Source: Ilyonectria destructans
Lineage: Eukaryota; Ascomycota; Sordariomycetes; Hypocreales; Nectriaceae
Assembly (NCBI GenBank): GCA_020740775.1
Contig: JAHEWK010000001.1
Coordinates: forward strand, 2,852,001 to 2,916,000
Length of the DNA: 64,000 bases
Direction of reading: 5' to 3'
Positions 1-64,000 of this stretch are shown here, one piece after another; the stretch's first letter is position 1; each line of letters opens with the position of its first letter. The translations under genes and the position numbers were made by a program. The notes below the pieces were generated by a model that searched no databases, had not been told where the DNA came from, and saw only the letters and a program-made list of their open reading frames with translations.

Positions 1-793
1 CCGGTCGGTACGAAGTAGTCTGTATAGTACGGGCGAGTCAAGCCTCACTCCCCCAAAGCAAGGAGAGAGAGAGCAGGGTCCAACGGTACCAGTGAATGCA
101 CCAGGACCCAGCCCGATAGCCTCGACAGACCCAGACAAACCCAGACAAACCCAGACAGTCTATTGTCGGCTTCTCTGGCCCATTTTCCCGGAGCTCTTCC
201 ACGTTGGGTTCATCGGCGCACTCGTTGCACTGTTTGCGCCTTTCGTTCCGTCCAGTACCTGTTAGAGCTGGAGTGCCGGCCTGCCACCTAAGTTACCGCC
301 TGTACCTAACCAAAACCGTACCAAATCTCCTAACTTACTCCCCCCCATCCCTACCAACCTGGCATCCCACTTCACACACTCTTTTCTTACTCTGCGCTGC
401 CATCTCCGCCACCACTCTCGCTCTCTACCAAAACGTCCCCTGGCCCGGCCTCTCTGCCTCGCGTTGCCTCGTTTCGCCTCACCTCGCTTGGTCGTTGTTC
501 CATACCTTGCGCTTATCGCCTCCTCCGCCCAGACGCTCCGGACGGACTGTCGTGTTCTGCTACCGTCCACTCACCACACCACCACTTCGACACTCACCAC
601 AGAATCTCCACCCTCGAAACCGAAACCCGGCACCGGACTCCTCCTGCTGCGCTGACCTGCACTGCATCGCCCTGTGTCGCATACAACCTTGCTCCGGCGG
701 TTTGACCACACAGCGACCATCTCGAAACCTCACCCTCCCGCCCCGGCACTTACCCATTGGCTGATGTGTCCCGCTGCATGAGGATAGCGGACC
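1..793. other. Upstream region and probable 5' leader of the BEM3-like gene
   Basis: No supportable coding region. The stretch is rich in C and CT tracts, as is common in fungal leaders and promoters. It holds a short tandem repeat at 131-158. The open frames here have the composition of pyrimidine-rich leader and no recognisable domain. Confidence 0.6.
131..158. repeat. Short tandem repeat, unit CCAGACAAAC
   Basis: Two perfect copies of a 10-base unit are followed by a partial third copy. Too short to suggest a function. Confidence 0.8.
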
Positions 794-3700
794 ATGTCGC
801 AGCTTGCGCACCAGAGCGACCAAGCCGCTCCCACAGACTCTGCCTCTCCGTCTGTCGCCGCTGCAATTGCGTCTGGCTCTGCTTCGACGGCGACGCCAAA
901 CTACGTCGCCATCTCCGCCTCCGCCTCCGCCTCGACGAATGCTATCTCATCTGAAGCAGCCATGGAAGCTCGTGCCGATGACTTGCATCATTTCCACTCC
1001 CATCAAGACTTTATGGGCCAAGACAGTCCAACCGTCGGTCGCATAACATTCTCCAACTCGCCTTTCTCGCCGCTGGGCTCTTTGTCGCCGGCTCCCAGGT
1101 GAGCATCTTCATCTCAAGTCCACCCTCCGTATTCCATCCCCACACCCCCCCGGCTCCCCGCTGATCCCAGGCCTCCTGGCCACTTTCACCGTTCGCTTGT
1201 TACCCTCACACTTCCTCTCTCCCACACATATTCTCCCCAACGCCCGTCGCTTTCCCCCAACTTTGGTTACATGTGTCGGCTTTGTCCTGGGTTGAAGTTG
1301 TGCGAGGCGACCGATTGTCCCTCGTGCCCTCTACCTGCGCTTCCCCTCCGTGGCTCGCGATCCTCTGGCGTCCTGTCGTGGAACCATCCACTACTCCAAA
1401 CCTTCCTTGACTAACAAGCCTCTCAAAGTCCGAGATCTCCCCGACCCGCCATTTCGAGCCCACTGTCAACGAGCAAAGGCCTGGTCTACGGTCCCACGAG
1501 TCCAAGCCCTCGTTCCGTCGCTTTTCCTCTCCGACCACCACCTTCTCCGGCAATTTCAACCGACCAGGCGCCAACCTCGAAGAAGGGCCGTGTACAACCC
1601 AAGGAGACCGCCTTCTACAGTGATTCCTCCGATTCAGAGTCCCCGGAACCTCGGAGTGCTAGGTTCGTCTCGACAACGGCTACCGCTCGAGTCTAACGAT
1701 TCTCAACCTCTCATCCCACTACACTTCCACTAACAATCAACCCCTCACAGACAACCATACCCCGGCAATTCGAATGACTCGCGAACCGTCTCTGATCCTG
1801 TAATCTTGAAGCCTTTCCAAGGCTCGTTTTCGACTCCCCGGCCGGCCATGGCTGGTCCGGTAGCAGCGGCGCAGGCCGACTCCCATAAGGTGGCTCCCCG
1901 CAACTCGTCAATCGATTCCGCCATATCTGCCATCTCTGCAAAGTCACAAGGAGCCAACGGCCCCCAGGATGTACAAAATGGCGCCACGGATATCGCTCGT
2001 TTAATAAAGACTGCCGGAAGCCCAGAGGCCGTGATCCAGTATCTACTCAAGGAAAAGCAGTCACAGTCGCAGCAGAACTCCCAACTTTGGCGCCTCGTCG
2101 ACAAGCAACGAGCTATGATTTTGGGATTGAACAAGGATTTGGAGAGGGCTCTTCAAGACAAGGAGAAGTACAGAAAAAAGTTGAAAGAGGTCATGGCCAT
2201 TCCTGCCATTTCCATGGCTCCCGGCTCCAAAGGTAGAGGACAACACGCACCTCTGCTCCCCGGCATGACTATTCCCCGAGTAGACATTGAACGAGCCAAG
2301 GACAGCATCATTGCTCCAGACTCGCCCATACTCGATTCAGACAGCCCAAAGAACTCGCCCATCGATGTGACGATGGCACCCTATCCGATCACACCTCCAG
2401 CAGACCAGCCGAACCCGCCACCATCTGCGGTTAGCGAGATCCTACAACCGGCTCGTACTATGCCGAAACCCCAGGATCATGCTCTGGACAAGTTCGACCA
2501 CGAGGAGGACGACAGGATCGCCGACCAGGCGCGCAAGGAGAAGGCCGAGCAACAGCTGAAGGAGATTCCCTTCAACCTCTCACTCCCCCCTTCACGTAGT
2601 CTGCCTAGCGAACCCCCAAGGATGCCACCGCCGAAACCCCCGAAGGGACACCTTCCAACCGTTGCTGTGCTTGAGGCGACACCACAACCTGACGAGGGTA
2701 TTTCCCAGTTTCCCGCACCCCCGCCACGAAAACCCCCACCCGCACCTCTGCAGCTGAAGCAAGACCGGCTTGTGAACATAATTCCTGCCCCTGAAGAGGA
2801 CGAAAGTGACTCGGACTATGACGACATTCTAGAAGTTGACGAGATTGTGCACGAGAAGCGTGGTCGACGAAAAACCCGAGAGGAGGATGACCGGGAACGA
2901 GAAATCATTGCTTTCAAAGAGGCGGCGGCGCGAAGCGCATCCAAGAAGAGCAAGTCCAGCCAGCCCGGGTCTCCACGCGACGATGCTGGTGCGATACCTC
3001 CGCCGCTAATGCAGGACGCTGGCACCGCTTCGCTGGCAGGCATGCTCAGTGTCCAAAAGCCCAGAGAAATCACGGCACCGTTGATGAGTCCTGGCCTCCC
3101 CGCTAGCCCTCGTCCTTTCAACTTGAAGGCACCGATTACGTCGCCGCCCCTATCGCCAAGGAATGGGGCTCAATTCCCTTCCGCTCCTCTGTCCCCGCGA
3201 CCTCCCCGCCAGCCTATCCCTCTACCGCCAAATACCCCCCTGGCAACTCCAGCAGTGGCAGCCACTGTTCAAGGGCCTACGTCTCCACGGGTACCAGCCA
3301 GCAGCCAGATCGCCGGGCTGGGAATTGCGGATAACCCAGCCAATAGATCCAGCCCGACTGAACGCACACGGGTCTTTAAGGGCCTCGTGACGGACGAGTA
3401 CCCCGATCTCCTACTCCCGCCGAATGCACTACCTTCCATCGAAGTAAAGGTTGCCTCCTCGCGCATGAAGCCGTCCAGAGCGAGCATGTTGTCGCTCACT
3501 CAGCTTGAAGAAGACCCTGTGTTTACCCTTGCCATTATCTCCCGTGCTGACGGGGGTGAGTTGTGGCGCGTTGAGAAGGAATCAGCGTCAGTTGCGAAAC
3601 TAGACCAACGGCTCAAGCAATTCGCTTCGTTCACGGCCAGGCCTCCTGACCGATCTTTGTTCAATGGACATGCACCAGCAAAGCTGGACGCTCGAAGGAC

Positions 3701-5834
3701 CATCTTGGAGCAATACATGGATGAGATGCTCAACACCCCATTCGACACAAACACGGCGCTTGAAGTGTGCAAGTACCTATCTTCGAACGTGCTCCCGCCG
3801 AATTCTGATGACGCTGTCTCATTAGGTGATTCAGGTTCCGAGGTCAGCGGCAACAAGACCGGTCCTGATGGTCGAGCCCTGCGCAGCGGCTACTTGACAA
3901 AGAAAGGCAAGAATTTTGGTGGCTGGAAGGCGAGATTCTTTGTCCTTGATGGTCCTCACCTGAAGTACTATGAGACTCCTGGAGGGGCCCATTTGGGAAC
4001 GATCAAGCTTCAGAATGCCCAGATTGGCAAGCAGTCCCAGAATAACGACCACCATTCTCCAACTCCTGGGGCGAGTGGAGAGGAGTTGGATAACCAGTAT
4101 CGCCATGCTTTCCTCATCTTGGAGCCCAAGAAGAAGGACTCAACCAGCCATGTCAAGCATGTACTGTGTGCTGAGAGCGATAGAGAGCGGGACCGCTGGG
4201 TTCAAGCATTGTTGCAGTGGATTGATTACCGCGACCCCGATGACTCTGAGGCCCCGAACAGGCCTGGCACTGCCCATGACCGTCAACCCTCGGGTCCAAG
4301 TGAACGCCCAGGCACCGCTAAGAGCAGGAAGGCGGGTCACAAGCCGTCTAACCACCATCAATCGGATTCAGATACTCTCGTCGGCATGAGGTATGACACA
4401 ACACAGGCTGGAGACGCGCCACAGCTCACTCCCGCCCGGCCCAAGACATCTGGTGGGCTTCCTGACCACCACCAAGGCCATGGATTTGAGGGTCTCTCAG
4501 CAACTCAAGCCAGCAAGCTCATATCGGCACCGAAGGACCCCCAGGTAATTTCCGATTCCACTTCCTGGGGAACCAAGATGGGCCTCTCTATCCCGACCCA
4601 CGAGGAGAAGAAGCAGAGGAAGCGCAGTTTCTTTGGGTTTGGACCCAAAACTCGTTCATCCTCAGATGGGCAGGACTCGCTATTTGGCGGCAGCGAGACT
4701 GGCGCGACTCCGCCCCAAAACGGCTATCATGGACCCGTTCGGCAGGCCTTTGGAGTGCCATTGGCCGAGGCAGTACGATTCTGCTCGCCCACGGATGTCA
4801 ACGTGCCTCTCCCTGCGGTCATGTACCGATGTATCCAGTACCTTGACGCCAAGGATGCCATATTGGAAGAGGGAATATTCCGACTCAGTGGCTCCAACCT
4901 CGTCATCAAGCAGCTTCGTGAGAGATTTAACACAGAGGGAGACATCAACTTGGTCACCGATCCACAATTCTACGATATTCATGCGATCGCAGGTCTCCTG
5001 AAGCTTTACCTCCGGGAGCTGCCGACGACAATACTGACTCGAGACCTCCATTTGGAATTCCTGGCGACTACCGAGATCACAGACCGTACAGAGAAGATGG
5101 CCGCCCTCAACGAGCTTGTCCAGAGACTTCCTCAGGCTAATGGGACTCTGCTGAAGTATCTGATTGGATTCCTAATCAAGATTATCAACAACTCGGACAT
5201 CAATAAGATGACCGTTCGCAACGTTGGTATCGTCTTCTCGCCAACCCTCAACATCCCCGCGCCGGTGTTCGCCATGTTCCTTCAGAACTATGAAGACATC
5301 TTTGGCATTGATCCAGAGGTGTATGAACTGCCGTCGCCAGTCTCCGAGCCCGACCTGCCATCCCGCTTTGCGGATGCACCACCGCGATTTGATATACCTG
5401 CTCGCCCATCCACCTCTGGAAGTGGCTCTTCCCACACATATTTGCGCAAGGATCCCGCGCGCGATTTACGGTCGACCCCTACTCCACCACTCATGGGGAA
5501 CCAGAACGCTCCTCGAGCATCGCCTCCCTCTGGGGCTCGACAGGGCTATGAGCCCACGTATGTCGGACAACTCAATGCAGGTCAAAATGCCAACGGATAC
5601 GGGCCACAAGGTGGCTATGATGTCCACAGCCTCCACCCTTCGGCTCGAACGAACCCTGGATACGACCGACCGCACTATCAGTCATCCCACGAAGAGTCTG
5701 GTAGTGGCGGAGGAGGGTATGACCAGTCATACACCCCCAACCGACGCCGTGAAAGCGCTATCTTCATGGGCGGCCTCGTGGGGCCACAGCACCAAGGATC
5801 CAAGAGCCGCCTTCGAGAAGAAACTCGATTTTAA
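794..5834 (+). CDS. BEM3: BEM3-type Rho GTPase-activating protein (PX-PH-RhoGAP)
   Basis: Model: exons 794-1098, 1429-1662 and 1751-5834, giving 1540 aa. The splice sites (GTGAGC, GTTCGT; AAAG and ACAG acceptors) keep frame. Seen in order: a Ser/Ala-rich N terminus, a coiled coil at about residues 272-326, proline-rich segments, a PX domain (about 765-870), a PH domain starting near GYLTKKGKNFGGWKARFF (about 890-1010), and a RhoGAP domain (about 1180-1360) with the arginine-finger motif GIFRLSGSN near residue 1224. In yeast, Bem3 stimulates GTP hydrolysis by Cdc42 at sites of polar growth, and its PX and PH domains bind phosphoinositides. The same role at hyphal tips is inferred here. The long frame seems to begin at a TTG at 1806, but the upstream exons supply a proper ATG. 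The first intron (330 bases) is long for this window and could be split by an unseen exon. Confidence 0.9.
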
Positions 5835-6604
5835 TTGTATATGAAATGACCGGTCGTTGATTTTTCTGTCATTCACCACATACCCACTCGTTTCAACAGC
5901 GATGATACCATTTTACAGCGTTTTTTTTTTCATTCATTTTAATTCCGGTACCATACGATTCATAATTTGAGTCGAGGCGGAGGTATTATTCATATCTTGA
6001 GAAGTCTTGATTTCAAGAGATGGAGACGTGCTCTAGGACCCTACTCCAGGACGGCTGGATGCATGTCAGATGGTGTCTTCTGGAAAGGAGGACCAGAGAT
6101 TGCAAATGTACAAACAACATGATTAAAGATGCACTGGAGTTTTTGATGAGTCTGAGAGCGACCTGGAGGCCTTCATATGTTTGTCTAATGGCAACATATT
6201 GCCCTGGTTGCACGGCGTTTACGGGGTAGTTCGCACATTAGCTTCATATGTGGGATGAGATGGATGAGAAATGGGTACTTTTTTGAATTAGACCCATAAA
6301 TAGCTTTGGACATGATATATTGGATTAATGGTATTTCAGACTTGAAAATGTGACTTCGATATTGAATCTAAAACCTGAGTCTTCACGTCCATCCATATTA
6401 ATTGACGGGTGCTCCAGAGGAGGTGAGCTGATGCTGGTATGACGGAGAAATCGGCTGCGTAGTCCCGACTAGCGCTTAGTCATTTACTGACTTGGCGATT
6501 TTGGGGGCAGAATCGTCGGACCTTCGGCGCCAAAGATTGCCGTCCTCCATATCCCAGCTCCCTGAAGCTCCAGACACGACTGGCCGCGCGACAAACCTTC
6601 CCCG
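5835..6604. other. Intergenic: BEM3 3' end and Zn2Cys6 factor promoter
   Basis: AT-richer than the flanking genes. No supportable gene, RNA or repeat seen. Genes on both sides point rightward. Confidence 0.6.
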
Positions 6605-9339
6605 ATGGAGCTTGATCCTCGACTCGCTGCGGGCAGCGGTGATCGGTCACTATCTGCTAATGCTGCTGCCGCTCAATCTCGGAACCCGTCGCTGTCTAGT
6701 CAGCTGACTGGCCCTATTAGCGGTCTCATGCCGCCCTCCCACAGCGACGGCGACGGCGCCGAGACATCCGATGCGCCGGAGGCCGGCCTTGGCGGCTTGC
6801 AACATCACGACGCGGACGCGGACGCGGACGGCGGTGATCCGAAGCGGCCCCGGGCCTGCGAGGCCTGTCGCGGGCTCAAGGTGCGATGCGAACCGGATCC
6901 CAACGATGAGGGGCCATGTAAGCGGTGCCGCAAGGCTGGGAGGAACTGCGTCGTCACGATGCCCACGCGCAAGCGCCAGAAGAAGACGGACAGCAGGGTC
7001 GCCGAGCTCGAGAAGAAGATTGATGCTCTGACAGCGAGCTTGCAGACGAGGGCATCTGGAGGACATGGTATGTCCAGTTCTCCAGCAATTTCATACCGAC
7101 CGCCGCCGGAACCGCCATTAGGCACCATGAGGAATATATGGATGGATACGGCGAATTCGACTTGGGGTCCATCGACGTCGACACAAAGTCCGATTAGCCC
7201 TGCAACAGAGCAAGGTGGACAGCAAGATACACAGCAGACAGGCCATCCTACTTCGTCAACGACCACGGCAGGGCATAAGAGAAAGTTTGAGGGACAAGCA
7301 GGAGTCGACCGACAACGAAACGAAGAGGCTGGCGGAGAGTCGTCATACCCGGCGTCTTTCTTCTCAAAGATGTATCAGGGCGACATTGTGGATCGCGGCA
7401 TCATTGACATGGAGAAAGCGGCGGAATTGTTTGCGAGGTACAACAACGAGATGATCGTACACCTACCGGCCGTCGTGTTCCCGCCTGGCTTCACTGTCGC
7501 AGAGCTGCGCAAGACGAAGCCGACACTGTTCTTGGCTGTCATGGCAGTCGCTACCTCGGAGTCGCCCGTAATTCAAAAGGGTTTACAAAAGGAGCTGATG
7601 CATGTGTTCGCCGACAAAGTCATGCTAACGGGTGACAAGAGTGTCGAGATGGTACAAGCGCTACAAGTGGCCGTCATCTGGTACTGGCCGCCTGAGCACT
7701 TTGAGGAGCTCAAATTTTACCAGCTTGTGCACATTGCCGCTGTCATGGCCCTTGACATTGGCCTAGGCCAGAAGCTGCCTCAACGCCGCGGCAAGCTGCT
7801 GATGGAGAGCTGGAGGGTCAGCCCAAGCCGTCGTCCAGCGCCGCCGGACCCGACAAGCATCGAGAGCCGCCGCGCATGGCTGACTTGCTACTTCCTAGCT
7901 GCTAACACCAGTATGGCTCTGCATCGACCGAACCTCATTCGCTGGAGCTCATTTATGGCCGAGTGTGTCAAGATACTTGAGACTTCTCCGGATGCAGCGC
8001 CCACGGACGCCTACTTCTGCCACCTCGTCTGGACACACCATCTCGCCGAGGAGGTGGGCATCCAGTTTGCGCTCGATGACCCCAGTGTCTCAGTCAATAT
8101 CAGCGATGCGAGGACGCAGTACGCTCTAAGGGGCCTGGAGCGCGACCTTGAAAAGTATACTGCCTCAGTCCAACCAGACTTGATGCAGCGTAAGTCAACA
8201 TCACCCGCGAACATGGCCCTTGAGATCTAGAGCTAACCCGCACAGCAACCCTCAAGATGAGCTTTCATGTAGTCAACTTGTACATGCACGAGATGGCCCT
8301 CCATTCCGATCCAACAGATCAGTTGCGGCCGCCCATTTCGACCGACGTGCTGCGCGAAGGTCTCATGAACGCAGACCCCCTTTCGGCGGCTCACATCAGC
8401 GCCCTATCAGCATCGCTAGGGGCCATCGACGGCCTCTTGACGACCTTCTTGGGCATGGAAGTCTCTACTGTGCGATGCTTGCCAGTCTTCAACTTTGTGC
8501 GCGTCGCCTACGGCCTCGTCATGCTGATAAAGCTTTACTTCTCTGCGTCGGCGCCGGGCTCAGAGCTTGGCCGCGTCATTGACAAAGACGACATGCGCGT
8601 TGCTCAGCACCTGGATGCATTGCTGGACAAGTTCCGCGCCACCGCGGCCGACGACCGCTCCCGCCCGGCCTCCAAGTTCCTCGTCGTCCTCGTCATGTTG
8701 CGCAGCTGGTTCTATAAGCAGAACAAGTCGGAGGCCAAGGACTTGGGGTCGTTGATGCCGCCCACTCCCTCCACCATGCACACGCCGGCGCAGCAATCCA
8801 TGCGTTCTGCCAACAGCGGCGAACATCCCCATGCAGCCAATACGCCGCTCCAGCTTCTGTCTGAAGTTGCGACTGGCACTGGCGCCGGTGCTGGTGCTGG
8901 CACTTCCGGCCTCGGGACCCCCGATACTTCGGGCCACCTCTATGGCCGATGGCCTGCAGGAGTCCGCCAGCCTCCGCAACCCTTCTTCCACGACACGACA
9001 GCCGCCAACAACTCCACTTCCCCTTCGGTTGGCGGTCCTGGCACTGGCTCGTCCTCGACCATGACGATGCCTTCCTCTATGGATACGCCCGGGGCAGACC
9101 TCGCGGCCGCTATGGCCCCGGGTATCCCTTCCCTTGGTCCCGGCATGGACCCCCAAGGCGGCGGCTACTCATCCACTCTCGATTTCAGCCTCAACGTGGG
9201 CTTCGACCTCGAGGGCATGGGCCTCGGCCCCGGGTCCCAGGGCATGTACGAAGACGGAGTGCGCATGCTCCTCGACGAGCCCTGGTTCAGCGACATGTTC
9301 CAGAACATACCCGGCTCGGGCAATGTGTTCAACTTTTAA
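6605..9339 (+). CDS. Zn2Cys6 fungal transcription factor
   Basis: Model: exons 6605-8189 and 8246-9339 (56-base intron, GTAAGT...CACAG, branch GCTAAC), 892 aa. The zinc cluster uses Cys85, 88, 95, 105, 108 and 116 (CX2CX6CX9CX2CX7C). It is followed by a basic linker and a short heptad-like segment (about 127-145, SRVAELEKKIDALTASL) suited to dimer formation. The middle region (about 270-560) has the helical pattern of the fungal-specific transcription factor domain, with RRAWLTCYFLAANTS-like segments. The C terminus is Gly/Thr/Pro-rich with a hydrophobic-acidic tail. Such proteins are nuclear DNA-binding regulators. The general build recalls War1/WarA or PrtT-type factors, but I cannot assign one. 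Targets are unknown and no metabolic cluster surrounds it. Confidence 0.88.
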
Positions 9340-10991
9340 CACTCGACGACAACCTCCCTGTCTCCCCCTCCTCCTTACTTAAATCCTTTTCTGTACATTG
9401 ATATCCAAACTCCACCGAAAAAACTCACTCCACCTCACCATATCCATTAACGGCACCGACTAGCCCCCCACAGGACAGCCTTTGATATCACATCCTCTCG
9501 ATCTAGTGCTCAGGGGAGCCTTGACAATTCAGTGGTCGTCCCTCTGATGACCGGACCTAGCGCGGCAGTGGGGACTAGCACGTGGGGGAGCACTGCGAAC
9601 TTACTTGGGCAAAAGCCGCCATTTGGGCTTCTCGGGATGGTGGACCGAGGGCCATGATCATATACACGTGGGAGAGGTGGCGAAGGTTCTGGCGAAACGG
9701 AACATGCTATCTTCGTTGAAATAATATCTTCTTCTTTTTTTTTGCTGAGTGGCTTCGCCACTCTTGGTTGACGGGCTATGAACCTGTTTTGGCCCGCAGG
9801 ATGTGATGCCATCATGTTTAAGTGTTGCTATTTACGCGCACCCATTGCTAATTTGTACGCATCAAACACAGAACTGGCGAGTGGATACACCGTCGTATAT
9901 AATTACCTCGCCCGGTTTTTGTGCGCATGTGTATTTCTGGAAAGTAAATAAGATATATGAATTGTAAATAAATCTGAAGAGAGTAAATGCAAATGAGATA
10001 AAAACCACGAGATTTATTAATAAGCACTATGATAATTCATTTGATTTCCTGATTTCACCAATTTATTCCAAGACACTACAATTGGCAGCTGAATGTTACA
10101 GTACACTTTCGGCGTGCTAGTGTGAGGTATGTGCATGCGAAGCCCAGGACCCTGATACTTGCTTGTGCTTCACTCTTCTAAAGCCGAACCCGATAAAACA
10201 AACAAGCCTCTTCAATGGGACAAGGATGTGAATGTAGCTGATAGCAAGAGACCATTCATTCTAGCCTGGGTCTAAAGCTGATATCCCGTTCCCGCTCTCG
10301 CTAAACCCAGATGCGCCTTTGACATGCTTCGCCTCGTTGACGGAATTCCCTATCGTCCTAGGTTCCGAAGGTGGTTCTAACCTCTTAAGCGACAGGCTCT
10401 CCATCCCCTCATGTTCTGGCTCACACCTCCGCCAATAAATAGGCCAATACTCCTACACGTGTTCGACAAATACATGTACACAAGCCATGTACGCCAACAT
10501 ATCCGAACCAAGATAACCAAAGAACTCCCATGCTCGCTAATTCTCCCCTCCTGGGATTGCTGTTAAGACGACCACCTACTGCCCTCCTTTGATGTACCCG
10601 GGATAACCCATCCGAATATTCTGTGGGCCCTTCCCCATATGCTCATATCCTTTGCGCCTGCCTCATAATGGAGGCACCTTATTTGATTTCGTTTTTCCAT
10701 GTCCCTAATGACATGCCGTCCTCAAGCATTGACTAAAGTAGAAACCCCAAATGCAAGCAAAAAAGCCAGATCTTGAGCGAGAGATCTTCTTGACACAGAA
10801 AGTGTGAAGAGGGAAAGTTCCAAAGAGGAACAAGATTGTGCAGCATAGTCCAACAGAGAGAAGGGTTCAGGCAGATATTATGGTTGTCGGACAGAGATGG
10901 CGTGGTCGTCGTTGTAGTAGGTTTTGTTTGTGGTCGTCATTATCATGATCGTGAGTTATGAAGTGCTCGGTGCCATTCATGGCATCACCGC
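9340..10991. other. Convergent intergenic region without a gene
   Basis: Lies between the 3' ends of a rightward and a leftward gene, so it should hold two 3' UTRs. The part around 9800-10090 is AT-rich. No convincing ORF, tRNA or repeat family was seen. Confidence 0.6.
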
Positions 10992-11897
10992 TCAGTCCAT
11001 ATAAAAGTCTCCCTTGAGGATTCTCTCTTGGAAGGCATCGGGTTTCGGACGCTCCTGCCTGGGCTTGACAGCCACAGCCTGAACTGGAGGCTGTGGCATT
11101 TCGGAAACGGACTTGGCGCGGTCGTGCATGGAGTTGCCGCGAGGCGGAGAGCTGGACGCGAAAGAGAAGGATGGGCGAGTGCTTGTGACGGAGCTCTCGG
11201 CGCGAGACCTAAGCTGCTCGGACCAGTTGAAACCTTGCTGGTCTGGGCGAGAAGGATAACTGTCAGAAGGGGCTCTTGGATTCTTGGTGTTGCTTGCCTG
11301 TGGAAGAGAAGAAGCGGGCAGGATCGTGCTGGCGCGGCGCCCAACAGCCGACCAAGCGGCCGAAATGCTGGACCCCTGCGACGGCGCGCCCGCGCGCGAC
11401 GATTTCTGTCCACTCTGCGTCTGGCGACGAGACAACGAAGAGGAAGGAGAGGAGGTATTATTACCATTTCCGGGGCTACCGGCGGGGCGAGCGGTTCGCA
11501 TGCCGGGGGCACCAAAGCTCATTCGCCGGACAAAGGGCGTGTTGGGCGCGGTTCTAGCGGCGCCAGACCACATTTCATCGTCCTCAATGGCGCTCTCATC
11601 AATAGAATCAGAGGTGTTGGAGTTGGTGGACAGGCTGCCCCGACGAATGTTGAAGGGTTGAGCACTGCTGGGGGAAGTGCCCGAGAGGCCGAGCGTGGTG
11701 ACGGAGAGCCGTCGGCGGTTGGCATCAACAGAGTTGGCCTGAGCGGGGAAACCAGAGCCGGTTGGGACTGAGTTGTTCCTCTGGAAGAGGTTTGTGAGGG
11801 CAGCTTGAGTGATGGAGCCCCGTCTGTTGCGTGCGTACATTTCGCCGGTGTTGGCGTTGGTGTTGGTGTTGTTGGTTGGTGCGCTGTCGGTAGACAT
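10992..11897 (-). CDS. Ser/Asn-rich protein with repeated PKA-type sites, function unknown
   Basis: Single exon of 301 aa if translation starts at the ATG at 11897; an in-frame ATG at 12014 would add 39 residues. I prefer 11897 because the sequence from there (MSTDSAPTNN) is typical of a free N terminus and the extra part is proline/tyrosine-rich leader-like. The protein is low in complexity, with no membrane segment or known fold. Six RRxS/T motifs occur at Ser28, Ser65, Ser88, Ser127, Thr160 and Ser190, plus RAKS near the end. The C terminus ends in a basic then compact motif, PKPDAFQERILKGDFYMD, which looks like the conserved core. Probably a disordered cytosolic or nuclear phosphoprotein. 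I do not recognise its family. Confidence 0.75.
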   Translation of the reverse strand: MSTDSAPTNNTNTNANTGEMYARNRRGSITQAALTNLFQRNNSVPTGSGFPAQANSVDANRRRLSVTTLGLSGTSPSSAQPFNIRRGSLSTNSNTSDSIDESAIEDDEMWSGAARTAPNTPFVRRMSFGAPGMRTARPAGSPGNGNNTSSPSSSLSRRQTQSGQKSSRAGAPSQGSSISAAWSAVGRRASTILPASSLPQASNTKNPRAPSDSYPSRPDQQGFNWSEQLRSRAESSVTSTRPSFSFASSSPPRGNSMHDRAKSVSEMPQPPVQAVAVKPRQERPKPDAFQERILKGDFYMD

Positions 11898-14582
11898 TGT
11901 GAATGAAGGATTGACTACCGAGGGCGGTGCCGGCAAATATAGTTGTAGGTGCGGTGTAGGTGCGGTGTAGGATGGCGAGACGATGAGCGCAGTGGTGCGA
12001 GGGTGGTTCGACACGCGCAGTTGCAGTGTAGCACGTGGGTTTTGAAAGGTAGCAGTGTTGGGAAGGTTGTGGGCTGATGAATGACGGAAGTGTAGGAAAA
12101 AGTTGAGTAAGAGAGAGGAGCAGTTAAGAAAGGAGGACGTGTGTTTGCGTAGTGGATGGGGGAGGGAGGGGATTGATAAAGAGCCGAGAGAACAGAATGT
12201 GAAGAGCGCCGATCAACTTAAAAAAGGGGAGCGAACAAGCCGGTCAGTGATGAGGGATCGCCGTTACCGCTTTGGGGAAAAGGCAAGTCCTGAGAGGGGA
12301 ATGGGTATCGAGGGCCGTAGGCGGGGAGTCGAGTTGGGGCGAAGCGAGACCAACTGCGGTGGACAAGAGTCAGAGGCTCTTTGACCAGGGGAGAAGGGCG
12401 AGGCCAAGAGGCCGAGGCGGGACGGGGATTAGGCCCGAACGATGAGGAGCTGGCGCTGTCGATGGCCGTGTTGGCGGAGCACGGCAGCGGCAGTGGTAGC
12501 GTTGAGAGCGTGGGTAATGTGGGTATCGATGGGGAGCAGCCAAGGGCCCAGGTCCCCTTGGAACAGAATGCGGGCCCAGAATGCGAGGGCGGGAGATGGG
12601 GCAAGATGGGAAGATGGGGAGATGGAGGACGAGGGACGATTGGCGGGGGGGCGAGGTGACGTCGTGTGGAACGCCGCGCCGCGATCGGGTGGAAGCCACG
12701 GGCCAGGGTTGGTTCACTGGCTCAGTAAATGGAGGGTGGGAGAAGCACACTTAGCACACCTCGGTCGGCACTATGTAGGGGTTGCTCCAGGGTTCAGGGT
12801 TGATGACCACCCCCCAGACAGCCAGACGGCGCTTGTGCTTGGCCGCTGGCTTTTATTAGCAGTTGGCTTTTTGGCTTTCCTCGTGGTGGTTGTCTGACCG
12901 CGAAGTCCGTCGAGTCCGTTGATGCTGCAGAGTCCGTTTGATCAACGACGCGAGCTGTGATGGGTCCAGAGGCGTTGGTATGCGACGCTCTTGGTTTATC
13001 TGCTGGCCGCGGGAACGTTTTGTGTGCGTCACTAGGTGGGCCGATTGCGGGTTATGCCGAAGGAGCTGGAGTTTCGTTTGCGTTGCGAGACGAAGAGAAA
13101 CAGAGTTTGGAATGGTGAAATGGCGAGGAAGGCAGAAGAAGCACAGTTGATGGCCCGATGAAGTTTGAGGTGTGAATTGGCAACAGCAAGTGTCTGAATA
13201 GATGGTTGAAGCGGGGCGAGATGATGCGAGAAGAGGAAGAACGCAGACTTGAGAGAGAGTGAGAGAGAGAGAGTAGAACAAAGAGAATTGGCAGGCAAGC
13301 AGGCAGGTACAGGCGTTGGCACGTCAGAAAGAGGCAATGAAACGGAAATGAAGTGGAAGCGGAAGGAGCATGTGGGCAACACGTCGTGCACCTCGTTCTT
13401 ACCGGTCTTGCTGGCTGGTGGTGGTGCCATATCGGTCTGCATCTCTCTGTCTGATGCAACCCCCTTTGACTACCTCCTACCTCGACTTAGAAGATGAGGC
13501 GAGGCGAGGCGAGTGCACGAGAGTAAAGGGGAACGGAAGGCACGTCAGAGGTAGAAGTGATCGCCTCTGGCACATGCCTGCTTACCACAACTCCCGACCT
13601 ACCTACCTTTCACCTTGCGTCCCTGTGCCTTCCTTCTTCTCTCTCCCTTCCATTCCTCGCCCGCCGTCGCCACATACCTCAACGAAGCCCGCCGGTACCA
13701 TCTCTCAAAAATTCCTTCATCAACATCGACACAGCGCGAACAAGCGACAGCACGTTGCCCGGCTCTCTCTCCATCTCACACTCTGGTTCTCAGAGCTGGA
13801 CCCCTCCTGCAGCCCCCATCGGTCGGTCATACTGCCGCCCGCCACAAAACCCACAGGATAACCGACAACCTCCAACCTAAAATATCCTGCCTAATTATGG
13901 CCGACCTGGAATGCGCATGCTGCATGTTGCATTCTGCATCGCCTCCGAGAGCTGCCCACGACAGCAGCGGCTTGGGCAGCCGTGCGGTGTGTGGTGCGTG
14001 GTACGTGGTGGTGCGTGGTGTTTGGTGCTAACAATGTGCTGTGTGCTTTGACCATGTACGCATACGTGGGGCGCATCTGCAAGTGTCCACTAATTAACCC
14101 CCCCTCGCTCGCGCGCGGAGGCTGCGGCAAGCACGCTCCACGCACGCTCCACGCACGCACCCATCCTAAGCTTGCTCCCCTCCTCTCACTAGTGCGTCTT
14201 AGTGCGTCCGTCCCAGACTTGGAGCCCCCCGGAGTGCGGAGAGGAGGTCAAGGGCCGCTGAAGCGCTGACGAATCAGGCCTGTGGCCACTGGAAGAGCAG
14301 AGGACAACTTGCCCAAAGGTGCCAGCGACCTGGCCTAATCATGGTCAATTGGGGGATCACGATTCTCTGCCTACGACGGAGCAGGTTGACAATATATCCT
14401 GCATGTGTGGTGGGTACCACAAAACCGTCTAATACCTCTAGGAGCCCTGAATGATTCGCACTACGAACTTTCTTTGTCATATCTGTGGGCTTATCCGACT
14501 ATCGTTTTCATTAAAATGGCCTTATATCTACCCAGGATGGGGCTTCAGCATGCAGACAATCGCCACGAGCCGTCGACATGGG

Positions 14583-14619
14583 CATCGACAAAGGTCATCG
14601 ACAAGGGCATCGACAAGGG
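14583..14619. repeat. Three-copy minisatellite, unit CATCGACAAGGG
   Basis: Three near-perfect copies; the first carries an extra base (CATCGACAAAGGT). Found inside the long gene-free stretch. Confidence 0.8.
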
Positions 14620-16160
14620 CGCCGACGTCACCCACACACCCAAAATCGCGAACCCACACACCCAGAGGTTTGCTTTTGCGGGGTAACGAGCCTCCCCAGA
14701 GCCATCGCTACGACGACCATCATCCCCCTGCTAGCATCATTTTGGTTTGCGTCCCTTAGTCGAATTCCTGACTGAAGGCTGCCTCCTCTTCCTTGCAATG
14801 CTGATCGCTACTCGGTGTCTATCGACTCCCCGCCGGCGGCCTCAAAATGGTGGATGAGCAGCACCATTCTTCATCAGCTTTCATGTCAGATGAGTCGCCA
14901 TGCAGAACGCCATCTACCGGCCCCGTCACGACAACCACAACTGCAACAAGGAGATGCAAGTCTGAAGCAGTAGAGGGTGGGTGGAACAGCGCCCAAGGAC
15001 AACGGGCGTTTGCTCCCGTCCTTGTCTTCACTCTCGCAAGGCCCAAACCCTCTCCGATCCCTCTCTGATCTCTCCATCTTGGGTTTGGACTGCTTCTTGT
15101 TTTCTGGGGAAGCTTCAACTCTTCGTCTGGTCTACCTGTCACAATGCCACACTCGCATCCACTCTCTGCTTTAGCGCGCCTCGTCTTAGATCAAGTGATG
15201 TCGAGCTTGTCAACCTCCCAACTACCAAGGTAGGTGATGATCGCTAGCAAGCGAGTTGAGTGCCGTCCCTTCGGCTCCAGCTCACCTCTTCCCCGGCATT
15301 GCTGCAATGAGGACCAGCGCCAGCGCCAGCGCCAGACCCGGCCCCGAAGCAAGAAGGCAAAAGAGGAGCCTACCACACCTGCACTTGCACTACTTTAGAC
15401 ATGGCACCATCCCCGTGTCTCACCTGTTTCGTCCCCTCAAGCTCCAAGCTCCAAGCTCCGGGCTTGTTGATGCTTCTTCCGCTGCTTCTTCTGCGCCTTC
15501 TGTGACTTTGCCTTTCTCCCTTCTCTTGTCCTGGACTAGTCCTAACCTTGGAAACCTGGGGAGCGCTTGTGCGGCTAGCACGCTTCCGCCGCCCTCGTGT
15601 CTTGGTTGCCACGCATTCTCCTTCGTCCCTTTGTTTCGTCTGGTTGTTGACGTACGTACCTCCAGTTGCTCTAAGTTTCTAATAGAGAAGACACCCCCGA
15701 CTTTTCAAGCTCTGTACACTCTATTCACGACCCCGTGTGCTACTCTCTCCAACAGCTCCTCCAGGTTGTTGCCCGGCACAACAAGTCGCTGCATCATATC
15801 ATCCTTACCCACATCTATGCTACTCAAGAACGGAATAGGTACCGTGTCAAATTAATTACTTCCTCCAATTATAGGCCATACTATTACCCCGCGCGCACAT
15901 GTTTCCGAGACCGGCTACCGGCACCTTCGGCCGCTGCGTTGGCGCCTCACTTGGGCATCGCCCATCTTATCCCACACGCACACAAGCGCACACCGCACAC
16001 ACACAGTCTCATGGCTCACCTACTGTAATCCACACATACATCCACCAAGACTCTCACACCCTACGCTTGGAATTATTGCCTGAACCAATCCATACACGCA
16101 CACTGTCCGAGGGAAACCCAAATCCCATTGTGTCCCCCAAAGTCGCTTCCCACGCCTTTC

Positions 16161-16181
16161 ATTCCTCATTCCTCATTCCTC
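16161..16181. repeat. Three-copy ATTCCTC repeat
   Basis: Three perfect head-to-tail copies of a 7-base unit, followed by a degenerate one. Confidence 0.8.
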
Positions 16182-17000
16182 ATTCTCTCCTGCGTCAATT
16201 CGCATCGACACGCCAAACTCATACCCACCTCCGATATAGTGGCACTCCATGGCATCATGTCCTTGCTAATTCGCCCATCTTAGCCGCTCACGACGTAGCA
16301 TTCATCCAAAAACCAGGGCAATTGCGGTCGCTGTGTGTACCTTGACGGCCAATGAACCCACTCTCGATTCTCATCTTGATGTCCCCCACCAGCCGTGGCA
16401 TCTACGACGCTAGGCCGCCCCATCCCCTTTCGCACGGTCTTGGCCCAGCTTTGCCCCTATCGTGCTCACCACCCCTCCAGAGATTGGCGAGCTTGCGGCT
16501 GCCTATCAGGGGCCCGCGGAAGTGACTTGGCCTGCAGCAGACGGGGCCGGGCGTGCTTAGGCGTGGGAAGAACGGGGAATGGGGGGGAAGTATGTCACAG
16601 CGCCGCGGCTTGGCTTAGACGGGCGGGCACAAAGACGATCAGTGATCTTGGTCGACGGCGGTCTAGACCTCGGCGAGCCTTTGGTCTATCTGACGCGAGC
16701 TGTCGAATGATTACGTTCCAGACATTATATACTATCATACTGCTAAATATGTGCATCGAAGCGTTGCGGTGTAGGTGGTGCTGGCAACCTGGTCCATGTA
16801 CACGTGAGGTGGGTTGTGAGGGGCTCTCGGTAGCTCCAGATCGTCTTTGACAGATCCGTCGACAGATCCCCCCCACGCGCTCGAGCTCGCACCTCTCTTG
16901 CCCTTTAACTTCTCGTTCTATCTTGTCCCATATACCGCCTTCATCTCTTATCAGCGACTATCCGGATTCTGTGTTCCCCAAACTCTACAGTTCCTGGAGC

Positions 17001-17587
17001 TTACAGATCCTGGTTCTGTGGGCTCTCGAGCGCAAAGCTCACGTCACCAGTCGAAGCGCCCCCCACACACGTCGCCGAGAGGCTCCCCGTTGGGCACTGG
17101 TCGCGCGCCGCTTGCACACACCGCATCCACCGCTCCTTGGAGATGGTGATGGAAGCGCCCGTATCGTCTGCCGTCACCGCGAACAGGGCCGAGCCGGCCT
17201 CGCCTACAGTCGCTGCGGGCGCGCCATTGCAGCGGTCGATGGACCCGGCCATGCCGCCACAGATGCTGAGCTGGGCGACGGTTTCGTCGTGGAGGATGAT
17301 TTCCCTATGAAAGCCAGATGTGTAAGTAGCTTTGACTTCCCTCCCGTTTAGAGACGGAGAGTGATATCATACTGGCTGGAGTCGAGGCACGTCGCCTTCA
17401 CCAAGACGCTGTGGTCCACCTCCATCGTGGCACGCGCTCGGAGGACCTCGTGGTGCTTGGCCATGCTGGGGATTCTCGGCATGAAGGGTACTCTGTCCAG
17501 AAAGATCGTTCCCTGGGGAGCGGCGGTGGCAGCTGCGGCGCCGGCAACCACGAGGATGGCCTGGAGAAGGGCGTGGGTAGAGAGCAT
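17001..17587 (-). CDS. Small secreted protein with six cysteines
   Basis: Model: exons 17587-17373 and 17304-17001 with a 68-base intron (GTATGA...CATAG), 172 aa. Without this splice the first frame stops soon after the donor and the second has no good start; joined, they give one coherent protein. Residues 1-23 form a clear signal peptide (hydrophobic LLQAILVVAGAAAATAA, likely cut near Ala23). The mature part is about 149 aa with Cys67, 87, 97, 134, 142 and 151, an even number that suits three disulfides. No transmembrane or GPI tail is seen. I do not recognise the fold. Size, secretion signal and cysteines fit an apoplastic or effector-like protein, but that is inference. Confidence 0.75.
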
Positions 17588-18259
17588 TTTGGCGGTAGAA
17601 CAGAGTTAGAGGATAGTCGAAACGTAGGTGAGGATCGTAGACGCTGGATAGGGCTTTGAAACGAGAGGCGTGTTTTCACCGAGTTGGGCCCGCCAGAAAA
17701 GGTTGTAATGGCGATATAGAAGCAGCACAGGTAAGAAGCGGCGATCACAGATGGTGTCGGGAGAAAGTAAACCCAAAGGATTCGTCAAGGCAAAGGAGAC
17801 ACTGCTGGCAGCGGAAGAAAGGTACGGTACAGAGAAACGAAAGGTGAAGAAGGGCGAAGGCACGAAAAGCGAGGCGTAAATAGTTGTGTTGGGCTAGCTG
17901 ACGCGGGTTCAGGGTGAAACGTGCCTTCAGCTGTCGTGAAACCATGTGTTAGTGAGGGTGGTGGGGTTAGGGGGTTGACTCCTTACCCGTGCATGGTCCT
18001 ATGGTTTCTTTTTCTAGGGGTGCGACGTACAACTCTTAGGAAATACTCGGAATTCAATTGCCTCGTATGCACATGGTGCTTTTGTTTCGTTTCTCAGGCC
18101 ATATTCATGTGCGTTACACCGCTTGCTGCCATGCGCATGTTCCTAGTCATCATGTCGTATGTCCCAACAACTCCCCGGCGTAGCTTTCAACAATGGCCCC
18201 CTGGTCGAGGCGCAGGCCCTTTGCAAGACATTACATGGACAATCCGATTAGTCCACCAT
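17588..18259. other. Intergenic: promoter of the secreted protein, 3' side of WSS1
   Basis: No supportable gene. Both neighbours are leftward, so the part next to 17588 should be the promoter and leader of the secreted-protein gene. Confidence 0.55.
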
Positions 18260-19795
18260 TTAGACCTCGCCAGCATCCCCTCGCCTCTGCCCGCAAAGCC
18301 CACACACTCCGCAGTCGCCCGCGTTGTGATAAAGTGTGTCCCTGCATGCGTCGCTTTGGCATTGCCATGAGTTCGAGGTTGCCGTAGGATCCAACACATT
18401 GGCGCACATGGCGCAAGTGAGTGCTGGTCTGGGATTGGAGAACGAGCACATTGAACACGACCTGTTTTGTGCACTCTCACTACTCCTGACAGGCCTGTTT
18501 GCTGTTGTTGAGGATGATTTCGAAGGGCCATCTCGAGAACGCTCAGATAAGCCCGACCGAGCCTTGATCGCTGTTGTTGACGTTGCTGGTACATCGATCC
18601 CCGAGGGCTCATCGATCGGCTCCGCCTTGACCCTTTGGCTCGATTCCTCGCCTGGATCATCGTTGAGGGGTTCCTGCTTGACTCTCCCTTTTCCTTTGAC
18701 GTCCCTCACTGCTGCCGAGGCCTGTGGCTCGGGCGATTCCCTCTTAACCCTCCTGAACATGTCTCGTAGTTCAACAAGCTCGTTCCTCGCCGAAGGGTCA
18801 TCGGCATCCTCATCTTCGCATACCTTGACCATTCCCTGGCCCTTTCCATCCAACATCCTCTTGCCATTGGCATCCACCGCGTCTTTCGCATTGGGTCCCA
18901 TCGCCTCGTCATCCTCGTACTCGCTCTCGCTGCCCGACTCCGTTTCGATGTCTTCCTCTTTGGGGGCTGGTGACTCCTCCTTCTGATTCCCAAAGCGTGC
19001 CAGCGCCGCCGCAGCCCGGAGCTCTCGCCCCCTTGCACTTCCAGCCACGCGAGGTTTGCCCTGTACCTTCTTGCCCTTTTCCAGCTTAACTTTAGTCTCC
19101 TCATCCGCTCCAAGGGCCATCCCGTTCTTCCCAAACTTTTTAAGGATCCTCCTCTCCTTTTTCTCCTGATATGTCAAGGTCGGTTTTGCCTTCCGCTTCC
19201 TTCGGGATCTGTATGTGCCTCCACAGAGGTGCTCTGGTAAGACTTCGTCCGCAAGTACTGTATTATTCTCCCACTGGCCGCTCCCCAGATTTGCGCCCCG
19301 GCCCCAGACGCCATCTCCCGTGTAGCCCTTTGACCAAAGTTCAGTCATCTGTGCTGCATACGAGTTTCTCACGGCCCAGAAGGCCCGGGAGTGGTTCATC
19401 TGCCTGCAATGCGCCAACTCATGCATCATGACCATCTGAACATACTCAAATGGAAGCCACCGGCCGGTGCTAGGTGATTTTAGGACAAGCTGTACAACCT
19501 CACCAGCGTTGAAATTGCGCCCAACAAATTCACGGTTCGATTCATACTCCTCCAGAGAGGTGACGAGGAGGGTGTGTTCTCGCATGATAGGTCCTAGGAC
19601 ACGGCTATTGTTAGGGCGGTGCTGTCAAAGATTCCATTGAATTGATAACTTACGGCACTGTGCTGCTATCCTCTCCAGGAAATCTCGGGCAATCTTCTCA
19701 TCAGGCCCAGCCAAGGGCTTGATAAAGACAATGTTGGGATTCGGCTGCGACTTCCTCTCGTTCAGCCGCTGATATCCGGCAACCATGGCAGGCAT
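18260..19795 (-). CDS. WSS1: WSS1-type DNA-dependent metalloprotease
   Basis: Model: exons 19795-19654 and 19593-18260 (60-base intron GTAAGT...CCTAG), 491 aa. The N terminus (GYQRLNERKSQPNPNI) and catalytic WLM domain are typical of Wss1/SPRTN proteases, which cut proteins crosslinked to DNA and act with SUMO and Cdc48. The zinc site HELAH lies at residues 105-109, followed by the further His in RQMNHS. The middle is a lysine-rich stretch and an acidic stretch. Near the C terminus is a RanBP2-type zinc finger (Cys427, 430, 441, 444), then a second Cys cluster. Four VKxE sumoylation-type motifs are seen (near Lys217, 331, 353, 370). Start chosen at MPAMVAGYQRL; a Met three residues on is equally possible. 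The sequence just upstream resembles a 3' splice site, so a leader intron may exist. Confidence 0.9.
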
Positions 19796-20245
19796 GACAG
19801 CAAGATTGCCAGAGAAAATCCTGCACAACGGCCAAAATAGTCAAGCCTTGGTTTTGCGATCAGTATTAGTGACGAGATTTGTGTAGACACTGATGACGCA
19901 GGAAGACCAGGTAACCAGGTGGAGCCCACGCCCGAGACGCGTAAAGTGGAACTGGCGGTACGCGAGATCATGTGACCGCCCGTAAGTGACGCTTCCTTTG
20001 TGTCTTGGGACAGGTTTTTGGCCATCTCTTCATAAGCACAATGAAGTAAATAATATTCACGTTGTAATATTTCAATGTCTAATTCTTCTCATGTATTGCC
20101 GAGTTCTATCTCGCAAGACGCCATTGGTTGATAAATATGCTCTAAACCAGTATAAATGCACGCTGATGATGAAATCAACCCAATTAACGCCAGCAATGCC
20201 GATGACGCTCCAGTCTATGAATGCAGCTGTTTCGCATCAGGGGGA
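19796..20245. other. Intergenic: WSS1 promoter and SulP 3' end
   Basis: 450 bases between two leftward genes. No ORF with support. The part beyond about 20030 is AT-rich, as expected for the 3' UTR and polyadenylation area of the permease. Confidence 0.55.
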
Positions 20246-22741
20246 TCATAGTGCCCTGGACTCTGGTCTCCCTTCAACATTGGCAATTGCGCTCTGCAGA
20301 GCGTTTGTCAAATCCACATGGAACAGGGGCATATCCAATCCATGGACCACAGCCCCCTTTCTCCTGAGCTTCTCAGCCTCCCCGGGTGACATTCCATCAC
20401 ACGGAGAGTACTCGCCAAGCTCTTCATCTTTCTTCCGTTCTTCTACCTTCAGGTGGTGATCCCGCTCGTTGGCTACATCCTCGGCGATCGCGGCTGCTGA
20501 GTCTTTGCCACCAATCTCTGCCACACTGAAGATGGATTTCCATCTGCGCTGCGCCCCGCTGTCTCCTCGGCCAGCTGGAACACCAAATCCTCCGGATATA
20601 AGGGCTCGCTTAGTCCATCTGTTGTTGATGCACGCAATATGCCAGTCCACCATGTTGGGTGCTGCGTACAAGTCGAGTTGGTTCCGGATATCGATGAGTC
20701 TCTGGATCGATGTAATGTCGACGTTATTCACAGAGCTAAAGTCTAGAATTACTGCCTTCAGCGGTGGCAGGTTGTGGTTCGGATCAAACGCCGCGGGCCT
20801 CTTGGACGACTGCCGGGGCCCGGGGTTATTCCAAGGTCGGTCTCCTGGACGCTCGAAGTCCTCGGGGCTGGTACGTCGCGTGCGTGCTTGAACGAAGTCG
20901 GTCAAATAGTCCAACGCAAAGTTGGCGTTGGGATAGTTGAAGCCTTCGGAGAAGCGGTAGATGAAAATGCCCGGATAGGGATGATCAACTTCGACCTCGG
21001 GATTGGAACCATCTCCGTGATCAAGGGGAAGGAAAACATTTCGCGCCGAGCTGTCCACGTGGTCAAAAGTTCCATACATTCCCACCACCTGGCGGTGATC
21101 ATCTCCGATAATATGGTCCCCAAGAACAGAGTGAACCTTGACTTTGCCAAGGAATCGCCCCCTGGCCTTGAGGATTCGGTAAATGAGAACGGCTGCTGAG
21201 AGACAGACAGTTGCATACAAACCGTCCTCAATCTGAGTAAATATGCTGACGAACACACCAATGAAGAAGATGAAGACCTCAATGGGCGAGACTCGCCAAA
21301 ACTGATAGACAGTGTTTGGAGGTGTGATGAGATCACCCACAGCGTGAATGATGACGGCAGCCAGGGTGGCGCTGGGGATGTAGAAGAAGACAGCGGTCAA
21401 GAGGTATGTGGCGATAAGGACAACAGCACCTGTGATGATTCCCGAAGCGGGTGTTCGGACTCCGGCTTTGGACTGGATAGCTGTACGGCTGAATGATCCG
21501 GTGGAAGGATATGCGCCGAAGAAAGGTCCGATAATGTTGGTCATGCCAATGGCCACCATTTCTTGTGATGGGTCGATAGTATAATTGTTCACCCTTCCGA
21601 AGGACTTCGAGATGGCAATGTGCTCGACCAACAAAACTATGACGGTGGCTGGGAGGTATGTTCCAAATTGAGAGACAATATCACTCGATATGGCGGGAAC
21701 GCCGATGTTCCGAAAACCTTTATGCAATCGTTAGTTTGGCATTTCAAGTGAATTTCAGCAAAACATACCCTTCGGGACAGATCCCAGGATCTTGAACATG
21801 GGATCGGTTCGCCTGGAATGGTTGACGGCCCAACTGATCAGCGTGTATAGGAGAATGACGACGACTGTCCGCATCGTATTGGCGAAGAATAAAATGCGCT
21901 TAAATCGTGGGTAGCGCTCAGCGGCAGTTGCGAACCCGGAACGGATGAGGTAGAGAAAGACGAGCGCCGACAGCCCCATGGCAGCATCAAGGTTTGTGTC
22001 TCCGAGATGCTTCAACGTGTTGATGAAGACCTTGTAGGGCGAGTCTCGGCTTGAGAATCCCGTGAGGCCCAAAAGGGATGGAAGCTGGCCGACGCAAATT
22101 GTGATGGCGGAGCCGGTCATGAAGGCTGACAGCGAGGTGATTGAGATGAGATCAACGATCCAACCACATCGGAGCAAGCCAATTGCGAGCACGATGCACC
22201 CGGAAATGATGGATAGAGCGGAAGCAATGACATGGGCAGGGACATCTTTGTTCGTGGCAGTCAGGTCCGAGACAACATTGCCGACGACTGTGGACAACAC
22301 AGCCACTGGTCCAATAGAGATGTCCTTGGAGGTACCAAACACCCAGTAGATCAGAACACCGATGAAGGACGAATAGAGACCAAACTGAGGGTCAAGGTTG
22401 GCGAGGATGGCGTAGGCCATGCCCTGAGGAACAACGATTGCGCCAATTGTAATTCCAGCCACCAGATCGCCGGCGAGCCATTGCAAATTGTAATGGCGGA
22501 TCCATGTCAGGAAAGGGAATAAAGACCTGCCGTACGCGGCCACCTCTTGACGGGATGGAACCTGCTCATGAAGCCATTCGGAAGAGGTGGGGACGCTCTC
22601 GACGAAAGAGTGACTAGTCTGCCTCGACAAGATGGACTCTCCCCTGGTTACGTCATCTTGCGACGACGAATTCTGATCCTCGAGCTTGATGCCAAGGACT
22701 TTGGCCAGACCTTGGCCAGCGGCGGCGGCGTAGCCTGGCAT
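20246..22741 (-). CDS. SulP-family sulfate permease with STAS domain
   Basis: Model: exons 22741-21769 and 21717-20246 (51-base intron GTATGT...AAAG), 814 aa, close to the usual length of fungal sulfate permeases. After a soluble N terminus of about 75 residues come 10 or more hydrophobic segments, including the SulP signature region with GDLVAGITIGAIVVPQGMAYA and GLYSSFIGVLIYWVFGTSKD. A cytosolic STAS domain follows (core LKAVILDFSSVNNVDITSIQRL replaced here by its span, about residues 620-720), with a charged C-terminal tail. The family imports sulfate with protons at the plasma membrane for cysteine and methionine synthesis (Neurospora cys-13/cys-14, Aspergillus sutB). Which paralogue this is cannot be told. 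Sulfur-dependent control by a CYS3-type bZIP is usual in the family, but I did not find a clear site upstream. Confidence 0.92.
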
Positions 22742-24911
22742 TGCGAAAGAGCGACTGTTAAGGGATGGGACGCTGCGCTATAACAAGCACTCCAGGCCTG
22801 CGGTGCAAGGTGCAGCCCACTAGAAGGATCGGGTGCCGGAATGGGACGCAGCCGATTCGTTGCGCAACCGCAGCGTTGCAAGGAAGATCAATGGCCAAGA
22901 CTTTGGTACTCAGAAGACCATGGTGCGGCGGAAGGTCTATATGACGGAGATGGTTGTCTGAGGTCCACGGGGAGTTGGGAGTCTAATAGGCGCAGAGGAG
23001 ATGGTCAGGCTTCAGAACACCACTCTGTTCATCCCACGCGGCGGGATCACCAGGTCTTGGGCTGGGGTTGCTGATTCGAGCACTCCGTGTCTCAGAAGGT
23101 CGGCCAGAGTGCGGTAGGGCGCACTAGAAGGTGCAAAAGACGGCAGTCTAGCGAATGGGGTAGCCGTCTGGGAGGCGTTGTGTGTCTTGTGGCCTGGGTC
23201 TCAGCGCAAGGTGGATGGCGAATATCGTGGGGGAAAAGGCGACATCCGAGCACTGGCAGGCAGTCTGGCACAATTGATATACGACCAACAGAAAAGATAT
23301 AGTGACAGTCAGGAGAATAAGAGGGAAAGAAGAAAGACACAGCAGACCGGGCTATTATTCCTAGGTGATTGATTACCTCATTATGTGGAGAGGAGCGAGT
23401 ACGCGTAAGATGATCGCACGACGGGAATTGGAAATCCCTGATGACGACTGCTGGAGTATTTTCGCTACCCCTACTCCGTGCACATCTCTTTGCGCCTCCG
23501 GGTGTCGGGGTGGGCACCGGGACGCAGATGGGAGGGTCAGATCGGGCCGTCGGGTGCGCAGAGGACGAAAGAAGGCAGCAGGAGGTCCTAGTTTGAGCCA
23601 AAGCCCACATGCCTCCCGCGCCCATGACGAAGAGTCGTGGCGGACGTCCCGCGTTGTGGGTTGTGAAGTTGTTGAGTGGTGGTGTTTGGACTAACATGAC
23701 CGATGGTGCAATCGCCGCCTTGCCGCTTGCGGAATGGCGCGGCCGTATTCCCGGTTCGCAGCACAGTGTGCCTCTGTCACGGCGTGTAAATCAGCGATCC
23801 GCAGAGGCAATTAGCATCCCAGAAGCAGCAGTCAGCGTAGCAGATGCGCGCATGCAAGAAGAGTCCTGCGTAAAAGACGACGCACACCCCACGGGTCGGT
23901 TCGCCTTGCAACAAGTCTATTGGTAAGCTTCCAGAACCGCGCGAAAGGGGGCGGCAATCTCGGGGAGTTCAGTCATTGCCCCATGTCATTGCCATTCCCG
24001 GACCCGTCGTTTACGGCCGACTTGCTCCCATTCGAAACAGGGACCCCCGTTTTTATTTCTATATACCAGAGGCACAGCGGGTAGAGAGGGGAGTACGGAA
24101 GTATTCAGAAAAGTAGTGCTATTCAGAAAAACCCCCGGACCGTCGGCATTCGTCAGCTCACCCTCTTTGTCGCCTGCTGTTCAGCCATGCATGTCGTGGC
24201 TAACAAGGACATGACGTGACCCTAGGGACATTTTTCTATCCTCTTTTATTTCTCATCATCTCTTTCCCCTTTGGCCCTTTCACTCTTCATATTGGTATTA
24301 CTATTATTGTATAACAACTTGCATGTTCCTTGCCCGAAAATTCGCGGCTTAATTCTTAGGTGACGCAACTAAATGCTACCCCAGCCTCCCTCCCAACTCA
24401 GCTCCCAGCTCAGCTCCCAGCTCAGCTCCCAGCCTCTAAAATGCGCTGTGAGCTGCAACTAAAGGAACTAGAGAGAAGTGGGCAAAAAGATGAAATAGGC
24501 CATGGCGAGTCCATCCCAGCATAATATCCCATGCTCGGAGAATTTCCAAGACTTGCAATCAAATACTATAATGCGTACCAGCTTGTCTCAGTCTTCAATT
24601 TGTCTTGTCCCAAAGCCTTGAGCGTTGCACCGACGCGAAACCAACACGGATGCGGCGCGCGAGAGACGGCTTTGTCCCACCAGTAGCCAGCCGCATCATC
24701 AGCCCTGTTCCAGCCTCCCCGCTAACAAGTTTGGCGCAGAGCCACATCCAGCTTCAGCGCAACATCAGCGGCAAGTAGCATATCCGTGCTGTCGACGCTC
24801 GCTGGCAATTGCTCCAGTTCTTGTCTTCTATCTCTCCCTTCTCTCCTCTTCATCATTCTGCTTCTTGTCAATGCTTTGCCTCTAATTGAAACCTCCCCTG
24901 CCCACCAAACC
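22742..24911. other. 2.2 kb divergent intergenic region (SulP / BUB2)
   Basis: Promoters of both flanking genes must lie here. No convincing coding sequence on either strand. It holds a 12-base tandem repeat at 24397-24432 and an AT-rich part at about 24230-24360. Confidence 0.55.
24397..24432. repeat. Three perfect copies of CTCAGCTCCCAG
   Basis: Head-to-tail 12-base units about 500 bases upstream of the BUB2 start codon. Each unit has the pattern AGCTCNNAGCT, so copies could also pair with each other. Confidence 0.85.
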
Positions 24912-26444
24912 ATGTCCGAGCCTTCGTCGTCCTCCGCAGCTTCATCCTCCTCCAGGCCGGTGATCCCCTCACTCGCCGCCTCTCTCATCACCGAACTCCA
25001 GGCCCCTCCGTCGCCGCGCACCCATCGCGCCCTCCGTCGCCTCCAGTCCGCCCATACTCTCGGCGCCCGCGCCAACAACCCGCCCTCGCTCATCTCGCAG
25101 CAGCGCCAGCGCGAGCAGCAACACAATGTCTCGCCTACTCGTGCTTCGCCAAGCCCGGGCACTCTCGCCCCCGCTGCCCCAGTCCACCGCTCGCCCACGC
25201 GCGGCCGCGCAAATAGTGATGCGACGCCGCCGCTTGTCCACCAGATGAACGTCGTCACCGCCAGCAAGCGCGCTGGTGCGAAGAAGCCCGTCTTCTCGCA
25301 CGGCCACCTGTCTCTGCAGCAGATCATCCGCGAGGGGCCGACAGACGGCGACTTCCTGGGAGCCTTGGAGAGCGCGCGCTGGAAGGTCATTGATGGAGGT
25401 GTCAAGAGCGCCGAGGATGGAATGGTGAGATTTCCTCGGGAACGAACATGTCCCCGAAGCTGGCACTAACATGCGATCCGTGACAGTCAACGCTGAGGAT
25501 CTACGTCTGGATGGTCCTCCTCGATGCCCCCATCCTCTCGACCGATGACTACCTTGCCCTCATCCACCGCGGTGCCTCGCCGGCCTACTCCAAGATCCGC
25601 AACGACACCTTCCGCACCCTCACTACTGACCCGCTCTTCCGCCGCCGTGTCAGCGAGGCCAGCCTCATCCGCCTGCTCAACGCCATCGCCTGGCGGCTCC
25701 ACGACTCCCGCGAGGAGCAGCGCCAGAGCCGCCCTGGCAGCAGCCGCGCTTCCATCTCTAGCCAGTCGCACACCAGCACGTCGTCTCCCACCGCCCGGAG
25801 CCGCGCCCGCGCCCTGACACTGACGACCGAGGGCTCGGAGTCCGGTGCCGGCGCCGCGGCCCCGGAGCCGGGCACATATGTCCAGGGCATGAACGTCCTG
25901 GCCGCCCCGTTCCTCTACGCCGCCCGCAGCGAGGCCGAGGCCTTTGTCGCCTTCCACTCCCTGCTCACCCGCGAGTGCCCCGGTTATATCCGGGGTGCCA
26001 TGGACGGCGTGCACCGGGGACTCGCCCTCGTCGACAAGGTCCTTGCCATCGTAGATCCTAAGCTAAGCATGTATCTCACGGCCAAGGGACTCTCTGCCGA
26101 GATTTACGCATTTCCCTCCGTGTTGACTCTCTGCGCTTGCACGCCTCCGTTGCCTGAAGTCTTGCGTCTCTGGGACTTCTTGTTCGCCTATGGGCCTCAC
26201 CTCAACATTGTTTGCATCGTTGCCCAGCTTACCATTATGCGATCTCAAATCCTCCAGTCTCCAAGGTAAGCTCCCTGTTGCTCCTATTTCATCGAAATCA
26301 GTTCTAACTCCAAACAATAGCCCTAACAAAGTCCTGCGCTCATTCCCCCAGCTGAATGCAGATCTCGTAAAGTCTGTCACCATCGGAATCATCAAGAAGA
26401 TCCCCGACGATGTCTACTCTGAGATCGTTTCCCACGCCCTCTAA
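24912..26444 (+). CDS. BUB2: BUB2 mitotic checkpoint GAP (TBC domain)
   Basis: Model: exons 24912-25424, 25487-26265 and 26321-26444, 471 aa (introns GTGAGA...GACAG and GTAAGC...AATAG). The TBC (Tre2/Bub2/Cdc16) domain spans about residues 150-460. It has the arginine-finger motif IRNDTFRTL (Arg214) and the glutamine-finger motif YVQGMN. Bub2 with Bfa1 forms the GAP for the small GTPase Tem1/Spg1 at spindle poles and holds back mitotic exit or septation (Cdc16 in fission yeast). The first about 130 residues are a Ser/Ala/Arg-rich extension, longer than in yeast. A low-complexity insertion near residues 245-290 (RPGSSRASISSQSHTSTSS) interrupts the domain. Confidence 0.9.
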
Positions 26445-27261
26445 AGCCTGGATCCGCAATCAATATGATATAGTGAGATGTCGGCAACAGGCCACAACGC
26501 CCGGTCAGGTCAGGCAAAGCATCATAGGCAGGGGTCCTTATCAGCAGCCCCTTCAAGCTGAACCCTCACTGGGCCTGCCACACGAATCGGAGATTTTCCC
26601 CTTGTCGAAAATGGAGGGGCCATCGAATGTGCATGATGTGCCTTACCGTGGCAGAGTTCAACGGCCCGATCCGGATGTCAGGGCTACTCCGGAACGTCCG
26701 GATGACATGCATCGCGACGATGCAAGATCAGGCAGGCCATAGAACACCCACATACATCCCTGGCGGCTTCTGGGGACGCAAGCTTATTGGAACGCCTTTC
26801 ACATACACAGCGTCCAACTCGGCCTTTGTATAATACATGATTGATGAGTGGTGGGGGAATTTGGGATGTTTTGTTGTTATGTCTTTACACGGCAAGCTTG
26901 AACCACGGGGGCCATATACATATAGGGTCTTGATTTAGCTCCTCATGGATGAATTAATGAATGAACGAATGCTTTATTATGGTACTTGATTATTTACGCT
27001 CTTGATGCAGTTCTAAACTGGGCTCCGAGTGTCTAAAATGCGTGCTAATACTATGCGTATGGACCAACTGTTTGGGCCCAAAGCCAATAAACGCCTATAT
27101 ATGCAAATGCAGAATGCTTTTGCGAAAGCCAACACCGGCTTATTGACTGCCACCTGCAACCAACTGCTAGTCGCCGCTGGAGAGAAGCGGCACGGTTTTC
27201 ATCCATCATCCATCGTCCATCATCTATGCATAAACGATACACTCGAGTCCACTCTATCGTC
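26445..27261. other. Intergenic between BUB2 and the GPI-protein gene
   Basis: 3' UTR of BUB2 and promoter of the next rightward gene. AT-rich from about 26830 to 27010. No gene seen. Confidence 0.55.
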
Positions 27262-27918
27262 ATGAGTCTCATCACATTCCTTCTTGCACTCATTACTGGG
27301 GTGATTGTCGCCGGTGTTGACATGAGCCACCCGTTCGTGAAGTCACAGCTTTTATCCCACGGCATTGCGATTGAACGCAAGACACACAACTCCGTCCTTG
27401 GCAAAGTGAGACACCTCCCAAACTGTTCGCCATCATCGATTCTAATCATGTCCACAGATGTGTTGCGCAGAGGTTTTTGAACACCGCGAGGCCGGACATT
27501 ATTGTGCACCTGTCGCTGGATACTGCTGTCTCAAGGTACCTTGGCTTCTTCCCCATTTGAAGAACAAGCTGACGATATGGCGAAGGACGAGACCATCGAT
27601 GAATGTGGGAAAGCAGCAGGCGTCGGTATCCAGGTTGTTGTTAATGATGTGGACGTGACAACAGTCAGTGTGACGAGGACAATGACAACAGTCATCACAC
27701 TCGGTTCAGCTCTCGGGACAACCACAAGTGCAGACCCTGAACTGCTCATCCGCGAATCGACGACAGAGGAAGTAACGACAGGCTATGATGTCCATATTGA
27801 GGTACCGACCATCACTGAAACCATGGCACTGCGTATCAGCTCGTCCGAAACCGTCCGGCAGGGACCACCATCGGCCTTATTGCAGGCTGTAATGATGCTC
27901 ATTCTGTTTTCTTGGTGA
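27262..27918 (+). CDS. Probable GPI-anchored surface protein with six-cysteine module
   Basis: Model: exons 27262-27405, 27458-27535 and 27586-27918, all in phase 0 (introns of 52 and 50 bases, GTGAGA...CACAG and GTACCT...CGAAG), 184 aa. The three pieces lie in different frames and only make sense when joined. An N-terminal signal peptide (SLITFLLALITGVIVAGV) leads to a compact module with Cys50, 51, 64, 71, 72 and 81 (CC-x12-C-x6-CC-x8-C). A Thr/Val-rich stalk (TTVSVTRTMTTVITLG) likely carries O-glycans, and a C-terminal hydrophobic stretch after RQGPPS fits a weak GPI signal. It would sit on the plasma membrane or wall. An in-frame ATG 12 codons upstream is possible. No family recognised. 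Confidence 0.65.
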
Positions 27919-28130
27919 CGCTGTAGTCGGGGTATACCCAGTTGGAGCTTATCCTGGATCCGTTCGGAAAGGCGCGAGGAAGTTGGTCCGTGTCCACGAG
28001 TAGTTTGATGGTAAACCAAGAAAAGGGTACTCGAGGGATGGCGCATTAGAACACAGGTAGCTAACACGACCTGACGGCCTGGCGCCCTGTGGACCGATAT
28101 ATAAGAAGTGTTCCATTAGAAACAATCTCC

Positions 28131-29621
28131 TTAGTAGCTAGGGCAGCCTGCCTCAGCGCGGCGGAAGGCGTTAGCGAAGAATGTCTCCATGGCTGTGTAG
28201 TGAAATAGGATGCCGCCAAGCACTGCAGCATGCCAAAGGTTGTGGCTGCCTCCCACATAGTCGAACATGCCAGGGCACCACCGTTCGGGGATCTTGCTGG
28301 CGTAGACAACAGCTCCGCCAAAGTAGACCAGCACGGACTTGGAGATGGGCGAGTAGAAGTCGTAGACAAAGTCCAGTCCATGCGTACACCCAAGCTGGAC
28401 AATAGGCATGAAGCCAGTCAGAGCCAAGCCAACATAAAATGCAACGCGCGCCCAGGCCATATCAGCACCATTGAATCGAGGGTGCCAGGGGAGGATAACA
28501 CCTCCGATTCCGAGCAAGGCTGTCAGGGTCATATAAGTCCACCGGCTGATAGGGTCACAGTAAAACGCAGTGTACTCGGTGGTCATGATGGACGCAGCGA
28601 TGAGCAAAGAGATACCGGTGTAGTCCACGCAAGCAAAGAGGGAGATGGCGTTCATATCAGCAACGGCATTCATCGTGTGCCAGATGGTCGAGCACACAAG
28701 GGTCAGGCAAGCCATCACAAGGAAGACGGCAGCCACAAAGACGTCTGTCTTGGTGCTGAGAGAGAAGCTGGTGCTGCTCGGGTAGAACCAGAAAGCAATA
28801 GCGAGAACCACGATGAGGCCGAGAGCATGTGACCAGATGTTGACCGATTCGTTGGAGAAGTTGAAAGCGGACCAAACGCACTCAAGGTATGATTCGGTAA
28901 AGCGATACCCCTTAATGATATGCGGGTTGTTTCGCCACGGACTGGGCAGGTCGTCGTAGCGGATGAGACGAGCCTCCTTCGCCTGCATGATGGCTTGTTG
29001 GATGTGCTCCTCAAGAGACATGGCAGCCCGCATGGCCCGCTCGATACCCTCGTTAGCGACACGTCGTCCCTCGCCCATGAAGGCCTCGGCGGCGGTAGCG
29101 GCGTTGGCGATACTTTGCTCGCGCAACTTGTAAGCCCGGTTCTCGAACTCGGTCAGCATCTCCTCCAGCAGTTCGACGCCGACTCGAGCCTTTTCGTTGA
29201 GCGACTCTGCGGCCTCAAGGCCATCATGGTATCTCATCTCCAGAGTCTCGACCATGACATGTAACCGTCGTCGGCCGGCGCCAAGGACCTCCTCGGAGGC
29301 GTGGGAACATCGAGAACGGACGGCTTGGAGGGTCGACCATGCACGGGAAATGCTCATATCCTTGCTCAGGTCGGTATAGCTCTCGATGACGTCGAGGCGG
29401 CGCTCGAGTTCGGAAAGGAAAAGGTCGACCTTGAGCATGAGGCTCTCTTCACCGTCCATGATGGAGCCGACGATGGAACTGCGACGGGGAATGAAGAAGG
29501 AATGTCGACGCCTGCGGGGTTGGTCGGCACGAAGGTCGGAGCCGGAGACGGTAGCAACGTTGTCGTCGTCCTTGGCCCGGCAGGCATAGGCCGAGGCGAT
29601 GGCGGTGGTTACGTCGGGCAT
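28131..29621 (-). CDS. IZH3: IZH3-like PAQR/hemolysin-III family membrane protein
   Basis: Single exon of 496 aa from the ATG at 29621; the frame runs open a further 227 codons upstream without a better start. The N-terminal half is soluble, with a basic segment (RRRRHSFFIPRRSS) and a long helical region (about residues 60-220). The C-terminal half has seven hydrophobic segments. PAQR family marks are present: ESVNIWSHALG before the first segment, STIWHTMN in the second, and GGSHNLWHAAV before the last. The conserved His and Asp/Ser residues are those thought to hold a zinc ion. Izh proteins in yeast affect zinc and sterol homeostasis and membrane adaptation. The long cytosolic N terminus is as in yeast Izh3 rather than the shorter Izh1/2. 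Confidence 0.88.
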   Translation of the reverse strand: MPDVTTAIASAYACRAKDDDNVATVSGSDLRADQPRRRRHSFFIPRRSSIVGSIMDGEESLMLKVDLFLSELERRLDVIESYTDLSKDMSISRAWSTLQAVRSRCSHASEEVLGAGRRRLHVMVETLEMRYHDGLEAAESLNEKARVGVELLEEMLTEFENRAYKLREQSIANAATAAEAFMGEGRRVANEGIERAMRAAMSLEEHIQQAIMQAKEARLIRYDDLPSPWRNNPHIIKGYRFTESYLECVWSAFNFSNESVNIWSHALGLIVVLAIAFWFYPSSTSFSLSTKTDVFVAAVFLVMACLTLVCSTIWHTMNAVADMNAISLFACVDYTGISLLIAASIMTTEYTAFYCDPISRWTYMTLTALLGIGGVILPWHPRFNGADMAWARVAFYVGLALTGFMPIVQLGCTHGLDFVYDFYSPISKSVLVYFGGAVVYASKIPERWCPGMFDYVGGSHNLWHAAVLGGILFHYTAMETFFANAFRRAEAGCPSY

Positions 29622-31183
29622 GGCGGCGGATTCGAGGTGCGACGCTTGCTGGTGGTCTTTATTATTATCTGCGCCGACAACTGACGGGGCGACTCTATTG
29701 GTAAGGTCGCCGGTAAGCCAGGATATGCGCAGCCTATGTGAGGCTTCACACACGACGTCGACGAGGCCACGAGTTGTGAGTGGAATGCGCAATTGGCTAG
29801 CTGTTGGCGGTCGGATCGGTCTACAGATGTGCGGGAGAAGTTGGGAATGCGGAAGCAAAGTCGTGGGCGAGCCGTGGTGGTGATTGGCCGCGTGGAGGAG
29901 GAGGATTGCCGGGTTTAGGGGGTGACACCTGGGCCAACGTTTGTCACGGGTTTCGCTTTTGGGTCTGAGACAAGAATCCGATGATTGCAACAATGTATTA
30001 TAAGTCTCAAAGAAAATAGCGCGGCGGAAAGAGTCCCAGTAACGGGTGCAACGGTGCCTGATGAGTGATTTGGCCCTTGCAGAGAGGAGAAGGTTGTAAG
30101 AGTGAGAGTGAAAGTCAATAGAGCGGACGGAGGCGAGCTGAAATTGGGTCCCTGGATGGCCTCTGGGGCACCGGGCTTGGCGATGCCGGAGCGCTCTTGG
30201 GGCGAATCCACTGAAGAATAGTGATTGGAGGAACAGTGGATGATCCCCCAACGAAGGCCCAGCGGAACTATGCAAATAGGAAAATACACCGCAGCATCCC
30301 AACGTACGCAGCTACATCCGGCGGAAATGCCCTGCGGCTTGCGCTGCAGAGTTCCAGCGCCCCGACAACTAGCAGACGCCCCAGCGGAGGAAACTCCCAA
30401 TCGTGGTCTGTCGCCCAGCAGTAGTCAGCGGGTATGCTGTAGCCAAGAAGCACAGGACTCCGCTGCCCTGGTCCAAAAAGCAGATGACACTGGACGAAAG
30501 CTCGCCACGGCCCGTCAGCGCATGTAGCGCCCGCCAATCGTTGCGCAAGCGCTGCAATGCGCTGCTTGGCCCCCTAGTCTCGGTCTCGGGTCCCTGGGCG
30601 GGGGACGTTGGGGGATGGGCCCCTGTAACTAGCGCTTGGCCTTGGGGGTCCTGAGGGTCCACTGTGGTTGGTCCCTGTGCCTGAGCCTAGACGATCCGCC
30701 CATGATGCCTCTCGATCCCTCGGTCCAGCGACGGCAAGCGGACGTCACCAATGTCGACGGGGGAAATTTGGTTTCCATGCAACATCGGGTATTACACCGC
30801 GGAAGTTCCATTTCCCCTCGACTGCGTCTACCAAGTAACTTCGGAGGCCTCGATTACGTTTCAGTACCAAATTTGGTTTCACACCTCTCTTGCTGGTTGG
30901 CTCGCCACTCATTCTCACTGGGCGGTTCGTCGATCCACGGGCTCGGACGCGCACGCTCATCTCCCGACTCATTTGATCCGCTCCGATCTGTCACCGCGTC
31001 TCAGCCTTGTCTCCACTTCTCGCTGACACCGCACCAACAAGCAACGATTTTATCCTCCACTCGCACAGAGTCGCAGCCTTGTCGTTGGAGCTCCCACGAT
31101 TTTATCGCATCTCAAGCTCAACCTTCGCTTCGAACCGTCGCTCTCTAGACCCCGTCCTCAAAGTCGCCCGTCACGTCACCGCC
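29622..31183. other. 1.56 kb divergent promoter region (IZH3 / THOC5)
   Basis: Both neighbours start here and run apart. The part from 29622 to 30302 stays open in the IZH3 frame, but the predicted sequence looks like leader. No independent gene is supported. Confidence 0.5.
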
Positions 31184-31952
31184 ATGGCCATCGACAAAAT
31201 TGTCACCGAGCCCAGCCTCGTCGCTGTCCTGCAGATCTCCGACCAGGCACGCGATCAGGCCGAATCCCTCGTCAAGGTCGTCGACGAAATCGGCGACGGG
31301 ACCCTCTCTGCCGACGAGCAAGCAGACATCGCGAAGCAGCAGAAGCTCCTCTTCACAAACATTTCGCATCTGCGAGGACTTCATCGGAACGCCTGCTTCT
31401 CCGCGCGCGAAACAAAGACCGAGACGGCCGAGGCGCGTCAAGAAGTTGACCGCCTGCATCTCCAGCTCCAGAACCTGTTCTACGAGCAGCGACATCTGCA
31501 GGGAGAGATTTCCGCTTGCGAGTCTTACGAGTGCGTAGCTGCCATGCAGCATCGTCGTCGCCATTGACACGGGTGGAGTACTAACTCGTGCTGGCAGTCA
31601 CAAATATCAACAACTCCCTCTCATCCCTTTGGAAGAGTTCCTCGCCCAACACCCCGAACACACAAACGACGATGACAACACATTGATGGTGGCCCGCATC
31701 GATCACGAACGAGCCGAACGCGAGGCATTGGAGCAGCAGAGACAGGAACTTCTAAAGCGGAAACAGAAACTGATTGCCGACAACAAGCGAAGGAAGGATG
31801 ACCTGGCCAGTCTGGATAACGATCTGGAAAAGTTCATTGACGTAAGCCCCCCACACGTACTTGAGTGGCTTAGTCCATTCTCTATGCCATCAGAAACTTA
31901 CATATCTCAGGCCGCGAAACCCATCCAGAAGCTGTTCGAAAAAGCACCATAA
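31184..31952 (+). CDS. THOC5: THO complex subunit THOC5-like protein
   Basis: Model: exons 31184-31530, 31598-31841 and 31911-31952, 210 aa (introns of 67 and 69 bases; branch TACTAAC in the first). The protein is mainly alpha-helical. It carries the family motif around CESYD-HKYQQLPLIPLEEF, formed across the first splice junction, then a Glu/Lys/Arg-rich coiled coil (about residues 145-197). The fungal version is far shorter than animal THOC5 and corresponds to its N-terminal part. THO couples transcription to mRNA packaging and nuclear export. The last exon is only 13 codons. Confidence 0.85.
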
Positions 31953-34900
31953 GCGAATGACGATGATGACGACAATGACAACAAAGAGGACGAGGACATT
32001 GAGGCGCAGCGGAATCGCCAGAGCATAATACGAGAGAACCACACAAATCTCAACAAATGATGCATCTCCAACCCTAATTCGAGGTATGTACGTCATATCT
32101 TTCTATCCAATAAGGATGAAGGGCTGAGGCTCGTAATTCAGTATGCTCGAGGAGAAATGCTGGTGTGTGCTCAACCTTGGCAGCATGAGCGGCGAAAATA
32201 AATGACTAAGCTTTGGCGGAGATATCAAATCAACATTAGAAGATACCCTTTGGTTTACGGTGGAAAATGAATACAAATGAATACAGGCAGCTACTGTTTC
32301 TCTGACGTCTCTCTCTGCCCCGGGAAAGTTGACGCCTAACAATCGACGTTTTCGTTTAAGAGGCCGACATATGGAATGGGTACCACAGCACAAGACGAAG
32401 TAAATGTCAGAGGCAAGGTGGAGTTGCACCAGATGCAACCGAGCCCCATTGGGACTCAGCAATGGCAGCTGTCCTATGATTGAATACTCGTTGGACACAG
32501 AGGGGGATGCCGACTCTCCAAGTGAGGGATTGGACATACACGATATAGACTAGGAGCCGTCTCGCGCTAACTTGAGACTGTGTAACTGTAGAGCCACGCC
32601 CAAGACGCGTTCTTCTCAGTATCAGCCCCACCACTCGTGAGAGGGATGGTTTGTCTGGACAAGGCCCTATTTGCGCCATATCTAGCGATGATAACTTGAG
32701 GCATAGTTAAAAACAAGTCATTGTTTTCAATGAATACCTCGGTCACTAACACTGGTGACATTGGGACTTTGGAAAGTTGGTATCACTACCGAGCAAGCGT
32801 AAGCTTGTGAAACGGTTGGAACGGCTAGGATCTAGTTTTGCTATCCCATGACTCCCAAGATGACGGCATGACTCTCCATAACAGGTAAAGGTGCGTATTA
32901 GAAGGATTGCGGATCCATTTCCTAGCACGACTCACAGTGTTGCCCGCCCAAAGCGCCTTGATCGGCTTGGAGATGGTGGCATCTCAAGATGGACGTGGAA
33001 TAATTTGACAGGGGGATGCTCTCAATGCTTGGGCGTCTAGGATCCAATCGCTCAGACATGTGGCCAATGGCGGGCGAGATAGGACGGCGCTTGGAGATGG
33101 ACCCAAGGTCGCCCTAATTGCTGGGTTGCAGACACCGCTTCGGCTTGAAGGTAGGGGCCGCTTTGGGTGACTTATTAGCGAGCAGCGGACTGGGCCAGTA
33201 GTAGCAACGCGTGTCGTGGACAAGCCTTACGATTGACGAGCCATGTCTCAGCGGCCGACCGCGTGCCCAGAATGCCCTAAGGTCACGCCCGGGTTGTGGC
33301 GGACCAGTGAGAGGGGGCGGTGTGCAAACGTTGGCCAACAAAGGAAACTCAAGGGTCCAGGGAAGATTTCCATGCTGCACTGGGGGTGGGTTACTAAGTC
33401 GCTTGTGACCCAAACGGACCTCAGGTGAGCTTGATAATGAACCGTCATGGAGGAGGATCACCCAGATGGAGCTGGGGGACCGATAAGGCCGGGGTGGGGG
33501 GGACGAGTAGTTCGCCGGCAGATGGCATATGTACAAGAGAACCAAAACAGGGTCTCGATGAGCGCAGTGGAGGAGATGAATGGCTGGTGTGAAGGGAATG
33601 ATTGGTTTACAGGTATGGGTGACCCAGTCCATTGTGCAGAGTCGGCTTGGGGGCGTACATGGAAGTGGTGCAACCATCCAATATCAAACACGGCTGCTGG
33701 CAGCACAGTGCAAGCCGGCAACGGCTTCTCGTATCACATGGACGACGGCATCGTAGACGAGAGCGTTTCATCAACCCACCCGAGCTCCATCTTCCAGATC
33801 GTTTCCTCGCCTCAGCTCTTTTCTCGTACCAGACGAGCCAAGACGCACGTCAGGGTTTGACATGCGGCGAGCGGTAGCTGTGCACGCCGTGCGAGCTGGT
33901 TGTCGCTGGCGGTGGTGTTTAGTGTCCGTAGTTGAGTAAAGACCGTTCCGGAGCAATGAAACCAGGGCGCATGAGATGAGACAAGAGGCTCCAAGTCGCA
34001 ACGGAACGGTGGAGGGAGGTCACTTAGCATTCTCCAGACATTGCCCAAGCATGGGTCCCCTTGCCCATCAGGCCGGCTAGGGAAGTGGGAGAACGGCAGA
34101 GGGGTCCAGAATAAACCGAAAAACAATACCAAACCCGAAAATAAAGAGCCAGGGTAGCGGACCACCAAAGGGAATCGGAACAAAAGCCATGTCATCCAGC
34201 CCGGAAAAAGGGACTTCAGGTGCTGAACGCAACACGGTGCACAGTGCTCCGTACAGTGCCGCATACAGCCACGGGGCATCCGAACGGGACCAGGGGGACC
34301 CAGGGAATCCAGGAACCGACAGATCAGCACGGCCTAGCGACAGGCTACGAACTGGGCTGCCGATGGGTTGGGGCGCTCACCAAAGAATCTATAGTAGCCT
34401 GCCGAAAGTCAAAAAAAAGCTTCCATCCTCAAACCCCAGCCGGTGGGTTCGCTCAGTCAACAGCGTCCCCAGTGACAGGCCTTTTTTCGCTTTCCTCCCG
34501 CCCCAACCCACAGCACGCTAGGATTCTCAGGGGTGGCCTGCACCACAGATTTTGATATCCTGTTTGGGAAATTTCGTTGTTCTCAAGGCGAATAAGGCCT
34601 TCTGTCCCGCGCAGATGTCTCACGATGGGCACGACATGTACAAGGACAAACATGGACTCTCCGTGCACAACTTGGGACTTAATTTGACCAATGTCACCCA
34701 AACAGACTCGCATACCGCGGACGACTTCCCGCCAAGTACCCCCTAATGTAGCTGTGAGGCTGTTAGGTGCCATAGGCCTTACACGGCCAGACTCCTCCGT
34801 GCAATTTACGTATAACAGCCAGAATACGTATGTAGAATTCGTTTGCGATGGATAGATGCGGAGCTCTATACGCCACCTGGTAGCAGTTCCTGCGTTTCGT

Positions 34901-35990
34901 TCATCGGTTGATCTTCTGTCGGGGGCGCACTGTGCTCCGTACATTGTAAAACGGACAATGGCACTAAGCCCACCTCCTCAACTGAAGCCTGAAGAAGAGG
35001 CAGCCGGTGAAGCAAGGTGTATATCGTTAAGTACGGGATGGGGATCTGACTGCGGCGTCTCGAGTGCCCACGGGCTATCCATCCAAACTAGATCTAGATT
35101 CGGGTGCCCAGCAGCCTCCACAAGGCCTGCGCAACATTTCACCTAGGGCCGTGCGAACTGGGGGCTGGCTAGGTTGAGTGCTCCGCTGGCCAACGCTGGC
35201 TTTCTGTATACTCCGTGGCTCGATCCGCCAGCTGTGAGTGGTCGGAGCTGTGAGCGGCGGACTGGGTGTTATTGGGTATGGGCGAAAGGACTATGACTGT
35301 GCCCAGTACAGTGTGGTTTTGTTTGTCTTGTGGAAACTTGACAACAAACGAGGTCCCCATGCTTCATGCTTTATGCTCCCTCGCTCTTCAGCTTCCTCCT
35401 CGTTCTCCACGGCACCATCCAACCGTTCGGCGAGCATTACTTTGTGCCTACCTAGCCACACCTCATGCGTTTCTGCTCTACCGTCAAAATTATCTAGACT
35501 TCAGCGAGCACTACCTTTGTCACATGGGTCTCTACCACTAGTCCTCCTATGCACTATCCTAGCCTCATGCCCAGCCTTGACCCGTCTCGACTTGACTCGG
35601 GTGTGGGAGGCACTGCTAACTTGGATCATGTCTTCCCTGTCCCTTGCCTTTTCCCCATCCATCCATCCATCTTCAGTCTGGGCGTGGTTGGTGAGTTACA
35701 GCTAGCTTGGGTACTTCATTGCGACCTCTCTCGGGGGTCGATGGGTCAATGGGTCAACGGGGTCAAGCTACTATGTACTGGGGGCTTAACAGGCCCTTGC
35801 TAATCTGCCCTACCGGTACCTCACGTTGATCGCTGCCCTGTCACTAAATTTGGTCGTCCGTTGCCGTCCCGTTACCTCACTCACTTCACTCGTCTCTCTC
35901 TTGTCATGTGCGTGTGTGCTCGGTCGTGCCTTCCCTCCCCTCCTTCACCAGGATGACATCTTCCTCGAAGTGTTCAGCCTCTTTCACACT

Positions 35991-35992
<2 letters not shown>

Positions 35993-36024
<32 letters not shown>
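35993..36024. repeat. (CT)16 microsatellite
   Basis: Uninterrupted CT dinucleotides about 240 bases upstream of the glycosyltransferase start codon, within a pyrimidine-rich leader. Confidence 0.9.
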
Positions 36025-36027
<3 letters not shown>

Positions 36028-36074
36028 GTCTAGCTCCTTCATCCCATCCAAGCTATTCCTCTGTTTCTTTCTCC

Positions 36075-36094
36075 TCCCTCCCTCCCTCCCTCCC
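36075..36094. repeat. (TCCC)5 microsatellite
   Basis: Five TCCC units in the same pyrimidine-rich leader as the CT repeat. Confidence 0.85.
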
Positions 36095-36263
36095 TTTCTC
36101 AACTCCTCTCATAGCCGCCACCACTTTTCTTCTTCTCCTCCATCCACATCCACTTCTCTCTCGGCCGTCGGTGCCTTCTTGGTGCTCTCCCTTTAGGCCT
36201 CCCTTCTCTCATCCCCGGACCTCAACTGCGCGCCTCCTTCATCCTGCCCGGTGGCTGCCAACC

Positions 36264-38436
36264 ATGTCTCTCTTCATCTGGGTGTCGCGGCGCGCTGGCG
36301 GCCTGAGCATGATAGTACTCATTGCGCTCTGCTACTGGGTCATCTCGCAGGAATCCTCGGTTGAAAAACATCGATACAAGTATGAACAGCCCGACAGTCA
36401 AGGCTCGTACTACTCTTCAACCTCCACTACCGGTGCTGGTATTTGGACCTACGCCTTCGCCTATTACTGCCTCTTCATCCACATCCTCGTCTGTCTCTTT
36501 CCGATGCGAGCCTGCTGGACTGTCTGGAACCTCACCCAGATCCTCAAGCGCGCCGCCCACAGCAACTCTCTTCTTGACCTCAAGAAACTCGCCTCGCGTC
36601 GTAGCTCGTACACCTCTGTGTCGAGCTCCGAGACTCTCACCTCGAGCCACAACGGCGGCTCCTCCTCCACCACAAGCGAAGCTGGCGACCTCGATCCCGA
36701 GTCGTACACCGACGGCGTGTCCACGGCTGCCGACAACGTGGTCCACGCTATTGTTATCCCGAACTACAAGGAAGAGTACGACACTCTCAAGGAGACGCTC
36801 GATGTTCTGTCAAGCCACCCGCGCGCTCAGGATTCGTACGATGTAAGTTACTGCTTCTAGCCGCTTTTGCGCGGATGATCTGCGCAATTTCCAAGCCATT
36901 TTCCTTGTCAATGGCGATGCGCAACATTCTCACAGACTGAAAAGGGTTGTTAACATTTGTGCACAGGTCTACCTCGGAATGGAGCAACGGGAGTCCAACG
37001 CTGAGACCAAAGCTTTGGGTCTCATCCAAGAATTCGCCAAAAAGTTCCGATCAATTGATTTCACCCTGCACCCGTCAGACATTCCTGGTGAGGCCGCTGG
37101 AAAGGGCAGCAACATCGGTTGGACTGCTCGCAAGCTGAGTGCCAAGTACTCGATGGGGGTCAGAAAAGACGTAATTATCACTGGGATTGATGGTATGTGC
37201 GCCCCTTGGCATGAGATTAACTTCTCACGGGTGCCACACCTTATGTGGTGCTTGTTGCTGACCAGGGTTATTCCCGACACGACAGCTGACAGCCACCTCG
37301 CTGCCGATTACTTCACGCTCCTCACCAATATGCACATGTCCTACCCGGAAACAGCAACGACGACTCTCTACTCAGCTCCCATCATTTTTGATCGCAATGC
37401 GCATAATGTCCACCCCCTGGTCCGCGTCGCCGACATCGTCTGGGTCGCTGCTGGCATGTCCGGCCTCTACCCAAGTTCCAGTATTGCCCCACCTACATCC
37501 GTCTACTCTCTGCCTCTAGATCTCGTCGACCGTGTTGGTGGCTGGGATTGTGATGGTGAGGCCATTGGTGAAGATTTGCACATGTACATCAAGTGCTTTT
37601 TCGCCCTCAACGGAAACCTAACCAGTCGTATCATCAACTGCCCGGTCAGCCAGAGCAACGTTACTGGCGCAGGCGGCCCCGGTTGGCGTGGCGCTTACGC
37701 TGATATCAATGCTCGGTACAAGCAGGCCCTTCGTCACATGTGGGGTGCACTCGACACAGGTTTTGCGATGAGGAAGCTGGTGGAAATGTGGCAGGAGCGA
37801 AAGCACACGTCCCGCGCGTACCAACCTCTTCATTGCACCCACGCCGACGGTGCGGACCTGTTCATCCCCGAGAGCCAGCTCAGTGACGACGGCGCAGACC
37901 AACCTACCGAAAATGGCATCTTTTCAGATATTACCAAAGACACGATCAAGGAGCCTCATTGGGAGCATGTGTTTTACATAGTTCACCGAATCTTCGAGGC
38001 CCATTTCCTCCCGGTTCACATGGCCATTCTTGTCGTTGCATCTACGGTATACGTCAAGGTCATGGACGGCAAGGATGACCCGCACAATCTGGCTTGGCTC
38101 TTCAACTGGTGCAACGTGATCCGAATATTTGGCTTCCTTCAAATCTCCATTTACCTGTTCATGTACGAGAGCTTTCATCGCGTCGGTGTCGCCGCCCGCG
38201 AGAAGGCTATGGTCAAGGCCGGCATGGCTGATGGGATGGATTTCTCTCGACGAAGCCTGGGCAAGAACTGGAAAGACTACCTCATGGTCCCCCTCGTGGC
38301 CCCGTTGTACGGCACGATCCCTAGCGCCCAGGCGTTGATCTGCCAGCTTTGGAATCAGGACCTAGTGTATACTGTCAGCAAGAAGGCGACTCGGAGACAA
38401 GCACCGCCTATGGTGAGGGTGGATGACATGGCCTAG
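36264..38436 (+). CDS. Membrane glycosyltransferase, GT2-like
   Basis: Model: exons 36264-36842, 36967-37192 and 37286-38436, 651 aa. Two N-terminal membrane segments (about residues 11-28 and 53-75) precede a Ser/Thr-rich linker and the catalytic domain, which opens with HAIVIPNYKEEYDTL. The second splice creates the DxD-type metal motif IDAD (Asp268, Asp270). Later GT2-like elements include the acidic motif GEAIGEDLHM and QALRHMWG, where a QxxRW motif would be expected. Three further hydrophobic segments lie near the C terminus (HMAILVVASTVYV, IFGFLQISIYLFMY, YLMVPLVAPLYG). The build fits a processive or wall-polysaccharide GT2 enzyme at the plasma or Golgi membrane; the sugar is unknown. 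The second intron is 93 bases, in frame and without a stop, so retained transcripts would add 31 residues inside the DxD motif. Confidence 0.85.
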
Positions 38437-39384
38437 GCAGCGGCTGAGAAGGCTGTCGGCCAATTGAGATAGCACGACATTGTACAAAGGGTACATTGAT
38501 ATTGCGGAGCCATGATGCGATTCGATTACGGGCAGAATGACGTAAAGCGAAGTGTATATACGGCATGAGTTTCCGTCTTGGTCGGTACAGATGGGCATTG
38601 GCATTGCGGTTTTTCAGCTTCAAGGAGGCTCATTCGGCGTTAAAGGGGCGGCATCAGCATCAGCATCAATGGTGTCACAGGTGTTGCATAGACTAGCTCT
38701 TAGATAGGAGATAGTAGGCTAGATATGGACAGGGCGGTAATATTGCAAGGGGAGAGGATGCCCAGGACAAGTTCTGGCATGGCCTCATCGGAGGCGAAAC
38801 AGACGGTTGGAAATAAGCCTAATCACATAATCCCATAGTATTTAATACCACCGGAAGCATCCGACGACTTCCGATGGAGGTCGGCGAAGATGATTCTCAT
38901 TTATGACGACGAGATTGCCATTGCAATGCGTAAAATATAGTGCCACTGAGGCCATCATAGACGCCGAGCAGGTGAAGAACGGGTAGAAGTGGAATGCGCT
39001 GGTGAATAAGTATGACCGAGCTGGATGCGGCCGAGTTCCGATGGGCTTCGGATGTTAAGTGCAGGACGGCCAATCAGAGGCGGGCTGCGTGCCAATTCAG
39101 TCCTTTTCAGCCCAGTGCTCTAACAACAGCTCCGACCGCTCAAGTATGTTCCAGCCGGGGCGGGTCAAAGGCTGCACACGTCGGCGACCAAATAGTCCGG
39201 TAAAGATATTTAAATGGTCGTTGCTGGCGTGTTTCCTTCATGGGGAGTTCGGATCTCAATTCCTTCTCTTCAATCGTGATTGTTTGAAGCTGGGTGACTT
39301 GACACTCGATCCGTCTATCTATCCATCAACTCCAAATCTATCTTCGGAACCAAATCGCCTACAAAGAACCCCCTATCAGCAGCC
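38437..39384. other. Intergenic: GT2 3' end and DJ-1 gene promoter
   Basis: No supportable gene. A short GCATCA repeat lies near 38650. Genes on both sides are rightward. Confidence 0.55.
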
Positions 39385-40219
39385 ATGTCTGCGAAACAAG
39401 TTCGCATTGGCGTCTTTATCCCCTCGGGTGCGCAAGCACTCGATGTCGCGACCGTCGACGTCCTGGCCGTCATGTCCAAGGAGTATCTTGGCGTTCTGCC
39501 AATGCTCCCAGCGCACATGGCCGAGCTGGCCCCGAGCGTGACCATCTCGTACATCACGACGCCCGAGCAGGGCCCGGAGATCCCCCTCACGGCCCACATG
39601 ACCATAAAGGCAACGCACTCATACGAGGAGCCGGAGGTGGCGCCCGGCCAGCTCGACATTGTCATCATCCCCGGCCCGGACCCATTTGATCCGCTTGAGG
39701 AGGGCGGCCTCAAGTGGCTCCGGGCGCAGTTTGAGACACCTGGCGTGGACATCTTGAGCGTATGCACGGGTCTCTACATATGTGGTGCGGCGGGGATTTT
39801 GGAGGGCAAGACGGCGAGTGGGCCGAGGGGACTTCAGGATGATCTGATTAAGAAGTTTCCCGGTGTGAAGTTAGTGGGAGAGAAGTACCGTTGGGTTCAA
39901 GACGGGAACCTGTGGTCAAGTGGTGAGTTATCCGCTCCTCTCGATTCTGCCATATTCCATTGCCATAATCCAGCTGGAACTAACACCGAGCACAGGTGGC
40001 ATCACGAATGGCAACGACCTCATGGCAGCATACGCAAAGGCCTGTGGGCGGTGGGCCCAGCCAGTCGCCGAGTTAGGACCGGTGCTCACAGATGTTGGCG
40101 ACCGCGGACAAATCTACGGCGAGAGCCCGAACCGATTTTTGCTTGGCATTGCGTGGACACTCATCAAGGGATGGTTTGCCGGGTTTGGGTCGTCGTCTCC
40201 TAAGGACAAATCAGTCTGA
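39385..40219 (+). CDS. DJ-1/PfpI-family protein
   Basis: Model: exons 39385-39922 and 39996-40219 (73-base intron GTGAGT...CACAG), 253 aa. The fold signature is complete: an early IGVFIPSGAQALDVA strand-loop, PGQLDIVIIPGPDP, then the nucleophile elbow DILSVCTGLYICGAAG with Cys127. The ILEGKTAS and WSSGGITNGNDLMAAYA stretches that follow are typical of the isonitrile-hydratase-like branch of the superfamily. Members are small cytosolic enzymes or stress proteins (hydratase, glyoxalase or deglycase activities have been reported in different branches); the substrate here is unknown. No amidotransferase partner domain is attached. Confidence 0.88.
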
Positions 40220-41026
40220 TTGTTCCTAGATCGCATGAGCCAGTCAACGAGTCCGATTGAGTCCGGCAAAGAGGACCGGGAACTTGTGGGTGGCACAACG
40301 GTTATATTGTATATTAGCAGAGAACCTACCGTACTCGCCCGCCCGAGCCTGTTTAATACAGAGTAGAATTCAGGGTGGAGCGTACCGACGATTCAGCATA
40401 GCATTTCGTTCTTCCCAGACCGCTTCAGAGCATCGACTATCCCCAGGCCAGGCCAGGATGCACAACACCTCCTTCCTACCCCACAGCCCGTCCTGCCTTC
40501 GTCTTTCCTTGTGATGACCCAATTGGCCCAGGTTTCTCTTGTCGCTAAAATACAGTTATTCGTATGGGGTGGTGTCCGGAATCCCACGTGCTGCACGGCT
40601 TTGGCGGTTTCTGTGCTACTGTCGTGGCCGCTTCAGGCGCTTCTGGGCCGGCCGTTTCATGGATGCACCAGTTTGCAGGCCGCCTGGGAAAATCTGCACA
40701 GTAGCGGGGCGTCCCTCCGACCCTCTGGTTGCTGAGACAGCGCTCGCCCCGTCGCGATAAGAGTCTTATCTCTATCTCTCATTGGCCACCTCTGTTTTGG
40801 CAGTGGGGGCAGCGCTGGCGCAGGCTGTCCAGGACCCAGAAAAAAATTTCGAAGCTCTGGAGATGCTTCCTGAAATCTTTTGGTTTTCTCTCCCCGTCGT
40901 GAACTCCATCTCTCATCTCACACCATAAAACTCTTTCTTTCCTCCCACTCTCCCGCAACTCCCTCTCCCCGAGTATACCCCTTCTCCCTCTACAGACCTC
41001 TTCTACCTCACCTCACAACCGCCACA
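40220..41026. other. Intergenic: DJ-1 3' end and FKBP promoter
   Basis: No gene seen. The last 150 bases before 41027 are a CT-rich leader, common in highly expressed fungal genes. Confidence 0.55.
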
Positions 41027-42710
41027 ATGTCTGCCGTTCCCGGCCCCGTCTACGGCCTCGAGGTCCCGCCTGGCGAGATCCTCATCCCGGCCGCGATGGA
41101 GTTCCCTGCCTCTGTAAGTTTCTGCTCCAACCCATTGGCGCTGTCAAATACCATGCTACGGCTTCCTGTCGCTGTGCTGAGTGCGCCGACACTCGCCAAC
41201 GCGCGCCGCCAGCTTCCCATGACCGCTGTCCATGCCTATCGCATCTGCCTGCTGACCGCGAAAATCACAGTTCCGCATCACCATGGCTGCTGTCGATCCC
41301 ACTGAGGAGCCTGAGGCCGATGACGAGGGCAACGTTCCCTCCGTCCCTCGTTCCACTCTCCGACTGGTCAAGCGTGCCTTCCCCGGTCTTAACGACGAGG
41401 ACGATGAGATTGACGAGGAGTACATGAGGGCCCTCATGGGCGCCTCTGATGATGATGATGAGGACGACGAGGATGAGGAGGCCAACGGTGGTCCCAGCGA
41501 CCCCGCCAAGTCCAAGAAGCAGAAGCAGGCTGCTGCCATCAAGAAGCTCCTCGAGGCCAGCCAGGAGTCTTCCGATGAGGAGATGGAGGATGCTAAGCCC
41601 AACGGCAAGGCCAAGGGTAAGGCCAAGGCCACCAAGGAGGAGGAGGAGGATGACGAGGAGGAAGATGATGAGGAGGACTCTGATGATGACAGCGAGGATG
41701 GCGCTGATCTCGAGAACTTTGTCATCTGCACTCTCGACACTGAGAGGGTACGACCAACCCAACCCCCCCTTGCCCGTTTCTTGATGCATTTCAGTCCACT
41801 AACAGTCTGCACAGAACTACCAGCAGCCCCTCGACATCACCGTCAACCACGGTGAGAAGGTCTTCTTTGTCGTCACTGGTACCCACACCGTCTACCTCAC
41901 CGGCAACTACATCATGGATGATGATGAGGATGAGGATGACGAGGATGAGGACGACTATGACCTTTCCCCCGATGAGCTCGAGTACGCCCTCGGCGAGGAC
42001 GCGAGCGATGATGAGAGCGACGAGCTCGACGGTCTTGACGACCCCCGTGTCACTGAGGTCGACTCCGAGGAGGAGGCCCCCAAGCTGGTCCCCGTCAAGA
42101 AGGGCAAGAACAAGCGCACCGCTGAGGAGGCTACCGAGGGTCTCGATGAGCTCATCACCAAGGAGGACACCAAGCTGTCCAAGAAGCAGCAGAAGAAGCT
42201 CAAGAACAACAAGGGCGAGCCCGTTGCCACCGAGGACAGCAAGAAGAAGGTCCAGTTCGCCAAGAACCTCGAGCAGGGCCCCACCGGCTCCAGCGAGAAG
42301 GCCAAGCAGACCAAGGCTGCCACTGGTGTCAAGGTTGTCCAGGGCGTTACCGTTGACGACCGCACCGCCGGCAACGGCCGCACTGCCAAGAACGGCGACA
42401 CCGTCGGTGTCCGATACATCGGCAAGCTCGCCAACGGCCAGCAGTTTGATGGTGAGTGATGAAAACCCTGAACAGAAACTGTGCCGCCTACTAACACACT
42501 ACAGCCAACAAGAAGGGTAAGCCTTTTGCCTTCAAGGTCGGCAAGGGCCAAGTCATCAAGGGCTGGGACGTCGGTATCGTCGGCATGGCTATTGGCGGCG
42601 AGCGTCGCCTGACCATTCCCGCCCACCTTGCCTACGGCTCTCGTGGCATGCCCGGCATCCCCGCCAACAGCCAGCTGACCTTCGACGTCAAGCTGCTCGA
42701 GATCAAGTGA
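41027..42710 (+). CDS. FPR4: Nucleolar FKBP-type peptidyl-prolyl isomerase (FPR3/FPR4 type)
   Basis: Model: exons 41027-41113, 41271-41747, 41815-42451 and 42505-42710, 468 aa. The N-terminal part is a nucleoplasmin-like domain that continues over the third exon ([23 protein letters not shown]). It is split by long acidic Asp/Glu runs with basic Lys patches, as in histone-binding nucleolar FKBPs. The C-terminal about 88 residues are a complete FKBP domain: [33 protein letters not shown] and [10 protein letters not shown], keeping the Tyr, Phe, Asp, Val-Ile, Trp and Tyr that line the rapamycin/FK506 and proline pocket. In yeast such proteins isomerise prolines in histone tails and act as histone chaperones. 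The last splice (GATG|GTGAGT) falls inside the FKBP fold, between QQFD and ANKKG. Confidence 0.95.
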
Positions 42711-43500
42711 GCGTAAGGCCCATGCCAAGCGTTCTTGATCCAGCGTCCACTTGGAGTGGGCGGCGTGTACTAATACCCTCCTGTGGCCCGCCGCCTATGG
42801 ATATAAGTGGGCTATCAGCTGGGTGACGACAATTTTCTGGGTTTTGGGTTCCTTCCATCTGCTCACTTTGTACGCTACATGCGATGAACAGGAGCCTTAG
42901 ACCTGCGCCTTCCGCAGAGATGCGGTGTCCACCAAAAGGACGTCGCTTCGCGGTCGGGTAGAGCAGGGATGATGGGGCGAGGACCTGCATTGCATGAATG
43001 GCGTCTGACGAAAAGGTTTTTCTCTTTGATGCCGCAGGATGTCCCTCGGCAGTTGCAACGGATGATTGATTAGGGTCGGTTGTGTAGGTAATAGGGATTT
43101 GCCAATAAAGACTTCTTATGTTGATACGATACGCTCCTTGAGGGTTAGTTTCCTTGTGAAGTTGAAGTGTGTAGACGATGCCCAATGTCGACGAATGGTT
43201 GTAGAGTCGTCTGCTCCTTCTTTTTATGTTGTCGTTCTGGTCTTTCCCTGCAAAACCAGGACAAGTGGGTTGCGGGAAGCTGGGTCTACAACCAACCGTT
43301 CTTCACAACTCTCTTGTGAATTGCTTCTCCCTTCGCCATCATCATCTCGTCATCATCTGACGGTCCCCATTCCACCCAACCGCTAGTAGCACGATTAGGT
43401 CTCCATTCCAGTCATTCATTTCTTTCTTTGGAGACTCCATCGCTTTTTCTTACTTCATTATTGGTACCAATTTACATGTTGGCTACCCTGGAACTGCACC
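42711..43500. other. Intergenic: FKBP 3' end and kinase promoter
   Basis: No supported gene. AT-richer from about 43380. Includes the leader of the kinase gene. Confidence 0.55.
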
Positions 43501-46251
43501 ATGGGTCCAACCATGCACCGCCAAGGCAACCCCCCATTAATGCATACGCTTTCATTCGACTCAATTGAATCCCCTCCCAAATCATCCATGCCATGTCCTC
43601 CTCCTCGAGATATTGCTGCCGGTCAGCATGTGCTGAGGCTTCGTCACACTAGCTCAAAGGTGTGGTCCGACATCCGGGGCGCCATCAAGGCAATCGGGAG
43701 AAGCAGTAACGGCAGTAAGGGGACATTTTGATTTTTAATAAGTTCACAACTCATGATTACTAGGTTTTCAAGATCCAACGGTGGCCAAATGGACTCCCAG
43801 AGACACGACCCCCGAACCCTGCCACGGCAAGATTACCGCTGTGAATAACGAACGAATTCCCCCCTCAACACCCCAAGTCAAAGGCATAACGCCTAAGGAT
43901 ATCCTTAGAAAGCTACGACTCAAGCACCCAGCTCTATCTTCAAACACTACGGTTGTGCTCCGAACACCTCCCCTCCGGGGTCGAAGTTCACTCCAGGCTC
44001 TAACCAGCGTCCACTTCCCATCATCCAGCGAGTTCGATTCATCACACTCTTCAAATGAGACAAACAAGATGTCCACTATCGCTGACGAGTCAACACGAAA
44101 GACCTCGGTGGACTCACGATTCTCGTGTTCGACCAAACCCACGGCAAACAGACGGCATAGCAGGCGAAATCCATGGACACGATCAAGCCCAGAGGGAGGT
44201 GCTCTTAATACCATTCAGGAGTCGGGTATCTCTTTGGCCCAACCTACCGTTGAGACCGTAGAGAGAGCTGCAGCTGCCAAGATCTACCTGGAGACCAAGT
44301 TCAACGAGTTGCTGCACAAGCCCAACACGCGAGGAGTCCGGCGACAGTATCTCGAGTCCCAGCTCTACTACAGCCCTCACCTCACCCTAGAGCAGAAACA
44401 GGCCATTTATGAGTCCTTTAACAACCAAGAGACATGGCACCTGAGAGAAATACGGGTGATGAAATCACAAAGTCTTGCCGTTGGGAGGGAGAAATCAGCT
44501 AGTCCGTACCTCGACCACTACGAGCCCCTCCAAGTCTTGGGAAAGGGAAGCTTTGGGGTTGTGCGGCTGGTTCGGGAGAAGCATGCCACAGGACACACCT
44601 TTTCAAGACAAGTGTATGCGATGAAAGTGATTCGAAAGTCCGAAATGCTGCGAAGCTGCCAAGAGGGCCATTTGAGGGCTGAGAGAGACTTCCTTGTCGC
44701 GTCCGAGGGATCGAACTGGTGGGTGTTTCCAATAATTTGGTTGAAGATTTGAAGGATGAACTGCTAACATTGTTACCACTAGGGTTGTTCCCTTAATCTC
44801 CAGCTTTCAAGACACCAATCATCTCTACTTGGTGATGGAATACATGCCCGGCGGGGACTTTTTGGGGCTATTAATCCGGGAAAATATTCTCCATGAATCT
44901 GTTGCACGCTTCTACATAGCCGAGATGATCTTGGCTGTCGAAGAAGCACATCGCCTTAAATTCATTCACCGAGATATCAAACCGGACAACTTTCTCATCT
45001 CCGCATCGGGACATCTCAAGATCTCAGATTTTGGCCTTGCCTTCGATGGCCACTGGTCCCATGACGCCTCGTACTATAATTGTCACCGGTATTCGCTGGT
45101 TCGAAAGCTTGGGATCAATGTTAGCGGAGATGAAGTTGACCAAAAGAGCAACCGCGGGATGCTGACACAGTTCGAATGGTACAAATCACTCGTCGAGGGC
45201 CTGGAGCGACACGGAAAGCTTCCCATCGATGCAGACGAAGACCTTGAGGACCTTGTTGGTTAGAGAAACCAGCATGGAAATCGCATGGCCGCGAATTCCG
45301 TTGTCGGAACGAGCCAGTACATGGCCCCTGAAGTTGTCTTGGGGCAGAAATACGATGGCAGATGCGATTAGTAGAGCATCGGCATCATCTTGTATGAGTG
45401 TCTGTATGGACACACCCCGTTTCTGTCAGAGGAAGGACGGAAACAAACCAAGCGGAATATTCAGGTGAGTATCGCATTTAGGCTGAGCAGGTGTTGGTTT
45501 GCTAAAACTTACACGCTGATAGGATTACAAGAGTCACTTTTACTTTCCCCAGAGACCCCTCGCCAGCGATAAATGTAAAGATTTGATATTCCGTCTGATG
45601 CAAGACAAGGAACATCGGCTCTGCTCAAGAAGATATTATATGAAGGACCGCAGTCAACCTGATGGGTCCCGATTCAGGGACTTCTTTGGGCGGCATGTCT
45701 TTCCAGACGATGCAGAGGATATCAAGTCACACCGCTGGTTCAAGAACGTACCTTGGGACCGCCTGCAGACAATAACTCCCCCGTTCATCCCAAATATCGA
45801 GGGCGCCGACGATACACACTATTTCGATGAATCAGATATCATCGACGATTGGTCGGAGTCGTCGCCCTCAGGGGCTCTCTTGACCCCAGAAGATGTACGG
45901 CAAGTGCTGCGTGACTTCGAGCCACGGGTACAGAGCCAAGCGGCGAAGCTCATTGAATCTCCATTCGACTCGACGAAGTTACGGAAGATGGACCGTCAGA
46001 TCGAGGAGTCGCGGGAGCTGAGGTTGGAAGAGAAGGAGATGCTTAAGCACTTTGTGAGGCTATATGGCCAGAAAGAGCGCAAGCGACCCAGGGATATTTT
46101 GCTGCGGGACAATAATATCAAGGACGGCGTAATGGACATCAGGAAGAAGACGGCCTTTATGGGCTACACTTGGCGGAGGATGAGACCAGGGGGTTATACG
46201 GCCACGAGAGTGATTGACCGAGGGCGGATGGCTACTGAAATGCTCGTCTAA
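43501..46251 (+). CDS. PUK1: PUK1-like NDR-family kinase with three in-frame TAG codons
   Basis: Model: exons 43501-43714, 43764-44718, 44783-45464 and 45523-46251, 860 codons. Seen in order: a Ser/Thr-rich N terminus; a helical region (about residues 238-300) like the MOB-binding segment of NDR kinases; P-loop GKGSFGV (331-337), Lys359, HRDIKPDN (Asp454), DFG (472-474), MAPE, then a C-terminal AGC tail. Three stops lie in frame, all TAG: codon 550 (45261-45263) and codons 586-587 (45369-45374), the tandem pair replacing Trp-Trp of the CDWWSIG motif. There is no other stop or frameshift, and all splice sites are intact. Established: Fusarium PUK1 has tandem UAG in its kinase domain that is changed to UGG by A-to-I mRNA editing in perithecia. 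Inferred: this is its orthologue and is functional only after editing. The alternative is a pseudogene made by TGG-to-TAG change. Confidence 0.85.
45254..45274 (+). other. RNA hairpin holding the first TAG adenosine
   Basis: Bases 45254-45261 pair with 45267-45274 (eight pairs, one G-U), leaving a five-base loop AGAGA. The first loop base, 45262, is the A of the TAG at 45261-45263. Fungal A-to-I editing is known to favour UAG contexts and hairpin loops. Drawn by eye, not folded by program. Confidence 0.65.
45354..45386 (+). other. RNA hairpin holding both tandem TAG adenosines
   Basis: GATGC at 45361-45365 pairs perfectly with GCATC at 45376-45380, and an outer GATG (45354-45357) can pair with CATC (45383-45386). 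The ten-base loop 45366-45375 contains TAGTAG, so adenosines 45370 and 45373 are both unpaired. Drawn by eye. Confidence 0.65.
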
Positions 46252-46306
46252 CGAGGAACGAGGGGCGAGACAAGACTCGAAAGGCGGCCATGAAGCCGAT
46301 TATGAA

Positions 46307-46360
46307 CAGCAGTAGTAGCAGTAGCAATAACAGTAACAGCAGCAGCATTATTATTAATAG
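46307..46360. repeat. Imperfect trinucleotide repeat (CAG/TAG/ATT)
   Basis: Runs of AGC, AGT, AAC and ATT triplets between the convergent ends of the kinase and ISC1 genes. Outside the coding frames. Confidence 0.7.
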
Positions 46361-46465
46361 ACATTATTTACTATAGATTCATTACTCCTAACCATTTGAT
46401 ATCAAGTACGTTTCCAGCTTTCGTGATTCTTATCCATGACTCATCAATCTCAACAAACATTCGAT

Positions 46466-48135
46466 TCATTGCGTTTTTGAACGCCTCGCAGAACTGCCAC
46501 CAGTCTCCGTCTCAGTCAGGGCAACCAGGTCTCCAGATGCTACGGCCTTTGCGTTGCGAATCTCCCAATCAAATTCCTTGAGGCCGCGGATCTCCCAAGA
46601 GAAGAAGAGCAGCGAAAGGAGCCCATCCACAACGCCGGCAACTAATCCCAGACTGCTGACAAGCATCAGGATGAAGGCAACGAAGTTGGCGGGGCTGAAC
46701 CAAACACCGACCAAGCAGGCGACCCAAACGATCAGGGCAACGAAGAAGTGGACGCCTCGCCAGTAGCGCTGACGAACTTCGCGAAGGATGTACTTGTGGA
46801 TCATGGCGAGGATCTCGTCGTAGACGGCCATAGGGAGAGGCTCGTTGTCAGGGTTGTGGAATAGCTGCAGGTCTGGATCAGAGGGGAGCGCCCTGGGGAC
46901 GGACCGGATGCTGCTGGCCGGGCTGCTGTTGGCTAGGTAGGCGCCCGTCTTTAGTAGGGTGGAGGGGGTTTCGGATTGAGCGTACGTCGGTGCGATCATT
47001 GACGAAGGAGTGTGCCGGGTGAGGGTTGCACGGACAGCAAAGTGGTCCGAGAGGGAGACGTGAAGGTCGGGATGGCGCTCTGTGAGGGCGACAATTGCCG
47101 TCTTGATAATCCAGCCAGGAGTTGTGGGGGGAGCTTCCGGGTCAACACCAGTGGAAGCAAAGATGTAATCCAGTCGCTTGCCTCGAGGGTCGATCGCATC
47201 CGGAGCCACATCACAAGGCTTTCCGGCTTTCAAAAGGTTCTGCTGATTCTTGGTCCAACGCCAGGTGTTGTAGACAGAGTCGCTGGTGGCGCCATTCTCC
47301 AGGAGGTTGTAGTCGGCGGTGGGGATGGGCCTGTGGCGAGCCTTCTCGGCGGGATGATGAGCCGGACCAAGGGCGCTGTTGGGGTGGAGGACGCGCCAAA
47401 CGTCACGGACGGGAGCGTGGGTGGTGATGAGGCGGTGGGCGAGGGAGAGAGGCAGCATATTAAAATCCCCCATGGCTACGACAAGGTGACCACGCTCAGC
47501 GGCGCCGCGGAGGAGCTTAGACATCTCCCATGCCTGGGCGGTGCGGTGACAGATGTACGAGTCGTTGGGCTCGCGCTCGTAGGGTGCGTGGGTCTGAGAG
47601 GGCAGTTAGAACTGATCTGAGAAATGTAGAGGGCCCGACTTACATGCGTGTTGAAGACCTCAATAACGTCCTTCCTCCGTGGCCCGAATCGAATCTTGGC
47701 GCAGGCGACACCCTTGCCCACATACCAATCTCCCCGCCAGAAGGCCGTGGGACGGCCGTTGAGAGTATACTTGACCATTGTGCTCTCTTCGATGGGCCAT
47801 CTACTCAGGATGGCGAGGCCACCACCAAAGGCGCCACTGTGGTAGAACTTGCCATAGGGAAGGATCTGGCGGGTATGACGACGGATGGCGCGGTAGTCGT
47901 CCTGAGTCCAGCACTCTTGGAGGGCGACGATGTGAGGAGCAGGGGTGAGGAGGGCAAGCTGGCGACCGATCTCGTCGAGACGGGGGGTGCGGAGGGCAGA
48001 GATGTGCAGGAGGCCCCAGCAGTTGAGGGTGAGGAGGTTGAGCTCGGTGGGGAGAGCGTCCTCATCGTCGACGGCCGTGTTGGTGGTGGGAGACGGGACG
48101 ATGTTGTCGACGGCGGCGTCAGTAGCGACGGCCAT
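46466..48135 (-). CDS. ISC1: ISC1-type inositol phosphosphingolipid phospholipase C
   Basis: Model: exons 48135-47644 and 47593-46466 (50-base intron GTAAGT...TCAG), 539 aa. The start at 48135 is the first ATG; the open frame beyond it begins only with TTG. The exonuclease-endonuclease-phosphatase fold is complete: LNLLTLNCWGL, IVALQECW with the Mg-binding Glu, FNTHTHAPYE, GDFNMLP, RLDYIFAS and the catalytic SDHFAV near residue 330. Two hydrophobic helices close the protein (HFFVALIVWVACLVGVWF and FVAFILMLVSSLGLVAGVV), as in yeast Isc1 and neutral sphingomyelinases. It splits inositol phosphosphingolipids to ceramide at ER or mitochondrial membranes. It ends 214 bases from the kinase gene, which runs toward it. 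Confidence 0.92.
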
Positions 48136-50196
48136 GGCGACAGTGGATGCGATGGGAGAGTTGGAGACAGTCAATCGAGCCTGTGGTCACCGAGTATGAG
48201 TGGGAGTGGGCCGAGAATCGGATCGGATCGCGAGTAGATGACGCGATTGAGTTGTAATGGTGAGTGAGAGGACGGGGCCAGGAGCGGGATCTACGGTATC
48301 GCGGTCATGGGAAGGGTGAGATTAATAGAACGTAGACGGATACGGAGCCGGGGACGACACGGGGTACGACACGTGGGAGAAGAAGAAAGCAGCCAGATTA
48401 AAGGAGCGTGAGGTGCGTGAAGGTGCGTAAAGGTGCATGAAGGCGTGTGTGAGAGTGAAGTCGTGAAAAAGAAAGGTGAGTGATTCCCCCTGGGCGAGGT
48501 AGGTACGTACTACGTAGTAAGTTACCCATGTCGTTAAAATGACGGCAAGGTACACCGAGGCCCGTACCTTCCCACTGCCGTGCCTGCCCCAAATTCGAAA
48601 TCGCCAACTTCCTTGCTACGACTAGCCCAAGCTAGCTGCTATCGCGCTGCGGCACGGGATTGGTGGAGCCAGACTTTGTGCAGATTAATTTCAGGGTAAT
48701 TGCGTGGTAACGAGCAGTGAGCAGACTGCTTTGGGGTTGGCTGATCAGTTGCCAAGTCGCGCCGTGGCGGCTTTTCCTGTGAAATGCCCTGGCGAGCAAG
48801 AGCGCCGCAAGTCTTCCATGTGATGGATGAAACATGAGAGATGAGACGCGGCAGCTGGGCGTTCGGTAATGTCTGCATTACGTAGTTAGTAGCTACTAGA
48901 GCAGACACTTCGTACTTGGAGATGACATCAAAGAACCTGCTTCAGCTATTTGAGTGAGATTTCGTACGTGATGTGGCCTAATAAACACTCCATAGGTCTT
49001 AGCAAACGATGATTGCATCTCGAAAGCGGTCAATGATATCTCGTCTCAACCCCCTTGGTGTTTCGATCTACACACCCTGTTTCGCGTTCCCCTGCATGGT
49101 TTACTGTCCCCACCACCCAAAAAGAAATAGCTCCCAAGCTCCCCCTATAGCTCCGGGAGAGCTTGCCACTCACCAAGCTGTCGCCCGCCGCATTCTCGTT
49201 CCACTAACACCGACAGGCCTTGAACCATCCAATTCCATCCCCCTCACAGGCACAAGCGGGAAGGAATCAGCGTCAAGTATCTTCATACTTCCTCTTGTTC
49301 ATTCCCTTCTCTCCTGGTCTTACTTCCTCGTCACTGACTCCCTTGGTATTGACCTGACATTTGCACAGTCATTGATGATCACGTTCACCTCATCATGGGT
49401 CGCCGAAAGGAGCTTGAAATTGTAAGACCATGGCACCCTTACTTCACCTCACCTCACCTCACCTCACCGTCCACTCGTCTCAGTCCTGTCTGACTCCTAT
49501 ACAGTATCATGTCCCTCTTCAGAAACTGTAACCGAGGGTATGGCAACCGAAACAATGTTCTCGTAATGTAAGTGGGTTCAAGCAGACGTACAAATAGAGG
49601 TCGAGGATAGTAAGTTCTTGGGATATGTCGGCGGCCTCCTTGGATACCTTCGCACATAATTCACATCAGTTGGGCCAATCATCCGTCACGATACTGTCAC
49701 CTTGGCATAAGCTTCATCGACGTGAAGAAAAAAGAATCAAGTGCGCCATTAGAATCGAGTACCTCGGGAGCTGTCAATTGTTACAACACGGCCCCCTGCT
49801 CCAACAAAACAATTTCACTCTCGCCAGCTCGTCCCAGTCGATGAAATGCGAATTTCCCATCCTGTTACACCTGTCTATGCCGTTCCTACCGCCCAAGACC
49901 CATTCCTTGTAGCCGCAACTTGGAAGACGGGCTTGGCGTCCATTCAACCACCGCTCATCAACCAGGCTGTTGACTAGGTATTGAAAGACTTGTGCAACAG
50001 CAATTCTTTCCTTTGTCTTCTCCCACATAGATGAATAGATATCACGAATCCCCCCTTTTTTCCATACTTTAAAACACCTCGCCGTCGAGATAATGCACTC
50101 CTCAGAGCGCCCGGAATATCGTCGTCGTCGTTATCGTCGTCAAAATTAGATGCGATGTTTCTCCGATTCTGTTCAAAGGGCGAATACGTTAGAATC
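48136..50196. other. 2.1 kb intergenic region
   Basis: ISC1 promoter on the left and the 3' side of the KH gene on the right. No supported gene. Contains the palindrome-rich stretch TACGTACTACGTAGTA near 48505 and a CACCT repeat at 49445-49468. Confidence 0.5.
49445..49468. repeat. (CACCT)n short tandem repeat
   Basis: Nearly five perfect CACCT units in a gene-free stretch. Confidence 0.85.
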
Positions 50197-51676
50197 TCAG
50201 TTACTGCCGGTTTTGTTTTGCACCTCACCAAGTCGAGAGTAGAGCATGTATAGCGCCATGCGGTTGGCCTCCTCTGTTCCAGTAATAGTGACCAACCGCT
50301 CGTTGCTGTTGTCCTGCGGCTCGTTAATCTTGATCACGCTGTTGCTCATCTGGCGTATCTCGTTGATCTTCTGTCCACCCTTGCCAATAATGGCACCAAC
50401 CATGTCGTTGGGGATGTAGATCTGCTGCGTAATCGGGCCACCGGGAATCGCTCCTGCCATGGGCTGCGCTTGAGGGGGACCACCGTGGGGTTGGGGGCCG
50501 GCATGCGGTGCCATATGGGGTTGGATGTGAGGGGCGGCACCATATGCTGCTCCTTGCGCACCATACTGCATGGGCATCACGGGATTTCCCTGGGCTGCGG
50601 CGTGAGGGTACTGCTGGGGGTAAGGCGCAGGCGGCATGTGCTGAGGGCGACGTTCGCTATGACGGCCATAGTTCTCGCCTCGGCCGTAGTGTCCAGACGC
50701 CGGTTGGGGGCAATAAGGAACAACTTGCATTCCTCCGGGAATGGAGCCAGCAGGGGCACCACTTCGGGTTGCATATGCGGAAGCAGCAGGACCGCCGAAT
50801 CTATCGTTGAGCTGCTCCAGTAGGGTGCTGCCGACGTAGTAAGTGGCGATATGGACGGCGTCCGCGACGCCCATGACTACCAAAGAACGTTCGCTAGACA
50901 TAGGAAGGCAGGAGTCGGACGCATTCAGGCGCGCGCCTGAAGCTTCCTGGATCTCGCGAATGCGCGCTCCGCCCTTGCCAATGATGGAACCAATCAAGAT
51001 GTGGGGGATAAGCAGACGCAGGGGATAGGTCTTGGAGGAAGCGGTCGACGACTCGCTCAGCGGCTCGTTGTTAAGGGTTCGAATGATCAAACCGAAGGCC
51101 TCGGGGATAGTTAGTACGTGGACACGGGAATACCTAGCTTGAGAAGAGAGAACCTACCTTGGCCACAGCATCTACTATTCCGCTGACGGTTAGAATACGC
51201 TCGACGGCTCCCTTCTGGTAGTCGCTGACAGTGCACTTGGCGTTGGAAAGCTTCCTGATGTTGGAAACGTTCTCGCCTCCCTTTCCGATAACGGTCGCTG
51301 CCTCTGGGCTAGAGATGACGGCGCGGATATGGATCCAGGAGGTTTCGTCGTGGGCGGCAGCGGAGGTGACTGCGTTTGATGCTGAGGCGGCGACGGTGGC
51401 GGCGGCGGCAGCTTTGATATCAGAAATCTCCTCAGTCGCCGGGGCGTCACCTTGCTCAGACTTGGTGCCGTTGGTCTTATCATCGCCGTTCTGCTCCTGA
51501 GTGTCGACGATAGGCTCGGCGGGAGCTTCAGGCACCTCCACGTCGTCGTCGTGGTTCATGACCTTGTCGAGCGCGGGTCGCTTGGCATCGGGCTGGTCAG
51601 TGGCGCGGGAAGGGGAGGAAGCCTCCTCGAGGGGGCGCTTGGCCGATTGGGTGGGCTGGGTAGGCGAAGCGGACAT
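50197..51676 (-). CDS. Three-KH-domain RNA-binding protein (PCBP/Rnc1/PBP2 type)
   Basis: Model: exons 51676-51158 and 51099-50197 (58-base intron GTAGGT...CCGAG), 473 aa. Three KH domains carry intact GKGG loops at residues 131-134, 214-217 and 412-415, which place the RNA backbone. KH2 and KH3 are separated by about 140 residues of Pro/His/Gln/Ala/Gly-rich, likely disordered sequence. The N terminus is acidic with KRPLEE and AKRPALDK nuclear-signal-like patches. The layout matches Rnc1 of fission yeast and Pbp2 of budding yeast, which bind C/U-rich mRNA and affect its stability. The 5' leader side is CG-rich and holds no other gene. Confidence 0.9.
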
Positions 51677-53228
51677 TTTGCTTGATGTAAATGGATCACG
51701 GGCGGATGTCTTGGTTCGTTTGAAACGATCTTTATTTCGTCTTATTTACACTCAGGGGGTTTTCGAAGGAAAACGTGCTGGTGTAGTGACTTTGGATCGG
51801 TGGGATCGCGCTTCGGTGAAGTATTCGTGAAGTGACTGGTGTCGCGAGGGGCGCTGCCCAGAGAGTGACGGAGTGACGGGTTGAGTGGAAGAAGAAGTGA
51901 TCTCAAGGGCAATCCTTTCTCGGGCTCAGGGCGGGCTCCAGAAGTCTTGCAACGGGTGTCGAAATGGTAGTACCCGGAAGATTTCCCAGACGGTGGGCGG
52001 GAAGGAAAGGGCGGAGATGATGGCTTGTGATGAAGAAGTTGAGTGGTTGAGGAGAGGAGGTGAAGCGATATTCGATACTGGGACGGAGGTCTGAAAAGCA
52101 GAAAGGAAGAGGCAAGTGCTCAGCTCAAACCTTGTGACCACGGATTCCTGGGTGTCGCAAACGATTCCGATCAGCTGGGACGGGCGAATAAGAGACTTCT
52201 GTCGCGTCGCAAGTCGCTGGCCACAATGTGGGAGGAAGGGCGGGCGGAGGGAGGAGCGCGTTTCGAGGGCCGGTGGTGTGCCGGGTCTGGTGTTTGCTTT
52301 CGCGCGCAGGGAGGGGGCGACAAGGCAAGCACGGGGAGGCGGCCAATCCGAAGGAAGCGAGAAAGAAGGAAGAAAAGGGCCTCAGGACCAGTCTACGATA
52401 GTCGCCGGGAATGGGAAAGATGAGAAACCTCAGCGGCCGAATGAAAGGGGGGGTGGGAGATGACCAGAGTCGGGAGTCGGGGGGAGGAATTTGGGAGAAG
52501 GTTCGGGAGAAGCAGCTGAAACGACTTCGCCATGGGATGTTGGATGTGCTGGCAAGTCACGTGGAAGGCTCTCCGTGGCGGTCGGGGTATTAGCACACAG
52601 TGCGGAGAATCTAATTGGGTCCATCTGGGGAAGCCGCCCAGTAGCGCAGCTTAGTACGTGACCTTCGGGAGCCGCCTCGGGGATTCTGGGGAGTACGTAC
52701 CTGCCTCAGCCGCCAAGCTCGCTCCCTGTAATCGAATGCTACCGTGCGAGATACAGTGCATAAATTCAACCGCACCCACCACAGGACCGAACGCGGGAGC
52801 GAGCTCTGAGCACACCCATTGATCAAGGCATACGCGTGCCACACGCATCTCGGAGCCTCGCCCGTATCAGATCCTGCACAATTGAGATACCGACCGCAAC
52901 AGGCGCCGAATATTCCCGAGGCCTCTCTAGTCTCGGATCTGAGTCGCTGATCAACAAGCTTCGCCGGCGCCGCGAAAGCGCAAATTGTCGCATCTAGATT
53001 CGCCTGCCTGTCCAGCGCATCGCGCATCGCGCACGCATCGCACATCGCGCATCTGTAGGCACGGGCCGTGCATGAGAGAGGTGTACGCGGGCGACCGGCG
53101 CCACAAATTGGCCCGCTCCATCTTGAGCATTGAAACATATCGACTGCTATGTTCGACAGTCCTGCGAACCAGTCCGAGTCCCTTCTCATTTACAAAAATA
53201 GCATCAGTGGAGCTTGCTTCGCCGGACC
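51677..53228. other. 1.55 kb divergent promoter region (KH protein / CENP-K-like)
   Basis: No supported coding sequence. It includes a short CGCATCG-type repeat at 53016-53053. The long leftward frame over 52611-53189 is rich in Arg and Cys from CG-rich DNA and has no domain. Confidence 0.5.
53016..53053. repeat. Imperfect tandem repeat around CGCATCG
   Basis: Four to five degenerate GCGCATC/GCACATC units in a row, about 180 bases upstream of the CENP-K-like start codon. Confidence 0.7.
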
Positions 53229-54264
53229 ATGAATGAGAGGTCGCACGGCGCAGAGGCGCAGTTATACACCGCCAATCTCGACCACACGCTGAAAGAGCTT
53301 CAGAAGAAGATTCGAGAACATGAGAATGAATTGCAAAAGGTAAGTCAGCTCTCAGACGAAACTCATTTGGCACCTGTTGACCAGGGATCAGCTCCGTTCG
53401 AGCCAAGTTGAGCTTCCCCCCTCCGTCATAGGGCAGGCTCAAGTGATCAAAGCTGCTCTGGATGAGGTGACAGACTCTGAGCCGTTTTTGCCGTCCCCAG
53501 GATCCCTCCTCCCGGCATTGCTGGCCTTGCGCAAGACACATCAGACGATCAAGGATTCCAATACCTATCTTGCGTCGCAACGCACCAGCCATGAGCTGGT
53601 CGCGCGCCAGCTGGAGGCGGACCAAGCCCGACTAAAAGATCAAAATCTACTCAAGGATGCTCTTGAAGCGCGAATCCAGTCCCTGCGCAATGAGCTGGAC
53701 GTCAATGCTGATGTGACCCCAGAAGCGGGGGCGCGAGAGCACCTCCAGGAGCTGAGGAAAAAGAAAAAGGGGTATGACCAGGAAACCTCAAAGCTCATGA
53801 AAGTACTGCTCGGGTTCATCAATGACAATCTCGCACCAATGCTCGCAGCGGAGGAGCTCGGTGGGCCCGTCGTGGGTGATCTCATGGACATTGAGGGCGA
53901 CGATCTTGCGGCCGGCTTCAACTCTCAGGGAAAGTTGAAGAAGGCCCCAGAAGGCGCAGGCAAGGACGACAAGCGTCAGCGGCGAATCGATGAAATCTGG
54001 GGCCAAGCTGGCAATGACGAGCAGAGCGAGAGGACTGGACCGCAAGACGAGGTTGTTGCAGCCAGCGCGGAGATGAAGCAGCTCACCGAGGAGCTCCTCA
54101 ACACCCTCTCTGAGGCCAAGGGCAACATCGAGGCGGCATATGTCCAACTACCAAGAGAATCAGCCGCAGCTCGGTTCCTTGTGCGGTCAAAGGTGGCACA
54201 GTTCCACCCAAAAGATGCGACGAGGCTCAGACTCATTGACTTTGGAAGGGAGTTGGAGGCTTAG
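53229..54264 (+). CDS. CENP-K/Sim4-like kinetochore coiled-coil protein
   Basis: Model: exons 53229-53339 and 53392-54264 (52-base intron GTAAGT...ATCAG), 327 aa. An AG seven bases before the chosen acceptor would cause an early stop, which decides the splice. The protein is almost wholly helical, with coiled-coil heptads at about residues 10-45 and 95-165 and the motif LAPMLAAEELGGPVVGD in the middle. A basic DDKRQRRIDEIWG segment and a conserved C terminus follow. This pattern agrees with fungal CENP-K (Sim4 in fission yeast, Mcm22 in budding yeast), part of the CCAN inner kinetochore complex that links CENP-A chromatin to the outer kinetochore. Assignment rests on memory of the family pattern, so another coiled-coil nuclear protein is possible. 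Confidence 0.65.
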
Positions 54265-54648
54265 AGTCGCAAAAATGGGTACACATAGCACTGAGTTTGG
54301 AGTGCATACACTGAATGATGGTGATCAAATGGCCCAGCAGGCTGAGAACGCGGACTTCACTCCCCTGTAATTTCTCTAGACATTGCGCTTCGAACAAGTC
54401 ACACGTTCTCTTCACCAATTCATGTATGCTTTCATGCCCTAGTTCGAGCGCCAATTGTTGGTAGAAGTCTCGCAATGCTGAAGAAGCAAGCACTTAATGC
54501 TAAGCTTCCCCATTGGCCAATTCGCACACGCGTGTCCGCCCCTCGCGTCGCGTCCCCACGAATCCCGTCAACCTCCTGCTGCTGTCCGTCTCTTAAGCGC
54601 AGCCTCGACACACCGCTCGTCTTGCTCCGCCAATTCTCCTTCACCAAT
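54265..54648. promoter_or_regulatory. dUTPase promoter region with MCB and CCAAT boxes
   Basis: The 384 bases between the CENP-K-like stop and the dUTPase ATG hold an ATTGG/CCAAT inverted pair at 54512-54521 and an ACGCGT box at 54528-54533. An ATG at 54475 is in frame with dUTPase (see findings). Confidence 0.55.
54528..54533. promoter_or_regulatory. MCB (ACGCGT) box upstream of dUTPase
   Basis: Perfect MluI cell-cycle box 115 bases before the dUTPase ATG, within ACACGCGTGT. MBF (Mbp1/Swi6 type) binds this element in yeasts to drive S-phase genes. A single ACGCGT is expected by chance about once per 4 kb. Confidence 0.5.
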
Positions 54649-55212
54649 ATGTCTTCCGCACCTGAGTCCAACAACACCACCATCTCTTCTCCTCCCGCTA
54701 AGCGCATTAAGACCGCCGCTGCTATGGAGCCCATCCCTCTTCAGATCAAGAAGCTCTCCGAGAAGGGCCGCCTGCCCACTCGCGGCAGCGCCTTTGCGGC
54801 CGGCTACGACATTTACGCTGCCCGCGATACCACCATCCCCGCCCGTGGCAAGGCCCTTGTCGACACGGATATTAGCATGGCCATTCCTGAGGGAACCTGT
54901 AAGTTTGCCTTCTGCCACCATGTAAATGCAGATGACTGGATGCTGACTTGGATTCTAGACGGTCGCATTGCCCCCCGCTCCGGACTTGCGTCCAAGAACT
55001 TCATCGACACGGGCGCGGGCGTCATTGACGCCGACTACCGTGGCCAGGTCAAGGTGCTGCTGTTCAACCACGCCGAGGCCGACTTTGAGATCAAAGAGGG
55101 CGACCGCATCGCCCAGCTCATCCTCGAGCGCATCTACACCCCCGAGGTTGTCGAGGTCCAGGAGCTCGCGGAGAGCGTGCGTGGCGCCGGCGGCTTCGGC
55201 AGCACTGGCTGA
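54649..55212 (+). CDS. DUT1: dUTP pyrophosphatase (dUTPase)
   Basis: Model: exons 54649-54898 and 54959-55212 (60-base intron GTAAGT...TCTAG), 167 aa, the normal size for the trimeric enzyme. All five motifs are present in order: [32 protein letters not shown] with the catalytic Asp, GDRIAQLIL, and the C-terminal [10 protein letters not shown] that closes over the nucleotide. A short basic stretch after the start (PPAKRIKT) resembles a nuclear signal. The enzyme turns dUTP into dUMP and pyrophosphate, keeping uracil out of DNA. The frame extends 58 codons upstream to another ATG at 54475, which may give a mitochondrial form. Confidence 0.96.
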
Positions 55213-55468
55213 GCTTGGTGGATACGGGATAAATTTTATGAGTCAACGAATGAGTTGGTGATGTCTACAGGAATCTACTAGACTTTTGGCTTCAGGAGGG
55301 GGAGAAAAAGGAACACGGAACAGGGGGGTGGAGAACAACGATAGATCAATAAACAGGGACGCAAGCACAACGCCGTTCCTTATTTTCTTGTATGCACGTC
55401 TATTCTGTCTTTGTCTTCGTCTATATGACCATGGCTGGGGCCGTCTTCTATCTTCCATGCCTACTCAC

Positions 55469-56857
55469 CTACATGGCCTTGGCAGGGAACAGCTTCGATG
55501 GCGAGCGCAAACAATCGAGATTCCTCACGAGCTGCAACTCGGCCGCCTTGCTCCTCACCAGGTGAACCTTCTTGTCATCACTCCTCTCCTCCGGCGCCAT
55601 GTCGTCCGTCGTGCGGTCGACGACCTTGCGCATGCCCTCGGACGTCTTGTACAGCACCTCATGCATGCTAGCGATGACCTTCTCGGCGGCCTGAGCGAGG
55701 GGCAGCTCGACAGCGGGGACATTGTCCTCGCTAAGCCAGCTAGGGGTGAAGCTCAGCTCCTCGTTTGCGTGGTGGACGGCCTCGCGCATGCGGATGACCA
55801 TGAGGGCGGCGAACATGTCGCCGGTGCCACTGAAATAGCAGTCGATGGACGGGAACACAATCTTGAAGAGGCGGGCCTTGCCGGTAGAGGTCATGCTCGA
55901 GCCAACGACAGCGAGATGTGAGTCCGGGTGGTCGGGGGAGGCGAGGTTGACCGAGGTGATGACGATGTGAGGGACCTTGAACTTGTCATGCATGAGCTGG
56001 ATAGCATTGGTTAGGCTGTCCATGTCGACGATCTTGGACTCTGAGAGCAGTCTCAAGACGGATGCATGTTAGCGCACATGACGACAGTTACGGTGGGATG
56101 AGAGAGTTGGATGAAGCAATGGGAGATGAAGGAACCCGGTGGACATACTCGGCCTCGAACTGGTTGGGTAGGATAAGATCTGCATGGTGGATGAGAGATC
56201 TGTAGGCTGGGACGACGTCCTCGGCGACGTAGAGCCTCCCGTTGTCGCCCATGACGGGATCGAGAACCCAGAAGAACTTGCCCGGAACCGTCTTTGACTT
56301 CTCCTTGAGCTCGCGGCCGATGGCGCCCACGGCATTGACGGCCTCAGCTCCCGGGATATATCCGGAGAGCATCATGTCAAAGTCGTCGAGGTATGACTGC
56401 TTCAGACCGTCGTACAGATCCTGGATCTCCTGCGCCGAGACCTTTGTTCCTTTCCATTGCCTGTAGCCCGTGTGGTTGCCTTTGATGCGACTCGTGCGTT
56501 AGATCTTCCCTGTTCCGCGGCTTCGGATCTTGTGCGCCGTGGAGGAGGGACTCACTAAACTGCACCGTGTTGAGGGCTGCGACATCGCATCCCAGAGACT
56601 GCAGCACGAAGACGGCAATCTTGTTTCCCACGTACCTGAGCGCCTCTCGAGTCAGTAAAAATTGACAAATACGACGCAAGCAGGTAGGTAGATGCGAGGT
56701 TGAAGATGAACCGTGTCTTACCCAGAGACAACCTGAAAGTGAGGGCATAAAGTCAGTCAAGGGCATTCGGCTTTGGAGGGGCAGTCATGATTGCGGGTCG
56801 TACATGGCTCGCCACAGCGAGAACCCGCGTGTCGGGCACAGGGAGGGAATCGCGCAT
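55469..56857 (-). CDS. BUD16: Pyridoxal kinase (BUD16/PDXK type)
   Basis: Model: exons 56857-56804, 56732-56722, 56635-56556, 56479-56149 and 56051-55469, 352 aa. The second exon has only 11 bases; with it the joined sequence reads LAVASH-VVSG-YVGNKIAVF, the expected start of the ribokinase-like fold. Further marks are LNTVQFSNHTGY, the DPVMGDNGRLYV loop, LILPNQFEAE and the anion-hole motif YFSGTGDMFAAL with the catalytic Asp. The enzyme phosphorylates pyridoxal, pyridoxine and pyridoxamine with ATP to supply vitamin B6 coenzyme in the cytosol. Splice donors include GTACGA, GTAAGA, GTGAGT and GTATGT. Its stop faces the dUTPase stop at 256 bases. Confidence 0.93.
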
Positions 56858-57991
56858 GGCAGCCTAGGTATAGCAAGCTGCGGCAGCCGAGTTTTGTGAG
56901 GGAGCGCCTCTTGGCGGGCGAGGAGGGAGTTGGTTGGCTGGGTTTGCGCGGATGCAACGGACGGGGATGTGAGGATGACAAGAAGGTTCTGTATTGGGGT
57001 ACTCCGTACTTGGTGGGAGGATAACGATAGAGTCCGGTTTCGTTACGAGTTGGCCAGTTGGTTGGTGCGTCGCTAGTCGCTAAGTTAGTCGCTACCGAAA
57101 CAAAAATACCTTGGACAAGCCGCGGTTAGAACGAGGTTGAGAGGAATAGAGACAAGATGCGCGCTGAAATGCACAACGACGTCGCCCTCTGAGATGACTG
57201 GCGTTTGAGTCAACTGGAACATGGCTCGCTAGGTACCTAGTGACGGGTGTTCCCCGCCAAGATCCGATGCGATGCGCGCTGTGCCCCGCACCCTGAGCCC
57301 TCTTTTTCTGTCTCTCTCGCTCTGCAACTCGTGTTTGGTTGCTGCCATTTGAGGTCAAACGTCGGCGTGCGCTTCCAATTGGACGCCGAAACCCACGAGG
57401 TAAAGAAATGTGCACCCGGAAATATCATGGAATATACGACCATGAATGATGTCATGCTTATGGCTTTCTCCGTCTTATTTGTCTTTGTATTGCTCACGCC
57501 GTCCAGGTGACAGATAGATAACCCGCGGCTAGGCTCATAATGGAACTCGAGTAACTCAACAGCGTCGGCCCACATTCAAACGGGAGACACGCCCTCTGCG
57601 CAGCAGCCAAGTGGACACCGCGTGACTGGTATAGTGTCATGTCAGGTCAGGAGGCGGATGGGACCGAGATAGAGACAAGAGGTCGGCTCGCATGCCGTCG
57701 CAGCCTTGGGCAACCAAAACAAAAGGCTTTAAAATCATTATCGTGTCAGGGCAGCTGACCCGGAGCTGGCCCACAACAAGCCATCATACAACCATGGCTC
57801 GTACTTGCTCTAGTAACAGATATCCTTCTGGAGACCCCTCTTCCTTCTCCCCTCTCCCCCCGTAAAGAAACCCCTGGTATCCCATCTTATCGGCGGAGCC
57901 CCCTCCGCGCCAAAGCAGGATCACCACGTCCTCGCAACGCCGGCTGATAGTAGGTAGGATGGTGATCATGTCATGTTTGTGAGGCAAAGGT
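56858..57991. other. Intergenic: pyridoxal kinase promoter, PCNA 3' side
   Basis: No supported gene. A perfect 12-base palindrome CTAGGTACCTAG lies at 57229-57240. Confidence 0.55.
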
Positions 57992-58933
57992 TTACTCGTC
58001 ATCGCCAATCTGGAGTCGCGTGTTAGCACAATGATACCGAGCTGTAACTGAGAGGAGGTCGCCATACCTTTGGCGCAAGGTAGAAGCGCAGGTAGCTGCT
58101 GCCAGCAAGCGTGTACTCGACCAGGAGCGGCACCTCGTTGGAGAGACAGATCTTGACCTGGGTTGACAGGGCGGCAGCCTTGCAGAAGTTGCCCAGGTAC
58201 TTGAGGGAGAAGGTCAGGGACACGGGCTCCGTCAGCTCAATGTCGACGTTGAGCTCGGGCTTATCGACGTCGGTGTGGCTTCGTAGCGTCACGGAACCGT
58301 TACCGATGTCGCCGCTGGACGCAAACTTGACGCCATCCTTGGATGCCTCGATGTTGACTACAATGTGCAAACTCGAATGTTAGCATTGGCTGAGCCCTTG
58401 ACATAGGGAAAGAAGAGGGCGAGTAATGACGAGGAAAGTAATAAAAGAGGGAGGAACCGACCTGATTCTGACATGGCAGTCAAGTCCGCGACGATGCGTC
58501 GGAACTCGACAGAGGGCATGGAAATGGTGGCAGCGTACTCGGTATCCGGGATACCGAGGTGCTCCTGGTCAATGTCCATGAGCTTGAGGTCATACTCGCT
58601 GATGCGGTCGTTGGCGCTGCTCTCAAAGACCAGGTTGAGGACGTCGGGGCCATCCTCGGCCTTGACGGTGAGGATGTCCTCGTTCTGGGCGGCGCGCAGG
58701 ACCTTGGTGAGGGAGGTCAGGTTGACTCCGAGGGAGATGTTGCGGTCGCAGCGGAAGGGGGAGAAGGCCTCGGCCTTGAGCATCATCGACACCAGCGCGA
58801 CATGGGAGTTATCCATAGCCTGCAGGGCGATGCCGGTGTCATTGCAGTCGAAGTTGCAATCCTGGACGAGATCCTTGATGGCATCGACAACCTTCTTCAG
58901 GAGGGCGGCCTGCTCGAGTCGTGCTTCCAACAT
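57992..58933 (-). CDS. POL30: Proliferating cell nuclear antigen (PCNA, DNA sliding clamp)
   Basis: Model: exons 58933-58462, 58357-58068 and 58009-57992, 259 aa, the standard clamp length. The last exon is six codons and gives the usual APKIGDDE-type end. Seen: MLEARLEQA start, DNA-facing helix with [14 protein letters not shown], the interdomain loop [16 protein letters not shown] that docks PIP-box partners, and [16 protein letters not shown] with Lys164, the conserved ubiquitin/SUMO site. The trimer rings DNA and tethers polymerases and repair factors. Just before the ATG, GCTAACATCACACACTCGCAG looks like a branch point and acceptor, so the leader probably has an intron. An ACGCGT box lies about 350 bases upstream. 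Confidence 0.97.
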
Positions 58934-60004
58934 GTCTGCGAGTGTGTGATGTTAGCAGGCTGAATCTGGTGAATATGGCGGTGCGGGCGCGAGCTGCGTG
59001 AGCGATCTGTCTGCTGGGCAGAAAAAAAAGGCGGGGGCGGACGAGGGCCACTGACTGACTGGCTGGGGATTGTGAGTTGTTAGGTGGATGGAGAGAAAGG
59101 CGGAGAGAGAGAGTCGGATCGAGGATGATCGAGTGTCGAGAAAAAAGAGTCGTTGGGGAGAGAGCAAGATGGAGGAAAGTGGTTGCGAGAAGGGATGGTT
59201 GGCGAATGCAAGATTACTTGAGGGCTGAAGCCAACTAAGGCACGCAAGCACTTAACACGCGGGCCGCGAGCAGTGGTGGGGATAAGACGCGTCGTGACGC
59301 CAACTCGACGCGGGGCACCAGAGACCTAAGCCCAATTAATCAAATTTCCGACATTTGTCCAGGAGCTCTTGACGCCTTTCAGGAGAGGAAAACAATGTCC
59401 CATATTCAAGTAAATTTTAAATTTCCTTTCTTTGTCTTCTCAAGCATTGAATATGCTGCGTTAAATTATACCTAAGCTGTTGCCCTGACATCCCATATTT
59501 CGGGCATTTATCAATACATGGCAGCTAAAATGAACCAAAAACACCGAGCAGCGAGCAAAACAAGAACAAAAGAAAAGGACAGGCCCAATCGAACACAGGA
59601 AACATGCCCATGTGCTCGTTGACCTGCTACTTGTGCTTGGACACCTCGGTGATCGGCTTTGTGGCTTAGTTCCTATCTACTCACCGAGTCACCGCAATAC
59701 CCAAGCTCAAGAGTAAACTATCAGGGTGGAATCAAAACATCAAACAAAAAGCAATTTAGCCTAACCAAAAATAATCCCAGATGCCCATGGATGCGCCTGT
59801 TTCCGTTCTATATGATAATGTACCGCCCAAGGAAATCGTGCATGTCGTGACTTGCTAAATAAATGCAGTGTGCATGCCGGCGCGCGGGTGCATGCGATGT
59901 GGTGTTGGTCGTAATAGTAGCAACAAAGCAAATAAAAGTCGGTTAAAAAGCATTACCGCGTTGATGGCGCTAGGACGGCGGCGGTGGTGATCGAGGTAGT
60001 GGGT
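58934..60004. other. Intergenic: PCNA promoter and 3' side of the vezatin-like gene
   Basis: No supported gene. It holds the MCB box at 59287-59292 and related ACGCGG near 59320. AT-rich from about 59390 to 59580, fitting a 3' UTR. Confidence 0.55.
59287..59292. promoter_or_regulatory. MCB (ACGCGT) box upstream of PCNA
   Basis: Perfect ACGCGT about 354 bases from the PCNA ATG, near a variant ACGCGG. The position and gene fit MBF control of replication genes as known in yeasts. Confidence 0.5.
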
Positions 60005-62126
60005 TTACATGGAGACAATCCGTCCAGCCGGGGCACTCATGCGAGTTCGAGGTCGGAGGTTGATGACTGTCTCCAGCTCCCGGAGCATGCCCTTGGTTGC
60101 ATCGATTTGTTGACGTGCAAATGCCTTGTGCTCTCGGTCCTCCTTCATCCTGACTATCCTTTCCTCTCGTGTAAGCATGCTTCGTGGTCGGGGCCGTGCC
60201 ACCGCCTCAAACACCTCCGGCGCTTCGTGGTCCACAGAGCCATTGTATTCGGAATTTGGCGGCGATTCGCCCGTGAGTGCTTTCAGTGCATCAACGGCAT
60301 TACCGCTTTCGTCGACGGTGGTGAGCCCACTCAGGGAGCTGGCGGGGGATATCAGAGTGCTTATGGACGAAAGCCTCTTCTCGTTTCTATCGATCCCAAG
60401 GGCCAGGGCGGCTCGGCCTTCCTCCCAAGCTGTCATGAGATCCTTCAAGTCCACGCCAATGGATTCGAATTGGGACATGAGGTTTGGCCCAAGTTCCGAA
60501 ATGTCGTTCGAGTCGTTAAGTGTCCTATCTGATTCCTCGCGCAAGAGTTGAAGCTTGGCTTGCAGCCCCCTAATCCCAGTGGAGAGCGAGTTAAGTTTCC
60601 GAAGCCGAGCCTGCCAGCGCTCCCTTCCAGGGGTAAGTGCGTTCTTCGGGTTTGGCGACAATGGAAATGCTTGATACGTGTTAGTAAAAGGATCGATTGG
60701 CTACTTCGCCCAGCGGCACTTACTCTCTTCCTCGCTGAGGATGGTCTGTAACCTATCGTATGTACTATTCGTCGTGGCATTGACACTTCGAAGAGACTCC
60801 ACTGCCGTCGTCCACCGAAGCAAATCATTTGCGTCGCCGCTGGCATCAAGAGCCAACAGAGCGCAGAGAAACATTTTGCGGAGGGTATAAAACCGGGCGG
60901 CGAGGATCTTCAGAGTCCTCAATGACTCCACGTCTTCAAATTCATCGGTATCGAAACCGCGCTGCGCATCAGACATATCGAAATCGCTAATGTCATAAAT
61001 GTCATAATACTTCTCCAAGTCTGTCTGCTCTGCGAACCCATTCACAATAGTACACATTTGATTGTACGTCTTGAGGACGCCAGAGAATGAGTTCTTCAGG
61101 GCCCTGCGTAACCGGACGCATTTTCGAGTCTGGGTGCGGTCTTCGATCCGACTGATGGGAGGCAGTGGTGCGCTACTACATGATTGTTAGAGATGAGGTT
61201 CAGTCATAGAGTTTGGGGCTTGTGGACTGACATTCGGTAACCACGGGAGACCAATTCCACCTCCTGGATTAAAGACAGGGCCGCCCCTGAAGCGCTGTCA
61301 TGGCTGTGAGAGTTCTCGATAAATTTCGTTATTTCGGATAAAGACTGCGATCTTCGATACCGTAGCCATTGTCTCCTCATATGAACCTGTCCAAGGAGAA
61401 TGCTGGCTGCACCGAGGAGGACGAGAAAGACAAGTCGCTTCCGCGTGACCCCGTTTTCCACGACCCAGCTCAAGATCACTGCGACCGCTAAAGCAGCGAG
61501 TACTGAAGCAATAATGCCCTCGGTTGACACTAGAGATTGATCCTCCTCGCTTATGGGCGCTACACCGACATCAGCACTCAGTTGGTGCTGTCCTAGCCCA
61601 GAATGGCCGCTCAACAGTTGGGAGGCGATAATCGTGTAACGGAACTGTTCGAGGAACTTGGCATTGTCGGCCCGGTCGATGCTCGCTGCTACCACGGCCT
61701 AGAAAATGAGTTGATTAGATGGGTCTGCGAACAAATAGTAGAGAACGGTGTGGCGGACGCACCGAGTATTTTTTCCTGATAGACCGCAACGAGACTGGTT
61801 TTGGGACGTCGAGGCGGAGGGGGCCAGGGACTTTGTTGCGGAATCTCGCTTTAACCAGAGGTCGGCCGGTAGGCGCAAAGGGAGAGGGACTGGAAGGTGG
61901 TGAAGGGCTGGATCGGCCAGCCGAGGATTCGGCATCGGGAGTCGTCGCGCCGGGCGCCCAGTCTAGCTGCGGCTCATCTCCCCCATCTTGAGAACAAATG
62001 TTAGTTGAAGCTCTGGTGCACCGAGAGCAGAAGGCGCAAAGGGGCTGGGGAGGAAAGCCGTGGAGGGAGGCACTCACCTCTGAGGTACTCGGCTAAAGGC
62101 GACTCCTCATATACCACGGGCTCCAT
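60005..62126 (-). CDS. Vezatin/Inp2-like myosin-binding membrane protein
   Basis: Model: exons 62126-62078, 61986-61763, 61698-61232, 61175-60724 and 60669-60005, 618 aa. The N terminus (MEPVVYEESPLAEYLR) is followed by a Ser/Pro-rich part. Two close membrane segments follow at about residues 145-190 (IIASVLAALAVAVILSWVV and LVFLVLLGAASILLG). The rest is helical and soluble, with a final coil of Arg/Glu-rich sequence. This is the layout of fungal proteins with the myosin-binding domain of peroxisomes (vezatin family); in yeast, Inp2 links peroxisomes to Myo2 for inheritance. I judge this from pattern, not alignment. The fourth exon has a TAGTAG acceptor, so two isoforms that differ by one Ser are possible. 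Confidence 0.7.
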
Positions 62127-63454
62127 CTAACAGCGCTATAACGTCGAGGGCGAGGATAAGAAGGCACGCAGAGCCATGGAGTGGCGAGCGGCAAGCGGCG
62201 TAGCGGAGGACGGCGGCGCAAAGAGCAGGATAACCGAACAGAGCAGGAGAGGGCGGATCAAGGCGTTGGGGAGTTGGATGTGGTTGTCAACGGTTTAACA
62301 GGGCAGTTCAGGAGAGGGCGGCAAGGACAGGCTGGTGGTTGTTGATGTTCCTATTTGGGGAGCTCCACGCCGGCGTGCTGCAGTGACCAAGCTGGGGGCA
62401 GGGCGACAAGGGTGGACAGCCGATAGGCGGAGGCGCAGAGGCTCAGGTCGGAGATGTCGGTGATGCGCCGCGCATGGACGGAGTGGCCGGGGGCAGATGA
62501 AGCGCCGTTGGACGGTTGGACTGTATACTTTCGGAGTCGGCGGCCTGGAGTCCTGGACGGGCAGACGGACTCTTAATGGCAGTCTGCCAGTGCTTCGTCT
62601 TCATCCGTACTGAGACGGGGTGACGGGGGATGAACGGGGGGTGAACGGGTCGCTCCAGGGGCCCGGATTTCCGCAGAGCAGCAACTCATTAGCAAGGCGC
62701 AGGGGCATGCAGGTTGCAGGGGGCCACCAGGTCGGACGAGGCGGTGGTTGGTTGTAATGCGGTCCAGAGAGCATGGAGAAGCGGTAGCGGCGTGGGCACC
62801 CGCATGGGGCACCTGAGCTCTTGGTTCAGGTGTTGTGACCAGAATTAGCGAGTCCGGTTCGGATTTACCTTCTCCCGTGCCGCGAACCCCAGCAGTTCCG
62901 GTCCGACCCAGCGCCGCTTACGTACGAAGGCGGCTGGCGCAGGAAGTTTGACAGCTTCAAATGGATCAGGACAGCCCCCACACAGTATACTCTGCAATCG
63001 ATCAACTACCTGAGGCAAGCAATAGCAGTAAACCCTTACTTTGAGAAACAAGAATTGAACTTGAGTTTATTACCCAAGTACTAAATAATAAAGATTTGAG
63101 GGGCTGATTAGGTAGGTATTGAAAGACACTGCCTACACACTATTATACTGGAGGCCGGTGTCCCTATGGTACCGAAGGTAGGTACCCAGAATTCCGCAAC
63201 CCACCTTACATAATAATACTCAATTGGAGCCGTCCTGGTTGGCTGATGGACCCACAGCCAAAAAGATGCTCTAACCCAACTCCCACCAAAGCTTCCAACT
63301 CCAACTTGTGAATAGAACTAGCCAACACCGGCGTACTCGACCCTCCCCGAGACGGCGTCTGCCTCTCTACCCGATCTCGAATTACAGGCACGCCTCTGCG
63401 GCGCATAGGCATGAATGAACCTCTTCGATACGGTCCACCGCGCCAGTCTGCCCA
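62127..63454. other. 1.3 kb divergent intergenic region
   Basis: G-rich on the left with no supported gene; AT-rich around 63040-63220. It should hold the promoter of the leftward vezatin-like gene and of the rightward partial gene. Confidence 0.5.
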
Positions 63455-64000
63455 ATGCCCCCACGATGCGCGGCACTTCGCTCCCGAGCGGGCTGGTGCC
63501 CGGCACCCACAGCCTCGCCAGACAGTATCTGGATCACCGACACGATGCTGCGCCAAGCCATTGAGCGCTATCACCGGGCCTCTGCGCAATCACGCCGAAC
63601 TCTGAGCTCTTTCCCAGGTCCTATGGAAAGTCGCCGGCGGATGGGCAAACGCCATATGACGGCCGTCATGTCCGACTCACGTTCCGCGGCATCGCCCTGG
63701 TCCATTGAGCTCCCCCTCCAGCCCGGCGAGTGGAAATGGGAAGCTCCGACTGAACCAGGAAACCGAATTCGAAATGACAACAAGTTCAGCCTACGTCGGA
63801 ACATGGACCGCCTCATCGGATGGCTTGAGAACCCCGACGAGGACACCCCGACGACCACATCCATCGCTTCTACCGCCCAACCACGCGCGGTTGAAGCTAC
63901 AATGGTTTCCTCTTTCCAGCGGTCGCTCGCCGAACTCCACCAACGCCTCGGGGCCATTGACCTCGCAGATTCCGACGAAAGGGCAGTGTGGGTGGCTTGC
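63455..64000 (+). CDS. Unknown protein, cut by the right edge
   Basis: The frame starts at the ATG at 63455 (in-frame stop at 63416-63418) and stays open for 182 codons to the window end, so at least the 3' part is missing. Visible sequence includes SPDSIWITDTMLRQAIERYHRAS... region, basic RRRMGKRH, a Trp-rich EWKWEAP motif, and FSLRRNMDRLIGWLENPDED followed by a helical segment ending near DERAVWVAC. A later ATG at 63545 or 63623 could also be the start. Regular residue use and the open length suggest a real gene. No signal peptide or family is recognised. Confidence 0.5.
   Translation, partial: MPPRCAALRSRAGWCPAPTASPDSIWITDTMLRQAIERYHRASAQSRRTLSSFPGPMESRRRMGKRHMTAVMSDSRSAASPWSIELPLQPGEWKWEAPTEPGNRIRNDNKFSLRRNMDRLIGWLENPDEDTPTTTSIASTAQPRAVEATMVSSFQRSLAELHQRLGAIDLADSDERAVWVAC

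Follow-up and report, generated by a model that had tools for sequence, protein, structure and literature searches.

Three in-frame TAG codons in a PUK1/stk-21 kinase gene of Ilyonectria destructans: a known tandem editing site and a likely third one

The stretch of Ilyonectria destructans DNA analysed here (the window, 64,000 nucleotides in its full length) contains a protein kinase gene at 43501..46251 of the plus strand, with an FKBP-type gene to its left. The kinase gene has four exons that add up to 2580 nt, or 860 codons counting the stop, and it ends with TAA. Three TAG codons lie in frame, at codons 550, 586 and 587 (A at 45262, 45370 and 45373), and no other stop or frameshift was found in the frame. 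The features of the locus are the following:

41027..42704, plus strand: FKBP-type neighbour gene, in pieces 41027-41113, 41265-41789, 41812-42453 and 42504-42704
43501-43714, 43764-44718, 44783-45464 and 45523-46251, plus strand: exons of the kinase gene, putative PUK1/stk-21 ortholog, NDR-type
43715..43763, plus strand: intron 1, 49 bases, GTAAGG ... CTAG
44719..44782, plus strand: intron 2, 64 bases, GTGGGT ... CTAG
45254..45274, plus strand: predicted RNA hairpin at TAG 550, 8 bp with a 5-base loop (AGAGA) in which the A of the TAG is first
45261..45263, plus strand: TAG codon 550, proposed third editing site, A at 45262
45361..45380, plus strand: predicted RNA hairpin at the tandem pair, 5 bp with a 10-base loop (GATTAGTAGA), both stops inside
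45369..45374, plus strand: both TAGs of the tandem pair, codons 586 and 587, at the CD[WW]SIG motif where PUK1 is known to be edited, with A at 45370 and 45373
45465..45522, plus strand: intron 3, 58 bases, GTGAGT ... ATAG, downstream of all three TAGs

The original prediction had described an 860-codon frame broken by three TAGs alone, and its coordinates and codon numbers proved correct when the exons were re-derived; the rebuilt coding sequence is, as had been claimed, free of internal TAA and TGA codons and of frameshifts. The proposed exons and splice sites were also upheld, and donor GTAAGG at 43715 is preferred because the alignment of homologs fits the longer form. A weaker donor for intron 1 at 43706 was considered and rejected, since it loses three codons where the relatives align gap-free to the longer form. 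The remaining Trp codons of the gene, 11 in number, are all TGG. TAG, TAA and TGA triplets occur 1011, 818 and 2109 times, respectively, in both strands of the window. A 479-base piece of the kinase gene had a single match in the whole genome (71.7 Mb in 74 contigs).

A protein search with X at the stops retrieved 1502 proteins from 7996 scored candidates, and the homolog counts for the kinase refer to the best 120 of these 1502. The top matches among them were Nectriaceae kinases from Dactylonectria, Thelonectria, Neonectria, Cosmosporella and Fusarium (among the matches listed, 76% over 86% for Dactylonectria and 84% over 73% for Neonectria). The Pfam search of the product gave a protein kinase domain, and the best solved relatives were the NDR kinases CBK1 of yeast (E 9e-73) and human STK38 (NDR1, E 7e-70). 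All three X columns lie opposite Trp in the CBK1 alignment. The HRD, DFG-type and APE motifs are present, as in NDR-type kinases, and the hydrophobic motif FMGYTW is retained at residue 829, past the stops. From its sequence we identify the gene as the PUK1/stk-21 ortholog, an assignment based on the shared tandem site and the family. The orthology and the NDR type proposed at the outset were thus corroborated, the closest relatives being Hypocrealean PUK1-type kinases.

The neighbouring FKBP-type gene is fused with the kinase in the annotations of three listed homologs (P0010, P0038 and P0119) and therefore the neighbourhood is shared with these relatives. This neighbour sits on the plus strand, and a search of the minus strand for it found no domain. 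A further gene in the window encodes a product that shares 93% identity with a Dactylonectria macrodidyma protein across 69% of the query. Together with the identity of RID given below, this places the genome close to Ilyonectria, Dactylonectria and Neonectria within the Nectriaceae. The name Ilyonectria is absent among the best 120 of 1502 kinase homologs, and the search with RID (see below) lists a cluster of ten members named Ilyonectria. The missing Ilyonectria kinases might be due to gene models that the stops disrupted, and some of them may be inside the cluster of P0001 (3 members).

The tandem TAG falls exactly at the Trp-Trp of the kinase motif CD[WW]SIG, a placement already claimed and now confirmed by the alignment. 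The two columns have WW in 41 of the best 120 homologs, a gap followed by W in 14 and gaps in both in 65. These gaps are skipped stretches of protein: 13 proteins restart right at the second W, 21 at the following Ser, and 45 are gapped otherwise. An intron ending there between codons requires a preceding AG, which a TAG would provide and a TGG cannot. In Fusarium graminearum PUK1 both tandem stops are edited, at 91% and 99% according to the parts available of PMC4817773 and PMC11156358. Codons 586/587 are this published editing site, familiar from other fungi and here found in a further species, and by analogy with these close relatives the pair is almost certainly edited in Ilyonectria as well.

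Codon 550 is a different matter. The original prediction treated the three TAGs alike, which stands for 586/587 and not for 550, since the latter is not a published site; it is the new part of the finding. Its column has Trp in 113 of the best 120 homologs, Pro in 3 and a gap in 4, and Trp also in yeast CBK1. The Pro residues belong to a divergent stretch (P0059, P0078 and P0096), and the gaps are in P0002, P0023, P0049 and P0115. Trp is found in Dactylonectria estremocensis and Neonectria punicea, and judged from the proteins none of the listed homologs (best 120 of 1502) has a stop at 550; as the relatives have Trp, TAG 550 looks recent. The protein of Thelonectria olida (P0002) is without residues 548-587, a skip that a stop in or close to codon 550 would likewise produce. 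Similarly, the Metarhizium proteins P0023 and P0049 jump from before codon 550 to 588, as a stop near 550 would also make them do. In the available portions of the literature on PUK1/stk-21 and premature-stop editing we found no PUK1 carrying a third stop, and titles and beginnings of abstracts gave no match that joins Ilyonectria and RNA editing as a subject.

Edited sites have known flanking-base preferences, with +2 being without effect on specificity, as stated in the accessible text of PMC9600606. The bases of codon 550 from -2 to +4 are U, U, (A), G, A, G, A, which are the preferred ones at -2, -1, +1, +3 and +4. Codon 586 also has the preferred base at these five positions, and its U at +2 is neither preferred nor depleted. 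Codon 587 has preferred bases at -1, +1 and +3, a well-populated group. In the predicted RNA structures, the A of TAG 550 was in the loop in all those sampled, and the hairpin-loop probabilities of the three As were 1.0, 0.998 and 0.62. A fold as stable as the hairpin of TAG 550 is reached by 1.3% of the A-centred 31-mers of the coding sequence. Among all 678 As of the coding sequence, 28% have a hairpin probability of at least 0.6 and 7.2% are at 0.99. The three TAG codons all are at 0.6 or above vs only one of the 11 TGG codons, with a p value of 0.011 that is optimistic because the cut-off of 0.6 was chosen post hoc, another TGG has 0.585, and 586 and 587 share one loop. This contrast in predicted structure gives modest support for editing. 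Codon 550 thus combines U at -1, preferred flanks and an A in a predicted hairpin loop, the features looked for in an editing site; edited sites tend to lie in stable hairpin loops. The original prediction had held that a closest match to a different kinase, with TGG in its orthologues and TAG in this strain alone, would refute it. Half of that is found at 550, where the relatives have Trp (113 of the 120 listed), and yet the surrounding bases and the hairpin still speak for editing there.

The kind of codon change can also be counted, taking the three TAGs as former TGG codons. Of all nonsense paths, TGG to TAG accounts for 3.9% without weighting (14 of 358), and for 9.4% (56 of 598) or 12.2% (112 of 918) when transitions carry a weight of 4 or 8, respectively. 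The probability that three of three stops are of this type is therefore ~0.00006 to 0.002, given independent events. Scanning the window for open stretches split by a single stop gave no excess of TAG, with 6 of 25 at a minimum of 100 codons on each side and 14 of 51 at a minimum of 80.

We have compared the rate of change before and after the stops, using changes private to the kinase vs changes private to its sister in residues 230-546 (before) and 585-856 (after). This numbering follows the model that is three codons shorter, in which 547, 583 and 584 correspond to 550, 586 and 587. None of 15 sister/outgroup contrasts showed a significant difference between the two parts (lowest Fisher p 0.081). 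Some of the 15 lean to faster change after the stops, so a mild relaxation there is possible. A rate test on the whole N-terminus was set aside, the gene models of the relatives being poor in that part. Just past codon 550 only 1 of 23 residues is different from D. estremocensis.

The genome also contains the components of the Sordariomycete Tad2-Tad3-Ame1 editing system. There are matches to yeast TAD2 and to yeast TAD3, the Tad3 with HCV in place of the HAE of active deaminases. Among three DUF726 loci one is the Ame1 ortholog (C34:1650000-1656500), with MV 31 and 30 residues ahead of its catalytic Ser, which is followed by Asp at a distance of 58 residues and by His at 98. Ame1 of F. graminearum has the same Ser/Asp/His spacing, with an editing-critical MV at the contact with Tad3 (PMC11087585 and PMC11156358, from the portions available). 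The Tad2-Tad3-Ame1 complex of F. graminearum is reported to edit mRNA when introduced into E. coli or yeast (PMC11087585). The other two DUF726 genes (C3 and C1) have AH and SL in place of MV. TAGs in these two DUF726 genes were considered as Ame1 editing sites and rejected; by eye, in three frames, they fall at exon frame changes and probably lie in introns. In addition, codon 205 in the ortholog of RID, the RIP methyltransferase (C12:3842500-3848500), is an in-frame TAG with its A at C12:3845555 on the minus strand, and RID is reported among the genes that require premature-stop correction in the accessible part of PMC11156358. The RID protein shares 89% identity with a protein from Ilyonectria sp. 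MPI-CAGE-AT-0026. At column 205 the 120 listed homologs divide into 64 with W, 4 with N, 1 with H and 51 with a gap; of the gapped ones 37 restart directly past the TAG column, often in annotated Nectriaceae. The RID TAG fell into a predicted hairpin loop when 15 flanking bases were folded with it, and into an interior loop when there were 30. With Tad2, Tad3, Ame1 and the RID TAG, the genome therefore retains the editor and a second gene of the stop-correction set. Searching the genome for the MAT1-1 alpha-box with PF04769 gave no match, and the control genomes were also silent. PF00505, for the HMG box, had 11 matches; five loci were inspected and none was assigned as MAT1-2-1, the control genomes being silent here too.

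The best reading of these data is a gene already known for premature-stop correction to which a third editing site was added in this lineage. We consider it probable that this PUK1/stk-21 kinase has all three TAGs edited; for codon 550 taken by itself, context and predicted hairpin make editing likely, with less support than at 586/587. The unedited message would give only a dead fragment, the kinase being cut off within its activation segment. In the course of sexual development, the A of UAG 550, 586 and 587 would be converted by the Tad2-Tad3-Ame1 deaminase into inosine, read as G; with Trp at each of the three codons, translation would then yield a complete NDR-type kinase. That this would happen in sexual tissue only is taken from the literature on relatives. 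The third site could have been gained because an existing editing system tolerates TGG to TAG changes at editable places. Tentatively, this might work as a ratchet, in which one editable TAG is followed by further well-looped Trp codons, up to three stops in two hairpins. Its outcome, equally speculative, could be a triple lock that holds the kinase off outside sex and binds the lineage to editing and to the sexual cycle, even where none is seen.

The serious rival is that the tandem TAG is edited and TAG 550 is a loss-of-function mutation or polymorphism where the gene is no longer needed. The Trp seen at 550 in D. estremocensis, N. punicea and most other listed homologs (113 of the 120 in all) is what it expects, as is the fact that no mating-type gene was identified by the PF04769 and PF00505 searches (controls silent), and in a single genome a fixed site and the null allele of one strain look the same. 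However, only 4-12% of random nonsense changes would turn TGG into TAG, the hairpin probability of 0.99 found for TAG 550 is reached by just 7.2% of the 678 coding As, and a private null finds neither a second lesion nor a significant change of rate downstream. We regard this as unlikely. A sequencing or assembly error at 550, which is known from a single assembly, is much less probable still: a lone error would hardly strike a Trp codon with an editing context, and the window and the whole genome agree at this TAG, though they are the same data.

The stops might also lie inside an unannotated intron, as predicted in many relatives, and actually one or both tandem residues are missing in 79 of the 120 listed homologs, 34 of which restart exactly past the putative TAG. 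But such an intron would take out conserved kinase residues, CD among them, the stretch right behind codon 550 is conserved (a single difference from D. estremocensis in 23 residues), and cDNA of F. graminearum retains the predicted intron (PMC7306014, in the text accessible), which makes this reading very improbable. RIP (repeat-induced point mutation) of a dead gene would give TGG to TAG through the CpA-bearing strand, the product expected from the opposite-strand CCA by the known preference of RIP. Against it, the TpA/ApT and (CpA+TpG)/(ApC+GpT) ratios of the coding sequence (0.54 and 1.28; window 0.60 and 1.26) are ordinary, none of 127 one-kilobase windows is RIP-like, the 479-base piece of the gene is single copy and 11 TGG codons are unaltered, so that RIP deserves hardly any weight.

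Returning to the reading with three edited stops, if codon 550 is edited PUK1 would be a gene with a stepwise range from zero through one and two to three stops, with gains that could be placed on a tree, and the view of a neutral ratchet could be tested against that of a selected off-switch. Many members of the group are known chiefly from asexual forms. For such a largely asexually known group editing at 550 would predict sexual reproduction. The stops of PUK1 have been proposed to arise neutrally where editing can correct them (PMC5381528, in the portion available), and a third stop fits this origin; the opposing view, of premature stops under selection, is summarised in the accessible text of PMC12754623.

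Among known systems, FgRID needs stop correction according to the available part of PMC11156358, and the Ilyonectria RID has an in-frame TAG at a column that is mostly Trp or gapped in its homologs; it differs from the kinase by its single stop and a weaker predicted hairpin, and its site may be the one of FgRID. For the kinase the available text of PMC4817773 describes three counterparts. Fusarium graminearum PUK1 (FGRRES_01058), in which UAGUAG becomes UGGUGG, is the same kinase with the tandem stop at CD[WW]SIG in an otherwise open frame. Neurospora crassa stk-21 (NCU03242) is the same gene with the same site but has the first stop of the pair only, and Fusarium verticillioides FVEG_01191 has the second only. 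In PUK1 two stops were reported and their editing was measured, whereas the Ilyonectria gene has a third stop, at 550, in a predicted hairpin of its own, for which editing is inferred.
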